A stretch of DNA of 50,649 nucleotides from Gammaproteobacteria bacterium. GTDB taxonomy: Bacteria > Pseudomonadota > Gammaproteobacteria > Chromatiales > Chromatiaceae. The first letter of the stretch is position 1, and every line of letters starts with the position of its first letter. Of the stretch, positions 1 through 50,649 are shown in pieces. The position numbers and the translations under genes are program-made. The DNA lies in assembly GCA_011390365.1 (NCBI GenBank), contig JAABSM010000022.1, positions 1 through 50,649 on the forward strand, written 5' to 3'. The notes beneath the pieces are model-generated. The model saw only the letters and a list, made by a program, of their open reading frames with translations, made no database searches and was not told the DNA's origin.

Positions 1-2
1 CG

Positions 3-94
3 GTGAATCTACCGAGGAGTGGCAGTCCTCAAAGGACTGCCACTCCTTGGGCTGATTCATTTCCCGGGGTGGTGCATCACTCCATGACCGTTAG
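3..94 (+). repeat. R1 hairpin element, copy 1
   Basis: A 92-bp element, base-for-base identical to 1369-1460 and, inverted, to 6687-6778. It starts GTGAATCTACC and ends ATGACCGTTAG. Its core is a perfect 15-bp inverted repeat (arm AGGAGTGGCAGTCCT, loop CAA). The right part carries CCCGGGGTGGTGCATCACTC. No convincing coding capacity: a short reading frame crosses it only because the three copies are identical. It is probably a non-autonomous REP- or MITE-like element; no transposase is present in the window. Confidence 0.9.
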
Positions 95-440
95 CAAGAT
101 ATCTCAGTTGTCTTGGATGCGCCATCATCCCATCGGACCGTGGCGCGCCTCGCGGCGCGGTGAGTTGTCGTGTGGTGGGGCTGTGAAAGTATTTCGGTTT
201 CTCCCTTTACATTCGGCTGCGTCGCAAAAGAAGAAAAAGTCAGGATTGCAGATTGGGGCATCGCCATGTTTTCAGGCATTTGCCTCCTCGCCCCCAACCA
301 AGACACGCAAACACAAAGGCTTTTATGGGGTACCTTTACGGCTTCGGCGCATGGGGACGAGAAAGATTTGGAAACGCCTGCAACAACGTTGCTGGCGAGG
401 AGGCCGCGCGCCGTCCGTCGCCGTCTGGCGTCGCAATGAT
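95..440. other. Intergenic stretch, no gene recognised
   Basis: About 350 bp between the first R1 copy and the promoter of the next gene. Short overlapping reading frames exist on both strands, but none has a ribosome binding site, a recognisable domain or a convincing composition. It holds no RNA gene that I can recognise. Confidence 0.5.
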
Positions 441-469
441 TTGACGAGGCGGGCTAGACGATGATAAAA
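441..469 (+). promoter_or_regulatory. Candidate sigma-70 promoter of the globule-like gene
   Basis: TTGACG at 441-446 (5 of 6 to the -35 consensus), then a 17-bp spacer and ATAAAA at 464-469 (a weak -10). A second possible -10, TATACT, lies at about 489. The gene starts about 100 bp downstream, leaving a moderate 5' leader. This is inference from motif match only. Confidence 0.4.
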
Positions 470-572
470 ATCCAATCAGGCTGTGGCATATACTGATTAT
501 TTCGATGGCGACCGCAGTTCATGATCTTGTAGGTCATTACCACGCCATCAAGCTTTCCCGGAGGTACCGAAA

Positions 573-1196
573 GTGAAGCGAATCCTGAAGACCGGCCTTG
601 CCGGGGCGCTGATCAGCGCCAGTTTGAGCACCCTGATGCTGGCGTCCGCGCCGCTTCAAGCCGAGGGCTTCGGCCCCATGAACATGATGAACCCGAGTCG
701 CTGGTTCGGCGGTAACAGCGATGACGATGATTACTACTACGGCCGCAACGGGGGGTATCCCCCGCCCCCGCCGGCAGGGCCCTACGGTGCGCCTGGTTAT
801 GCCGCCCCCTATGCCGCCCCCTATGGCGCACCGGGTTATGCGGCGCCTCAGCCGGCCTATCCGGCTCCGGGCGCACAGTCCAGCGCCGGCACGCCGCCGG
901 CGAGCAGCGATGAGGAGACGACGGAGGCGCGGATTCGTCGTCTGGAGGAGCGAATCAATCAGTTGGAGTCGGAGAATACGCGCATGCGCAACGCGGGGAT
1001 GGGGCAGCCGGGGATGCGTCCATCCGGCATGGGTCAACCGCGTATGGGTCAAATGGACATGGGCCAGCCGGGGATGGGACAACAGCCGGGGCAGCATGCC
1101 CAGTCGGGCTCGGTCTCTTCGGCGGGATCCCAGGGGGGCTACCCACAGGGGATGATGGATACCTCTCCTCAGAACCACGTTTGGCGGCCTCAGTAG
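573..1196 (+). CDS. Secreted Pro/Gly/Tyr-rich protein, sulfur-globule-protein-like
   Basis: This 207-residue protein is predicted to be exported. The start is GTG, chosen for GGAGGT 7 nt upstream. Residues 1-30 form a signal peptide ending LQA-EG. Next come a short Met/Asn/Trp segment (MNPSRWFGG), an acidic-Tyr patch (DDDDYYY), and a low-complexity region of PPPPP, YGAPGY and YAAP repeats. Around residues 110-140 is a short heptad-rich helix (RIRRLEERINQLESE). The C-terminus is a Met/Gly/Gln/Pro repeat region (GMGQPGM). Gly/Tyr/Pro-rich secreted proteins of this kind coat intracellular sulfur globules in purple sulfur bacteria; I infer that role from composition and from dsrN/dsrR nearby, not from clear homology. 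It could instead be an unrelated surface or cell-wall protein. Identical R1 elements flank the gene as direct repeats. Confidence 0.6.
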   Translation: MKRILKTGLAGALISASLSTLMLASAPLQAEGFGPMNMMNPSRWFGGNSDDDDYYYGRNGGYPPPPPAGPYGAPGYAAPYAAPYGAPGYAAPQPAYPAPGAQSSAGTPPASSDEETTEARIRRLEERINQLESENTRMRNAGMGQPGMRPSGMGQPRMGQMDMGQPGMGQQPGQHAQSGSVSSAGSQGGYPQGMMDTSPQNHVWRPQ

Positions 1197-1204
1197 TTTC
1201 CCAG

Positions 1205-1345
1205 TCGAACCCAGGGCCGTTAATCTGGGCCCTCAACCAGCCCCTCTCCCGTCGGAGGGGGGTTAGTCGAGTAACCCAGGGGTTGGATTCCGTGGTCAGC
1301 CCCACGCCTAACCCCCCTCCTTTGCGAAAGGGGGGGACTGGACAC
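1205..1345. repeat. GC-rich hairpins downstream of the globule-like gene
   Basis: Several inverted repeats follow the stop codon: AGGGCC/GGCCCT around 1213-1233, a CCCCTCTCCC-type hairpin around 1241-1262, and a strong stem at 1312-1336 (CCCCCCTCCTTT, loop GCG, AAAGGGGGGG). They resemble the CCCCTCTCC repeats at 8.4, 32.5 and 37.3 kb. They may terminate transcription, but no T-run follows. Confidence 0.55.
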
Positions 1346-1368
1346 GGGGAAGGGCTGGCGGTTTTACT

Positions 1369-1460
1369 GTGAATCTACCGAGGAGTGGCAGTCCTCAAAG
1401 GACTGCCACTCCTTGGGCTGATTCATTTCCCGGGGTGGTGCATCACTCCATGACCGTTAG
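1369..1460 (+). repeat. R1 hairpin element, copy 2
   Basis: Identical over 92 bp to copy 1 and, inverted, to copy 3. With copy 3 it also shares TTTACT immediately upstream, so the real element may be about 98 bp. It lies between the convergent ends of the globule-like gene and the three-gene operon at 1.5-6.4 kb. Confidence 0.9.
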
Positions 1461-1479
1461 CTGCCCAAGACGCGGCCCC

Positions 1480-2436
1480 TCAACCGCCCTCGCTGCGCCA
1501 GATGCGCCACAGGCGGATGTAGGCGAGGGCGAGGGCGAGCAGCAGCAGAACGGGTGAGAGGAGCAGCCAGAGTCGTAGCATGCGGCGCTGGCGGTCGGCT
1601 TGTTGTTGCAGTCGCGCCGTTTCGTTTCGGGCCTTTTCCCTTTCCTGTTCGAGATCCTTCAGAAAGCCATCCACCAGGATCCTGTTGCGGGTTTCCAGGA
1701 GGCGCCATTCGTCATCGATATCGAGCAGGCGATGGCGCAGGGTGATGAGGTTGTCTTCGCCCCCCAGGCCGTATTCCACCAGTTCGGCCACCGCCAGGTC
1801 GAGTTGCGGACTGATCCTGTCGGGGTATTCGAGGGTGATCGCCTCGACGGCGCCAAAGGCGTCGATGAAACGTGCTCGGGCTCGCTCCAGGGCGACCCGC
1901 CCGTGCATCTGCTCCAGTTTGAGCAGGGTGATGACCGCCTCTTCGAAGGCGGCGCGCCAGCGCTCCGCCAGCGGCCCTTCCAGGGCGTCGGCTTCCATCG
2001 CCAGTCGGCGCTCCATGTCACGGTCGAGCAGGATCAGGCGCCCCGCGATGCGTTGGCGTCGCTCCCGCAACACGATCCACTCTCGGCGCAAGTCGATGAA
2101 GCGGGAGAGATTGTCGTGGAGGAAGGAGAGCCCGTCGATCCCTCCCGCGCCCTGGACGCTCCACGCTCCCTGAATCCGCGCTTGCAACTGATCCAGCTCG
2201 CCGATTCGGGTCGCGGCGTGAATGCGTGCATACCACTCCCGCATCCGCGCCACATCGGCGACGCTGGCGGTGTGAGAATCGAGGCTGGCGGCGGCACTCC
2301 CCGCCGCGGCGCGGGCCTGTTGCCGCTGATCGAGGAGGAACAGGCTGACATACGCGAGACCGACCACCAGCGCGATGAGGCTTAGCAGGGTACGTCCGGT
2401 CCTGCCCGTGAGGAGGAGTATCATTGCGCGAATCAC
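1480..2436 (-). CDS. Two-TM membrane protein with large coiled-coil region
   Basis: A 318-residue protein I cannot assign to a family. Residues about 6-34 are a first membrane segment ([19 protein letters not shown]). A long charged helical region follows, rich in Arg, Glu, Leu and Gln, with coiled-coil character near residues 255-290 ([20 protein letters not shown]). A second membrane segment lies at about 291-312 ([19 protein letters not shown]), with a short basic tail. The middle is therefore probably periplasmic, like a chemoreceptor-type sensor module without its cytoplasmic part. The GTG start overlaps the stop of the upstream solute-binding protein by 4 bp, which suggests translational coupling and a shared function. 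No catalytic motif is visible. It could be the membrane partner of that binding protein; this is inference. Confidence 0.75.
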
Positions 2437-5180
2437 TCTTCGTCCCCCGCTCTCTCCACGCCTTCCTCTGCCCAGTGCAGGGCGTCCAGGGGATCAAAGG
2501 GGCCCACCGGAAAGCCGCCGTCGCCGTTCAGACGGCGATGGGCCAGCAGAGCCAGCCTGAGGCGCAACAGCGTCATCCGATCCATCCCTTCCGCGACAAG
2601 GGCATTGACCTGACGCATCTGTTCCCGGCCTCTTTGCGGGTCCGGGTCGGCAAGGGCCTCTTCGACGAGGGCGGCGATCGCTCCTGCCCCCGGCTTGCCG
2701 CGCGCGTCGGGGATGACGCCCGCCGTGGAGAGGGAGAGGAACGCCAGGGGACCGTCCCAGACCCAGGCGTAGCGGAGCCGCATCTGGTAGTCGGCATGTG
2801 CGGCGGCGGACGGTTGCGAGGCGGCATCGATATACCGTTCCCGCACCATGATCCCCAGCGCGGATGCGAGGCGATCCCGCAGCCCCTGGTATAGCTCCTT
2901 CTCCAGCGCGGGCATCCAGTCGGGCAGGGCGAGGGAGAGCAGGAACCTGACGCCGTCCTCGCCCCGAGGATAGCCGGCCTCGTCCAGCCAGCGGTTGGCG
3001 CTGGCCAGATCCCCGGCAATGGGCGCGTCCGCCGGGAAGGCGGCATCACCCCAGGCGATGCGTCGCCAATCCCCGCTCTGAAGCGCCCATAGCAGCGCCT
3101 TGCGCACGTCCGGGTCAGCCAGCGGCGGATAGGCCGGGTTCAGTTCCAGCTTCAGATCCATCTGATTGGCGGGGAAACGCAGCGGCCGCGAGTGCAGTTG
3201 CGCGGCATGCAACACCTCTTCCCGCATCCGTCCAGGCGGCGGCATGGCAACACGGTCCAGGTGTCGATACTTGAGGGCCTGCATCAGGTCTTCATGAAAC
3301 CCGCCGATCCGGTAGACAAGCCGCGGGATCGCGGGGCTGGTTCCTACCTGGAAGCCATCGAAGACCTCCAGCACCAGCTGTTCCCCCGGCTGGTACTCCA
3401 CGAAACGGTAGGGACCCGCGCCGATGGGCGCCCGCACCAGGGGGTGTTCGGCGGGGGATTCGCCGTCACCATAGGCGTGGCTGGGCAATACCGGGCAGAA
3501 GTAGGGCGAGAGCAGGTGAAACGGCGCCGGGTGGGGATACCTGAAGTGGAGTATCGCGGTATGGGTATCCACCACCTCGACCCGCTCCAGGGGTGCGTAC
3601 ATCCAGCGCAGGGGGTGATGGCGAGCGAGCCACTCCAGGGTGTAGGAGAGGTCGAGCGCGGCCACCGGCCTGCCGTCGTGGAATCTGGCGCGCTCGTCGA
3701 ATTTCAGGGTAAGCGCCAGGCCATCCTCGGAGAGGTTCCAGGATTCCGCCAGGTAGGGGCGCGGATTGCCGAACAGATCGAATCGCAACGGGCTGGCGAA
3801 GATCTGCACGCCGATCTGGGCGGTGTAGGGGTTGGGATGGGTGGCGTGGTTGAAGGACTCCGTCACCAGCCGCAAGCCGATCACCACCTCCTGTGGCGGC
3901 GGCGGAGCATCATCGATAATCGATACTTTCGCCGGAATATCGGGGGCGGGCGGCTTTATTGGGGAGGGTTCCGGCTCGGGCTTCGGTTCTGGTTTTGGCT
4001 CGGGCTTCGGTTCTGGCTTTGGCTCGGGCTTCGGTTCTGGCTTTGGCTCTGGTGCAGGTTCAGGCTGGGGCTCAGGCTCGGGCTTCAACTTGGGCTCGGG
4101 CTCGACCTTCGGCGCGGGTTCCGGTTTCGCCGCTGGCTCCGCCGCGGGTTCCGCTCCCGGCTCGGATTGCTGCTGAGCCTCCGAGCGCCCCTTCGGCTCT
4201 GCTTCGGGCGCCGGCTCTGGCGCAGCTGCCGGCTTCGTTTCCGGGCGCGGCTCAGGCTCAGGCTCAGGTTCAGGTTGCGGCTCTGGCCGCGGCTTCGGTA
4301 CAGGCTTACCGACATCCGTATCAACATCGCCCGCGGGAGGCAACGCCGGCGACACCTCGACAGGGGGGGTATCGCTCCCCTGCTTCGCCCCATCACCTGT
4401 GGCTGGGGATTCACCGGGGGCCGCCGGTTCCGGCTCTTGCTCGGTCTTGGTGGCGGCATCTTCCTTGACGACGCTGACGGGCTTGCCTTCGGTGGTCGCG
4501 GGGGGCGACTTCGCCTCGTCTACCGACTCGGCATCCGTCTCTTGCGCCGTTTCCTCTTGCGGCGCGGTTGGTGTCGACTCCGGTTCCTGGGCCGACTCCG
4601 GTTTCGGATCGCCAACGGCGGCGGCGTCATCGGTGGCTGGCGGCGGGTCGGAATCATTCGCCGCGGGTTTGGCCTCCTCCACTTGCGGGGCCTCGTTTGT
4701 CGCCCCGCGCAGGTCGTTGAGGGCCACGTCCGCGCCCCCCTCTTTCGCGCCCGTTCCGTCCAGGAGGGAGAAGATCCGGTCAAGGGTGGATTCGGATTCG
4801 TCATCCTCGGCAGGGGCCTCGTCCGCGGGCTGATCGCCCGGCGGCGGTTGCTGAGCCACTGATGTCGCGGCCGTCACCGGCGGAGCAGAGCCGCCCTGAT
4901 TATCTTCCTGCCGGTTGTTGGCGATGCTTGAGGGGCTTGACGGCGGGGGGGATGCGGCCGTATCCACCATCGGAATCTCACCCCGGGACGATTGCGCCCG
5001 CGCTCGCCCCTCGAAGGCTTGCAGCAGGGCGTCGATCTCGGCGGTCACATCCTGAGCCGGGGTGGCGATGGTGGCATTATCCAGCGACTGGGCGGGTGCG
5101 CCCGCCGCCAGCAACATCCCCGCCAGCGCAGCGATCAGGGCCGGGCCGGGGAATCGAGATGAGATGCGCAGCGGCTTCAT
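2433..5180 (-). CDS. Family 5 solute-binding protein with long Pro/Glu/Lys linker
   Basis: This 915-residue protein starts at the ATG giving [10 protein letters not shown], because upstream frame would overlap the preceding protease. Residues 1-29 are a signal peptide ending GAPA. Residues about 30-425 are acidic, Ser/Thr/Pro-rich and probably disordered. They end in a TonB-like run of PEPKPEP repeats at about 365-407. From about 430 to the end it matches extracellular solute-binding proteins of family 5 (peptide/nickel type): an [11 protein letters not shown]-like N-lobe, then [11 protein letters not shown] and a YHP-type core. ABC-importer binding proteins of this class usually have no such linker. 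No permease or ATPase is nearby. The gene follows the M48 protease by 16 bp and overlaps the coiled-coil gene. It may display a peptide-binding domain away from the membrane rather than feed a transporter. Confidence 0.8.
3960..4080 (-). repeat. Imperfect 24-bp coding repeats for the PEPK linker
   Basis: On the plus strand the unit reads GGCTCGGGCTTCGGTTCTGG with small variations, repeated several times. It encodes PEPKPEPK. Repeat number is likely to change by slippage, which would alter linker length without a frameshift. Confidence 0.8.
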
Positions 5181-5196
5181 GGATGAAAGCCGGGCG

Positions 5197-6438
5197 TCAG
5201 GATCGCGACGCCGCCAGCCGACCGATGCGCACCGGCGCCGGGGGGTGGCTGTCATGGAAGGCGGAGTAGAGGGGATCCGGGGTGAGGGTGGCGGCATTCT
5301 CCCGGTAGAGCTTGACCAGCGCATCAATGAGCGGGCGCGCGCCACTCTCGGCGGCGGCGAAGTCGTCGGCCTGGAATTCGTGCTTGCGCTGGTAGCGGGC
5401 CATCAGCGGTTGCAGGAAGCGGGTGAAGACCGGTAGTACCAGAACCAGCACCAGCAGATCCATGGCCTGGCTGGTGGAGGCGATGCCCAACCCCTGATAG
5501 AACCAGGGCTGGAGCATCACCCAGCCGGCGACGGCGAAACCGGCCAGCATCATCGCCGACGACAGCAGCAGCATGTTGCGGACGTGCTTGTGGCGAAAGT
5601 GGCCCAGTTCGTGGGCCAGTACCGCCTCCACCTCATCGGGGGCGAGGGACTTGAGCAGGGTGTCGAAGAAGACGATGCGCTTGGCCCGCCCCAGCCCGGT
5701 GAAGTAGGCGTTACCGTGGCTGGAGCGGCGGGAACCGTCCATCACGTAGAGCCCCTTGCCGCGAAAACCGCAGCGGGAGAGGAGGTGCTGAATGCGATCC
5801 TTGAGTTCCCCCTCTTGCAGCGGCTCGAAGCTGTTGAAAAGCGGCGCGATAAGGGTCGGATAGAGCCACATCATGGTCAGCGAGAAGAGCAGCCAGATCA
5901 GCCAGCCCGCCAGCCACCACCAGCTCCCCAGGGTCATCATCACCCACAGGATCGCCGCCAGCAAAAGCCCGCCGAGGAGGACCATCAGGCCGCCCTGAAG
6001 CAGCAGGTCGGCGACGAATCGCCCGGGGGTGGTGCGATTGAAGCCGAAGCGCTGCTCCACCACGAAGGTTCGGTAAAGGGCGAAGGGCAACTCCAGCAGG
6101 GCCGAGCCGAGGCCGACACCCAGGAACAGCAGCACGCCGCCGTAGATGGGGTCGACGGTCCAGGCCTCGATCAGGGTCGCCAGCCACTCGATGCCGCCGC
6201 CGAGCCACAACAGCAGGATCAGCAATCCATAGGGCAGCTCCCAGCGCGCCACCCGTCCCTTGGCGATGGTGTAGTCCGCCGCCTTCTGGTGGGCATCCAG
6301 GCCGATGGCGTCGCGAAAGGCCTCCGGCACCGCCCCGCGATGGGCGCGCACATGGCGCATCTGCCGCCATAGCAGCCAGGCGTCGAGGGCGAGACCGGCG
6401 AGCAGGGCGATGATGAAGAGGTAGCTGAAAAAGTTCAT
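5197..6438 (-). CDS. M48 family (Ste24/CAAX-type) membrane metalloprotease
   Basis: A 413-residue integral-membrane zinc protease. The start is the ATG giving [10 protein letters not shown]; longer frame upstream has no support. There are several membrane segments in the first 200 residues, as in the Ste24 N-terminal domain ([11 protein letters not shown] lies in the conserved linker). The zinc site is HELGH at about residue 272 ([13 protein letters not shown]), and the third ligand is the Glu of [10 protein letters not shown] about 75 residues later. Bacterial members are thought to act in membrane-protein quality control rather than prenyl processing. It is first in a leftward operon with the solute-binding and coiled-coil proteins. 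A short 9-bp inverted repeat (GTACAGCCC) lies at 6480-6499 upstream. Confidence 0.9.
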
Positions 6439-6512
6439 ATTCGCTGAATCGCTGAAATAGATGGGGCATCCGTCTTGGAGTACAGCCCTGGGGCTGTACG
6501 ATAGCCTTTCAT

Positions 6513-6882
6513 ACGCCAAGGCGCATACAATGTCATTCCGTTAGCGCCACATCAGGCTCCCGCCGTTGATGCGCCTGACTCCGGAGCAGGCCGGAAATCG
6601 TCGGACCGGCATAGGATGTGCCAAATAGAAAGCCTTGTCGTTCGGTCGACGGCACTATGCAGAACCCAAAACGTCCGGCGTACCCACTAACGGTCATGGA
6701 GTGATGCACCACCCCGGGAAATGAATCAGCCCAAGGAGTGGCAGTCCTTTGAGGACTGCCACTCCTCGGTAGATTCACAGTAAATGAGGCGCATCATACC
6801 CGGAAACCGCCACGATGGCTTATCTTAATAATGTAACTGTTCAGAGTGCGTGTCCTCCATCCCCGAACCGGGTCGATATCCG
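6513..6882. repeat. Long dispersed repeat, copy A (interrupted by R1)
   Basis: This intergenic segment aligns with 30405-30675 in the same orientation. Shared blocks include GCAGGCCGGAAATCGTCGGA, CCGGCATAGGAT, AAGCCTTGTCG, TCGACGGCAC, GAGGCGCATCAT, GATGGCTTATCTT and CATCCCCGAACCGGG. Copy A is about 99 bp longer, and the extra is the R1 element at 6687-6778 plus a few bases. No protein frame is conserved between the copies, so it is non-coding or a decayed element. Confidence 0.85.
6687..6778 (-). repeat. R1 hairpin element, copy 3 (inverted)
   Basis: The exact reverse complement of 1369-1460. It sits inside the long dispersed repeat, between ...GTACCCA and AATGAGGCGCATCAT. The uninterrupted homologue at 30.4 kb has only a few bases (TGA) at this point. 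Relative to copy 2 it is inverted, with the protease/binding-protein operon between them. Confidence 0.92.
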
Positions 6883-6956
6883 AAGCGTGCATGGGGGGTG
6901 ATGCCTTTGGCGGGTCGTGATTGAACCCGGCCCGGCAAACCGCCTTGGCGTGGCTA

Positions 6957-7100
6957 GCCACCCTGGAAAATGCATCGATCCAAGGAGTGGCGGTCCTTGA
7001 AGGACCGCCACTCCTCGATCGATTCCCACTCCTCGATCGATTCCCACTCCTCGATCGATTCCCACTCCTCGATCGATCCATGGTAAAGCGATCGATTCAC
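6957..7100 (-). repeat. Diverged R1-family element with expanded arm
   Basis: This is related to R1 in the minus orientation. GCCACCCTGGAAAATGCATC matches the R1 right part, followed by a hairpin with arm AGGAGTGGCGGTCCTT (6982-7014). The left end, ATTCAC, falls at 7095-7100. Between hairpin and end are four 18-bp tandem copies that R1 lacks. Confidence 0.75.
7009..7080. repeat. Four tandem 18-bp repeats
   Basis: The unit CACTCCTCGATCGATTCC occurs at 7009-7026, 7027-7044 and 7045-7062. A fourth copy at 7063-7080 differs at its last bases. Each holds the palindrome TCGATCGA. The first unit begins in the right arm of the adjacent hairpin, so the array looks like an amplification of that arm. 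About 200 bp to the next gene (7101-7294) hold nothing recognisable. Confidence 0.9.
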
Positions 7101-7294
7101 GGTGAAAAGCCTCAGCCTGCCCGGCGAAGGTGGTGCGTACGCTCATGCGCGGCTGTACTTGCCATTATCGCAAATCCGCGCCGCCCTTACTTGAACGGGT
7201 TCGCAAAAGATCAAAGGGCGCCGGCGGAGGATCCTTGCGTCGCGGTAACCGGCGCCGGCCTCGGTCGCTCCGCCGCCTGGCCTGCGCTACCGGC

Positions 7295-7630
7295 TCAGGC
7301 GCGGCCTTCGGTCGCCGCGTCTTCGGGGGCGACGTAGGTCTCGTCGTTGGGGTTGAGGAAGATGAAGCGAAAGTCGCCGGGCTCCATCTCCACGTAGTCC
7401 ATCACCGAGCCGTCGAGAAGATTGACGTATTCGGGTTCCATCACCACGGTGACACCCTCCTTCTCCACCTTGAAGTCGTCGCGGCCGGGTTCATCGAAGC
7501 CAATCAGATAGCTGATCGAGCCGTCGGCCTGACGCTTCGCCGCCAGGCGCAGTGCCAATCCCTCCGCGCCGCCCTGTCTGGCCGCGATCCGCACCTGTTT
7601 CAATGCCGCATCGGTTAGTTTCAACATCAT
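7295..7630 (-). CDS. dsrR: DsrR-like cysteine-free IscA homologue
   Basis: A 111-residue protein of the HesB/IscA fold (MMLKLTDAALKQVRIAARQG start, then GLALRLAAKR, GVTVVMEPEYVNLLDGSVMDY, FIFLNPND). True A-type Fe-S carriers have three conserved cysteines; this protein has none. That is the hallmark of DsrR from sulfur oxidisers, which affects the level of Dsr proteins rather than carrying clusters. The gene follows dsrN by about 100 bp on the same strand, matching the dsrN-dsrR order of known dsr operons. Two adjacent ATGs could serve as start; the upstream GGGAAAAG does not decide. The alternative is a decayed IscA, but the rest of the fold is intact and the neighbour is dsrN, so DsrR is favoured. 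Confidence 0.78.
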   Translation of the reverse strand: MMLKLTDAALKQVRIAARQGGAEGLALRLAAKRQADGSISYLIGFDEPGRDDFKVEKEGVTVVMEPEYVNLLDGSVMDYVEMEPGDFRFIFLNPNDETYVAPEDAATEGRA

Positions 7631-7705
7631 CTTTTCCCGCTTGTTGGTGGTTTGGTCATCGAAATCGGGCGCCAGGCCCGCCAGCCATGAAGTTGGGCGG
7701 CTTTG

Positions 7706-7726
7706 CCGTCATCACAACCATGACGG
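7706..7726 (-). other. Small hairpin between dsrN and dsrR
   Basis: CCGTCAT and ATGACGG form a 7-bp stem with a 7-nt loop just after the dsrN stop. There is no T-run on the coding strand, so it is more likely an mRNA processing or stability element than a terminator. Confidence 0.4.
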
Positions 7727-7728
7727 GG

Positions 7729-9177
7729 TTATTGTAGGTGATTGCGCCCCCTGCTTGCCAATTCGATAAAACGTTCAACCCAACGATTACCGCCGACACC
7801 GCGCATGTGGGTATAGCTGGCGAGCAGATTGTTGTAGACCAGGCCGTCGCGGGCGCCGTCGATACCGGTCCCGCGGGTTACCTGATAGGCGAAACGATAG
7901 CCTTCGGCCAGATCCTTTAGTGCCGAGTAGTGGAATTCATGGGCGTGGATCTCTTCGCCCTCGCCCACGACTCGCCCCCAGGGGGCCGCGCCGGTCTCGC
8001 GCAGGCGCACGTAACCTCGCCCCTGGGGTTCATCATGCATCAGGGTATCCGCCTGAATGACCCCGGCCATCGGATAGCTCGCGTCGCCCCAGGTGATGGA
8101 GCGGGTCAGGTACATCAGGCCGCCGCATTCGGCGTAGACCGGCCCGCCGCCCTCGATGAACGCCGCCACCGACTGGCGCAGGCCGAGATTGGCGGAGAGG
8201 GGCGCCATTGCCGTCTCGGGAAAGCCGCCGCCGATGAAGAGGCCATCCAACTCCGGCAGTTGCGGCGCTTCGATGGCATCGATGGGGATCAGCCGCGCGC
8301 CCAGTTGGCGAAACCGCTCCAGATCGTCGTTGTAGTAGAAACCGAAGGCGCGATCGCGGAAGTAGCCGATGCGGGGGGTGAGCGCCTCGTGTTGAGCCCT
8401 CACCCCAACCCCTCTCCCTCGGGGAGAGGGGCTTTTGCGACATCCTCCTCTACTTAGGGGAGAAGGGCCCTCCGGCGACTCGACCCCGCCGTCAGCCACG
8501 GGTTTGGCCAATGCCAGCAGCTGGTCCAGGTCGACCTGTCGCTCCACCGCATCCGCCAGCTGGTCGATCTTGGCCGAGGCGGCGTCCAGCTCGTTACTGG
8601 GCATCAGCCCCAGGTGGCGCTCGTCGATGTTGAGGGCCGGGTCCCGCGCCACCATGCCGAGCACGGGGAGATCGGTGTAGTGCTCGATGACCCGCCGCAC
8701 CTTGTCGCCATGGCGCGCCCCGGCGACCTGGTTGCAGATCACGCCGGCGATCTCTATGCCTTCGGCGAAGCCGAGGTAGCCTTGCAGCAACGGCGCGACG
8801 CCGCGGGTGATGCCGCGTACGTCGATCACCAGCACCACCGGCGCGGCGAGGGTCTCCGCCATCGCCGCGTTGCTGTCGCTGCCGTCGAGGGAGATGCCGT
8901 CGAAGAGGCCCTTGTTGCCTTCGATCAGGGTAAAGTCGCCGGCGCCGGCGTGGCGGGAGAAGAGCCCATGGATCTCGTCCCGCGCCATGGTGTAGAAATC
9001 CAGGTTGTAACAGGGTCGTCCGGCGGCGGCGGAGAGCCAGATGGGATCGATGTAGTCGGGTCCCTTCTTGAACGGCTGCACCGTCAGACCGCCCCGGCGC
9101 AATGCGGCGCAGATGCCGATGGAGAGGGTGGTCTTGCCCGAGGATTTGTGGGCGGCGGAGAGATAGAGATAGCCCAT
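7729..9177 (-). CDS. dsrN: CobB/DsrN-type amidotransferase (siroheme amidation)
   Basis: This 482-residue protein combines an N-terminal CbiA/CobB ATPase domain (Walker A SGKTT near residue 13, FKKGPDYIDP, GNKGLFDG) with a C-terminal class I glutamine amidotransferase domain (GGFPET; nucleophile Cys in YAECGGLMYLT; HEFHYS His). The CobB family amidates cobyrinic acid. In sulfur oxidisers the homologue DsrN is proposed to amidate siroheme for DsrAB. I choose DsrN because dsrR lies next to it and no other cobalamin gene is seen. A repeat-derived insertion occupies about residues 236-262, between the two domains. The ATG directly abuts the hprK stop (TAG then ATG), with a G-run upstream as ribosome site. 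A plain B12-pathway CobB remains possible. Confidence 0.78.
   Translation of the reverse strand: MGYLYLSAAHKSSGKTTLSIGICAALRRGGLTVQPFKKGPDYIDPIWLSAAAGRPCYNLDFYTMARDEIHGLFSRHAGAGDFTLIEGNKGLFDGISLDGSDSNAAMAETLAAPVVLVIDVRGITRGVAPLLQGYLGFAEGIEIAGVICNQVAGARHGDKVRRVIEHYTDLPVLGMVARDPALNIDERHLGLMPSNELDAASAKIDQLADAVERQVDLDQLLALAKPVADGGVESPEGPSPLSRGGCRKSPSPRGRGVGVRAQHEALTPRIGYFRDRAFGFYYNDDLERFRQLGARLIPIDAIEAPQLPELDGLFIGGGFPETAMAPLSANLGLRQSVAAFIEGGGPVYAECGGLMYLTRSITWGDASYPMAGVIQADTLMHDEPQGRGYVRLRETGAAPWGRVVGEGEEIHAHEFHYSALKDLAEGYRFAYQVTRGTGIDGARDGLVYNNLLASYTHMRGVGGNRWVERFIELASRGRNHLQ
8397..8470. repeat. REP-like hairpin inserted inside dsrN
   Basis: CCCTCACCCCAACCCCTCTC starts a typical bacterial intergenic hairpin repeat, with 10-bp arms at 8409-8418 and 8422-8431. 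It lies wholly within the dsrN reading frame and is translated as PSPRGRGVGVR-type sequence. A close relative (CCCTCACCCCGGCCCTCTCC) is intergenic at 32.53 kb. The frame stays open across it. Confidence 0.8.
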
Positions 9178-10131
9178 CTACCCCCCCCTCGTGCCGGGGC
9201 AGATGACCGGCCCCTGGCCCATGATGGCGGCCTGGCGCTCGGCGAACACGCGGTTGGAGTCATAGCCCTGACGTCGCTGGATGTGCACCTTTACCGCGGT
9301 CTCCACCAGCACCGCCAGTTGCTGACCGGCGGTCACCGGCAGGGTGATCATGGGGATCTTGATGCCGAGAATATCCAGGTATTGGGTGCTGTCGAGGGCG
9401 CGGTCCACCTTGACCAGGCGTTCCGGTGTCATGCGTTCGAGCTGGATGATCAGTTGCAGGTTCTTGCGAAACTTCATGGCGCTGTCGCCGAACAGCGAGC
9501 GGATATCGAGAAACCCCAGGCCGCGCACCTCGATGAAGTCTTGCAGCACCGGCGGACAGGCCCCGCTCAGCGCGTCGCCGTCGCGCCAGAACTCCGGGGC
9601 GTCGTCGGCGATGAAACGGTGGCCGCGGGAGACCATCGCCAGCGCCAGCTCGCTCTTGCCCACCCCCGGCTCGCCGGAGAGGAGCATGCCCACCCCTTGT
9701 ACTTCAAGAAATACGCCGTGCAGCACCCGGCTCTCGCCGAGCAGGCCGCGCTGATAGAAGATCAGCTCCTTGTAGACCCGCTCCGCCGGCAGCGGCGAGC
9801 GAAACAGCGGGATCCCGGCCTTTTCGAACCCGGCCACGCACGCCTCGGAAGGCCGCTGATCGTCGCCGATCAGCACCGCGAAGGGCGCATCTTCGATCAA
9901 CTCCCGCATCCGTTCATGCCGTCGCGCGGCCCCCTCCTCCCCCAGTTGCTCCGCATCCACCACCCGGATGGCGCGGGGTTGGGTCTCCCCCGGCATCAGC
10001 CGCTGTACGACCCGCATTTCTTGCGGCGTCAATGGCGCCGGGTGGGTACGGCGCGCGGCCAGCCAGTGCAGCTTGAGTTTGCAGCGGTTCTCGCCAAACA
10101 GCCGGCGCGGGGTAATCTGCTCGCTCGTCAT
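9178..10131 (-). CDS. hprK: HPr kinase/phosphorylase
   Basis: A 317-residue regulator that phosphorylates and dephosphorylates a seryl residue of HPr-type PTS proteins. The start is the ATG giving MTSEQITPRR, because the upstream extension is low-quality sequence over an intergenic stretch. The Walker A motif GEPGVGKSEL lies near residue 150, followed by the HprK signature (FIADDAPEF, EVRGLGFLDI). The position after rpoN-hpf-ptsN is the usual one in gammaproteobacteria. There the next gene is normally rapZ; here dsrN follows with zero spacing. In such bacteria the system links nitrogen-PTS state to regulation rather than to sugar import. Confidence 0.92.
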   Translation of the reverse strand: MTSEQITPRRLFGENRCKLKLHWLAARRTHPAPLTPQEMRVVQRLMPGETQPRAIRVVDAEQLGEEGAARRHERMRELIEDAPFAVLIGDDQRPSEACVAGFEKAGIPLFRSPLPAERVYKELIFYQRGLLGESRVLHGVFLEVQGVGMLLSGEPGVGKSELALAMVSRGHRFIADDAPEFWRDGDALSGACPPVLQDFIEVRGLGFLDIRSLFGDSAMKFRKNLQLIIQLERMTPERLVKVDRALDSTQYLDILGIKIPMITLPVTAGQQLAVLVETAVKVHIQRRQGYDSNRVFAERQAAIMGQGPVICPGTRGG

Positions 10132-10273
10132 GACATCGATCGGATTGGGGGCGGGAGCAGACGCCTTGGCGTGTGGGGGGCCATGGCACGGCCATGGGGC
10201 GGCACCCCGAACGGTGGTCGCTTCAGCGGCCCGCGCAAGGCGTAAAGATCGCCAAGCGCAAGTAGCGGCCGCC

Positions 10274-10747
10274 TCACCCCTCGCTCTCCTGGCCGCCCGC
10301 CCAGCGGTTGAAATCTTCCAGCACCCTGGCCGGGTCGGAACAGATACGCAGCTTGTCACGCATTGCCGTGTCGCTGAACATCTCCGCCAGCGCCGCGAGG
10401 ATGTCAAGGTGGCGCTGTTCGGCGCTGTCCGGCACCACCAGCCCGAAGATGAGGTCTACCGGTTCCTGGTCGACCGCATCGTAGTCCACCGCTTCGCGCA
10501 GAATCAGCAGCGCCGCCTTCGCCTCCTGAATGACGCCCAGTCGGGCATGGGGGAGGCCGATGCCGTGACCGAGGCCGGTAGCACCCAGGCGCTCCCGCTC
10601 CAGCAGGGCGTCGAATACATCGTTGCCGCCCATCCCCTCGCACACCGGCGCCAGCATTTCGCCGATACGCTGCAAAACCCTTTTCTTGCTGTATGACTCG
10701 CCCTGACAGTCGATGCGCTCAACGGACAGGAAGTCTTCTGGAAACAT
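10274..10747 (-). CDS. ptsN: Nitrogen-PTS EIIA protein PtsN
   Basis: A 157-residue EIIA-Ntr. Start is the ATG giving MFPEDFLSVERID; earlier frame crosses the hpf terminator. The phosphorylation site is the His of GLGHGIGLPHARL near residue 65. It accepts phosphate from NPr and regulates potassium and stress responses without transporting sugar. It lies between hpf and hprK as in the canonical rpoN cluster. A strong terminator separates it from hpf, so ptsN-hprK-dsrN-dsrR may form a separate transcript. Confidence 0.92.
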   Translation of the reverse strand: MFPEDFLSVERIDCQGESYSKKRVLQRIGEMLAPVCEGMGGNDVFDALLERERLGATGLGHGIGLPHARLGVIQEAKAALLILREAVDYDAVDQEPVDLIFGLVVPDSAEQRHLDILAALAEMFSDTAMRDKLRICSDPARVLEDFNRWAGGQESEG

Positions 10748-10832
10748 GCGCACTTTTACGGTCACCTGTATTTGCCATGAGATCTCTTTTCGGGCCGCGC
10801 TTCGCCTTCCGCTGCGAGCCCCGAAAAAGATC

Positions 10833-10863
10833 GCCCGGCGCATCCGTGCGGATGCGCCGGGCG
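10833..10863 (-). terminator. Rho-independent terminator after hpf
   Basis: A perfect 15-bp stem: CGCCCGGCGCATCCG pairs with CGGATGCGCCGGGCG around a 2-nt loop. On the minus strand it is followed by ATCTTTTTC. It lies just past the hpf stop and ahead of ptsN. Confidence 0.85.
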
Positions 10864-10876
10864 ATCCGGGTCTGGA

Positions 10877-11203
10877 TCATTCGATTTCGATCTGCTTGTC
10901 CTTGTTGTGATTGGGACGGTGGTTGGTCATCTTCTCCTTGTGCTTCTTGACCTGACGATCCAGCTTGTCCACCATTCCATCAATCGCGGCATACATATCC
11001 TCCTTCTCGTCGTCGGCGAACACATCCGCGCCGTTGAGATGCATGGTCGCCTCCGCCTTCTGGCGCAGTTTTTCCACGCTGAGAATCACATGGACGTTGG
11101 TCACCTTGTCGAAATGGCGTTCGAGACGCTCGAACTTGGAGTCGACATAGTTGCGCAGTGCATCGGTTATGTCCACATGGTGGCCGGTCAAGCTAATTTG
11201 CAT
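10877..11203 (-). CDS. hpf: Ribosome hibernation-promoting factor (HPF/YfiA)
   Basis: A 108-residue short-type HPF that binds the 30S subunit and dimerises or inactivates ribosomes in stationary phase. It shows the family start MQISLTGHHVDITDALRNYV, the central HVILSVEKLRQKAEATMHL strand pair and the conserved DMYAAIDGMVDKLDRQVKKH helix. AAGGAG lies 7-11 nt upstream of the ATG. It sits 24 bp after rpoN, its standard neighbour, and ends at a strong terminator. Confidence 0.96.
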   Translation of the reverse strand: MQISLTGHHVDITDALRNYVDSKFERLERHFDKVTNVHVILSVEKLRQKAEATMHLNGADVFADDEKEDMYAAIDGMVDKLDRQVKKHKEKMTNHRPNHNKDKQIEIE

Positions 11204-11227
11204 GGTTTGCTCCTTGTTGTAACGCGC

Positions 11228-12697
11228 CTAAGCGAGGCGCTTTCGCTCGTTCGATGGCGCGATCGCCATCGACTCCCGGTATTTGGCGACGGTGCGTCGC
11301 GCGACATTGATCCCCTGCTCCTTGAGCAACTGCGAGATCTTGCTGTCGCTCAGGGGCTTGGAGGGTTCTTCGGCGGCGACCAGCTTCTTGATCAGGGCGC
11401 GTATCGCGGTCGCCGAACATTCGCCGCCGGCGGCGGTGCTGACATGGCTGGAGAAGAAGTACTTGAACTCCAGGGTGCCACGCGGGGTGTGCATGTACTT
11501 GCGGGTGGTCACCCGCGACACCGTCGATTCGTGCATCTCCAGCGCCTCGGCGACGTCGCGCAGCACCAGCGGTTTCATCGCCTCCTCGCCGTATTCGAAG
11601 AAGGCGCGCTGAAATTCGACGATCTTGGTCGCCACCCGCAGCAGCGTCTCGTTGCGGCTCATCACGCTCTTGATGAACCAGCGCGCCTCTTGCAGGTGAT
11701 TCTTCATGGTCTGGTTGTCGTCGCTGTTGTCGGCGCGACGAATCAGCCCGGCGTAGGCGGCGTTGACACGCAGCCTGGGGGCGATCTCCTGGTTGAGTTC
11801 GACCCGCCAGCCGCTTCGGGAGCGGGAGACGAAGACATCGGGGATGACATACTGGGCCTCGCTAGCGGAGAAGCGCAGGCCGGGGCGGGGGTCGAGGGTG
11901 CGAATCAGCGCGGTGACCTCGCGCAGGGTCTCGTCGCTGCAACGCAGGGCCTTGCGCAAACGCGCCAGATCGTGCCGCCCCAATAGGTCGAAATGCTTGT
12001 CGATCAGCCGCAGCGCCATGCCAAGATGGGGGGTGTCCTGGGGCAGTTGGCGCAATTGCAGCATCAAACACTCCCGCAAATCCCGGGCCGCCACGCCGGT
12101 GGGCTCGAAATCCTGCTGTATCCGTTCCAGTACCCGTTCAACATCGCGCTCCTCGACCCCTTCGTCCTTGAGTATAGCCGCGATATCCTGAACTTTCGAA
12201 TCGAAATAGCCCTGCTCGTCGATGGCGTCGATGATCGCCTCGCCGATCATCTCGTCACGCGCGTCGAAATGGGCGAGATTGAGCTGCCAGGCGAGGTGAT
12301 CGTGGAGGGTATCGGCGCTGCTGGTGTATTGCAGGAAGTCGTTGTCCCGCTCTTCGTCCGAGACCGCCCCGGAGCCGGAGACGGGGGCGGCGACACTATC
12401 GTAGATGGCGTCCCAGTCGGTATCTACCGGAAGGTCGTCGGGCATGGTCTCGCCGGCCTCGCCCAACTCCCGATCCACGTCGCTGGAGGCGTCGGCGCGT
12501 TCCGCCTCCTTCTCCCCCTCGCCGCGCTCCTGGCGCTCGCCCTCCTCTTCGAGTTCAAGCATCAGGTTGGTATCCAGGGCCTCCTGGATCTCCTGCTTGA
12601 GCTCCAGGGTAGAGAGCTGCAACAGGCGGATCGCCTGCTGCAACTGGGGCGTCATGGAGAGGTGTTGGCCCAGTCGAAGCTGGAGTGTTTGCTTCAT
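11228..12697 (-). CDS. rpoN: RNA polymerase sigma-54 factor RpoN
   Basis: A 489-residue sigma-54. Region I is Gln/Leu-rich (MKQTLQLRLGQHLSMTPQLQ) and binds bacterial enhancer-binding activators. An acidic region II covers about residues 50-115. The core-binding and HTH regions follow, and the RpoN box ARRTVAKYRE lies near the C-terminus, where it contacts the -24 element. Length is normal. It is flanked by lptB upstream and hpf downstream in the universal gammaproteobacterial order. The 137-bp gap to lptB leaves room for its own promoter. Confidence 0.97.
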   Translation of the reverse strand: MKQTLQLRLGQHLSMTPQLQQAIRLLQLSTLELKQEIQEALDTNLMLELEEEGERQERGEGEKEAERADASSDVDRELGEAGETMPDDLPVDTDWDAIYDSVAAPVSGSGAVSDEERDNDFLQYTSSADTLHDHLAWQLNLAHFDARDEMIGEAIIDAIDEQGYFDSKVQDIAAILKDEGVEERDVERVLERIQQDFEPTGVAARDLRECLMLQLRQLPQDTPHLGMALRLIDKHFDLLGRHDLARLRKALRCSDETLREVTALIRTLDPRPGLRFSASEAQYVIPDVFVSRSRSGWRVELNQEIAPRLRVNAAYAGLIRRADNSDDNQTMKNHLQEARWFIKSVMSRNETLLRVATKIVEFQRAFFEYGEEAMKPLVLRDVAEALEMHESTVSRVTTRKYMHTPRGTLEFKYFFSSHVSTAAGGECSATAIRALIKKLVAAEEPSKPLSDSKISQLLKEQGINVARRTVAKYRESMAIAPSNERKRLA

Positions 12698-12834
12698 GAA
12701 ATTGTAATTTTATGCTTCATGGTACGGAATTTGCTGTCCCTAGTGGTTATTGTAGAACAAACCCAGGCAGAAACGCACCCCAAACCCGCCGCCGACTGCT
12801 CCAGATCATCTTCGCCCATCCCATTGCATCTTCA

Positions 12835-13560
12835 TCACATCGAGAAGTGGCGGCCCAGGTAGACATTGCGCACCTCATCGTGATCCAGAACTTCCTGGGG
12901 CGTCCCCTCGGCGAGCAGCTCGCCGTTGTTGATGATATAGGCATGTTCGCAGATTCCCAGGGTCTCGCGCACATTGTGGTCGGTGATCAGGATGCCGATA
13001 TCCCGCTCCGCCAACTCCTTGATGATACGCTGAATCTCCACCACCGAGATGGGGTCGACCCCGGCGAAGGGCTCGTCGAGGAGGATGAAACGGGGCTCCA
13101 CCGCCAGCGAGCGGGCGATCTCCAGCCGGCGCCGCTCGCCGCCGGAGAGGCTCATGGCGAGGCTGTCACGCACCCGCCCAAGGCTGAACTCCTGAATCAG
13201 CTGCTCGCACATGCGCTGCATCCGCGCCCGACTCAGGTCGCGCCGGGTCTCCAGGATCGCGAGGATATTCTCCACCACCGTCAGTTTGCGGAAGATCGAC
13301 GGCTCCTGGGCCAGGTAGCCCAAGCCGAGGCGGGCGCGGGCGTGCATGGGCTTGCGCGTGGCGTCGACGCCGTCGATATGAATGCTTCCGGACTCCACCG
13401 GGATCAGCCCGGCGATCATGTAGAAGCAGGTGGTCTTGCCAGCCCCGTTGGGACCCAGCAGGCCCACCACACGCCCCGACTCCACCTTCAGGGAGACGCC
13501 GTTCACCACCGCGCGGTCGCGGTAGTGCTTGACCAGATTGGAGGCGGTCAGCTGACTCAC
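12835..13560 (-). CDS. lptB: LPS transport ATPase LptB
   Basis: A 241-residue ABC ATPase that powers LPS extraction by LptFG. It has Walker [17 protein letters not shown], signature [15 protein letters not shown], Walker [14 protein letters not shown] and the switch His in [11 protein letters not shown] use the GTG start giving [13 protein letters not shown]: it gives the usual 241-residue length, and GGTGAAG precedes it. Longer frame would run into the hairpin repeat upstream. It follows lptA in the lptC-lptA-lptB run. Confidence 0.96.
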
Positions 13561-13583
13561 CGCTTCACCACGAATGCGTGGAG

Positions 13584-13611
13584 GAGCGGCGGTCCTTTCG
13601 CGGACTGGCAC
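13584..13611. repeat. Imperfect R1-type hairpin between lptA and lptB
   Basis: GGAGCGGCGGTCC and GGACTGGCACTCC form an imperfect stem around TTTCGC. It belongs to the same GGAGTGGCAGTCC hairpin class as R1 but lacks the R1 flanks. It lies between two genes of one operon. Confidence 0.6.
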
Positions 13612-13666
13612 TCCTGGTTTTCGTTCACATGGAGGGTATTGCGCCGCATGATGATCGCTGGGGAAC

Positions 13667-14167
13667 TCAATCCTTGGCCGGCCGGATGGTCATGCGTACC
13701 CGCTGCTTGCCCTGGGCGGACGCCCCCGCCTTCACCACTGAACGACCGCGGTCGTATTCGATGCGATCGCTGGCGAAGGTATCGCCGCCCTGCACCAGTT
13801 CCGCGTCCCCCACCATCAGCAGCATCTCGCTGTCGGTATCATACTCGATGCGCTGCGCCCGCCCCTTGACCGATCGTTCGGCCTGCTCCGACTCCTGGCG
13901 GAAGGTGACCGGGTTGCCGCGGGCGACAATCCGTCCCTGTTGGTCCCCTTCCGGCTGGGCGACCGAGACCTTCTCGGCGGTGATCTCGATACTGCCCTGG
14001 GTCACCAGCACGTTGCCCTGGTAGAGGCTGGTGCCGCTCTGTTCGTCGATCTCGACGCCGTCGGCCTCGATGTAGATCGGCTGCTCGCGATCGCTCTCCA
14101 GCGCCTGGGCCGCGCCCAGCAGACAGCCCAGCACCAGCCCCAACCCGATACGATTAATGAATCTCAT
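13667..14167 (-). CDS. lptA: Periplasmic LPS transport protein LptA
   Basis: A 166-residue OstA-like jellyroll protein forming the periplasmic bridge that carries LPS to the outer membrane. Residues 1-22 are a signal peptide ([14 protein letters not shown]). The conserved [35 protein letters not shown] and [13 protein letters not shown] motifs follow. The start overlaps the end of lptC by 14 bp. Length matches the family. Confidence 0.95.
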
Positions 14168-14714
14168 AACGCCCCCTTACTTTCGATAGCAGTTTGATGC
14201 GCGCCGCATCCCCGAACCAGGCGCGCATCCCCTTGGCGACCATCCAGTTGGCGCCCGATTGAACGCGGATCTCCGCCCCCGTCTCGGCGATGTTGCGCTC
14301 CGGGTAGACCATCAGGTCCGGCGTCTCGATGCGCACCCCCGGTCGCCCGTGCGCGTCGGGGCGTTCGATCTCCACCCCCCCCTCCAGCACCAGCAGTTGG
14401 CCGTCCCCCGAGAGTTTGCCGCTGGCCGCCGCCACCCGCCAGCGCTCCCCGTTAGCGTTGTACAGGGTCAGCCGCGGCGCGTCGAGACGGGTGGAGTCGT
14501 CGTGGGGGTAGTGGCGCATCTCCTTCGCCGCCAGCACCCGGCTCGGCCGCCCCTCGACATCGTGGACGGTGTTGCGAAAATCCCGCAGGAAGTAGTCATA
14601 GCGATCGACTCCATCACCGCCGAAGTTGGGGCGCTCAACGGATTCGCTCAACCACCAGCTGCCGCTGGCGAGCAGGGCCAGCATACCACCCAACAGCATC
14701 TCGCGCCGCGTCAC
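14154..14714 (-). CDS. lptC: LPS export bitopic protein LptC
   Basis: A 186-residue protein with one N-terminal membrane anchor (MLLGGMLALLASGSWWL) and a periplasmic OstA-like domain that receives LPS from LptBFG and passes it to LptA. Conserved features include DYFLRDFRNTVHD, DGQLLVLEGGVEI and the C-terminal [12 protein letters not shown]. The start is GTG. It lies 12 bp after kdsC and overlaps lptA. Confidence 0.93.
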   Translation of the reverse strand: MTRREMLLGGMLALLASGSWWLSESVERPNFGGDGVDRYDYFLRDFRNTVHDVEGRPSRVLAAKEMRHYPHDDSTRLDAPRLTLYNANGERWRVAAASGKLSGDGQLLVLEGGVEIERPDAHGRPGVRIETPDLMVYPERNIAETGAEIRVQSGANWMVAKGMRAWFGDAARIKLLSKVRGRYEIH

Positions 14715-14726
14715 GTCACACCCGTG

Positions 14727-15263
14727 TCAGGCATCATCCAGCGCCAGATAGGGTTGCAGCGCGGCGTCCAGGGTCCCCTGGACCTGCATGATGAAATCAC
14801 ACACCTCGCGGGCGGCGCCCTTGCCCCCGCCCAGGCGTGTGGTCCAGTCCGCCTTCTCCCGCACCAGCGGGTGGGCGTCGGCGACCGCCACCGACAGGCC
14901 GACCCGCAGCATGATCGGCAGATCGAGGACGTCGTCGCCGACGTAGGCCACCTGTTCCGGGGTCAGCCCAAGCCTGGCGATGAGCCCAAGAAAGGCGGGC
15001 AGCTTCTCGCTCTGGCCTTGATAGAGATGGCGCACGCCCAGGCCCTCCATGCGGATCTTCACCAGCTGCGATTCGCGCGCGGTGATGACGCCGATCTCGA
15101 CGCCGCTGTTTTGCAGCATCTTCATGCCATGGCCGTCCTTGGAGTTGAAGACCTTGTACTCCTGGCCGTCGTCGCCGAGGATCAGGCCGCCATCGGTCAA
15201 CACCCCGTCGACGTCGAAGATCAGCAAGCGGACCTTCTTCGCTGCACCCACGATCTTGCCCAT
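14727..15263 (-). CDS. kdsC: KDO-8-phosphate phosphatase KdsC
   Basis: A 178-residue HAD-family phosphatase making KDO for the LPS inner core. Motif I is IFDVDGVLTDGG, motif II lies in GVITARES, and motif III/IV in YVGDDVLDLPIM. The start is the ATG giving MGKIVGAAKK. In many relatives kdsD (arabinose-5-phosphate isomerase) lies directly upstream; here the next 320 bp are non-coding and the mscS gene diverges, so kdsD is elsewhere or replaced. Confidence 0.95.
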   Translation of the reverse strand: MGKIVGAAKKVRLLIFDVDGVLTDGGLILGDDGQEYKVFNSKDGHGMKMLQNSGVEIGVITARESQLVKIRMEGLGVRHLYQGQSEKLPAFLGLIARLGLTPEQVAYVGDDVLDLPIMLRVGLSVAVADAHPLVREKADWTTRLGGGKGAAREVCDFIMQVQGTLDAALQPYLALDDA

Positions 15264-15582
15264 ATCCTGAATCCTCGACCCGCCACGCGCACGAACAGCG
15301 CGCAAAACGGTGAAGTTTAGCACGGGGGAAATGGCACGCCAAAGAAACCGCCGGCACAGATCACGCCTACCCTGAAAGGCGCGACATAAATTCTGCTTGA
15401 AAATACCCGGTCCAATTTGTCACCATCCAGCGTAGCGACGGCTACAACTGCCCCACATTCACGAGGTAGCGCTTGAGCCAGGCGTCGATTGGCAAGGGTT
15501 AACGCACGGGGATGACCACCGCGACACGCCAGGCACACGCCGACTCGCATCATTTCGTCACCACAAAGATCCGGATGTTCTC
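15264..15582. other. Divergent intergenic region kdsC/mscS
   Basis: About 320 bp between divergent genes, presumably holding both promoters. On the minus strand 15317-15553 could encode 78 residues starting MMRVGVCLACRGGHPRAL, with CxxC. Its third-position composition is only weakly coding-like and its tail looks random. I do not call it a gene; it may be a decayed fragment. Confidence 0.4.
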
Positions 15583-17850
15583 ATGATGGCTAGATTCTCT
15601 CGCCCCACGAAGAAATTTTTTCGAATACTGTTCGCGTTATCGCTGGTTGCGGGCATGGCCGGCGCCTTCGCCCAGGAGCGTGGCGTTGCCTCCAGTGACA
15701 TCGATACGGCGCAAATCGATGAGACCCTTTCGGTCCTCGAAGACCCCCAGGCGCGAGAGCGATTGGTGGCTCAGCTCAAGGTGATGCGCGCCGCGCTGGA
15801 GGAGACGCAGGCGCCGCCCTCGGTGGCCGAGAACGCGGCGGGAGCGCTCTTCGGCGATCTGTCCCGGCAACTGCAAGGCCTCAACCGCACCGCCATGCAG
15901 GCCGCCTCGACCATCCGCCAGCTGCCGGACGCGGCGAGCTGGCTGCAACGGCAATGGCGGGACGACGCCAGTCGAGGCTTATGGGGCGCACGGCTGATGC
16001 AGCTGCTGCTCTCCCTGGGGGCGGCCTATCTCGCCTACTACGTCGTCGCCAGGATCCTGCGCATCAGCGAACGCCGCATGACCGGCCGCCTTCCTTCCGG
16101 CGTGGGGACGCGCCTGATCACCCTCTTCGTGCTCGCGTTGCTGCGTTTACTGCCCGTCGCCCTCTTCGCCGCCGTCGCCTATCTGGTCAGCGCCCTGACC
16201 GAACCAGGGCGAGAAATGCGACTGGTAGTGGTGGCGTGGGTCGCCGCCTTCGTCATCGTCGGCGCGGTTGGGGTGGTGGGACGCGCCATCTTCGCCGCGC
16301 AAGAGGGCAACCTGCGTCTCCTGAAACTGGACGACACCTCCGCCGCCTACGGAGAGATCTGGCTGCTCCGGTTCGCCCGTATCGGGGCTTACGGTTACTT
16401 CGGCATTCAGGCATTGCACCTGATGGGGCTCGAACAAGCGCCCTACGCGGTGCTGATGAACCTGCTCGGCGTCATCTTCACCGGCTTGTTGGTCACCCTG
16501 ATCCTGCAGAATCGCATGCCGGTGGCGGCGTTGATCCGCTGCGGGGAGGAGTCCCGCGGATCGCCCAGCGGCTGCATTATGCGCAAACGTCTGGCGACGA
16601 TCTGGCATCTCCTCGCCATTTTTTACGTTATTTTCCTCTTTGGCGCCTGGATCTTGCGCACCCCGGACGGATTCGCCTTCATCTCGCGCGCCACCTTGCT
16701 GACGCTGGCCGCGCTGGCGATCGCCCATGCCCTGCTCCATCTCCTCAACACGCTCTTCGAGCACACGCTTTCGGCGGGACGCCAACTGGAAGAGCGGTTT
16801 CCGGGCATCCAGCAACGCGCCGATCAATATTTGCCATTTCTGCAAGGGGCCTTGCGCTGGGTCATCTACTGGCTGGCGGCGCTGGCGGTGCTTCAGGCAT
16901 GGGGCCTGGAGACGCTGGCCTGGCTGGCCAGCGACGGCGGCCAGGCCTTCGCCTTGATGCTCGCGCGGGTGCTCGTCATCGCCATCGCCGCCATCGCCGT
17001 CTGGTCCTTTGCCAGCTCCTGGATGGAGGGCTATGCCGCGAAGCTCGACGACACCGCCGGTGCGCGCTCGGCGCGCACCAAAACCCTGGTGCAGGTATCG
17101 AGCAACGCCCTCATGATCGTCGTCGCGGTGTTGGCGACTCTCCTCATTCTCTCGGAAATCGGCATCGACATCGCGCCGCTGCTGGCGGGCGCCGGCGTGG
17201 TCGGGCTGGCGATCGGCTTTGGCGCCCAGACCCTGGTCAAGGATGTGATTACCGGCACCTTCATCCTGCTGCAAAACCACATGACGGTGGGCGAGGTAGT
17301 AAAGGTGGGAGACACCGCCGGCCTGGTGGAGGCGCTGTCGATCCGCCATGTGCGTCTGCGCGACCTCTCCGGCACCGTGCATACCATCCCCTTCAGTTCC
17401 ATCACTACCATCAGCAATCTGACCAAGGAATACTCCTACCATGTCTTCGATGTCGGCGTCGCCTATCGCGAGAACGCGGATCAGGTCATGGAGCTGTTGG
17501 CGGAAATCGGCGAGGAGATGCGACAGGACGAGGAGTACGGCCCGCTGATCCTGGAGCCGCTGGAGGTGTTCGGTCTTGACCGCTTCGCCGACTCGGCCAT
17601 TATCATCAAGGGCCGGATCAAGACCCCGCCGATCAAGCAGTGGATGGTGGGGCGGGAGTTCAATCGCCGCGTAAAACGGCGCTTCGATGAGCTCGGCATC
17701 GAGATCCCCTTCCCCCATCGCACCCTCTATTTCGGCATCGACAAAGAGGGCAAAGCCCCGCCGCTATCCCTGCGCACGGAACACGACGACACCGAGGAAC
17801 TGGTCAATCTCGCTTCAGGTCGTGACGCGACGCAAGGGCGAGAGAGGTGA
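15583..17850 (+). CDS. Large MscS-family mechanosensitive channel
   Basis: A 755-residue inner-membrane channel that should release solutes on hypo-osmotic shock. It has a signal peptide (about 1-30, ending GAFAQ) and a periplasmic helical region of about 100 residues, then about ten membrane segments. The MscS core begins near residue 500: the pore helix LLAGAGVVGLAIGFGAQTLV, then DVITGTFILLQNHMTVGEVV and the beta domain (LRDLSGTVHTIPFSSI). The C-terminal alpha/beta domain includes GRIKTPPIKQWMVGREFNRR and IPFPHRTLYFG. Length and the extra N-terminal segments match the YbiO/MscM-like subgroup. Two ATGs stand in tandem at the start. Confidence 0.92.
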   Translation: MMARFSRPTKKFFRILFALSLVAGMAGAFAQERGVASSDIDTAQIDETLSVLEDPQARERLVAQLKVMRAALEETQAPPSVAENAAGALFGDLSRQLQGLNRTAMQAASTIRQLPDAASWLQRQWRDDASRGLWGARLMQLLLSLGAAYLAYYVVARILRISERRMTGRLPSGVGTRLITLFVLALLRLLPVALFAAVAYLVSALTEPGREMRLVVVAWVAAFVIVGAVGVVGRAIFAAQEGNLRLLKLDDTSAAYGEIWLLRFARIGAYGYFGIQALHLMGLEQAPYAVLMNLLGVIFTGLLVTLILQNRMPVAALIRCGEESRGSPSGCIMRKRLATIWHLLAIFYVIFLFGAWILRTPDGFAFISRATLLTLAALAIAHALLHLLNTLFEHTLSAGRQLEERFPGIQQRADQYLPFLQGALRWVIYWLAALAVLQAWGLETLAWLASDGGQAFALMLARVLVIAIAAIAVWSFASSWMEGYAAKLDDTAGARSARTKTLVQVSSNALMIVVAVLATLLILSEIGIDIAPLLAGAGVVGLAIGFGAQTLVKDVITGTFILLQNHMTVGEVVKVGDTAGLVEALSIRHVRLRDLSGTVHTIPFSSITTISNLTKEYSYHVFDVGVAYRENADQVMELLAEIGEEMRQDEEYGPLILEPLEVFGLDRFADSAIIIKGRIKTPPIKQWMVGREFNRRVKRRFDELGIEIPFPHRTLYFGIDKEGKAPPLSLRTEHDDTEELVNLASGRDATQGRER

Positions 17851-17879
17851 CGCCTGGGGCGGGGCAACGCGGGTGCGAC

Positions 17880-20189
17880 TTAATCGAACGCCACCTCCAG
17901 GCCATTGCCCAGCGTGTCACTCAGGGTCGCGACGCCCGCGACGGGTTGCCCTTCGTGCTGGGGGGGCGTCTCGACCACGCCACGATAGTGGCGACCATCG
18001 CCGTCAAGACGCAGCAGGCCGCTGAAGGAGAACCCCCCCGCCGTCAGCACGAAGGGCGCGGCGCGGCGCAGCGGCCCATGGTCCTCGGCCTGTAGCTCGA
18101 TCCGCCACTGGGTCCTTGGCCCCAATGGGTTGCGCTCCAGCTTGCTCGCGATCAGCCTGGGCGCTTCGCGGTCGACGAAGATGGCGCGACGAAAGCCGAT
18201 GCGGTTGCCCCACGCATCGCGGGCGACGAACTCCAGGGGATTCGCCCCCTCCTCAAGTTCCAGCGGAACCGCGAAGCGTCCCTCCTCCAGCGCCACCGGC
18301 GTCCCGTTGAGGATCAACTCGGCGGTTCGCGCCGCCTTGCCCTTTAGGGTCCATCGCGCCTCGCGGGTATAGTGGGGCGGTTCGATGTCGAAGGTCACCT
18401 CGGGCAACTCCTCGTTGACCACGAAGTTCAGGCTCTCGGCCACCTGCTTGCCGCCGGGCGACTCCACCCTCAGTTCACAGCAGGTCCCGGCCTCCGGCAG
18501 ATCGAGATTAAGGAAGACCTTTCCCTGGGCATCCGCCCTGCCGGAGGCCAGCGAGCGCCGATCGCCATCCTCGACCACCACCCGCGACAGGGGCAGGGTC
18601 TCGCCCTTCAGCGGATAGTAGCGGCCCAGGGCGATCAGCCCGCCCGCGGCATCGCGGGGCGCGGACTCCGCCACCTTGAAGAATAGCGGGCGTTCAGGGA
18701 CGTATTCGAAGACGCGGCGCAGTTCGCTGACGTTGCCGGCGGCATCCACCGCCGTCAGTACCACCTCGTTGCTGCCCTCCTCTAGCTCCAGCTCGATCTC
18801 GAAGTCCCCCTCCCGGTCAGGCTGTTGCGTCCGCTCGCGAAAGGTGAGTCGCGCCCCCTGCTCGACGATGCCCCGCAGTCGGGTCGGTGAACGGGAGACG
18901 GTCGCCCCCTCTTCCGGCGCCAGCAGCACCAGGTAGGGTGGCTGGCGATCGTGGATCACCTGAAAGCTGCGGGTTACGCTGCGCGGACCGGGAAAGCCCT
19001 CCTCGTCCACCGCCAGCACGCGCCAAAAATACGTCCCCTCCTCCGTTTCAGGCAGCAGCGCCTCGGCCTCCTTCAGCGCCTTCTCCGAGCGCAGCAGGCT
19101 GTGGAAGGCGGCGTCGCGGGAGACCTCGAGCCAATAGGCGTCGGCGCCCGTCACCGCTTGCCAGCGCAATGTCACCGCTTCGGAATAGATCACCGAGGCG
19201 TCCTCGGGCAGCATGCCGTCGGGGCGGGGCAGCAGGCTCTTCTTGCCGGAGATGCCCACCGCATCCACCGCCACGCCCTCGTTCTCCTCCAGCACCACGC
19301 GACTGCCGCGGGCCTCCACCGACAGTTCGCCCTGGTAGTTGGCGAGCTTGGTATCCCGGTTGTCCTGGCGCACGTAAAAGTCGCGGGAGTCGCCATCGAG
19401 CTTGATGCCAGGCAGGTCCAGGTCGAACTCGTCCTTCGCCCGATTGCCCCCCAGCGCCGCGAAGAGATCGCCGGAGACCAGGCTCACCTTGGCCTGCTGG
19501 CGGTTCTCCAGCAGGTTGGCGCGCATCCGCTCGATGACGATCTGGGAGTTCTCATCCATGCGCAGGCGGCTATCGTCCCGAAACAGCAGCTCGGCGCTGG
19601 CGTTGGCGAGGGTGCGCACCCGCTCCCCCTCGCCGAGCATGCCGTAGAGCTCCGCCTCGCTCCAGATCACATCGGCGGGGCGACGGCGCTCCACCTGGCC
19701 CTGGCGATCCACCAGTTGCGCCTCCGCCTCGACGTTGCGCTTGCCCTCGCAGATCGCCAGCGCCCGCTCGGCGGAGGCGTCCGCCTTTTTCATCAACTTC
19801 AGCGCCGCGTCCCAGCGACGCAGACGCCTCTCCTCCAGTGCCCGATCCTGCAACGCCACCGCGTTGCCGATCTCGCTCGGCGCGAAAAGCCGGGCGCGCA
19901 GCCGGTTGGCCTGCTGGATCTTCTCCCGCACGCCTTTCAGCAGCAGCTGGGTCTCGACGATCTCCCGCGCCGGCAGCTTGAGGGTCAGGCCGGGACGAAT
20001 GTCCGCCACCGAATCCAGCTCGTTGGCGCGCAGGAACTCCGGCCACAGCTCGGAATCCCCCAAATGCTCGGCGGCCAGCAGACGAATGGTGTCGCCCTCC
20101 TTGACCGTTATGCTGTCGGCGGCTTGGGAATATCCCGCTGTGAACACCAGGGAGGTGGCCAGAAAAAAGATCTTGGAGAGGGTTCTCAT
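17880..20189 (-). CDS. Secreted LysM-FecR-domain protein with Ig-like repeats
   Basis: A 769-residue exported protein. Residues 1-23 are a signal peptide (FLATSLVFTAGYSQAA). A LysM peptidoglycan-binding module follows (ITVKEGDTIRLLAAEHLG to GLTLKLPA). A Lys/Arg/Glu-rich helical stretch leads to a FecR-like domain at about 170-310 (NASAELLFRDDSRLRMDENS, VSLVSGDLFAALG). A fibronectin-like segment (TLRWQAVTGADAYWLEVSRD, TYFWRVLAVDEEG) and several Ig-like domains follow (NEVVLTAVDAAGNVSELRR). This resembles secreted FecR/LysM proteins of uncertain role, possibly envelope sensing or surface scaffolding. It has no TonB-type receptor or ECF sigma neighbour, so iron signalling is unlikely. It converges with mscS. 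Confidence 0.85.
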   Translation of the reverse strand: MRTLSKIFFLATSLVFTAGYSQAADSITVKEGDTIRLLAAEHLGDSELWPEFLRANELDSVADIRPGLTLKLPAREIVETQLLLKGVREKIQQANRLRARLFAPSEIGNAVALQDRALEERRLRRWDAALKLMKKADASAERALAICEGKRNVEAEAQLVDRQGQVERRRPADVIWSEAELYGMLGEGERVRTLANASAELLFRDDSRLRMDENSQIVIERMRANLLENRQQAKVSLVSGDLFAALGGNRAKDEFDLDLPGIKLDGDSRDFYVRQDNRDTKLANYQGELSVEARGSRVVLEENEGVAVDAVGISGKKSLLPRPDGMLPEDASVIYSEAVTLRWQAVTGADAYWLEVSRDAAFHSLLRSEKALKEAEALLPETEEGTYFWRVLAVDEEGFPGPRSVTRSFQVIHDRQPPYLVLLAPEEGATVSRSPTRLRGIVEQGARLTFRERTQQPDREGDFEIELELEEGSNEVVLTAVDAAGNVSELRRVFEYVPERPLFFKVAESAPRDAAGGLIALGRYYPLKGETLPLSRVVVEDGDRRSLASGRADAQGKVFLNLDLPEAGTCCELRVESPGGKQVAESLNFVVNEELPEVTFDIEPPHYTREARWTLKGKAARTAELILNGTPVALEEGRFAVPLELEEGANPLEFVARDAWGNRIGFRRAIFVDREAPRLIASKLERNPLGPRTQWRIELQAEDHGPLRRAAPFVLTAGGFSFSGLLRLDGDGRHYRGVVETPPQHEGQPVAGVATLSDTLGNGLEVAFD

Positions 20190-20654
20190 GCTTCGCTTTC
20201 ACGCAATTGTATAAGGTACTGAATCGCCTTGGAACGCCTGTCCCGGGCTGATTTTCAGGACAAAAATTACCACAGAGGTCACAGAGCGCACAGAGGTTCA
20301 TGAACAGCCGCCTACCAAGACTTCATCTTCAGTGGCATCCGCATTATCGGAAAACGCTCAACCCCTTGGCCACCGCTCCCGGCGGATGACCGCGAGGCTG
20401 CTCTGACCTTTCCGCCGAAGCCCCCCGGGAACGTTGACCTCCCGGCCACCCCGTCGCCACCTGCCGCGGCTAGACTCAGCGGCGGGGTATGTGCAATGGC
20501 GCGTCAAACCGCGCGCTCCGCCCTATCGCCATGTTTCCGCTGTTTCAGGGCAGCTACAACAGGATTCTACCCGAGATCGCCGCTCAGCGCCCAATTCAGC
20601 CGAGCCCAGCCCTAAGCCCTAAGCCCTAAGCCCTAAGCCCTAAGCCCTAAGCCC
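20190..20654. other. Intergenic region with dispersed and tandem repeats
   Basis: About 465 bp upstream of the LysM-FecR gene. It contains ACCACAGAGGTCACAGAGCG (20270-20290), a sequence type seen scattered through many environmental bacterial genomes, and ends in the CCCTAAG array. No gene is recognisable. Confidence 0.55.
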
Positions 20655-20655
20655 T
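20610..20655. repeat. Six tandem CCCTAAG heptamers
   Basis: Six perfect 7-bp units (20610-20651) plus a partial CCCT that runs into the stop region of the SNF2 gene. The reverse complement, CTTAGGG, resembles plant-type telomere repeat but at this position is a simple-sequence tract. It lies directly 3' of the SNF2 gene. Confidence 0.95.
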
Positions 20656-23600
20656 CACCCGACATTCCCACTCAACAGATCCATCATCTCATCCACGCTC
20701 ATGCGTCCGCTCATGTCGCTACCCTCCAGCAGGTTATCGGCGAGATCCCGCTTGTGGGCGTGGAGGCGGACGATCTTGTCTTCGATGGTCTCCTTGGCCA
20801 CCAGTCGATAGACGGTGACCGGGCGTTGCTGGCCGATGCGGTGGGCGCGGTCGGAGGCCTGGTCTTCCACCGCCGGGTTCCACCAGGGGTCCATGTGGAT
20901 GACGTAGTCGGCGGCGGTGAGGTTGAGGCCGGAGCCGCCCGCCTTGAGGCTGATCAGGAACAGCTCGCCCTCGCCGCCCTGGAAGGCGTTGACCGCCTCC
21001 CGCCGCTTGCGCTCGGGCGTCGAGCCGTCCAGATACTGGTAGACCACGCCCTTGCGGTCGAGATACTCCCGCAGCAGCTTGAGATGGCCGACGAACTGGC
21101 TGAAGACCAGCGCCTTGTGGCGATTCTCCAGCAGCTCTTCGAGGATCTCGCCGAAGGCGTTGAGCTTGGCACTGGGGATGGCGGAGTCGGGCAGGATCAG
21201 GCGCGGGTTGCAGCAGGCCTGACGCAGGCGGGTGATCTCGGCGAGGATCTTGACCCGGCGTTGGGCCGAGGGCAGGCCCGAGCCGCTGACCCGTTCCAGC
21301 GCCTGGGCGCGCAGCGCCTGGTAGAAGGTGGTCTCCTCCTCGCTCAGCTCGACGTGGATGGTGATCTCGGTGCGTTCCGGCAACTCCGCCAGCACGTCGC
21401 TCTTGAGGCGGCGCAAAATAAAGGGCCGAATCAGCTGCTTGAGGCGCTGCTTGGCGCCGCTGTCGTTGGTCTGCTCAATGGGGCTGGCGAAGCGCTGGTT
21501 GAAGCGATCCAGGGGGCCCAGCAACCCGGGATTGATGAAGCGAAACAGGTTCCACAGCTCGCCGAGATGGTTCTCGATGGGGGTGCCGGTGGTGATCAGG
21601 CGAAAGCCGCCGCGCAGCGACATCGCCGCCCGCGAGCGCTTGGTCATCACGTTCTTGATCGCCTGCGCCTCGTCGGCGACGATGGTGGTCCATTCGATGC
21701 CGCCGAGCACCTCCGCCTCGCTCTGCAACAGCCCGTAGCTGCACACCACCAGATCGAAGGGGCCGGCCTGCGCCACCATCCCACGCCGATCGCCCGGACC
21801 GAAACGCAGCACCTTGAGGGTCGGCGCGAAACGTGCCGCCTCCTCCACCCAGTTGCCGCACACCGAGGTGGGGGCGAGCACCAGGGTCGGCCCTTGCGGC
21901 GCGCGATCGAGCACCAGCCCCAACGCCTGCACCGTCTTGCCCAGCCCCATGTCGTCGGCGAGGCAGGCGCCGGCGCCCCAGCGCGCCAGTCGCGCCATCC
22001 AGCGGTAGCCCTCCAGCTGATAGTCGCGCAGCTCGGCGTAGAGGGTGCTCGGCAGCTCCGGCTGCCAGTCGCGGATCTCGCCGAGCCGTTCCAGCCGCTC
22101 CCGCCATTCGCTGGCGACCTCCGCCTCCATGCCGTCGATCAGCTCGCCCACCGCCTCCGCCGCCAGTGGCGAGATCTGGCCATCCTCGCCGAGATCCCGC
22201 AGCGCCTCGATGCGCCGGCGCAGGTCGCGGGTGATGGTGAGAAACTCGTCCTCGCCGATGCGCACGAAACGCCCCTTGGCGCTGTCGAGGAGGGCGATCA
22301 GCTCCTTCATGGGTAACACCCGGTTTTCGTCGATGCGCAGCTCGCCGTCGATGCCGAACCAGTCCCGCTTCTTGCGAATGGCGATGCGCATGTTGCCCAC
22401 CCCCACCGCGCGAGAAAGGCGGATCTTGCGTCCCTGGGGCCAGTCGAGGACGATGCGCTCGCCCAGCTCTTGCAGCGCCAGCAGGGTATCGAGGGCCGCC
22501 TCCGGATCCTCCAGCATCCAGTGCCACTCCGCCTCGGGATCAAGGGCCGGACAGGCCTCCAGGATCACACCGGCGGCCGCCGCCTCCGCCTCTCGGTCCC
22601 GCTCGGTGCGCAGGGTGCGGCCGTCGATCTCGCTGAACACGGTGGCGCGGCCCTGGCCGGGACGAAACACCGGCCCCTTTTCGCCAAAGGGCTGCATGTA
22701 GCAATCCATGGAGAAGCCGTCGCCCACCGGCGTGAGGTGGACGTGGGGGGTGTTGTCGGGCTCGACCCGCTGGGAGTTGGCATCACCCATGCCGATGTCG
22801 GAGTGGATATTAAGCAGCGGCGCGATGGCGGTGATGCTCTCCACCACCTGATCCTTGGCCGCCACCGGTACGTGGATGCCGTTGCCGCCGAGGATGTCGG
22901 CGATGCGGCGATGCTCCTGGCTGAAGGTCACCACCTTGAGGCGTTGCGGCCCCTCTTGCAGCAGCAGCCGATTGCGGGCGACCGGCGGGTAGGGCTCCAG
23001 CCGCAACAGCAGCTCCCGACCGTCCTTGCGGATCTCCAGCGCCGGCTCCTCGCCGCGCACCTCCACCGGTCGGTCCGGATCGTCGGACCAGAACACCAGC
23101 GGGTGCCCCACCGCCGCCTCGATCGCCTTGTCGTGGTCAAACTGGTAGACGGTCTTGGGGTAACGTCCATAGTGCTCATAGACCACCTCGGTCTGGATCG
23201 CCTGGCAGATCGCGCGATCCTGGGGGGTAAGATAGTCGAAGGCCTCGCCGCCCTGGTAGAGGCGATCCAGGGCGATGCCGCGGCCGCGGCTCCAGCCGCC
23301 CATCTTGCCCCGCTTCTGCTCCTTGGGTTCGATGGCGTAGCTCTCCTCATCGATCTTTGCCAGTCGCCAGGTCATGCGTCGGTCCGCCTCGCCCCCCTGG
23401 CCCGCCGCCGGCGTCTCCGCCACCCCGCGCAACGCCAGCAGGGCGCGCTCCCAGGCCTCCTGGGGACGGCTCAATTCGATCACCGAAAGATAGGGGAGCT
23501 TCTTGGGGCGACGGCACTCGTCCGGCTTGCGTTTCAGCGCTTGCAGCAGTCCCGCGCTCTCGCCGTGGTACCAGCCCCAGCCGCCGATCTGCGCGGTCTG

Positions 23601-24815
23601 GCAATAGCGGGGCAGACGCGCCATCTGGCGCTCGCTCACCTCGCCCCCCAGCCAGCGTCGCGCCAACACCCGGATGAGATCGAGGTAGGGCTCCACCGCC
23701 AGCGAGTCCCGCCCCAGCCAGACGCTTTTCTCCAACGCCATCTCGCCGCGAAACACCGCCACCACGTCGCCGAGCATGCGAAAGATGGGCTCGCAGTAAT
23801 CCCCGGAGGCGAGCTTGATCGCCGCGCCGGCCTGATCGCGGGCCTCCTCCAGCAGGCCCGGGTCCCGCGAGCGCAGCAGCGTCAGCAGGTAGCAGACACC
23901 GGGGAATTCGGGCAGGTAGAGATTGCGCTTGCGGGTCTCGGCCCGCGCCCGCGCCAGCGACTGGCGAAAATCCTCGATTGCCTCCCGGTCCCGGCCCTGG
24001 AGAAAGCCCAGCCAACCCCGCAACGCCAATGCACGGCGACCGTCGGCATCCTCCAGGTAGCCCGACGCCTGCTCCGGCTCGCCGCGAAACAGCCACTGCT
24101 CGGCGAACCACAGGCGCACCTCCGGGTCGCGGACGTCGGCGAGGTTGCGCTTGGCCACCTCCCACACCGCCCTTGCGTCCCCCAGAAAGCGCGCCGCCTC
24201 GTCGCCAAGCGGGGCGAGCACCTGAAACTGGACCGCCGCGGAGAGCCGCCCAAACCACTGGGCGTCGAAGGGTTCGAGGCAGACGCCGAGCAACGGCTCC
24301 GCCGCCTGCAACTCCGGCAATTGCCCCTTGCCGTCGACCTGGCGCAACAGCGCCAGCGCCTCCTGCTCGCGACCGCCGTAGAGCAGCAGACGCAACCTGC
24401 CCCGAATCTCGTCCGCGGCCATGCCGAGGCTGCGCCGGGAATCGAGGGGATTGCCGCCCGGCATCGCCGCCGCCACCTCGTCCAGCACCCCGGCGGCCAC
24501 CGCCTCGCGGGTGATCAGTTCGATGATCTCCCCGGCGCAGCGCAAATGACCGGAGGCCCGCTCCACCAGCTTCGACTCCCACCAGCGGGCGCACTGGGAT
24601 TCGTCGAGGAGATCGCCGAGCAGCCCCCCATCCCGCCCGCGCCAGCCCAGACGCGCCAGCCAGCCCCGCAAATCCGCCAGGCTCGCGCCCCGGAAGGCGA
24701 AGGAGAGCACCCACAGGATGCGGCGCTGCTCCACGGGTTGCACCTTGTAGACGTTCCACAACGGGGAGACGCCCGGTTTGGCGATGAGCGCGCGATAGTA
24801 TTCAGCTGAGTTCAT
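20655..24815 (-). CDS. Large SNF2-family ATPase/helicase
   Basis: A 1386-residue protein. The start is the ATG giving MNSAEYYRALIAK; upstream frame overlaps the crcB promoter region. The first about 900 residues are Leu/Arg/Glu-rich with no motif I recognise. They appear largely helical, then beta-rich (LLLRLEPYPPVARNRLLLQ, FSQEHRRIADILGGNGIHVP). The SNF2 motor follows: motif I DDMGLGKTVQA near 955, DEAQ box (VADEAQAIKN), motif III ITTGTPIENHLGELWNLF. In the helicase C domain are FSQFVGHL, LKAGGSGLNLTAADYV and motif VI HRIGQQRPVTVYRLV. This is a DNA or nucleoprotein translocase of the bacterial RapA/SNF2 superfamily, but too long for RapA. The partner and substrate are unknown. No defence or modification genes adjoin it. 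Confidence 0.85.
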   Translation of the reverse strand: MNSAEYYRALIAKPGVSPLWNVYKVQPVEQRRILWVLSFAFRGASLADLRGWLARLGWRGRDGGLLGDLLDESQCARWWESKLVERASGHLRCAGEIIELITREAVAAGVLDEVAAAMPGGNPLDSRRSLGMAADEIRGRLRLLLYGGREQEALALLRQVDGKGQLPELQAAEPLLGVCLEPFDAQWFGRLSAAVQFQVLAPLGDEAARFLGDARAVWEVAKRNLADVRDPEVRLWFAEQWLFRGEPEQASGYLEDADGRRALALRGWLGFLQGRDREAIEDFRQSLARARAETRKRNLYLPEFPGVCYLLTLLRSRDPGLLEEARDQAGAAIKLASGDYCEPIFRMLGDVVAVFRGEMALEKSVWLGRDSLAVEPYLDLIRVLARRWLGGEVSERQMARLPRYCQTAQIGGWGWYHGESAGLLQALKRKPDECRRPKKLPYLSVIELSRPQEAWERALLALRGVAETPAAGQGGEADRRMTWRLAKIDEESYAIEPKEQKRGKMGGWSRGRGIALDRLYQGGEAFDYLTPQDRAICQAIQTEVVYEHYGRYPKTVYQFDHDKAIEAAVGHPLVFWSDDPDRPVEVRGEEPALEIRKDGRELLLRLEPYPPVARNRLLLQEGPQRLKVVTFSQEHRRIADILGGNGIHVPVAAKDQVVESITAIAPLLNIHSDIGMGDANSQRVEPDNTPHVHLTPVGDGFSMDCYMQPFGEKGPVFRPGQGRATVFSEIDGRTLRTERDREAEAAAAGVILEACPALDPEAEWHWMLEDPEAALDTLLALQELGERIVLDWPQGRKIRLSRAVGVGNMRIAIRKKRDWFGIDGELRIDENRVLPMKELIALLDSAKGRFVRIGEDEFLTITRDLRRRIEALRDLGEDGQISPLAAEAVGELIDGMEAEVASEWRERLERLGEIRDWQPELPSTLYAELRDYQLEGYRWMARLARWGAGACLADDMGLGKTVQALGLVLDRAPQGPTLVLAPTSVCGNWVEEAARFAPTLKVLRFGPGDRRGMVAQAGPFDLVVCSYGLLQSEAEVLGGIEWTTIVADEAQAIKNVMTKRSRAAMSLRGGFRLITTGTPIENHLGELWNLFRFINPGLLGPLDRFNQRFASPIEQTNDSGAKQRLKQLIRPFILRRLKSDVLAELPERTEITIHVELSEEETTFYQALRAQALERVSGSGLPSAQRRVKILAEITRLRQACCNPRLILPDSAIPSAKLNAFGEILEELLENRHKALVFSQFVGHLKLLREYLDRKGVVYQYLDGSTPERKRREAVNAFQGGEGELFLISLKAGGSGLNLTAADYVIHMDPWWNPAVEDQASDRAHRIGQQRPVTVYRLVAKETIEDKIVRLHAHKRDLADNLLEGSDMSGRMSVDEMMDLLSGNVG

Positions 24816-24955
24816 GATTCGGTTTACGGCTGCCAGAAAATCGACCGACCAAATTAACACACCCCGGGCGACTTGTTCCAGACGAAGGTATGGGTCTCCA
24901 ATCACAACTAGTGTAAAATCCCGCCTTCGATCCGTTAGCAAGGAGAGTTGGGATT

Positions 24956-25326
24956 GTGGGACAGGTGGCGGCGATCGCCGCGGGCGGGGCCATCGGCGCG
25001 GTGTTGCGCTTCTGGCTCTCCACCGCTGTTTATCAGCTGTTGGGGCGCTCCTTCCCCTACGGCACCCTGGCGGTGAACGTGATCGGCTCGCTGGCGATGG
25101 GGTTGCTGTTCGTGCTCTTCACCGAGCGCATGAGCCTGGGGCCGGAGTGGCGGGCGGCGATCCTGATCGGCCTGCTGGGCTCCTTCACCACCTTCTCCAC
25201 CTTCTCCATCGAGACGCTCAATCTGATCGAACAAGCGTACTATCTCAAGGCGTTGCTGAATGTCATCGTGTCGGTCGTCGCCTGTATTGGAGCCGCATGG
25301 AGCGGCGTAATCATCGGGAGGATGTT

Positions 25327-25330
<4 letters not shown>
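24956..25330 (+). CDS. crcB: Fluoride channel CrcB/FluC
   Basis: A 124-residue small membrane protein with four hydrophobic segments that works as a dual-topology dimer exporting fluoride. It has the FluC signatures TLAVNVIGSLAMG and GLLGSFTTFSTFSIE, with the Phe-box and Na-site Gly/Ser/Thr residues. The start is GTG with AAGGAGAG about 10 nt upstream. I looked for a fluoride riboswitch in the 140-bp leader and saw none. The stop overlaps the DUF190 gene by 4 bp. Confidence 0.94.
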
Positions 25331-26935
<1,605 letters not shown>

Positions 26936-26953
26936 TCCTTCCGCTTGCTCACG

Positions 26954-27592
26954 ATGCGCCGCCGCCTCTCCGCCCGCGCCAAACTGCTGCTGTTCGTTTT
27001 CGGCCTGGGCTCCCTGTATGGCGGCTGGTACGCGGGCCACTACTACGCCCGCGCCACCTTTACGCCGGAGATCATCCAGCTCTATCCTGAGCCCCAAGCA
27101 CCGCCCCAGTTTACCCTCACCGATCACCAAGGCGAACAATGGGGGCGGGAGCGGCTGACGGGCGGCTGGAACCTGCTGCTGCCCGCGGATCCGGCCCACC
27201 AGGCGGCCCTCGAACCGCTGCTCTACGACCTCGCGCGGCTGCACAATCGCCTCGCCCAATATCCCGAGCTGCACCCCAGGATGGGCTATCTGCTGCTGAC
27301 GCCTCTGCCGGATAACATTCGCGCCCCCGATGCACGCGCCGCGGCCCTGCGCCCCCTGATCGCTGGCTACAGCGCCGCCTTTCACGCCCTGGGCGGCGAC
27401 GAAGATACCATCCGCGATCTGTTTCGCGCCCTCGACACCGGAAATCAAGACAATGGCGGGCGCTTCTCCTGGGGCGGCAAGCTGTTGCTGGTCTCCCCGC
27501 AAGGCGAGATCATCGGCGAACTCCCCCGAACATTCGACCCGGTGGCGTTGTCCGAAGAGCTGTACACCCTGACGAGTTTCAGAGCCCCTTAA
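26954..27592 (+). CDS. SCO1/SenC-like membrane-anchored protein lacking cysteines
   Basis: A 212-residue protein. An N-terminal anchor (LLLFVFGLGSLYGGWYAG) is followed by a thioredoxin-like region starting PPQFTLTDHQGEQWGRERL, as in SCO-type proteins. Where SCO proteins carry the copper-binding CPxxCP motif, this one has LLPADPAHQAALEPLL, and it contains no cysteine at all. The C-terminus GGKLLLVSPQGEIIGEL keeps the family's closing strand. It therefore cannot be a normal copper chaperone or thiol reductase. A TTG nine bases upstream could also start the protein. It lies between serS and a PLD-like gene. I am fairly sure of the fold resemblance, not of the function. Confidence 0.7.
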   Translation: MRRRLSARAKLLLFVFGLGSLYGGWYAGHYYARATFTPEIIQLYPEPQAPPQFTLTDHQGEQWGRERLTGGWNLLLPADPAHQAALEPLLYDLARLHNRLAQYPELHPRMGYLLLTPLPDNIRAPDARAAALRPLIAGYSAAFHALGGDEDTIRDLFRALDTGNQDNGGRFSWGGKLLLVSPQGEIIGELPRTFDPVALSEELYTLTSFRAP

Positions 27593-27601
27593 CCCATTGC
27601 C

Positions 27602-28222
27602 ATGACCGCCAGCGACCGCCCCGAACCGGAAACCCTCGCGCCCTCCCCCCAACCCCTGCCACACCCGGAGAGAGGCTTTGACAACGCCGCCCACGACGCC
27701 GCGGAGACCGCCCAACTGCTGGATAACGGCATCCTCGGCCTGAGCAGCGGCATCATCCCGCTGGAGGGTCGCGGCGAGTTCGCCCGCGCGGTGCTGCGAA
27801 TGTGCTCTCAGGCCCGGCGGGACATTCGCATCTACACCCGCGACCTGGACCCCGCCCTCTACGATCGGCCGGAACTGCTCGAACAGCTCAAGCGCACCGC
27901 CCTGGAGCGTCGCGGGGTGTGCATTCGCATCCTCCTCGAAGACAGCACCCATCCGCGCAAGAACGACCACCGCCTGATCCCGCTGATGCGCAGACTCCCC
28001 AGCCGCTTCGCCCTGCGCAAGCCGCCGCCGGAGCAGAGCGACCGCCCCACCAGCTACCTCATCGCCGACCTCACCGCCGTGGTCCACCGCGGTCACCCCA
28101 AGACCTACCAGGGCCACGCCGACTTCCACGATCGCCGGGGCGCGGACCGCCTGAATCGGGAGTTCATGGAGATCTGGGAGCGGAGCGAAGCGGAGCGGGA
28201 GCTGCGCATTCTTGATCTGTAA
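27602..28222 (+). CDS. PLD-like domain protein of unknown function
   Basis: A 206-residue soluble protein. After a Pro-rich N-terminus it shows a phospholipase-D-like fold pattern: ARAVLRMCSQARRDIRIYTR, then LEQLKRTALERRGVCIRILL, and RPTSYLIADLTAVVHRGHPK, ending DRRGADRLNREFMEIWE. No complete HKD motif is present, so phosphodiesterase activity is doubtful. From memory it resembles a domain of unknown function (DUF7931) found alone or fused to acetyltransferases. It starts 9 bp after the SCO-like gene, likely the same transcript. Confidence 0.65.
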   Translation: MTASDRPEPETLAPSPQPLPHPERGFDNAAHDAAETAQLLDNGILGLSSGIIPLEGRGEFARAVLRMCSQARRDIRIYTRDLDPALYDRPELLEQLKRTALERRGVCIRILLEDSTHPRKNDHRLIPLMRRLPSRFALRKPPPEQSDRPTSYLIADLTAVVHRGHPKTYQGHADFHDRRGADRLNREFMEIWERSEAERELRILDL

Positions 28223-28360
28223 GGATCGCGAAGTTATGCCCCAAGGCACAAACCGAGCCTTCTTACCCCCTTGGCAACCCGCCGACAAAAGGCTATCTTT
28301 CGAGGATGTCCAAGCCAGCGATTCGGAATTGCCCGAATCGCCCGAATCGCGGGGATCAAC

Positions 28361-28663
28361 GTGACCCAAAAAAAGACCAGAATCGCACTAGGGACCGTCG
28401 TCGCAGGCCTGTTGCTGGCCGGCAGCGCGCATGCCGGGGACGCCGCCATGCGCAACGTCGGCGAGCGCGCCCGCGCCGCCATCGACGGCTATGGCTACGG
28501 CTACCAGTCCAACATCTCGAACGAATTCATCGCCGTCTACTGCGTGGACGGCTATAAATTCCTTCTCGCCGGCAACCGTCGCGACTTTCAGAACGCCGCC
28601 CTGCTGCAAATGCGCGAGATACGCGGCGACAAAGAGGTGCTGGCCACCTGCCAGAATGACTGA
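28361..28663 (+). CDS. Small secreted protein with two cysteines
   Basis: A 100-residue protein starting at GTG (MTQKKTRIALG). Residues 1-25 are a signal peptide ending AGSAHA-GD. The mature part has two cysteines (VYCVDGYK and LATCQND) that could form one disulfide, and a GYGYGYQS patch. No family is recognised. There is no strong ribosome site, so the start is tentative. Third-position GC is high, as in its neighbours, which supports a real gene. Confidence 0.6.
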   Translation: MTQKKTRIALGTVVAGLLLAGSAHAGDAAMRNVGERARAAIDGYGYGYQSNISNEFIAVYCVDGYKFLLAGNRRDFQNAALLQMREIRGDKEVLATCQND

Positions 28664-28859
28664 CCCCTACGTTTCCCAACACCAACGAGGCAAGCCAATT
28701 TTCAAGCGGATTTTCACCGCCACGCTGATGCTGGCAAGCGCAAGCGTCAACGCGGACCTTATCCACCAGCAGGTGGAGTACAGCGCGGACGACACCACCC
28801 TCAAGGGCTACATCGCCTACGACGACGCCATCGAAGAGAGCGTCGGAGGCACTCCCTGA
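28656..28859 (+). pseudogene. Truncated dienelactone hydrolase, N-terminal stub
   Basis: The 67-codon frame has a signal-like segment (FKRIFTATLMLASASVNA). It continues with IHQQVEYSADDTTLKGYIAY, matching the N-terminus of secreted dienelactone hydrolase family proteins. Those continue for about 200 more residues to the Cys-Asp-His site. Here the frame ends at ESVGGTP and stop, and no later fragment of the family follows before dgt. It overlaps the end of the preceding small gene. Probably a deletion remnant. Confidence 0.65.
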
Positions 28860-28885
28860 AATCGCCTCATTCGTCTTAGGGACCT

Positions 28886-30250
28886 TCAGCCGCCGGGCAA
28901 CGAGATCCCGGTCAGTTTCTTGTAGAGGGATACCGCATAGGAGTCGGTCATGCCGGCGACGAAGTCGGTGAGTCCGAGCAGCCGCGAGTAGAAATCGTCG
29001 CTGGGCCTCCGCGCCGGGCCGATGAACTGCTCGGGGATCAGATACTGGGTCATGCGGCTCTTGGGGGTGGCCTGCGCGCCGTGTTCGGCGATGTCATCGA
29101 GGACCTGAATCAGGTTCTCCAGCAGTTCGCCGATCACCTGAAAGCCGGCCGCCTCTACCTCCACCACCTGGGGGGTGCAGTAGATCTTGTCCTGGGCCAC
29201 CAGGATCAGCCGCTCCATTTCGGCGCGGATGCCGATCTCGCCCAACAGGGGGCGATCGAACTCACCGCGCAGGATGGCGGACTCCAGATCGAGAAAACGG
29301 TCCCGCACCTGGCCGATCGCCTCGTTGATCACCTTGGCGCGCAGGAACTCCACCCGCTCCTTGTCGCCGCTGATGCGGGTCATGCGCCGCTCCAGCTCGT
29401 CGCGATCGCCCAGCGCCGGCAGGAACAGGTCGAGCACCTCCTGGTAGCCCAGGTAGCCCAGCCGAAAGCCGTCTTCGATGTCGATCACCCGATAGCAGAT
29501 GTCGTCCGCCGCCTCGACCAGAAAGGCCAGCGGATGACGACACCAGATGGCGTCCTGTTCGTCCCGGGAGATCAGCCCGAGATTCTCGGCCACCTCGCGA
29601 AAGGCCTCCCGGTCGTGCACGAAGAAGCCGTGTTTCTTGGCGCTCACCCCCTGATAACGACAGGCCTGCAACAGGGATTCGCGGGGGTACTTGGTGAAGG
29701 CCCCGAGGGTGGCGCAGGTGAGCTGCATGCCGCCGGGGTTGTCCCGATTCTGCAAGCGGGTGATGACACGAAAGCCCTGGGCATTACCCTCGAAGCCGAG
29801 AAAGTCCTCCCGCGCGCTGCCACGCAGGCCGTCGACCCGGGCGCGGCCATACTCGGCGTGGGCGGCCCAGTGGCGAAAGCCGTCCTCGCCGGAGTGGCCG
29901 AACGGGGGGTTGCCGATATCGTGGGCGAGACAGGCCGCGGCGCAGATGTTGCCGAAATCCGCCGCCTCATAGCCTTGCAACCCGTGCCGGGCGATCACCT
30001 GCTCGCCCACCAGCGTGCCCAGGGAGCGCCCGACGCTGGAGGCCTCCAGGCTGTGGGTCAGGCGGGTGCGGACATAGTCGATCTTGGAGAGGGGGAAGAC
30101 CTGGGTCTTGTCCTGCATGCGCCGAAAGGCGGAGGAGAAGACGATACGATCGAAATCCCGCTGGAAATCGGTGCGCGCGGTGCTCTCCCCCGGCGCGGCA
30201 TCAGAGCCGAGACGCTTGCGGGAGAGCAGTTGCGGCCAGTTCATGGACAT
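28886..30250 (-). CDS. dgt: Deoxyguanosinetriphosphate triphosphohydrolase
   Basis: A 454-residue HD-domain enzyme that splits dGTP or other dNTPs into nucleoside and triphosphate. The metal site is visible as RTRLTHSLEASSVGRSLG (His66) and AHDIGNPPFGHSGEDGF (His110-Asp111), with the distal Asp in AADDICYRVIDIEDG. Length fits the proteobacterial dGTPase group. The start could be Met1 or Met3; GAGG precedes Met1. A long dispersed repeat lies upstream. Confidence 0.93.
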   Translation of the reverse strand: MSMNWPQLLSRKRLGSDAAPGESTARTDFQRDFDRIVFSSAFRRMQDKTQVFPLSKIDYVRTRLTHSLEASSVGRSLGTLVGEQVIARHGLQGYEAADFGNICAAACLAHDIGNPPFGHSGEDGFRHWAAHAEYGRARVDGLRGSAREDFLGFEGNAQGFRVITRLQNRDNPGGMQLTCATLGAFTKYPRESLLQACRYQGVSAKKHGFFVHDREAFREVAENLGLISRDEQDAIWCRHPLAFLVEAADDICYRVIDIEDGFRLGYLGYQEVLDLFLPALGDRDELERRMTRISGDKERVEFLRAKVINEAIGQVRDRFLDLESAILRGEFDRPLLGEIGIRAEMERLILVAQDKIYCTPQVVEVEAAGFQVIGELLENLIQVLDDIAEHGAQATPKSRMTQYLIPEQFIGPARRPSDDFYSRLLGLTDFVAGMTDSYAVSLYKKLTGISLPGG

Positions 30251-30404
30251 GGGGTGAGACCTCGTGATCGGAAACGGCAGCGGAGGAAGTTAGGGGAGCG
30301 CGCGGCGAAAAGCAAGCAGAGCGCTCGGGCGAAGGTTCGTTAACCTCACGATAATACGAATTTATGACCCGATCACCATCTGGAGCTGCGCGATTACCCC
30401 TCAC
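30251..30404. other. dgt upstream region
   Basis: About 150 bp that should contain the dgt promoter. No clear motif is seen. It leads into the long dispersed repeat. Confidence 0.35.
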
Positions 30405-30675
30405 ACGCCAAGACGTATAGCATGTCACTCCATTAGCGGCACGCCAGGTTCCCGCCGTTGATGCGCTTACTCCGTAGCAGGCCGGAAATCGTCGGACCGG
30501 CATAGGATATGCCTAATAAAAAGCCTTGTCGCTCGGTCGACGGCACATCTATACAGAACCAAAAACGGTCGGCTTACCCATGAAATGAGGCGCATCATTC
30601 CCGGAACATGCCAGGATGGCTTATCTTGATGACATTGAAGGCGTCTACTCCATCCCCGAACCGGGCCGATACCTC
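30405..30675. repeat. Long dispersed repeat, copy B (uninterrupted)
   Basis: The homologue of 6513-6882, about 271 bp in the same orientation. At the point where copy A carries R1, this copy reads TTACCCATGAAATGAGGCGC without insertion. Both copies lie between two leftward genes. The rest up to 30800 has nothing recognisable. Confidence 0.85.
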
Positions 30676-30800
30676 GATGTCGCCTTCGCTGAGCTGCCCC
30701 GAATCGCCGAACGGAGTTCGGCTCCGAGGGATGAGGGGGCGTGTTCGGACGAGCCCAGCTCGGCGATCCAGAAGACCGCGACGCCCTGCCCGACCGCCCT

Positions 30801-31805
30801 TCACAGCTCGATCGGCGTCTCTTCGAGCCGATTATAGACGCCCTGCAAGGTATGGATATGCTCGTCCCAGTAACCGCCGCTGTTGAACCAGGGGAAGTGC
30901 ATGGGGAAGGCGGGGTCGCTCCAGCGTCTTGCCAACCAGGCGGCGTAGTGGATGATGCGCAGCGCGCGCAGGGGTTCGATCAGCGCCAGTTGGCGGCGGT
31001 CGAATTCTCGAAACTCTTCGTAGCCATCGACGATCTCGGCGAGCTGGCCGCGCATCTGGCCGCGGTCGCCGGAGAGCAGCATCCAAAGGTCCTGCACCGC
31101 CGGGCCGTTGCGGCAATCGTCGGTATCGACGATGCGCAGGGCCTCCTCCAGTTGCAGGATATTGCCGGGATGGAAGTCGCCGTGCAGACGGATCGACTCG
31201 GGTCTGGCCTGCTCGGCGAACCGCCCCTCCACCCGCTCCAGAATGGCATCACAGAGGGTGCGGTACTTGTCTTGATGCTCGCTTGGCAGCACGCCGCTCG
31301 CCAGCAGATAGTCGCTGGACTCCCGTCCCATGCGCGCCACGTCGATATCGCCGCGATGAGCGAAGCGGACGCCCTCGCCGGTCAAATGGATCCGCCCCAA
31401 TAGCCGCCCCAGGCGAAACAGCAGATCCATATCCTCCAGATCGGGGAACCGCCCCCCAACCCGGGGATAGAGGGCGAAACGAAAGCCCAGGTGGCGAAAC
31501 AGGGTCTCCCCCGCCGCGTCGGCCCAGGGCGCCACCACCGGGATCTCCTGCTCCGCCAGCTCGCGACAGAAGGCGTGCTCCTCCCGGATCGCCGCGTCAC
31601 TGAGTCGCTCCGGGCGATAGAACTTGGCGATGACGAAGCCGCCCTCCTCCAGACCCACCTGATAGACCCGGTTTTCGTAACTGTTGAGCGGGAACAGCGA
31701 GCCGGAGGCGAGGCGGCCACAACCGTCGATGGCGTCAAGGATCACCTCCGGCAGCAGGCCCGCGTAGGGATGGGGCTGGTCCTCGGCCGGGATTATTTCA
31801 GCCAT
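30801..31805 (-). CDS. srkA: Stress-response kinase SrkA (YihE family)
   Basis: A 334-residue Ser/Thr kinase of the APH/choline-kinase fold. The catalytic loop is RLHGDFHPGNIL and the metal site IVDTDDCRNGPAVQDLW. The N-lobe has NRVYQVGLEEGGFVIAKFYR with the ATP-anchoring Lys. E. coli SrkA counters stress-induced death under oxidative and envelope stress. I use the ATG giving MAEIIPAEDQ, because AAGGAG lies about 8 nt upstream. The C-terminal WFNSGGYWDEHI is typical. Confidence 0.93.
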   Translation of the reverse strand: MAEIIPAEDQPHPYAGLLPEVILDAIDGCGRLASGSLFPLNSYENRVYQVGLEEGGFVIAKFYRPERLSDAAIREEHAFCRELAEQEIPVVAPWADAAGETLFRHLGFRFALYPRVGGRFPDLEDMDLLFRLGRLLGRIHLTGEGVRFAHRGDIDVARMGRESSDYLLASGVLPSEHQDKYRTLCDAILERVEGRFAEQARPESIRLHGDFHPGNILQLEEALRIVDTDDCRNGPAVQDLWMLLSGDRGQMRGQLAEIVDGYEEFREFDRRQLALIEPLRALRIIHYAAWLARRWSDPAFPMHFPWFNSGGYWDEHIHTLQGVYNRLEETPIEL

Positions 31806-31980
31806 CCGTACCACTCCTTCTCGCGCATGGCGAGGCAACGGCGATGTTCCGCCAAGCTATACATCACCCGTCGCGGCGGACCGCGCGCATCCAGCGGCAG
31901 CATGATCGAGAGAGATTTTCGCAACACGGGTTTGCCGGGGCCTCATCTACGGGTACAACAGGGTCGACACGGACCCCGCA

Positions 31981-32274
31981 GTGTACACCCAACACCACCC
32001 GAAGCGGAATTTGATTGTCCGATTACGCCCCCACCTTTGCCCGGAGGACAAGCCGCGGAGAAGTTTCCTGGACCACCGCCAAATCGATGACCTGAGCCAA
32101 CAGGTACATCGTAACCGCCACATCGTCGCCTACTCCGTCGAAACCTCCGGCACCTTCGACCTCGATTCGGAGCTGGAGATCTACTTCTCCTCCCTCGGCA
32201 GGGTCCGCTTCGAATTTACCGGCAGCACCGCCACTATCGAGATCTCCAGGCATATTCCGAAAAACCTGCTGTAG
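31981..32274 (+). pseudogene. Possible gene remnant with coding-like composition
   Basis: From about 32040 the plus-strand frame has strongly GC-biased third positions like the real genes here. It encodes DDLSQQVHRNRHIVAYSVET, then a strand-rich FDLDSELEIYFSS to RVRFEFTGSTATIEISRH, then stop. The N-terminal part looks random and there is no ribosome site. I read it as the C-terminal remnant of a lost gene, or a short orphan gene. No family is recognised. Confidence 0.4.
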
Positions 32275-32464
32275 GGGGTCTCGCTTCCGCTGCTGGCGGA
32301 TAATACCCTTTCGGATTACGGGCTTGGTGGATGCTTCTGGCCTTTTGAAGAATTCTCGACAGGATTAGCGGGAGGGGGTCTTGTGATGTCTTGTGGCTTC
32401 CGCGAGGTGACCTCAAGCGTCCCTGAGCAGCGCCGGGGCGACCGATGAAATTGCTACCATGGCT
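32275..32464. other. Intergenic, no gene recognised
   Basis: About 190 bp after the possible remnant. Frames here are short and without support. It leads into the large inverted repeat. Confidence 0.4.
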
Positions 32465-32527
32465 AACGATCATGGCGTTGCGCCACCCCGGATGATGAAA
32501 CATAGGTGGCGCAACGCCGTGATCGTT
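32465..32527. repeat. 23-bp inverted repeat
   Basis: The left arm at 32465-32487 (AACGATCATGGCGTTGCGCC plus ACC) pairs with 32505-32527 with one wobble position. The loop is 17 nt. It resembles the ends of a MITE or a large stem-loop. A CCCTCACCCC-type hairpin follows directly. Confidence 0.85.
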
Positions 32528-32562
32528 CCCTCACCCCGGCCCTCTCCCAGAGGGAGAGGGGG
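32528..32562. repeat. REP-like CCCTCTCC hairpin
   Basis: CCCTCACCCCGGCCCTCTCC followed by CAGAGGGAGAGGGGG. This is the same repeat family as the insertion inside dsrN at 8.4 kb, here in its usual intergenic setting. Confidence 0.7.
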
Positions 32563-32691
32563 AATAAGGAATCGCTGCGCGATGTTTCACAGTAAAGGTA
32601 AGCGATGTTCATGGCAGCTTATCCGCTCGCTTTATGGATTTTCTGACTAGTGCAGCACTAGCAACCAATATGGACCGGCCCGACCGCCCCA

Positions 32692-32735
32692 ACATCCCGT
32701 CCATCCTGAAAATCCTGTTAATCCTGTCTATTTGC
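32692..32735. repeat. Dispersed AATCCTGTTAATCCTGTC repeat
   Basis: CATCCTGAAAATCCTGTTAA at 32702-32721 is the reverse-complement type of 35392-35415 (GGACAGGATTAACAGGATTT). Related pieces lie at 35640-35660 and 43202-43236. The motif is a low-complexity repeat found between genes. Confidence 0.7.
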
Positions 32736-32756
32736 GGGTCCACCGCGCCCCGGGAC

Positions 32757-33974
32757 TCAGCGATACTGCAAGGACATCGCGGTGCGGACCTCGTTGAGGG
32801 TCTGCTGGGCCATGTCGCGGGCCGCCTCCCCGCCCTCCATGAGGATGGAGCGGACGAGGTCGGGTTGTGCTTCGTACTCGGCAGCCCGTTCCTGGAAGGG
32901 CTTGAGTTCCATGAGTACGGTATCGATCACCGGCTGCTTGCATTCGATGCAGCCGATTCCGGCGCTGGTGCAGCCGTCGCGCACCCAGTCGCGCACGCCG
33001 TCGTCGGAGTAGACCTTGTGGAACTCCCACACCGGGCACTTTTCCGGATCGCCGGGATCGTTACGGCGCACCCGATGGGTATCGGTCGGCATGGTACGCA
33101 GGGCCTTTTCCACCACCTCGGGGTGGTCGCGCAGGCCGATGGTGTTGTTATAGGACTTGGACATCTTCTGACCATCCAGGCCCGGCATCCTGGACGCCTT
33201 GGTGAGCAGCGGCTGGGGTTCGGGGAGGATGATGCGACCGCCCCCTTCCAGATAGCCGAAGAGGCGTTCACGGTCGTTGACGGTGAGGTTCTGCTGACTC
33301 TCCAGCAGCGCGCGGGCCGCCTCCAGCGCCTCTTGGTCGCCCTGCTCCTGGTAGGCGATACGATAGCGTTTATAGAGCTTGGCGGCCTTTTTGCCCATCT
33401 TTTTCACCGCCTCTTCGGCGAGCTGTTCGAAGTCCTTCTCGCGACCGAAGATGTGGTTGAAGCGGCGCGCCACCTCCCGGGTCAGCTCGACGTGGGCCAC
33501 TTGATCCTCGCCCACCGGTACCAGTCCCGCCTTGTAGATGAGGATATCCGCCGATTGCAGCAGCGGGTAACCGAGGAAGCCGTAGGTGTTGAGGTCCTTC
33601 TCCTTGAGCTTCTCCTGCTGGTCCTTGTAGCTGGGCACCCGCTCCAGCCAACCCAGCGGGGTGATCATCGACAGCAGCAGATGCAGCTCGGCATGCTCCG
33701 GCACCTGAGACTGGATGAAGAGCTTGGCCTCGCCGGGGTTGACCCCCGCCGCCAGCCAGTCGATGACCATATCGTTGACGCTGTCGGGGATGATGCTGGG
33801 GTCGTCGTAGTGGGTGGTGAGGGCGTGCCAGTCGGCGACGAAGAAGAAGCATTGGTATTCGTGCTGGAGTTCCACCCAGTTTTTCAGGACGCCGTGATAG
33901 TGGCCGAGATGGAGACGTCCGGTGGGACGCATGCCGGAGAGCACACGGGCATGTTGTTGGGCAACGGAATTCAA
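32757..33974 (-). CDS. trpS: Tryptophanyl-tRNA synthetase
   Basis: A 405-residue class I synthetase. The HIGH motif is HLGHYHG near residue 22 and the KMSKS loop is QKMSKSYNN near 210. It is longer than the about 334-residue E. coli enzyme, with an insertion and extended C-terminus (CIECKQPVIDTVLMELKPF) typical of the long subgroup. It lies last in the run rnm, yciO, site-2 protease, trpS. The last 60 bp downstream include a dispersed repeat. Confidence 0.95.
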   Translation of the reverse strand: MNSVAQQHARVLSGMRPTGRLHLGHYHGVLKNWVELQHEYQCFFFVADWHALTTHYDDPSIIPDSVNDMVIDWLAAGVNPGEAKLFIQSQVPEHAELHLLLSMITPLGWLERVPSYKDQQEKLKEKDLNTYGFLGYPLLQSADILIYKAGLVPVGEDQVAHVELTREVARRFNHIFGREKDFEQLAEEAVKKMGKKAAKLYKRYRIAYQEQGDQEALEAARALLESQQNLTVNDRERLFGYLEGGGRIILPEPQPLLTKASRMPGLDGQKMSKSYNNTIGLRDHPEVVEKALRTMPTDTHRVRRNDPGDPEKCPVWEFHKVYSDDGVRDWVRDGCTSAGIGCIECKQPVIDTVLMELKPFQERAAEYEAQPDLVRSILMEGGEAARDMAQQTLNEVRTAMSLQYR

Positions 33975-34032
33975 GTCAATACTCCTGATATCGATAGGTA
34001 GAAGGTTGTCAGATGGGGTTTCAGATTCAGGT

Positions 34033-34686
34033 TCAGCTCAGGCCGACCAGGGCGTAGGCGAGTTGCCCCACCAGCCTGATGCCCGGGCCAAGGACCGCCC
34101 CCAGGATGCCGGTGAAGATCAGCACCAGCAGAATGATCAAGCCATAGGGTTCCATTCTGGCGAACCGCATCTCCAGCCTGGGCGGCAGCAAGGATGACAG
34201 GATGCGACCGCCATCCAGCGGCAGAATCGGCATCAGGTTGAGGATCATCAGGATCGCGTTGATGGTGATGCCGGCCATGCCCATATAGAGCATCGGGATC
34301 GAGAACCAGGGGAACTCCTGCAATTCGAAGCCGATACGCATCACCACCGCCCACAGGACCGCCATCACCAGATTGGCGCCGGGACCGGCGGCGGCCACCA
34401 ACGCCATGTCGCGCCGCGGATTCTTGAGGTTCTTCCAGGAGACGGGCACCGGCTTGGCCCAGCCGAACAGCAGGCCGCCGAGAAAGAACATCGCCAAGGG
34501 TACGATCAGCGTACCGATGATATCGATGTGCTTGAGCGGATTGAGGGTGATGCGGCCCAGCATGTAGGCGGTATTGTCGCCAAGCCTGCGGGCCATCCAG
34601 CCGTGGGCGACCTCATGCACGGTGATGGCGAAAAGTACGGGCAGCACCCATATCGCGAGACGTTGTATATCGGAGAGTTGTTCCAT
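34033..34686 (-). CDS. Site-2 protease family (M50) membrane metalloprotease
   Basis: A 217-residue intramembrane zinc protease. The active-site helix is AITVHEVAHGWMARRLGD and the second metal motif NLMPILPLDGGRILSSLL. Five to six membrane segments and no PDZ domain place it with the short S2P group rather than RseP. It sits 58 bp upstream of trpS, and this pairing is common in gammaproteobacteria. Substrates are unknown. Confidence 0.92.
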   Translation of the reverse strand: MEQLSDIQRLAIWVLPVLFAITVHEVAHGWMARRLGDNTAYMLGRITLNPLKHIDIIGTLIVPLAMFFLGGLLFGWAKPVPVSWKNLKNPRRDMALVAAAGPGANLVMAVLWAVVMRIGFELQEFPWFSIPMLYMGMAGITINAILMILNLMPILPLDGGRILSSLLPPRLEMRFARMEPYGLIILLVLIFTGILGAVLGPGIRLVGQLAYALVGLS

Positions 34687-34707
34687 AAGGAGCAGGATTA
34701 TACAGGA

Positions 34708-35328
34708 TCACTCGAACAGGGTGACATCACCCTTGCCTACCCGCATTACCTGGGGCGGGTCCTCGCACATGTCGACCACGGTGGTGGGCTCCATGCCGCA
34801 GAAGCCGCCGTCGATCACCAGGTCCAGATCATGGCCGATGGTCTCGCGGATGTCGTAGGGATCGGTCATGGGGGTGTCGTCGCCGGGCAGGATCAGGGTC
34901 GAGCTCATCAGCGGCTCGCCCAGCTCCTCCAGCAGCGCCAGGGCGATGGGATTGTCGGGCACGCGAATGCCGATGCTCTTGCGCTTCTCCTGCTGCAACC
35001 GCCGCGGCACCTTCTTGGTGGCGTGATGGATGAAGGTATAGGGGCCGGGAGTGAGGGCCTTGAGCAGTCGATAGTGCTGGTTGTCCAGCTTGGCGTAGGT
35101 CGCGATCTCGGAGAGGTCGCGACAGACCAGGGTGTAGTTGTGCTTGGCGTCTACCCGCCGGATGCGCTGGATCCGCTCCATCGCCCCCTTCTCGCCCATG
35201 CCGCAGCCGAGGGCGTAGCTGGAGTCGGTCGGGTAGACGATCAAGCCGCCCTTGCGGATGATCTCCACCGCCTGACTGATCAGGCGGTGTTGGGGGGTTT
35301 CCGGGTGTATTTGAAAAAATTGGGCCAT
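34708..35328 (-). CDS. yciO: YciO/Sua5-family protein
   Basis: A 206-residue YrdC-fold protein, the same length as E. coli YciO. Core motifs are GGLIVYPTDSSYALGCGMG, LTPGPYTFIHHATKKVPRR, and SIGIRVPDNPIAL. Relatives TsaC/Sua5 make threonylcarbamoyl-AMP for tRNA t6A; YciO is a paralogue with weaker or different activity. It precedes the site-2 protease by 21 bp and follows rnm. In E. coli too, yciO and rnm (yciV) are neighbours. Confidence 0.9.
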   Translation of the reverse strand: MAQFFQIHPETPQHRLISQAVEIIRKGGLIVYPTDSSYALGCGMGEKGAMERIQRIRRVDAKHNYTLVCRDLSEIATYAKLDNQHYRLLKALTPGPYTFIHHATKKVPRRLQQEKRKSIGIRVPDNPIALALLEELGEPLMSSTLILPGDDTPMTDPYDIRETIGHDLDLVIDGGFCGMEPTTVVDMCEDPPQVMRVGKGDVTLFE

Positions 35329-35670
35329 GATGTTGGTCTTTACTAAATTCGTGTTAACAATTAGGTCACAAGGACTCGTAAGGAAGAAATGGACAGGATT
35401 AACAGGATTTTCAGGATAGACGGGATTTTACTTTTTGAGTAACGAATAGACTTTTTTCAGCTGGCTCCCACGCGCTGCGTGGGAGCCCAATCCCGGCGCG
35501 CTGCGCCGACTTCCGTTCGGCTACAATATCTGCCTTATAGAAATCCCACTCATCCTGTCCAGACAACTCCAAATGTTGGCGCAGCGCGCCGATAGCGGTT
35601 CCCACGCGGCGCGTGGGAACCAGCCTAAAAAATCCCGTACATCCTGCAAATCCTGTCCAAAACAATTCTT
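35329..35670. repeat. Repeat-filled gap between rnm and yciO
   Basis: This holds GGACAGGATTAACAGGATTT at 35392, a hairpin GGCTCCCACGC/GCGTGGGAGCC near 35464-35488, and a related hairpin GGTTCCCACGC/GCGTGGGAACC near 35599-35623. An ATCCTGCAAATCCTGTCC piece lies near 35642. An 88-codon minus frame crosses these repeats but consists only of repeat sequence. No gene is called. Confidence 0.75.
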
Positions 35671-36501
35671 CTACCACCCCTGCCAGATAGGCTCCACATC
35701 GACAGGCAGTTTCGGTAGCTTGCCCAACTCCAGCCAGGAGCTTTCGGGGCCGTGGTAGTCGGAGCCTACCGAGGCGAGCAGGCCGTGCTGGCGCGCCAGG
35801 CTGGCCATGGCGTTGTTCTCCCCCGGGTTGTGGCTACCGGAGATCACTTCAAGCCCCTCGCCCCCCATGGCCCGAAACTCCTTGAGCAGGCAGGTGAGCT
35901 TCATGTTGCTTAGCTTGTAGCGGGCGGGGTGGGCGATGGCGGCGCGCCCGCCCGCATCGCGAATCCACTTCACCGCGTCCGCCAGCGCGGCCCAGCGTCC
36001 CGCCACGAAGCCGGGCTTGCCGGGGGTGAGATACTTCTTGTAGACCTTGCGTTCCTCCTCCACGACCCCCGTCTGGACCAGGAAACGGGCGAAGTGGGTG
36101 CGCGCCACCAGGCGACCGTTGGAGAGGGCGCGGGCGCCTTCGTAGGCCCCCTCGATACCCCGTTTGGCCAGGCGCCGGCCCATCTCTTCGGCGCGCCATT
36201 GGCGGTGATCGCGCAGCTCGGCGAGCCCGCGGTTGAGGGGGGCGCTCTCCGGGTCGACCCGCAGCCCCACCACATGAATGGTCGTACCACTCCAGGAGAC
36301 GGAGATCTCCACCCCCGGCCAGAAGGCGATGCCCGCGGATCTCGCCGCCGCGGCAGCCTCCTGGCAGCCGGAGAGGGTGTCGTGGTCGGTGAGGGCGAGC
36401 ACCTCGACCCCCGCCGCGGCCGCCCGCTCCACCAGCTGGCTCGGCGTCAGGGTGCCGTCCGACTCGGTGGAGTGGGTATGCAGATCGTGACTGGAAGACA
36501 T
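35671..36501 (-). CDS. rnm: PHP-domain RNase AM / nucleotide phosphatase
   Basis: A 276-residue PHP-domain metal enzyme, homologous to E. coli YciV/RnmA. That enzyme trims 5' ends of short RNAs and degrades 3',5'-bisphosphonucleotides. Metal ligands are visible in DLHTHSTESDGTLTP, ALTDHDTLSG, GVEISVSW, AIAHPARYKL and SVGSDYHGPES. The ATG giving MSSSHDLHTHS is chosen because the upstream extension is AT-rich and unlike coding sequence. It is first of the rnm-yciO-S2P-trpS run. Confidence 0.93.
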   Translation of the reverse strand: MSSSHDLHTHSTESDGTLTPSQLVERAAAAGVEVLALTDHDTLSGCQEAAAAARSAGIAFWPGVEISVSWSGTTIHVVGLRVDPESAPLNRGLAELRDHRQWRAEEMGRRLAKRGIEGAYEGARALSNGRLVARTHFARFLVQTGVVEEERKVYKKYLTPGKPGFVAGRWAALADAVKWIRDAGGRAAIAHPARYKLSNMKLTCLLKEFRAMGGEGLEVISGSHNPGENNAMASLARQHGLLASVGSDYHGPESSWLELGKLPKLPVDVEPIWQGW

Positions 36502-36610
36502 CCGGCCATTATATTCGATCCAAAAATGAATTACCCTATCTCCGTGGGAAACCATATAATAACCTTGGCGAAATGATATCAAACACCCCAGACGGCCATA
36601 GGATGGGCCT

Positions 36611-36639
36611 TTGGCCCGCGGATACGGCCATGCTAGAAT
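36611..36639 (+). promoter_or_regulatory. Candidate sigma-70 promoter of the IalB-like gene
   Basis: TTGGCC at 36611-36616, a 17-bp spacer, and TAGAAT at 36634-36639 (5 of 6). It lies about 37 bp before the chosen start. Motif inference only, but spacing and position are good. Confidence 0.6.
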
Positions 36640-36675
36640 CTCGCCGACATGTTGCTCAAATATAAGGATACGTTC

Positions 36676-37188
36676 ATGCCATTTCGATACTTGCCAATTC
36701 TGTTCGGTACCGCCCTGTTGGTAGCCGCCGGCATGCCGGCGCTGGCGCAGGAGGAGATCGCCACGCCGCCTCCGGTCGAGGAGGAGAAGTATGGCGACTG
36801 GGTGAAGATCTGTGAAAAAGCCCCGGAGAGCGGCGCGGAGATCTGCGGTCTGGTTCAGAACGTGATGCTCAAGGAGTCAGGACAATCGGTGTTGAAGGCG
36901 GTGGTGCGCAAGCAGCCGGAAGGGGTGAGCATGCTGCTCAACCTGCCGCTGGGCTTCTCGCTGCCCCAGGGGGTGAAGATCGCCGTCGACGAGAGCGAGC
37001 CCCAGGTGCGCCCGGTGGAGACCTGCTCTCAGACCGGCTGTCTTACCGGCTGGCTGATGAGTGACGCGGAGGTCAGCGCCATGAAGGCGGGGGCGAAGAT
37101 GTATGCCACCATCATGGACATGCAGCAGACACCCTTCAAGATCCCTCTTTCACTGAGCGGCTTTACCGCGGGTTTCGGGGCGCTGTAG
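36676..37188 (+). CDS. Periplasmic IalB-family protein
   Basis: A 170-residue exported protein of the invasion-associated locus B family. The signal peptide is about 1-24 (LLVAAGMPALA-QE). The family core follows: YGDWVKICEKAPESGAEICG, then QNVMLKESGQSVLKAVV, MLLNLPLGFSLPQGVKIAVD, and a Cys pair in VETCSQTGCLTGWL. I use the ATG giving MPFRYLPIL, because AAGGAT lies about 6 nt upstream and a promoter fits. In free-living bacteria the role is unknown. Confidence 0.88.
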   Translation: MPFRYLPILFGTALLVAAGMPALAQEEIATPPPVEEEKYGDWVKICEKAPESGAEICGLVQNVMLKESGQSVLKAVVRKQPEGVSMLLNLPLGFSLPQGVKIAVDESEPQVRPVETCSQTGCLTGWLMSDAEVSAMKAGAKMYATIMDMQQTPFKIPLSLSGFTAGFGAL

Positions 37189-37206
37189 TCTAATCCACAA
37201 GGAGCG

Positions 37207-37239
37207 AGGAGTGCCAGTCCTTCAAGGACTGGCACTCCT
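37207..37239. repeat. R1-type hairpin between convergent genes
   Basis: A perfect 16-bp inverted repeat with arm AGGAGTGCCAGTCCTT and a 1-nt nominal loop. It is of the R1 hairpin class but with GCC for GGC in the arm. It sits about 20 bp after the IalB-like stop and 3' of the cyclase gene, where it could terminate both transcripts. Confidence 0.85.
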
Positions 37240-37249
37240 TGACCGAAGG

Positions 37250-37365
37250 ATTCCCTCCCCGCCGGGGAGGGTCAGGGAGGGGGTACGGAGATTGGCGGCA
37301 TGATTTGAACTCCTCAGCCAGTTCCTGAGACCCTCCCCCCAGCCCCCTCCCGGTGGGAGGGGGAG
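37250..37365. repeat. CCCTCCCC hairpin repeats
   Basis: CCCTCCCCGCCGGGGAGGGT at 37254-37273 and CCCCCTCCCGGTGGGAGGGG near 37341-37362 are two hairpins flanking a short unique stretch. They resemble other C-rich hairpins at 1.24 and 32.5 kb. Confidence 0.75.
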
Positions 37366-37391
37366 TGAATGGCGTGGCTTGGCGCTTGCGT

Positions 37392-39419
37392 TCACGCGGC
37401 ATCCGGCGGATCCGTCTCGACGCGGTTGCGCCCATTGTTCTTGGCGCGGTAGAGGGCGCGGTCGGCGCGCCCGATCAGATTGCCCGAGGTATCGCCGGGA
37501 CGCCATTCGGCGACGCCGAAACTGGCGGTTATGCGCTGATCGCCGCCAAAATCATGGGCCTCGAACCGTTGGCGCAGCTTTTCCGCCAGCTTTTTCGCCC
37601 CGTTCAGATCGGTATGGGGTGCGATTACCAGAAACTCTTCGCCGCCCCAGCGCCCGGCGACGTCATTCTCGCGCAGATTGTGGCGCACCTCCTCCGCCAG
37701 CCCGACCAGCACCTGGTCGCCGAACTGGTGCCCGAAATGGTCGTTGACCTCCTTGAAGTGATCGATGTCAAAGAGCATCACCGATAGCTTGGCGCCGTAG
37801 CGTTCGGCGCGTCCGACTTCCGCCTCCAGCACGGTATCGGTGCGCAGGCGATTGTAGAGCTGGGTGAGCTTGTCGGTGACCGAGAGCCGCTCCAGCTCCC
37901 GTTGCGCCATCTCCCTGGCCCGCCGCTCGCGGATCGCCAGCACCCCGAACGCCAGATTCTCCGAGAGCTCCTTGAGCAGCGCCACCACCGGGCTGGAGAA
38001 GGCATCCTCCGCATCGGAGTAGACCGCGATCACGCCGATACGCGCCGCGCCGTGGCTGACCGGGAACGCGGCGCTGGCGGTGATGCCATGCTCGAAGGCC
38101 CGCTTGCACCAGGGGTCATCACTGCCTGCCAGGGAACAGTTGGCCTTGATGATCGGCTCGCCGCCGCGAAAACAGTCCCCGATGGGCCCCGCCTGTCCCA
38201 TATCATCGCCCTTCCAGGTCAACTTGATCCCTTCGATGAAGTCGGTCTTCGGCCCCGCCATGCTACGGGTAACCAACGCCTTGGCGTCGCCGTTTTGGGC
38301 GTAGCCGATCCACACCAAGGGAAAGCCACAGTCTTCATGAATGATTCGCGCCACTTCGGCAAGCAACCCCTGCTCGTCTTCCGCCATGGAGAGGGCTTTG
38401 TTGGAGGCGCTGAGGGCCTGATAGACCCGATTGATCGCCAGCAACTCCTCCTCGCTGCGGGCCAACGCCTCCTGCACCTGCTTGATGTCGGTGATGTTGA
38501 TGTGATTGACGATGGCGCGGCGCTCGCCATGGTAGGTTACCGCCACGACCCGCATCAGGAACCAGCGCTGCTCCTCGGCGGAGTGACAGGGATAGTCCAT
38601 GGAGTATTCATCCCGCTCCCCATTCAACACCTCCAGGATCGCCCGCTCCCAGGGTTCGCCCTTGGACGCGAGTCGATCCAGGTCATCGCAGGCGTGAAAA
38701 TAGCAGAGGCCGACCATATCGTCCGGCCCCTGATAGCCGTTGTCGCGGGCGAACTCCCGCCACGATCGATTGGTATCGAGGATGTGGCCGGTGTCATCGA
38801 CGATGGCGATATGCCCGCTCATGGAGTAGAGCAGGCTGTGGGCGTAGCCGATCGCCTCCCGCAGCGCCTGGGTGCGTCTGCCGATCTCCCGCTCCATGGG
38901 CTTGACCGACCAGCGAAAGAGCACGAACCACAAGGCCCCGCCCAGCATCAGGATCAGCAGCGCCGCGAACAGGGCAAGACTGCGGGAGAGACGCTCCAGC
39001 GCCATCGCGATGCCGGTGGTCTCGTGGCTGAGAGAGAGGGTCATGGCGCGATTGCCGTAGCTTATGACCCTGACCTGTTCGAGTTCGCCGGCGGAGAGAG
39101 AGGCATTGTCGGCGCGCTGGTAGGAAAAGAGGGTGCCGCCATTGTCGAAGTGGGCCGAAAGGGCGGTGACGTAGTCGTGATTGCGCTGCCAGCCGCGCAG
39201 AAAATTGCGCGCCTCGGCATAGTCGTTGCGCAGCAGGGCCTCGGTGAGAAATTCGGCGATCAGCTCGCTCTCTCGCAGGGTGCGGCTGCGGTGAAACTCC
39301 ATCATCTGCTCCCGCTGTTGCAGGAAGATGAAGTAGGCCGCCGACCACAGAAACAGGGTGGTGATGGCCAGGATCATGATCACCAGCGTGGTGCGTTGTT
39401 TGCGATAACCGAGCCCCAT
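37392..39419 (-). CDS. Membrane PAS-GAF-GGDEF diguanylate cyclase
   Basis: A 675-residue c-di-GMP synthase. The start is the ATG giving MGLGYRKQRT, with AAGGA 8 nt upstream. A first membrane segment lies at about 11-33, a periplasmic sensing region of about 120 residues follows, and a second membrane segment is ALFAALLILMLGGALWFVL. Then come a PAS domain (HIAIVDDTGHILDTNRSWRE), a GAF domain (FPLVWIGYAQNGD to ARIGVIAVYSDAED) and GGDEF. The active-site loop is RWGGEEFLVI near residue 592. An RxxD inhibitory site stands five residues before it (RENDVAGRWGG), so product feedback is likely. It starts 19 bp after the PhnD-like binding protein, which may feed its periplasmic input. Confidence 0.93.
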   Translation of the reverse strand: MGLGYRKQRTTLVIMILAITTLFLWSAAYFIFLQQREQMMEFHRSRTLRESELIAEFLTEALLRNDYAEARNFLRGWQRNHDYVTALSAHFDNGGTLFSYQRADNASLSAGELEQVRVISYGNRAMTLSLSHETTGIAMALERLSRSLALFAALLILMLGGALWFVLFRWSVKPMEREIGRRTQALREAIGYAHSLLYSMSGHIAIVDDTGHILDTNRSWREFARDNGYQGPDDMVGLCYFHACDDLDRLASKGEPWERAILEVLNGERDEYSMDYPCHSAEEQRWFLMRVVAVTYHGERRAIVNHINITDIKQVQEALARSEEELLAINRVYQALSASNKALSMAEDEQGLLAEVARIIHEDCGFPLVWIGYAQNGDAKALVTRSMAGPKTDFIEGIKLTWKGDDMGQAGPIGDCFRGGEPIIKANCSLAGSDDPWCKRAFEHGITASAAFPVSHGAARIGVIAVYSDAEDAFSSPVVALLKELSENLAFGVLAIRERRAREMAQRELERLSVTDKLTQLYNRLRTDTVLEAEVGRAERYGAKLSVMLFDIDHFKEVNDHFGHQFGDQVLVGLAEEVRHNLRENDVAGRWGGEEFLVIAPHTDLNGAKKLAEKLRQRFEAHDFGGDQRITASFGVAEWRPGDTSGNLIGRADRALYRAKNNGRNRVETDPPDAA

Positions 39420-39438
39420 GGAGAATCCTTCCCCCGCG

Positions 39439-40281
39439 TTAATGTTGCAGGACCGGCAGAACCCTGTCCAGAATGGTTCGCAGCAGGTCATAGTCTCCGT
39501 CTTCCACCGCCACGAACCCGGTCAGCTTGTCACTGATCGCGCCCAGCACCCGTTCGCCCTCGCCATCCCCCCGCTTCAAGTCCAGCAGGGCCCGGCGAAT
39601 CGACGCCCGCTGCCGCTCCGGCATATCGGCGCGGGTGACGAAGACGTGGGTGGAGATCTCCGGTGATCTGGCCAACACCCGCAACCGGTCGCCCCGCTTT
39701 TCCCGAAACACCTCTTCGGCGACCGCACCGGCGTCGAAGTCGCCGAACTCGACCCCCAGCAAGACGTTTTCATGGTTGCGTAAATGGGCATAGCGGGCGA
39801 GATCCTCCGGCATGACCCCCGCCTCCATCAGCATGTACAGCGGCACCTGGCTGCTCAGGGTGGAATTGGCGTTGCCGAACGCCATCTTGCGCCCGCGCAG
39901 GTCGGCCAGCCGTTGCGCCTGATCATTCGTGCGCACGAAGATGACCGAGGTAAAGGTCGGTTTGCCCTCGAACTCATAGCGCACCAGCAGCGGCTTGTTG
40001 CCATACTCCTCGCCGATGACCACATAGGGGCTGCCGCCCAGAAAGGCGATGTCGATGCGGTCCTCCCCCACCAGACGGATGTGCTCGGCGTAATTTCGAG
40101 CCACGCGGATCTCCACCTCGCGTCCCAGCTCGCGGGAGAGGTGGCCGGCCAGCGGCGAATACTTGCGGATCAGGTCCTCCACGTTCAGGTAGGGCATGAA
40201 GCCGATGACCAGGGGCCGTTCTTGCGCCCCGGCGGAAAAGGCCAGGGTCAGGCCCAACGCCAGCAAGATAATGGGACGCAT
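39439..40281 (-). CDS. PhnD-like periplasmic substrate-binding protein
   Basis: A 280-residue binding protein of the phosphate/phosphite/phosphonate type. The ATG giving MRPIILLALG follows a strong AAGGAGGAGG. Residues 1-19 are a signal peptide (LGLTLAFSAGA). Family motifs are VIGFMPYLNVEDL, DIAFLGGSPYVV, and AFGNANSTLSSQVPLYML. No ABC permease or ATPase adjoins; the next gene is a membrane diguanylate cyclase in the same operon. Such orphan PhnD-type proteins often work as ligand sensors for signalling partners. The ligand is unknown. Confidence 0.88.
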   Translation of the reverse strand: MRPIILLALGLTLAFSAGAQERPLVIGFMPYLNVEDLIRKYSPLAGHLSRELGREVEIRVARNYAEHIRLVGEDRIDIAFLGGSPYVVIGEEYGNKPLLVRYEFEGKPTFTSVIFVRTNDQAQRLADLRGRKMAFGNANSTLSSQVPLYMLMEAGVMPEDLARYAHLRNHENVLLGVEFGDFDAGAVAEEVFREKRGDRLRVLARSPEISTHVFVTRADMPERQRASIRRALLDLKRGDGEGERVLGAISDKLTGFVAVEDGDYDLLRTILDRVLPVLQH

Positions 40282-40502
40282 CGCCTCCTCCTTTTTGCGA
40301 GTCATTTGGTCAGAGTATAGACCGTTTGCTTCTTGTTTCCGCTACAATCCGTTGCAGGGGTCCACATTCCGCGGCTTTTCAGCATCCCCATATCGCGTTC
40401 GAAAACCGCGCGCGCAACGCCTCATCGCCTCAATGCCAAGATTGAGGTATTCTTCCCGCCACCATGGAAACCCTGGCCGCCAAGCCACACACAAGGACAA
40501 TT

Positions 40503-41243
40503 ATGCAGGAATTTCATTCGTGGTTGGGAATTACCTCCATCGAACTCCTCATCGCGCTCTGCGCCATCACCGCCGGCGCCCTGATCCAGAGCGCGGCGGG
40601 GTTCGGATTCGCATTGATCTCCGCGCCGATCCTGATTCTGATCGACCCCGGCCTGATTCCCGTCCCCCTCACCATTACCGCGCTTTTGCTCACGGCGCTG
40701 CTGTGGCGGAAAAACCACGCCCACACCGACTGGCGGGGGCTGCGCTGGATCTACATCGGCAATCTACCAGGCTATCTCCTGGGGGCCGCGGCGCTGCTAT
40801 TACTGCCGATTCGGGAGATGGCGCTGCTGTTCGGGCTGCTGACCCTGACCGTGGTGGTGCTGAGTCTCTCTCACCTGCACCTCAGACCGATACGGAGATG
40901 GCTGCTGCCGATGGGAACGGCATCGAGTTTCATGGGGATCACCATGGCGATGAACGGCCCGCCGATCGCGCTGGTCTATCAACACGCCAAGGGCGCGACC
41001 GTGCGCGGCTCGCTGGCGAGCTATTTCTTTACCAGCAATCTGGTGATGATCGGGCTTTTCGCGCTAATGGGGAAGCTTGACGGGCGGGCGCTGGGCCAAG
41101 GCCTGGCCCTGTTTCCCGGGGTAGTGGCGGGAATGGCCCTGGCGGGGCCGCTGAGTCGCTGGATCGACGCCGGGAGGGTGCGTCACGCCGTGTTGTGGAT
41201 CTCGGCGCTCAGCGCATTGGCGGTATTGGTGAAGTACCTGTAA
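40503..41243 (+). CDS. TauE/SafE family anion exporter
   Basis: A 246-residue membrane protein with seven to eight segments of the TauE/SafE family, which exports sulfite, sulfoacetate or related anions. Family features are AGALIQSAAGFGFALISAP in the first repeat and MGITMAMNGPPIALVY in the second. The ATG giving MQEFHSWLG is preferred because AAGGA lies 6-7 nt upstream; an earlier ATG at 40464 would add 13 residues. Sulfite export would suit a Dsr-type sulfur oxidiser, but the family is broad. Confidence 0.88.
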   Translation: MQEFHSWLGITSIELLIALCAITAGALIQSAAGFGFALISAPILILIDPGLIPVPLTITALLLTALLWRKNHAHTDWRGLRWIYIGNLPGYLLGAAALLLLPIREMALLFGLLTLTVVVLSLSHLHLRPIRRWLLPMGTASSFMGITMAMNGPPIALVYQHAKGATVRGSLASYFFTSNLVMIGLFALMGKLDGRALGQGLALFPGVVAGMALAGPLSRWIDAGRVRHAVLWISALSALAVLVKYL

Positions 41244-41286
41244 TCAAGGCGATGGCCGTCAGCCACCATGGCCGACGCCAAACGGA

Positions 41287-41329
41287 GGGCGAGAATGGCT
41301 CGCCCGCGGCGAGGGCCAGCGGCCCTCGC
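41287..41329. other. Two adjacent hairpins between convergent genes
   Basis: GGGCGAG-AATGG-CTCGCCC at 41287-41305 and GCGAGGGCC-AGC-GGCCCTCGC at 41309-41329. They stand between the stop codons of the exporter and the CX3C protein and may protect or end both messages. No T-run follows. Confidence 0.6.
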
Positions 41330-41375
41330 GCCCAGACTGGAATCACACCAAAATCATGCCGCCGATGGTTCGGAT

Positions 41376-41564
41376 TTAGCACTCATCGCTGCATTGTTGG
41401 CCAACCTGCTGGCACTCTTCAATGCAGTCCTCATCGCCGTCACACGCCTCCTGGCACTCCATTCCCGCCTCAATGCAGTCATCCACGCACTGGTTCGCCC
41501 ACACCGGCGTCGCCATCAGGCCCGCCGCAAAAACTCCATAAACGATCACTTTTACCAATTTCAT
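41376..41564 (-). CDS. Tiny periplasmic protein with four CX3C motifs
   Basis: A 62-residue exported protein. The signal peptide is about 1-23 (VIVYGVFAAGLMATPVWA), leaving a mature part of about 39 residues. It contains eight cysteines arranged as CX3C-X6-CX3C-X5-CX3C-X6-CX3C (CVDDC, CQEAC, CIEEC, CSDEC), with many acidic residues. Two helical hairpins, each joined by twin CX3C disulfides, are the likely fold; alternatively the thiols bind metal such as copper or zinc. I do not recognise a named family. GGAG lies about 8 nt upstream and a good promoter stands about 45 bp before the start, so it is a real gene expressed alone. Confidence 0.8.
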   Translation of the reverse strand: MKLVKVIVYGVFAAGLMATPVWANQCVDDCIEAGMECQEACDGDEDCIEECQQVGQQCSDEC

Positions 41565-41608
41565 GACACACTCCTTTTTAACCGTTCTCGGCCAATTACC
41601 ACACCTTC

Positions 41609-41637
41609 ATTTTATGAAACCCCATGAAATCTGGCAA
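41609..41637 (-). promoter_or_regulatory. Sigma-70 promoter of the CX3C gene
   Basis: On the minus strand TTGCCA (4-5 of 6) is followed by a 17-bp spacer and TAAAAT (5 of 6). A GGAG ribosome site and the ATG follow within 50 bp. Confidence 0.7.
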
Positions 41638-41675
41638 GTTCGCCGGGCGATCAAATCACCGACTATTGCCTGAAG

Positions 41676-43103
41676 TCACTCTTTATCACTTTTCGGGGAA
41701 CCGTCTCGACGATTTCGTGACCTGCGTCTCCTTGGCTTGCGGGACTCCCCACCTTCCCGTCCGCCACCCTCGGCGCCGCAGCCTTCCGCCGCGCCAGTTT
41801 TTTCCTGACGCCGCTCCCCGTCACCACCGCCGCCGCGCCGACCGCCATCCCTGCCTCGCGCTCCCCGCTTGCCCCGGTCGCGACTATCCCGGGCCGGCCG
41901 TTCCGGGCGCACCCGGCTGCCCGGGTCGATTTCGGCGAGCAGATCACCGGCGACCGGCTCGTTGGGGATCTTGTCTTCGATAAAGACCTCGATATCCGGC
42001 AGCGAGAAGGCGTAGGTCTCGCACACGAAGCTGATCGCGTCGCCAGAAGCCCCGGCGCGGGCGGTGCGCCCGATGCGGTGGACGTAATCCTCCGCGTCTT
42101 CCGGCAGGTCGTAGTTGAAGACGTGACTGACATCCGGGATATGCAGCCCCCGCGCCGCCACGTCGGTGGCCACCAGTACCGGCAGCTCGCCCGCCTGAAA
42201 CTGCCCAAGCAGGCGTAGGCGCTTGTTCTGGGGCACGTCGCCGGAGAGCACCGCGGCACGAATGCCGTTCCCCTCCAGGTAGCCCCAGACCCGGTCGCAC
42301 TCCCGCTTGGTGTTGACGAAGACGATGGTGCGACGCGGATCCATGTGCCGCAGCAGGCCGATGAGGAGCGGGATCTTCTCCTCGTTGGCGACCATGTAGG
42401 CGACCTGCCGGACCTTGTCCGCGGTAACGGTGTCGGACTCGACCTTGATCGGCCGGGGGTTGTTCATGTGCTCGTAGGCGAGCTCATTGACCCGGAACGA
42501 GAGGGTCGCGGAGAAGAGCATGCCCAGGCGCTGATCGCGCGGCGGCATGCGCCGCAGCAGGTAGCGGATATCCTTGATGAAGCCCAGATCGAACATGCGA
42601 TCCGCCTCGTCCAGGATCACCACCTGGATCGCCCGCAGGTCGAACACATGCTGCTTGAAGTAGTCGATCAGACGGCCGGGGGTGCCGATGAGGATATCGA
42701 CCCCTTCGCGCAGGGTGTTGCGTTGTCTTTCATAGCCTTCGCCACCGTACACCAGGCCAAAGGTGAAGTCGGTATGGCGACCAATCACCCCGGCATCCTT
42801 GTGGATCTGCACCGCCAGTTCGCGGGTGGGGGCGAGAATGATCGCTCGCGGCTGATTCGGCTGGCGCTCCGGCGGCGACGGATGATCAAGGAGGTACTGA
42901 AAGGCGGCGATCAGAAAGGCCGCGGTCTTGCCGGTGCCGGTCTGGGCCTGCCCCGCCACGTCCCGCCCGGAGAGGGCGACCGGGATGGTCTGGGCCTGAA
43001 TCGGCGTGCAGTAGGCAAAGCCGGCCTCTTCAATGCCTTGCATGATCGGCTGGGCCAACGAAAGGGTATCAAAACGGGTATCGGTAATATGTTCTTCACT
43101 CAT
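41676..43103 (-). CDS. rhlB: DEAD-box RNA helicase RhlB
   Basis: A 475-residue helicase that unwinds structured RNA for RNase E in the degradosome. Motifs in order are [13 protein letters not shown] (Q), [11 protein letters not shown] (I), PTRELAVQI (Ia), [15 protein letters not shown] (II), FSATLS (III), and [20 protein letters not shown] (VI). [17 protein letters not shown] is characteristic of RhlB. After residue 400 comes a long Arg/Gly/Glu-rich basic tail ([20 protein letters not shown]) likely to bind RNA. The ATG giving [11 protein letters not shown] is used, as in homologues. Confidence 0.94.
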
Positions 43104-43237
43104 AACCTGAAGAGGATACCGCAAAACGGGACGGTTTACCGCAAAAAGTTGGTTTGATGGGAAAACAGCAAGCGACGCCGTCAGGGAGACGGCAAAGAAT
43201 AGACAAGATGGGCGGGATTTTCAGGATAGCCGGGATG

Positions 43238-43480
43238 CTGCTTCCTGGCCGCGGGACCGGTGTTGCACACCCGTCCCCACCTTTACCTATTTCCCCCATT
43301 GCAGCCACATTGCCCGCGGATAACGGTGCGGACGGGGCTGCAAGCCCCGTCCGGCAAGTGCTGCTTCCTGGCCGCGGGAGCGGTGTTGCACACCCGTCCC
43401 CGCCTTTACCTATCTCCCCATTGCAACCGCATTGCCCGCGGATAACGGCGCGGACGGGGCTGCAAGCCCCGTCCGGCAAT
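43238..43480. repeat. Tandem duplication of a 122-bp unit with hairpin
   Basis: Unit 1 at 43238-43359 and unit 2 at 43360-43480 match closely, each starting GCTGCTTCCTGGCCGCGGGA. Each ends with the hairpin GACGGGGCT-GCA-AGCCCCGTC. They differ at scattered positions and by one base in length. They lie 3' of the aldolase/dehydrogenase gene and upstream of rhlB. A dispersed GGGATTTTCAGGATAG piece lies just before. Confidence 0.92.
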
Positions 43481-43501
43481 GAGGCCGCTTTACCGCGACT
43501 T

Positions 43502-45472
43502 TCAGACAACCCGGTCATTGCCGCCGTCAATGGGCAGCTGGGCGGCGGTGGTCTTGGCGAAGAGCGGACCGCACATCTCCGCCGTCAGCTCGGCCACGTC
43601 GCGACTGGTGACCTCGACGCCGAGCAGGTTGTTGGTCTTGTACTGCTGCACGGTCAGGCCGTAGTGCTGGGCGCGGGCCTGCAACACCTCCTCGGTCCAG
43701 ATCCCGGTATCGAACACCGCGTTGGGATGCAGGGCGTTGATGCGAATGCCTTCGCCGCCCCACTCCATGGCGACCACCCGCATCAACTGGGTGAGCGCCG
43801 CCTTGGAGGCCGAATAGGCGGCGGCCCCGGGTCCCGGCGCGGGCACGTTCTTGGAGCCCATCACCACCACCCGACCGCCATTGGGCGCGCCCTTCAACAT
43901 CGGGTAGGTCTCCCGCAATAACGCCAGATTGGCGTCGAGATTGACCGACAATACCTTGCGCCACTCCTCGTCGCCCAGCTCGGCGATGCGCTTGCCGCCG
44001 GGGAACATGCCGGCATTGAGGACCAGCATGTCGATACCGCCGAAACGACGCACCCCCTGCTCCAGCGCCGCCCTCAGCGCCGCGGTGTCGCTGATGTCGC
44101 AGGCGATGCCAAGATAGCCGGGGGTCGCGTAGAGCCCATCCGCGGCGGCGTTGATATCCACGCCGATGACCGCCGCACCGCGCGCCAGAAAGGCCTCGAC
44201 GCAGGCCTTGCCGATGCCGGAAGCGGCGCCGGTGATCAACGCCACCTCGCCCTGAAACAGGGGCGGTTCGCCGCCCTTGCGCAGCTTTGCCTGTTCGAGA
44301 TCCCAGTACTCCATGTCGAACAGGTCGGCGGCGGGCAGCGCGCGCCAGCCCCCCAGCTTCTCGGCCCGCTCGATACAGACCATGGTGTGTTCGTAGATGT
44401 CATGGACGATGGCGGCCTCCGCCATCGACTTGCCGGCGCAGCAGAGCCCCAGATCGCGATCCAGGATCACCCGCGGCGCGGGGTCGAGCATGGTCTTGCG
44501 CTCCCTGGCGGAGGGTTCATGGGCCATGAAGTAGTCCCGGTAGGCCTTCTCGTAGCTGTCCAGGTCACGCCCGATCATGGGTACCGCCTTGGTGCGAATC
44601 ACATGGTCCGGCGTCGCCGGGCCGCGCATGGCGACCTTCTGAACGTCGTAACGACGGGCGAAGGCCATGCCACGCGGACTGCCGGTGACGCTCAGGATCA
44701 TCGGGCGTCCGGCCTTTTCGGACAGCCGTTTGCGCAGATCGACGATATCCCCGGCCATGGCCGACGCCACGGGCGGCTCTGGCTCGACCAGATCCCAGGC
44801 CTGCTGATCGAGGAGAAACTGCTCGGCCATGTCCACCAGGCGGATCATGCGTTCGTAGGAGTCCTTGGCGGTATCGCCGAAGGAGAAGATGCCATGATTC
44901 ATCAAAACCATGCCCTGGGTCGCCGGGGTCGCCTGCTCGGCGAAGATGCGCGCCACGTCCCTCGCCAGATCAAAGCCGGGCATCACATAGGGCACGATCA
45001 CCACCTTGTCGCCATAGACCTCCTCAATCAGACGACGCCCGTCCGGGGTGTTGGTGATGGTCACCACCGCGTCCGCGTGGGTGTGATCCACATAGCGAAA
45101 AGGCAGCGCCGCGTGCAGAATGGTCTCCACCGACGGCGACGGCGCGCCCGCCTGGGTCATCTGGCACTTGAGCTCATTCACCATCTGGGGGTCCGAGAGC
45201 GCCTCCAGCTTCGCCAGCTTGAGCATGGGCGTCAGCCGCACCGGCGCGAAGCCTTGCGTCTCGATGGTCGCCAGATCCCAGCCGCTGCCCTTGACGTAGA
45301 GGATCTCCTCCTCTTCGCCCACCAGATTGACCTCGCTGACCTTGACCGAGGTATTGCCGCCGCCATGCAGCACCAGCGAGGGCTCCCGCCCCAACAGACG
45401 CGAACTGTAGACCCGCAGCTCAAGATGACTCTTGCGGGCGGCGGCCTCTTTTTCGTTCCACAAACTGTACAT
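43502..45472 (-). CDS. Bifunctional class II aldolase / short-chain dehydrogenase
   Basis: A 656-residue fusion protein of the rhamnulose-phosphate aldolase/alcohol dehydrogenase type. The N-terminal class II aldolase domain has the zinc-site motifs LHGGGNTSVK, YVDHTHADAV and MNHGIFSFG. The C-terminal Rossmann SDR domain starts near residue 420 with LITGAASGIGKA, then NAGMFPGG and the catalytic AYSASKAAL. The ATG giving MYSLWNEKEA has AAGGT upstream. Such fusions cleave deoxy-sugar phosphates and oxidise the lactaldehyde product. No rhamnose or fucose pathway genes are adjacent, so the substrate is open. Confidence 0.9.
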   Translation of the reverse strand: MYSLWNEKEAAARKSHLELRVYSSRLLGREPSLVLHGGGNTSVKVSEVNLVGEEEEILYVKGSGWDLATIETQGFAPVRLTPMLKLAKLEALSDPQMVNELKCQMTQAGAPSPSVETILHAALPFRYVDHTHADAVVTITNTPDGRRLIEEVYGDKVVIVPYVMPGFDLARDVARIFAEQATPATQGMVLMNHGIFSFGDTAKDSYERMIRLVDMAEQFLLDQQAWDLVEPEPPVASAMAGDIVDLRKRLSEKAGRPMILSVTGSPRGMAFARRYDVQKVAMRGPATPDHVIRTKAVPMIGRDLDSYEKAYRDYFMAHEPSARERKTMLDPAPRVILDRDLGLCCAGKSMAEAAIVHDIYEHTMVCIERAEKLGGWRALPAADLFDMEYWDLEQAKLRKGGEPPLFQGEVALITGAASGIGKACVEAFLARGAAVIGVDINAAADGLYATPGYLGIACDISDTAALRAALEQGVRRFGGIDMLVLNAGMFPGGKRIAELGDEEWRKVLSVNLDANLALLRETYPMLKGAPNGGRVVVMGSKNVPAPGPGAAAYSASKAALTQLMRVVAMEWGGEGIRINALHPNAVFDTGIWTEEVLQARAQHYGLTVQQYKTNNLLGVEVTSRDVAELTAEMCGPLFAKTTAAQLPIDGGNDRVV

Positions 45473-45593
45473 AGTTCTACCTTGAAAATTTTCGGCTGGT
45501 TCATGGAACACCGACGATGCCGTGCCGCAGCGGCGGCATTCCGGCAGTCCCCATATGCGGAGCGCGCCAGATCCCGGATACTAAGGAGATCCG

Positions 45594-46070
45594 CTAACGA
45601 GACCGCAGGATCCGCTGCTTGTCCCGCTGCCAGTCCCGATCCTTCTCGACGGCGCGCTTGTCGTGCATCTTCTTGCCCTTGGCGAGGCCGATCTCCGCCT
45701 TCACCCGACCCTGTTTCCAGTAAAGCGCGAGGGCCACCAGGGTGTAGCCCTTGCGCTCCACCGAGCCGATCAGGCGATCGATTTCATCGCGGTGCATGAG
45801 CAGCTTGCGGGAGCGAGTGGGATCCGGGTCCACATGGGTGGAAGCGGAAGGCAGGGGGGTAATGTGGGTACCGAACAGAAACAACTCATTGTTCTGAAGC
45901 AGCACATAGCTCTCCCCCAACTGCACCCGCCCGGCGCGCAGGCTCTTCACCTCCCAGCCCATCAACGAGACGCCCGCCTCGAAACGCTGCTCGATGAAAT
46001 AGTCGTGCTTCGCCTTCTTGTTGAGGGCGATGGTGGAACCGCCTCCCGTCTTTTTTGCTTTCTTGGCCAT
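45594..46070 (-). CDS. smpB: SsrA-binding protein SmpB
   Basis: A 158-residue RNA-binding protein that brings tmRNA to stalled ribosomes. It shows [20 protein letters not shown], the conserved [19 protein letters not shown] and the C-terminal basic tail [20 protein letters not shown]. Length is normal. I did not find ssrA nearby. It reads leftward, with uup reading the same way upstream across a 100-bp gap. Confidence 0.97.
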
Positions 46071-46170
46071 GGGGCGAGATTGTAATCGAGTTACGCGAAA
46101 AGTTCACTTGCGCGAAATGGATGCCCCAAACGATCCCCGCCGCGCATCGGCGAACTGGCCGCGCCCGGAT

Positions 46171-48096
46171 TCAAGCCCCCTGCCCCAACGCCTCCTTGAT
46201 CCGCTCCAAGGCCTCCCAGCGCTCGAAGGCCCGTTCGAGCTCGGCCTCCCGCTCCGCCAACGCGTTCTGTACGCGCTGGATCGCCAGGGGATCGCCTTTG
46301 AAGAAATCCGGGTCGCTCATGGCCCCGTGCAGGCCTTCGATCGCCTCTTCAAGCTCGGCGATGCGCTCCGGCAATGTCTCCAGCTCTCGCTGATCCTTGT
46401 AGCCCATCTTCTTGCCCTTGGCGGCCCCCTTGGGCTTCGCCTGGCCCTTATCGGCGGCGGCCAGCTTCGAAATGGGGGCGGCCTTCCCGTGGATCGCGGC
46501 GGGGCGCTGACGCAGCCAGTCGTCATAACCACCGACGTATTCGTTGACCCGCCCCTCCCCTTCAAACACCAGGGTACTGGTGACCACGTTATTGAGAAAG
46601 GCGCGGTCGTGGCTGACCAGCAGCAGGGTGCCCTGATACTCGATCAGGCGATCCTCCAGCAGCTCCAGGGTCTCGGCGTCCAGATCGTTGGTGGGCTCGT
46701 CCATCACCAGCAGGTTGAAGGGCCGGGTGAACAGGCGCGCCAACAACAGTCGCCCGCGCTCGCCGCCGGAGAGGGAGTGGACCGGCTGGTTGGCGCGATC
46801 CGGGGTAAACAGGAAGTCCCGCAGGTGGCTCATGACGTGGCGCTCGCGGCCGTTGACCGAGAACTTGTCGGCGCCGTCGGCGACCACGTCCCGCACCCGC
46901 TTGTCGCCGTCCAGGGTGTCCCGCAGCTGGTCGAAATAGGCGATCTCCAGATTGACGCCGTGGCGGATCATACCCGCGGTCGGCGCCAGTTTACCCAGCA
47001 GCAGGTTAAGCAGGGTGCTCTTGCCGCAGCCGTTGGGGCCGATGACGCCGATGCGGTCGCCACGGATGATGGTGGTGTCGAGGCCGCGGATGATGGTGCG
47101 ATCGCCCCAGGCGTAGTCCACGGCTTTCGCCTCGGCCACCAGCTTGCCGGAGCGGCCGCCCTCGCTGAGATTCATCACCGCCTTGCCGCCCTGCTCGCGG
47201 CGCTGCTGGCGCTCCTGACGCATCTCCTTGAGCGCCCGCACCCGACCCTCGTTACGGGTGCGGCGGGCCTTGATGCCCTGGCGGATCCACTGCTCCTCCT
47301 CCGCCAGCTTCTTGTCGAAGCGGGCGTTGGCCAGTTCCTCGGCGTGCAGCTGCTCCTCCTTGCGACGCAGGAAGTTGTCGTAGTCGCCGGGCCAGTCGCT
47401 GAGCACGCCGCGGTCCAGTTCGATGATGCGGGTGGCGAGACGCCGCAGGAACATGCGGTCATGGGTGACGAACAGCAGGCTGCCGCCGTAACCGAGGAGG
47501 AACTCCTCCAGCCAGTCGATGGAGGCGATATCCAGGTGGTTGGTGGGCTCATCGAGCAGCAACAGATCCGGCTCCCGCACCAGCGCGCGCGCCAGCATGA
47601 CGCGGCGCTTGAGGCCGCCGGAGAGGGAGGCGAAGGGGAGGTCGGCGTCCAGCGAGAGGCGCGAGATCACCGTCTCCACCTTCTGCTCGGTCTGCCAGCC
47701 GTCGACCGCCTCCAGGCGATGCTGGGCCTTGGCGAGGCGCGCCATCGCCCCCTCCTGATCCGCCGACTCCGCCAGTTCCCGCAGCGCCTCGTGATAGGCG
47801 CGCATCAACCCGCCCAGCTCGCCCAGACCATCCGCCACCTTGTCGAACACCGAGCCCTCGGTATCCTCGGGCACCTGCTGAGTGAGACGCGCCACCCGGA
47901 TCCCCTGCCCCACCACCCGCTCGCCCTCGTCGGCGGCAATCTCGCCGGCGATCACCTTCATCAGCGTCGATTTGCCGGCGCCGTTGCGGCCGATCAGACA
48001 GATCCGCTCGCCCGGATCGATGGTCAGATCGACGCCATCGAGCAACGGGGCGGCGCCAAAGGCGAGACGGGTCTGGCGCAGGGTGATCAGGGGCAT
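46171..48096 (-). CDS. uup: ABC-F ATPase Uup
   Basis: A 641-residue ABC-F protein with two ATPase domains and no membrane part. Walker A motifs are GRNGAGKSTLMK and GPNGCGKSTLLN; signatures are SLSGGLKRRVMLARAL and SLSGGERGRLLLARLF; Walker B motifs are LLLLDEPTNHLD and LLVMDEPTNDLD. Between them lies the Arg/Glu-rich linker, and the C-terminus is a coiled coil (ETLPERIAELEEAIEGLHGA) typical of Uup. The family acts on translation or on branched DNA intermediates. The ATG giving MPLITLRQTRL has GAGGAGAAACCC before it. Confidence 0.94.
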   Translation of the reverse strand: MPLITLRQTRLAFGAAPLLDGVDLTIDPGERICLIGRNGAGKSTLMKVIAGEIAADEGERVVGQGIRVARLTQQVPEDTEGSVFDKVADGLGELGGLMRAYHEALRELAESADQEGAMARLAKAQHRLEAVDGWQTEQKVETVISRLSLDADLPFASLSGGLKRRVMLARALVREPDLLLLDEPTNHLDIASIDWLEEFLLGYGGSLLFVTHDRMFLRRLATRIIELDRGVLSDWPGDYDNFLRRKEEQLHAEELANARFDKKLAEEEQWIRQGIKARRTRNEGRVRALKEMRQERQQRREQGGKAVMNLSEGGRSGKLVAEAKAVDYAWGDRTIIRGLDTTIIRGDRIGVIGPNGCGKSTLLNLLLGKLAPTAGMIRHGVNLEIAYFDQLRDTLDGDKRVRDVVADGADKFSVNGRERHVMSHLRDFLFTPDRANQPVHSLSGGERGRLLLARLFTRPFNLLVMDEPTNDLDAETLELLEDRLIEYQGTLLLVSHDRAFLNNVVTSTLVFEGEGRVNEYVGGYDDWLRQRPAAIHGKAAPISKLAAADKGQAKPKGAAKGKKMGYKDQRELETLPERIAELEEAIEGLHGAMSDPDFFKGDPLAIQRVQNALAEREAELERAFERWEALERIKEALGQGA

Positions 48097-48134
48097 GGGT
48101 TTCTCCTCAACTTTTCCAGCGTTGGATTGGGTGA

Positions 48135-48162
48135 TTGGCGTACGCATTTTAGCGTGTAAAAT
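48135..48162 (+). promoter_or_regulatory. Candidate promoter toward the FNR-type gene
   Basis: TTGGCG at 48135-48140, a 16-bp spacer and TAAAAT at 48157-48162. On the other strand another TAAAAT (48146-48151 region) could serve uup, so the two promoters may overlap face to face. The distance to the regulator gene is about 240 bp, and that leader holds no recognisable gene. Confidence 0.45.
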
Positions 48163-48398
48163 GACCCGCGGGTTCCGGAACCCCGAGGTTTATGAAACAG
48201 GCAACCAATGCGGCATTTCCGCGTTATTACCGGGAGAGCTTATGATAACTTTGGCTGCACTCGCCGCGCCCCGCTCAGGGGAATGGCGGGAGGGAGTGGC
48301 CGTCGACCATAACCGCCCGCTCGGGTGGCGCCAAGGATAACGAGATCGGACAATAACACAAGCCCGTCCGCCGATACGGGCCAAGCGGAGAAAAGCGA

Positions 48399-49103
48399 AT
48401 GAAATATGTCACCGACAAGGAGGCCTGGGAGGGGCGCGCCGACTGCATCAGCTGCACCCTGCGCAACATGGTCCTCTTTTCCGGCCTGGAGGAGAAGGAT
48501 TTCGACAAGATCCATCAACCCATCGACCTCTACAACCTGCCCCCCGGCTCGGTGCTCTATCGCGCCGGCGACATGGGCGACCGCATGTTCACCATTCGCA
48601 CCGGCATCCTCAAGCTGGTCCAGTTTCTGCCGGACGGCAGTCAGCGCATCGTGCGCCTGGTCCGCGCCACCGACGTGGTGGGCATGGAGGCGCTGCTCGA
48701 CCAGCCCTATCAGCATGACGCGGTGGTATTACAAGCCACCGAGGCGTGCAGCCTGCCGGTGGCGGTGGTGCGCGCCCTCTCCGACACCAGCCCCAAACTC
48801 CATCGGGAGCTGATGAATCGCTGGCACCGCGCCCTCTCCGAGGCGGATGCCTGGCTCACCGAGCTCTCCACCGGGGCGGCCAAGCAGCGGGTGGCGCGGC
48901 TGCTGCTGCGGCTGGTCAAGGACCAGGAGAACAGCGAGTGCACCCTCTTCAGCCGCGAGGACATGGGCGCGATGCTGGGCATCACCACCGAGACGACAAG
49001 CCGCACCATCGCCGAATTCAAGCGCCAGAGCCTGCTGGTTGAGACCTCCTCCAACCACTTTCTGCTGGACATCCCCAACCTGGAACGCATCGCCGAGGAT
49101 TGA
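48399..49103 (+). CDS. FNR-type transcription regulator lacking one cluster cysteine
   Basis: A 234-residue Crp/Fnr-family regulator. The cyclic-nucleotide-like beta-roll spans about 30-140, a dimer helix follows, and the HTH is EDMGAMLGITTETTSRTIAE. The recognition helix keeps the FNR-type E..SR pattern. The N-terminus has C16 and C19 (ADCISCTLRN) and there is C117 in the position of E. coli FNR C122. The residue matching FNR C29 is Val25. So three of the four 4Fe-4S ligands are present. It may bind a labile or three-cysteine cluster, or may have lost oxygen sensing. It precedes queA by 12 bp, possibly one transcript. Confidence 0.85.
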   Translation: MKYVTDKEAWEGRADCISCTLRNMVLFSGLEEKDFDKIHQPIDLYNLPPGSVLYRAGDMGDRMFTIRTGILKLVQFLPDGSQRIVRLVRATDVVGMEALLDQPYQHDAVVLQATEACSLPVAVVRALSDTSPKLHRELMNRWHRALSEADAWLTELSTGAAKQRVARLLLRLVKDQENSECTLFSREDMGAMLGITTETTSRTIAEFKRQSLLVETSSNHFLLDIPNLERIAED

Positions 49104-49115
49104 GGTAACGCCGGC

Positions 49116-50141
49116 TTGAAACGCTCCGATTTCCACTTCGATCTGCCGCAAGCGCTGATCGCCCAATACCCCCCCGCCAAACGGGGCGACAGTCGCCTGC
49201 TCGACCTCCGTGCCCGCGGCGAGATCCACGACCGCCACTTTTCCGAACTGCCGGCGCTGCTGCGTCCGGGCGACCTGCTGGTGTTCAACGACACCCGGGT
49301 GATGAAGGCGCGGCTGTTCGGGGTCAAGGAGAGCGGCGGCAAGCTGGAGGTGCTGATCGAACGCCTGCTGGCCAACGGCCACGCCCTGACCCATATCCGC
49401 GCCAGCAAGTCCCCCAGGCCCGGTGGTCGCATCCTCATCGAGGGCGTGCCGATTACCGTGGTCGCCCGTCACGACGCCCTGTTCGAACTGGCCTGCGAGG
49501 CCGGCGACTTCCCAACGCTGATGGAGGCGCACGGCCACATGCCGCTGCCCCCCTATATCCAGCGCGGCGACGGCGAGGCGGATCTGGAGCGCTATCAGAC
49601 CGTCTACGCCAACAAACCCGGCGCGGTCGCCGCCCCCACCGCCGGCCTCCACTTCGACCAGCCGATGCTGGATCAGCTCGCGGAGTCAGGCGTCGAACAG
49701 GCGCGGGTCACCCTCCATGTGGGGGCAGGCACCTTCCAGCCGGTGCGGGTGGAGAACCTGGACGAACACCCGATGCACAGCGAATACCTGGAGGTGGACG
49801 AAGCGATCTGTCAACAAGTCGCCGAAACCAAGGCGCGCGGCGGGCGGGTGGTGGCCGTCGGCACCACCAGCGTGCGCAGCCTGGAGGCCGCCGCCGCGGA
49901 TGGCGAACTACGCCCGATGCGCGGCGACACCAACCTCTTCATCCGCCCCGGCTACCGATTCCGGGTGGTGGACGCCATGATCACCAACTTCCATCTTCCA
50001 GAGTCGACGCTGCTGATGCTCGTCTCCGCCTTCTCCGGCCATGAACCCATCATGCGGGCCTACCGCCATGCGGTGAAGGCGCATTACCGCTTCTTCAGCT
50101 ACGGCGACGCCATGTTCCTGACCCGCCAGGATTGCCAGTAG
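49116..50141 (+). CDS. queA: S-adenosylmethionine:tRNA ribosyltransferase-isomerase QueA
   Basis: A 341-residue enzyme that forms epoxyqueuosine in tRNA. Motifs include [50 protein letters not shown] and [11 protein letters not shown]. The start is TTG with GAGGT about 9 nt upstream; no ATG fits the conserved N-terminus. In many relatives tgt follows queA, but here a group II intron stands downstream on the other strand. Confidence 0.95.
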
Positions 50142-50291
50142 AACCTGGCGCGGCACGGCGGAGCGCGCGGCTCGGCGCTGGTGCGGCGCTGGTTCCCAAG
50201 CTCCAGCTGCCCGAAACCGGTCAGCAAGCTAGAGCTTGCAAGACGTGCGTTGTCGAGTAGGCCAGCCAATCTCTTGAACCAGCCCCCCACA

Positions 50292-50324
50292 GAACCGAAC
50301 GTACGGATTTCCCGTATTCGGTTC
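50292..50324 (-). ncRNA. Group II intron domain V
   Basis: On the minus strand the 33 nt begin GAACCGAA and end TTCGGTTC, forming an 8-bp lower helix. A CG bulge and an upper helix TACGG/CCGTA with a GAAA-type loop complete the domain V shape. The usual catalytic triad AGC (in GAGCCG) is AAC here; its wobble partner is now a Watson-Crick pair. Confidence 0.7.
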
Positions 50325-50358
50325 CTCGGACCAAACGATTCGCTGTCCCGGAAATCAT

Positions 50359-50649
50359 TCATATCGACCAATGGACTACCCTCGGTTCGGGCAATGGCAG
50401 AAGCTTCAACAGCTTCCGAAATTTGTCCCAGCGAATGCCGGACTTCTGGCTGCATCGGCTTAGCCAGAAACGCCATGCCCTGACCACCTCACCATAGAGT
50501 TGCTTTAGCGCTTCGGAGTTTCCGCGGATTCCATAGTACTGGTAGAGCCCCCTCAGCTTCCGACACAACGTGGCGTGTTGCTCACGCAGCGGTCGATGCC
50601 GATGGGTCTTGCACCAGTTCCAGATCGCCTTGGTGGCTCGGCGCTTTCG
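50359..50649 (-). CDS. Group II intron reverse transcriptase/maturase, C-terminal part
   Basis: The frame is open from the right edge to a TGA at 50359 and encodes the last 96 residues. It reads RATKAIWNWCKTHRHRPLRE, then KLRGLYQYYGIRGNSEAL and the final LPLPEPRVVHWSI. That is the X-domain/maturase end of group II intron proteins (consensus LRGHYxYYGIxGN...LPxPRIVHS). The reverse transcriptase core lies beyond the window. The protein would assist splicing and mobility of its own intron. Whether the full gene is intact cannot be seen here. Confidence 0.85.
   Translation of the reverse strand, partial: RKRRATKAIWNWCKTHRHRPLREQHATLCRKLRGLYQYYGIRGNSEALKQLYGEVVRAWRFWLSRCSQKSGIRWDKFRKLLKLLPLPEPRVVHWSI

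Follow-up and report, generated by a model that had tools for sequence, protein, structure and literature searches.

Results

A short element, R1, was found to have inserted into one copy of a long repeat in the DNA analysed here, a stretch of 50,649 nucleotides from a gammaproteobacterium of the Chromatiaceae (the window). The insert is 93 bp long and lies immediately 3' of a CTAA tetranucleotide that is kept on its left (Table 1). Its mobility is near certain, and CTAA is very likely its usual target. Copies A and B of the long repeat have homologous flanks to the left and right of the site (80.7% over the 301 columns aligned, insert excluded), and the junctions read ACCCA-CTAA-[93 bp]-ATGAGG in copy A and ACCCA-TGAA-ATGAGG in copy B, so the pair of filled and empty sites proposed in the preliminary description is real. 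That description had put the difference in length between the copies at about 99 bp, R1 plus a few bases; the insert itself is 93 bp, and the remainder comes from further small indels in the repeat. The ends that it had predicted, ACTGTGAATC and ACCGTTAG (other strand), were correct to within a few bases.

Table 1. Features of the R1 element, its host repeat and its relatives in the window
Feature	Position	Strand	Basis
Long repeat, copy A, with the insertion	6488..6885	+	long-repeat comparison
Long repeat, copy B, empty	30380..30671	+	long-repeat comparison
R1 element, 93 bp, filled site of copy A	6691..6783	+	junction, copy edges, empty homologues
CTAA target tetranucleotide, left of the insertion	6687..6690	+	CTAA in 41/44 full copies and 5 empty homologous sites
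Empty site of copy B, TGAA	30581..30584	+	junction reading and long-repeat alignment
Clamp arm TGAATC, pairing with 6772-6777	6722..6727	+	joint arm changes across subfamilies; 82.0% of cells paired, 38 R1-type rows
15-bp hairpin AGGAGTGGCAGTCCT / AGGACTGCCACTCCT	6734..6766	+	DNA fold z, pairing
Right-end box GATTCACAGTAA	6772..6783	+	count of the 12-mer GNTTCACAGTAA
R2, 133-bp subfamily, R1-like ends, CTAA included	32463..32595	+	shared end boxes, copies, fold
Second full R1 copy, CTAA included	1364..1460	-	sequence match and edges
Third R1 copy, cut by the window/contig start	3..94	-	sequence match and edges
Old diverged R1 relative	6938..7026	+	sequence match

The direction of the change was read from other copies of the host repeat. 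When the long repeat, with the element removed, was compared with stretches of its own genome (G000), 17 other places covered the site, copy B among them, and the insert was absent there from all 17. Copy A therefore gained R1, as had been suggested earlier. Loss by deletion in copy B, without mobility, is a reading that two alleles in a single window leave open as to direction, but it is extremely improbable and was rejected, given these 17 empty copies and the presence of R1 with the same edges at dozens of unrelated sites. The empty alleles at the R1 site are CGAA in 13 of the 17 copies and CGAG, CCAA, CAAA and TGAA (copy B) once each, and CTAA occurs in none of them; the tetranucleotide that copy A offered before insertion is not directly seen. 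The host repeat is itself a repeat family, about 300 bp long and with numerous diverged copies: the two in Table 1 and those at 16 or more further places in G000. It accumulates R1 and R2, a longer element with R1-like ends, at more than one of its sites (L139), and two of the 17 empty copies bear R1 or R2 at a different CTAA (L139).

At least 45 full-length R1-type copies are present in G000. A profile scan of 35 stretches (602 kb, window included) returned 44 full-length and 17 partial copies, and one more full copy lies outside these stretches at C120:28397. A list of sequence matches in the same genome held at least 80 matches, of which 40 represent one per copy and the others the palindrome matched against its own opposite strand (the best 40 of 111 candidates scored). 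With many copies, the same edges and natural before and after alleles, R1 is the discrete moving or acquired element that the preliminary description had taken it for. The highest profile score is common to 23 of the 44 full copies, and the copies listed at 100% are identical to that of the window, so the movement of R1 was recent. Several contigs, that of the window included, start or stop within a copy, and the copy number is therefore probably underestimated. Fragmentary hairpin remnants related to R1 were also observed at 37204-37261 and 13565-13661 of the window, and a head-to-tail array of 18-bp repeats at 7012-7083 has grown from the right part of the diverged relative. A search of Rfam gave no match on R1; at the end of the window, a group II intron match was present on the minus strand (50252-50326, RF00029, 50.4 bits).

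R1 is one of several subfamilies with common ends. Elements with dissimilar interiors have the same box at the left end and the same right-end box, GNTTCACAGTAA; their sizes in G000 are 97 bp (R1), 100 bp, 133 bp (R2) and 141 bp, with one form of 82 bp, which leaves no room for a transposase gene in any of them. R2 has at least 16 copies, 15 of them at 98-100% (scoring covered the best 15 of 79 candidates) and another at C160. R1-type elements and R2 share targets to the base at GATATCTTG-CTAA (position 94 of the window and C135), CCGGA-CTAA-AGTCCGG (C97 and C6) and GTGTCTCYGTGG-CTAA (C86 and C34; C82), and also occupy one CTAA of the same long repeat at two places on C81. That the two types sit at an identical base within the host repeats they share is strong evidence that one machinery and one target would serve both. 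As a separate observation, the sequence up to the R2 copy near 2895 of L173 (G000:C6) reads by eye as the protein LFIDEYDNFADAG, and this copy may interrupt a gene.

CTAA stands at the left edge of 41 of the 44 full R1-type copies, the remaining three having CGAA, TTAG and CAAA, and its density in the window is 0.79 per kb on both strands at a G+C content of 64%. The flanks of 50 distinct copies from G000 and a second genome, G003, each with at least 30 bp on either side, were joined and compared with the available loci, and a junction-spanning match was obtained for 11 of them. The unfilled homologous site is exactly CTAA for five of the 11 (c4, c26, c35, c38 and c40), as in CCGGACTAAAGTCCGG, CCGGCTAAAGCC and CCCGCTAAATAAG; several of these sites are in G003 and not in G000, and that of c38 has about 5 bp missing at its right edge. 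Among the other six, c0 is the R1 site of the window itself, c6 and c18 match elements and not empty sites, and c2, c10 and c32 gave weak junction matches or lack CTAA. The orientation of the elements relative to CTAA is constant.

Neither a long target duplication nor a clear terminal inverted repeat is present, which bears out the earlier description, with TAA at both edges making a 3-bp TAA duplication indistinguishable from none. Where the left site is altered, to CGAA (L159) or TTAG (L171), the right side does not match it (GTAA and GGAA). The left end CGGTCATGG and the right end CTGTGAATC, read inward, match only weakly by eye. Insertions fell on the G-rich strand in 15 of 32 cases (copies scoring above 80 with a skew beyond 0.02), and no strand bias was seen with this uncalibrated 20-kb GC skew.

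The elements fold strongly as single-stranded DNA: R1 has fold z values of -6.4 and -7.3 on its two strands against shuffles, and R2 folds 8.4 standard deviations better than shuffles. Covariation was scored in 38 of 42 distinct R1-type rows, after one row cut by a contig end and three very divergent ones had been dropped. In these rows the 15-bp hairpin is paired in 98.6% of cells, with changes on both sides in 3 of its 15 pairs, and the whole named structure is paired in 93.9% of cells compared with 33-45% when slid. Both-side changes occur in 5 pairs (shuffled mean 1.8, with 11 of 500 shuffles reaching 5), with a covariation score of 0.065 as against 0.029 for shuffles, of which 0 of 500 come up to 0.065. 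A control slid by -1 also gives 5 such pairs and a score of 0.056, and for this reason the covariation of R1 is judged to be moderate. The two arms of the right-end clamp differ jointly between subfamilies (TGAATC/GATTCA, TGAAACAT/ATGTTTCA, TGAAACAA/TTGTTTCA and TGAAAGT/ACTTTCA). As the 5' clamp arm of R2 is located in the loop of the left hairpin, hairpin and clamp would together form a pseudoknot, or else the clamp would be a sub-terminal inverted repeat read as duplex.

A mobilising enzyme was sought at the ends of the elements and in the transposase genes of the carriers. The right-end 12-mer GNTTCACAGTAA occurs 57 times in G000 (reversed control, 0), and no autonomous parent was found among these 57 places (34 were R1-type copies already listed, and the other 23 were read individually), in a survey that would overlook a parent with altered ends. 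Recognisable left ends lie 82-141 bp from the 12-mer, and at C20, C136:68183 and C142 the left end is decayed or missing. Two copies with a left end only (C46 and C162) showed no right end and no noticeable transposase in the stretch read. No PF01797 match in G000 was above cut-off; the single match below it is a broken RAYT gene on C124. In eight carrier genomes, none of 30 PF01797 loci (49 matches at E <= 1) had both family ends on one strand.

The cognate RAYT that the preliminary description had proposed to look for was sought and did not emerge. G000 has 14 RAYT matches, five of them above the NCBIfam cut-off, and each of the five is flanked by its own palindromes, which by eye are unlike R1. 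The R1 profile gave no match in the RAYT loci, and a GTAG or GTGG foot is missing from R1. One RAYT gene, accompanied by GTAGGGTGCGTTAG palindromes of its own, was noted at 2960-4240 of L092 (G000:C88) and in L091 (G003:C33). The two genes, which come from different genera, have 94.6% identity across 1035 bp, a near-identity that suggested the C88 gene as the mover; this candidate was rejected because its own palindromes are present. Four more RAYT genes, of about 180-207 aa and each with a different short palindrome, were observed in L098, L103, L107 and L110 (G000:C86, C169, C125 and C113).

Outside its own genome, R1 itself was found in 1 of 55 genomes (G003). The exact hairpin pattern occurred in 26 stretches of a species-genome collection that may omit the own genome, all of them from MAG S22.Bin169, and in none of the viral contigs. 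A left-end 15-mer was present in 8 of 93 genomes (G000, 60 matches; G057, 35; G003, 15; G019 and G075, 3 each; G033, G065 and G045, 1 each). The reversed 15-mer matched 12 genomes once or twice each, and single left-end matches are thus at control level; G033 is supported by two elements with the right-end box. Of the 35 places in G057, 11 were examined; five elements of 118-137 bp there have both ends, and others have a lost or altered right end. The other searched genome of the genus, G001 (89% complete), contained neither R1 nor the left-end 15-mer. Further subfamilies of the element family are carried by other genera.

Discussion

The insertion of R1 is precise, with CTAA on the left, a fixed polarity and many near-identical copies, and the family combines shared ends with different interiors and conserved palindromes. 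We lean towards reading R1 as a PATE-like mobile element without genes, with IS200/IS605-like ends, that would be moved in trans by a Y1 HUH transposase. The defining traits of PATEs are palindromes near the termini and the absence of inverted repeats and duplications (PMC3119063), and IS200/IS605 elements as a rule insert 3' of a particular tetra- or pentanucleotide with no duplication (PMC7290912, PMC5934647). We infer an enzyme of this type, a single-stranded intermediate, action in trans and excision: the transposase supplied in trans would recognise the folded single strand of the ends and excise the 93 nt between CTAA and the terminal GTAA, which would then go in 3' of another CTAA, in one fixed orientation and without target duplication. 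This reading is favoured by the 93-bp gain, the CTAA edge, the exact CTAA in five empty homologous sites, the target bases common to different subfamilies, the constant orientation, the hairpins on one strand with their paired changes and the joint clamp changes. Against it weigh the negative searches for a matching transposase and for a strand bias, the empty homologues of the own site without CTAA, the slid control with covariation near that of the named structure, and TAA at both edges. No guide match was seen either: by the pairing rule of IS608 (PMC5934647), a CTAA target would call for a guide that starts with AG ahead of the left hairpin, and by eye no AG was seen there in R1 or R2, the position of the hairpin foot being uncertain.

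A broader reading, which we regard as rather unlikely, is that of an orphan element family across several genera, with unlike ends joined by a co-changing clamp (in R2 a pseudoknot) and an exchangeable interior, which would be moved to CTAA by an enzyme outside the described pairs of IS200/IS605 and RAYT and with a code other than that of IS608.

It is also unlikely, on a somewhat lower estimate, that R1 is a REPIN-like element moved by a resident RAYT, the domesticated transposase TnpA-REP. Five such genes above the NCBIfam cut-off are present in G000, the broken gene on C124 has an R1 copy some 1.6 kb away, and RAYTs work on single-stranded palindromes (PMC8266576). However, the palindromes at the five genes, the RAYT loci without a profile match and the missing GTAG or GTGG foot speak against it, and cleavage by the E. 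coli enzyme is at CT (PMC8266576), not after CTAA.

A MITE of a TAA-duplicating DDE transposase, in which the element would run CGG...CAG over 90 bp between two TAA, fits the TAA at both edges, and its empty site would look identical. A constant orientation to CTAA is unlike a symmetric enzyme, and neither it nor the near-invariant C of CTAA would be expected of a roughly symmetric one. There is also no clear terminal inverted repeat, and the changes of the left site are not mirrored on the right, which makes such a MITE very unlikely.

Some IS91-, IS607- and IS110-like enzymes likewise insert without duplication and with fixed polarity, and one of them could have moved R1, an origin that we hold to be highly doubtful. 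For IS607 these properties can be traced in PMC6188088. An IS110-like enzyme would be expected to leave a long conserved target flank, and none was seen. To our knowledge, strong paired hairpins are not among the needs of IS607.

The titles and abstracts found in the literature did not describe these elements or a CTAA target, and the closest likeness is to the PATEs of Haloquadratum walsbyi. These resemble R1 in lacking a transposase gene and terminal inverted repeats, in having palindromes close to the ends and in targeting a short oligonucleotide (PMC3119063). They are also without target duplication, a likeness to be read with the TAA at both R1 edges, where a 3-bp duplication would look the same as none. 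The two are also alike in broken IS200-type transposases in the host, where most of those of H. walsbyi are broken, and in landing in other mobile elements. The ends of PATEs resemble known IS605-type transposons (PMC3119063), whereas no such parent was found for R1 among the 30 PF01797 loci of the eight carriers; R1 differs further in its clamp shared by different interiors, its bacterial host and its CTAA target. IS608 and ISDra2 (PMC5934647 and PMC6006769) resemble R1 in that they insert 3' of a fixed tetranucleotide, which stays on the left, and have a right terminal tetranucleotide, near-end hairpins and polarity. Their targets are TTAC or TTGAT, in contrast to the CTAA of R1, which carries no transposase and in which guide match and strand bias were not seen. 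REPs and REPINs with their RAYTs (PMC8266576 and PMC3116915) are likewise gene-less palindromic repeats, presumably moved in trans, in genomes with several RAYTs; unlike them, R1 has no GTAG or GTGG foot, has two unlike ends and a CTAA target, and is not adjacent to the five RAYTs above cut-off. A classical DDE MITE has terminal inverted repeats, a duplication and either orientation, whereas R1 has no clear inverted repeat and a constant orientation. Very short gene-less elements are usually defined by repeats alone. In the R1 family, the edges, the target and the natural empty alleles are defined almost to the nucleotide, and subfamilies have ends but not interiors in common, so the family offers ready material for testing which enzyme moves such elements and which features of the ends that enzyme reads.
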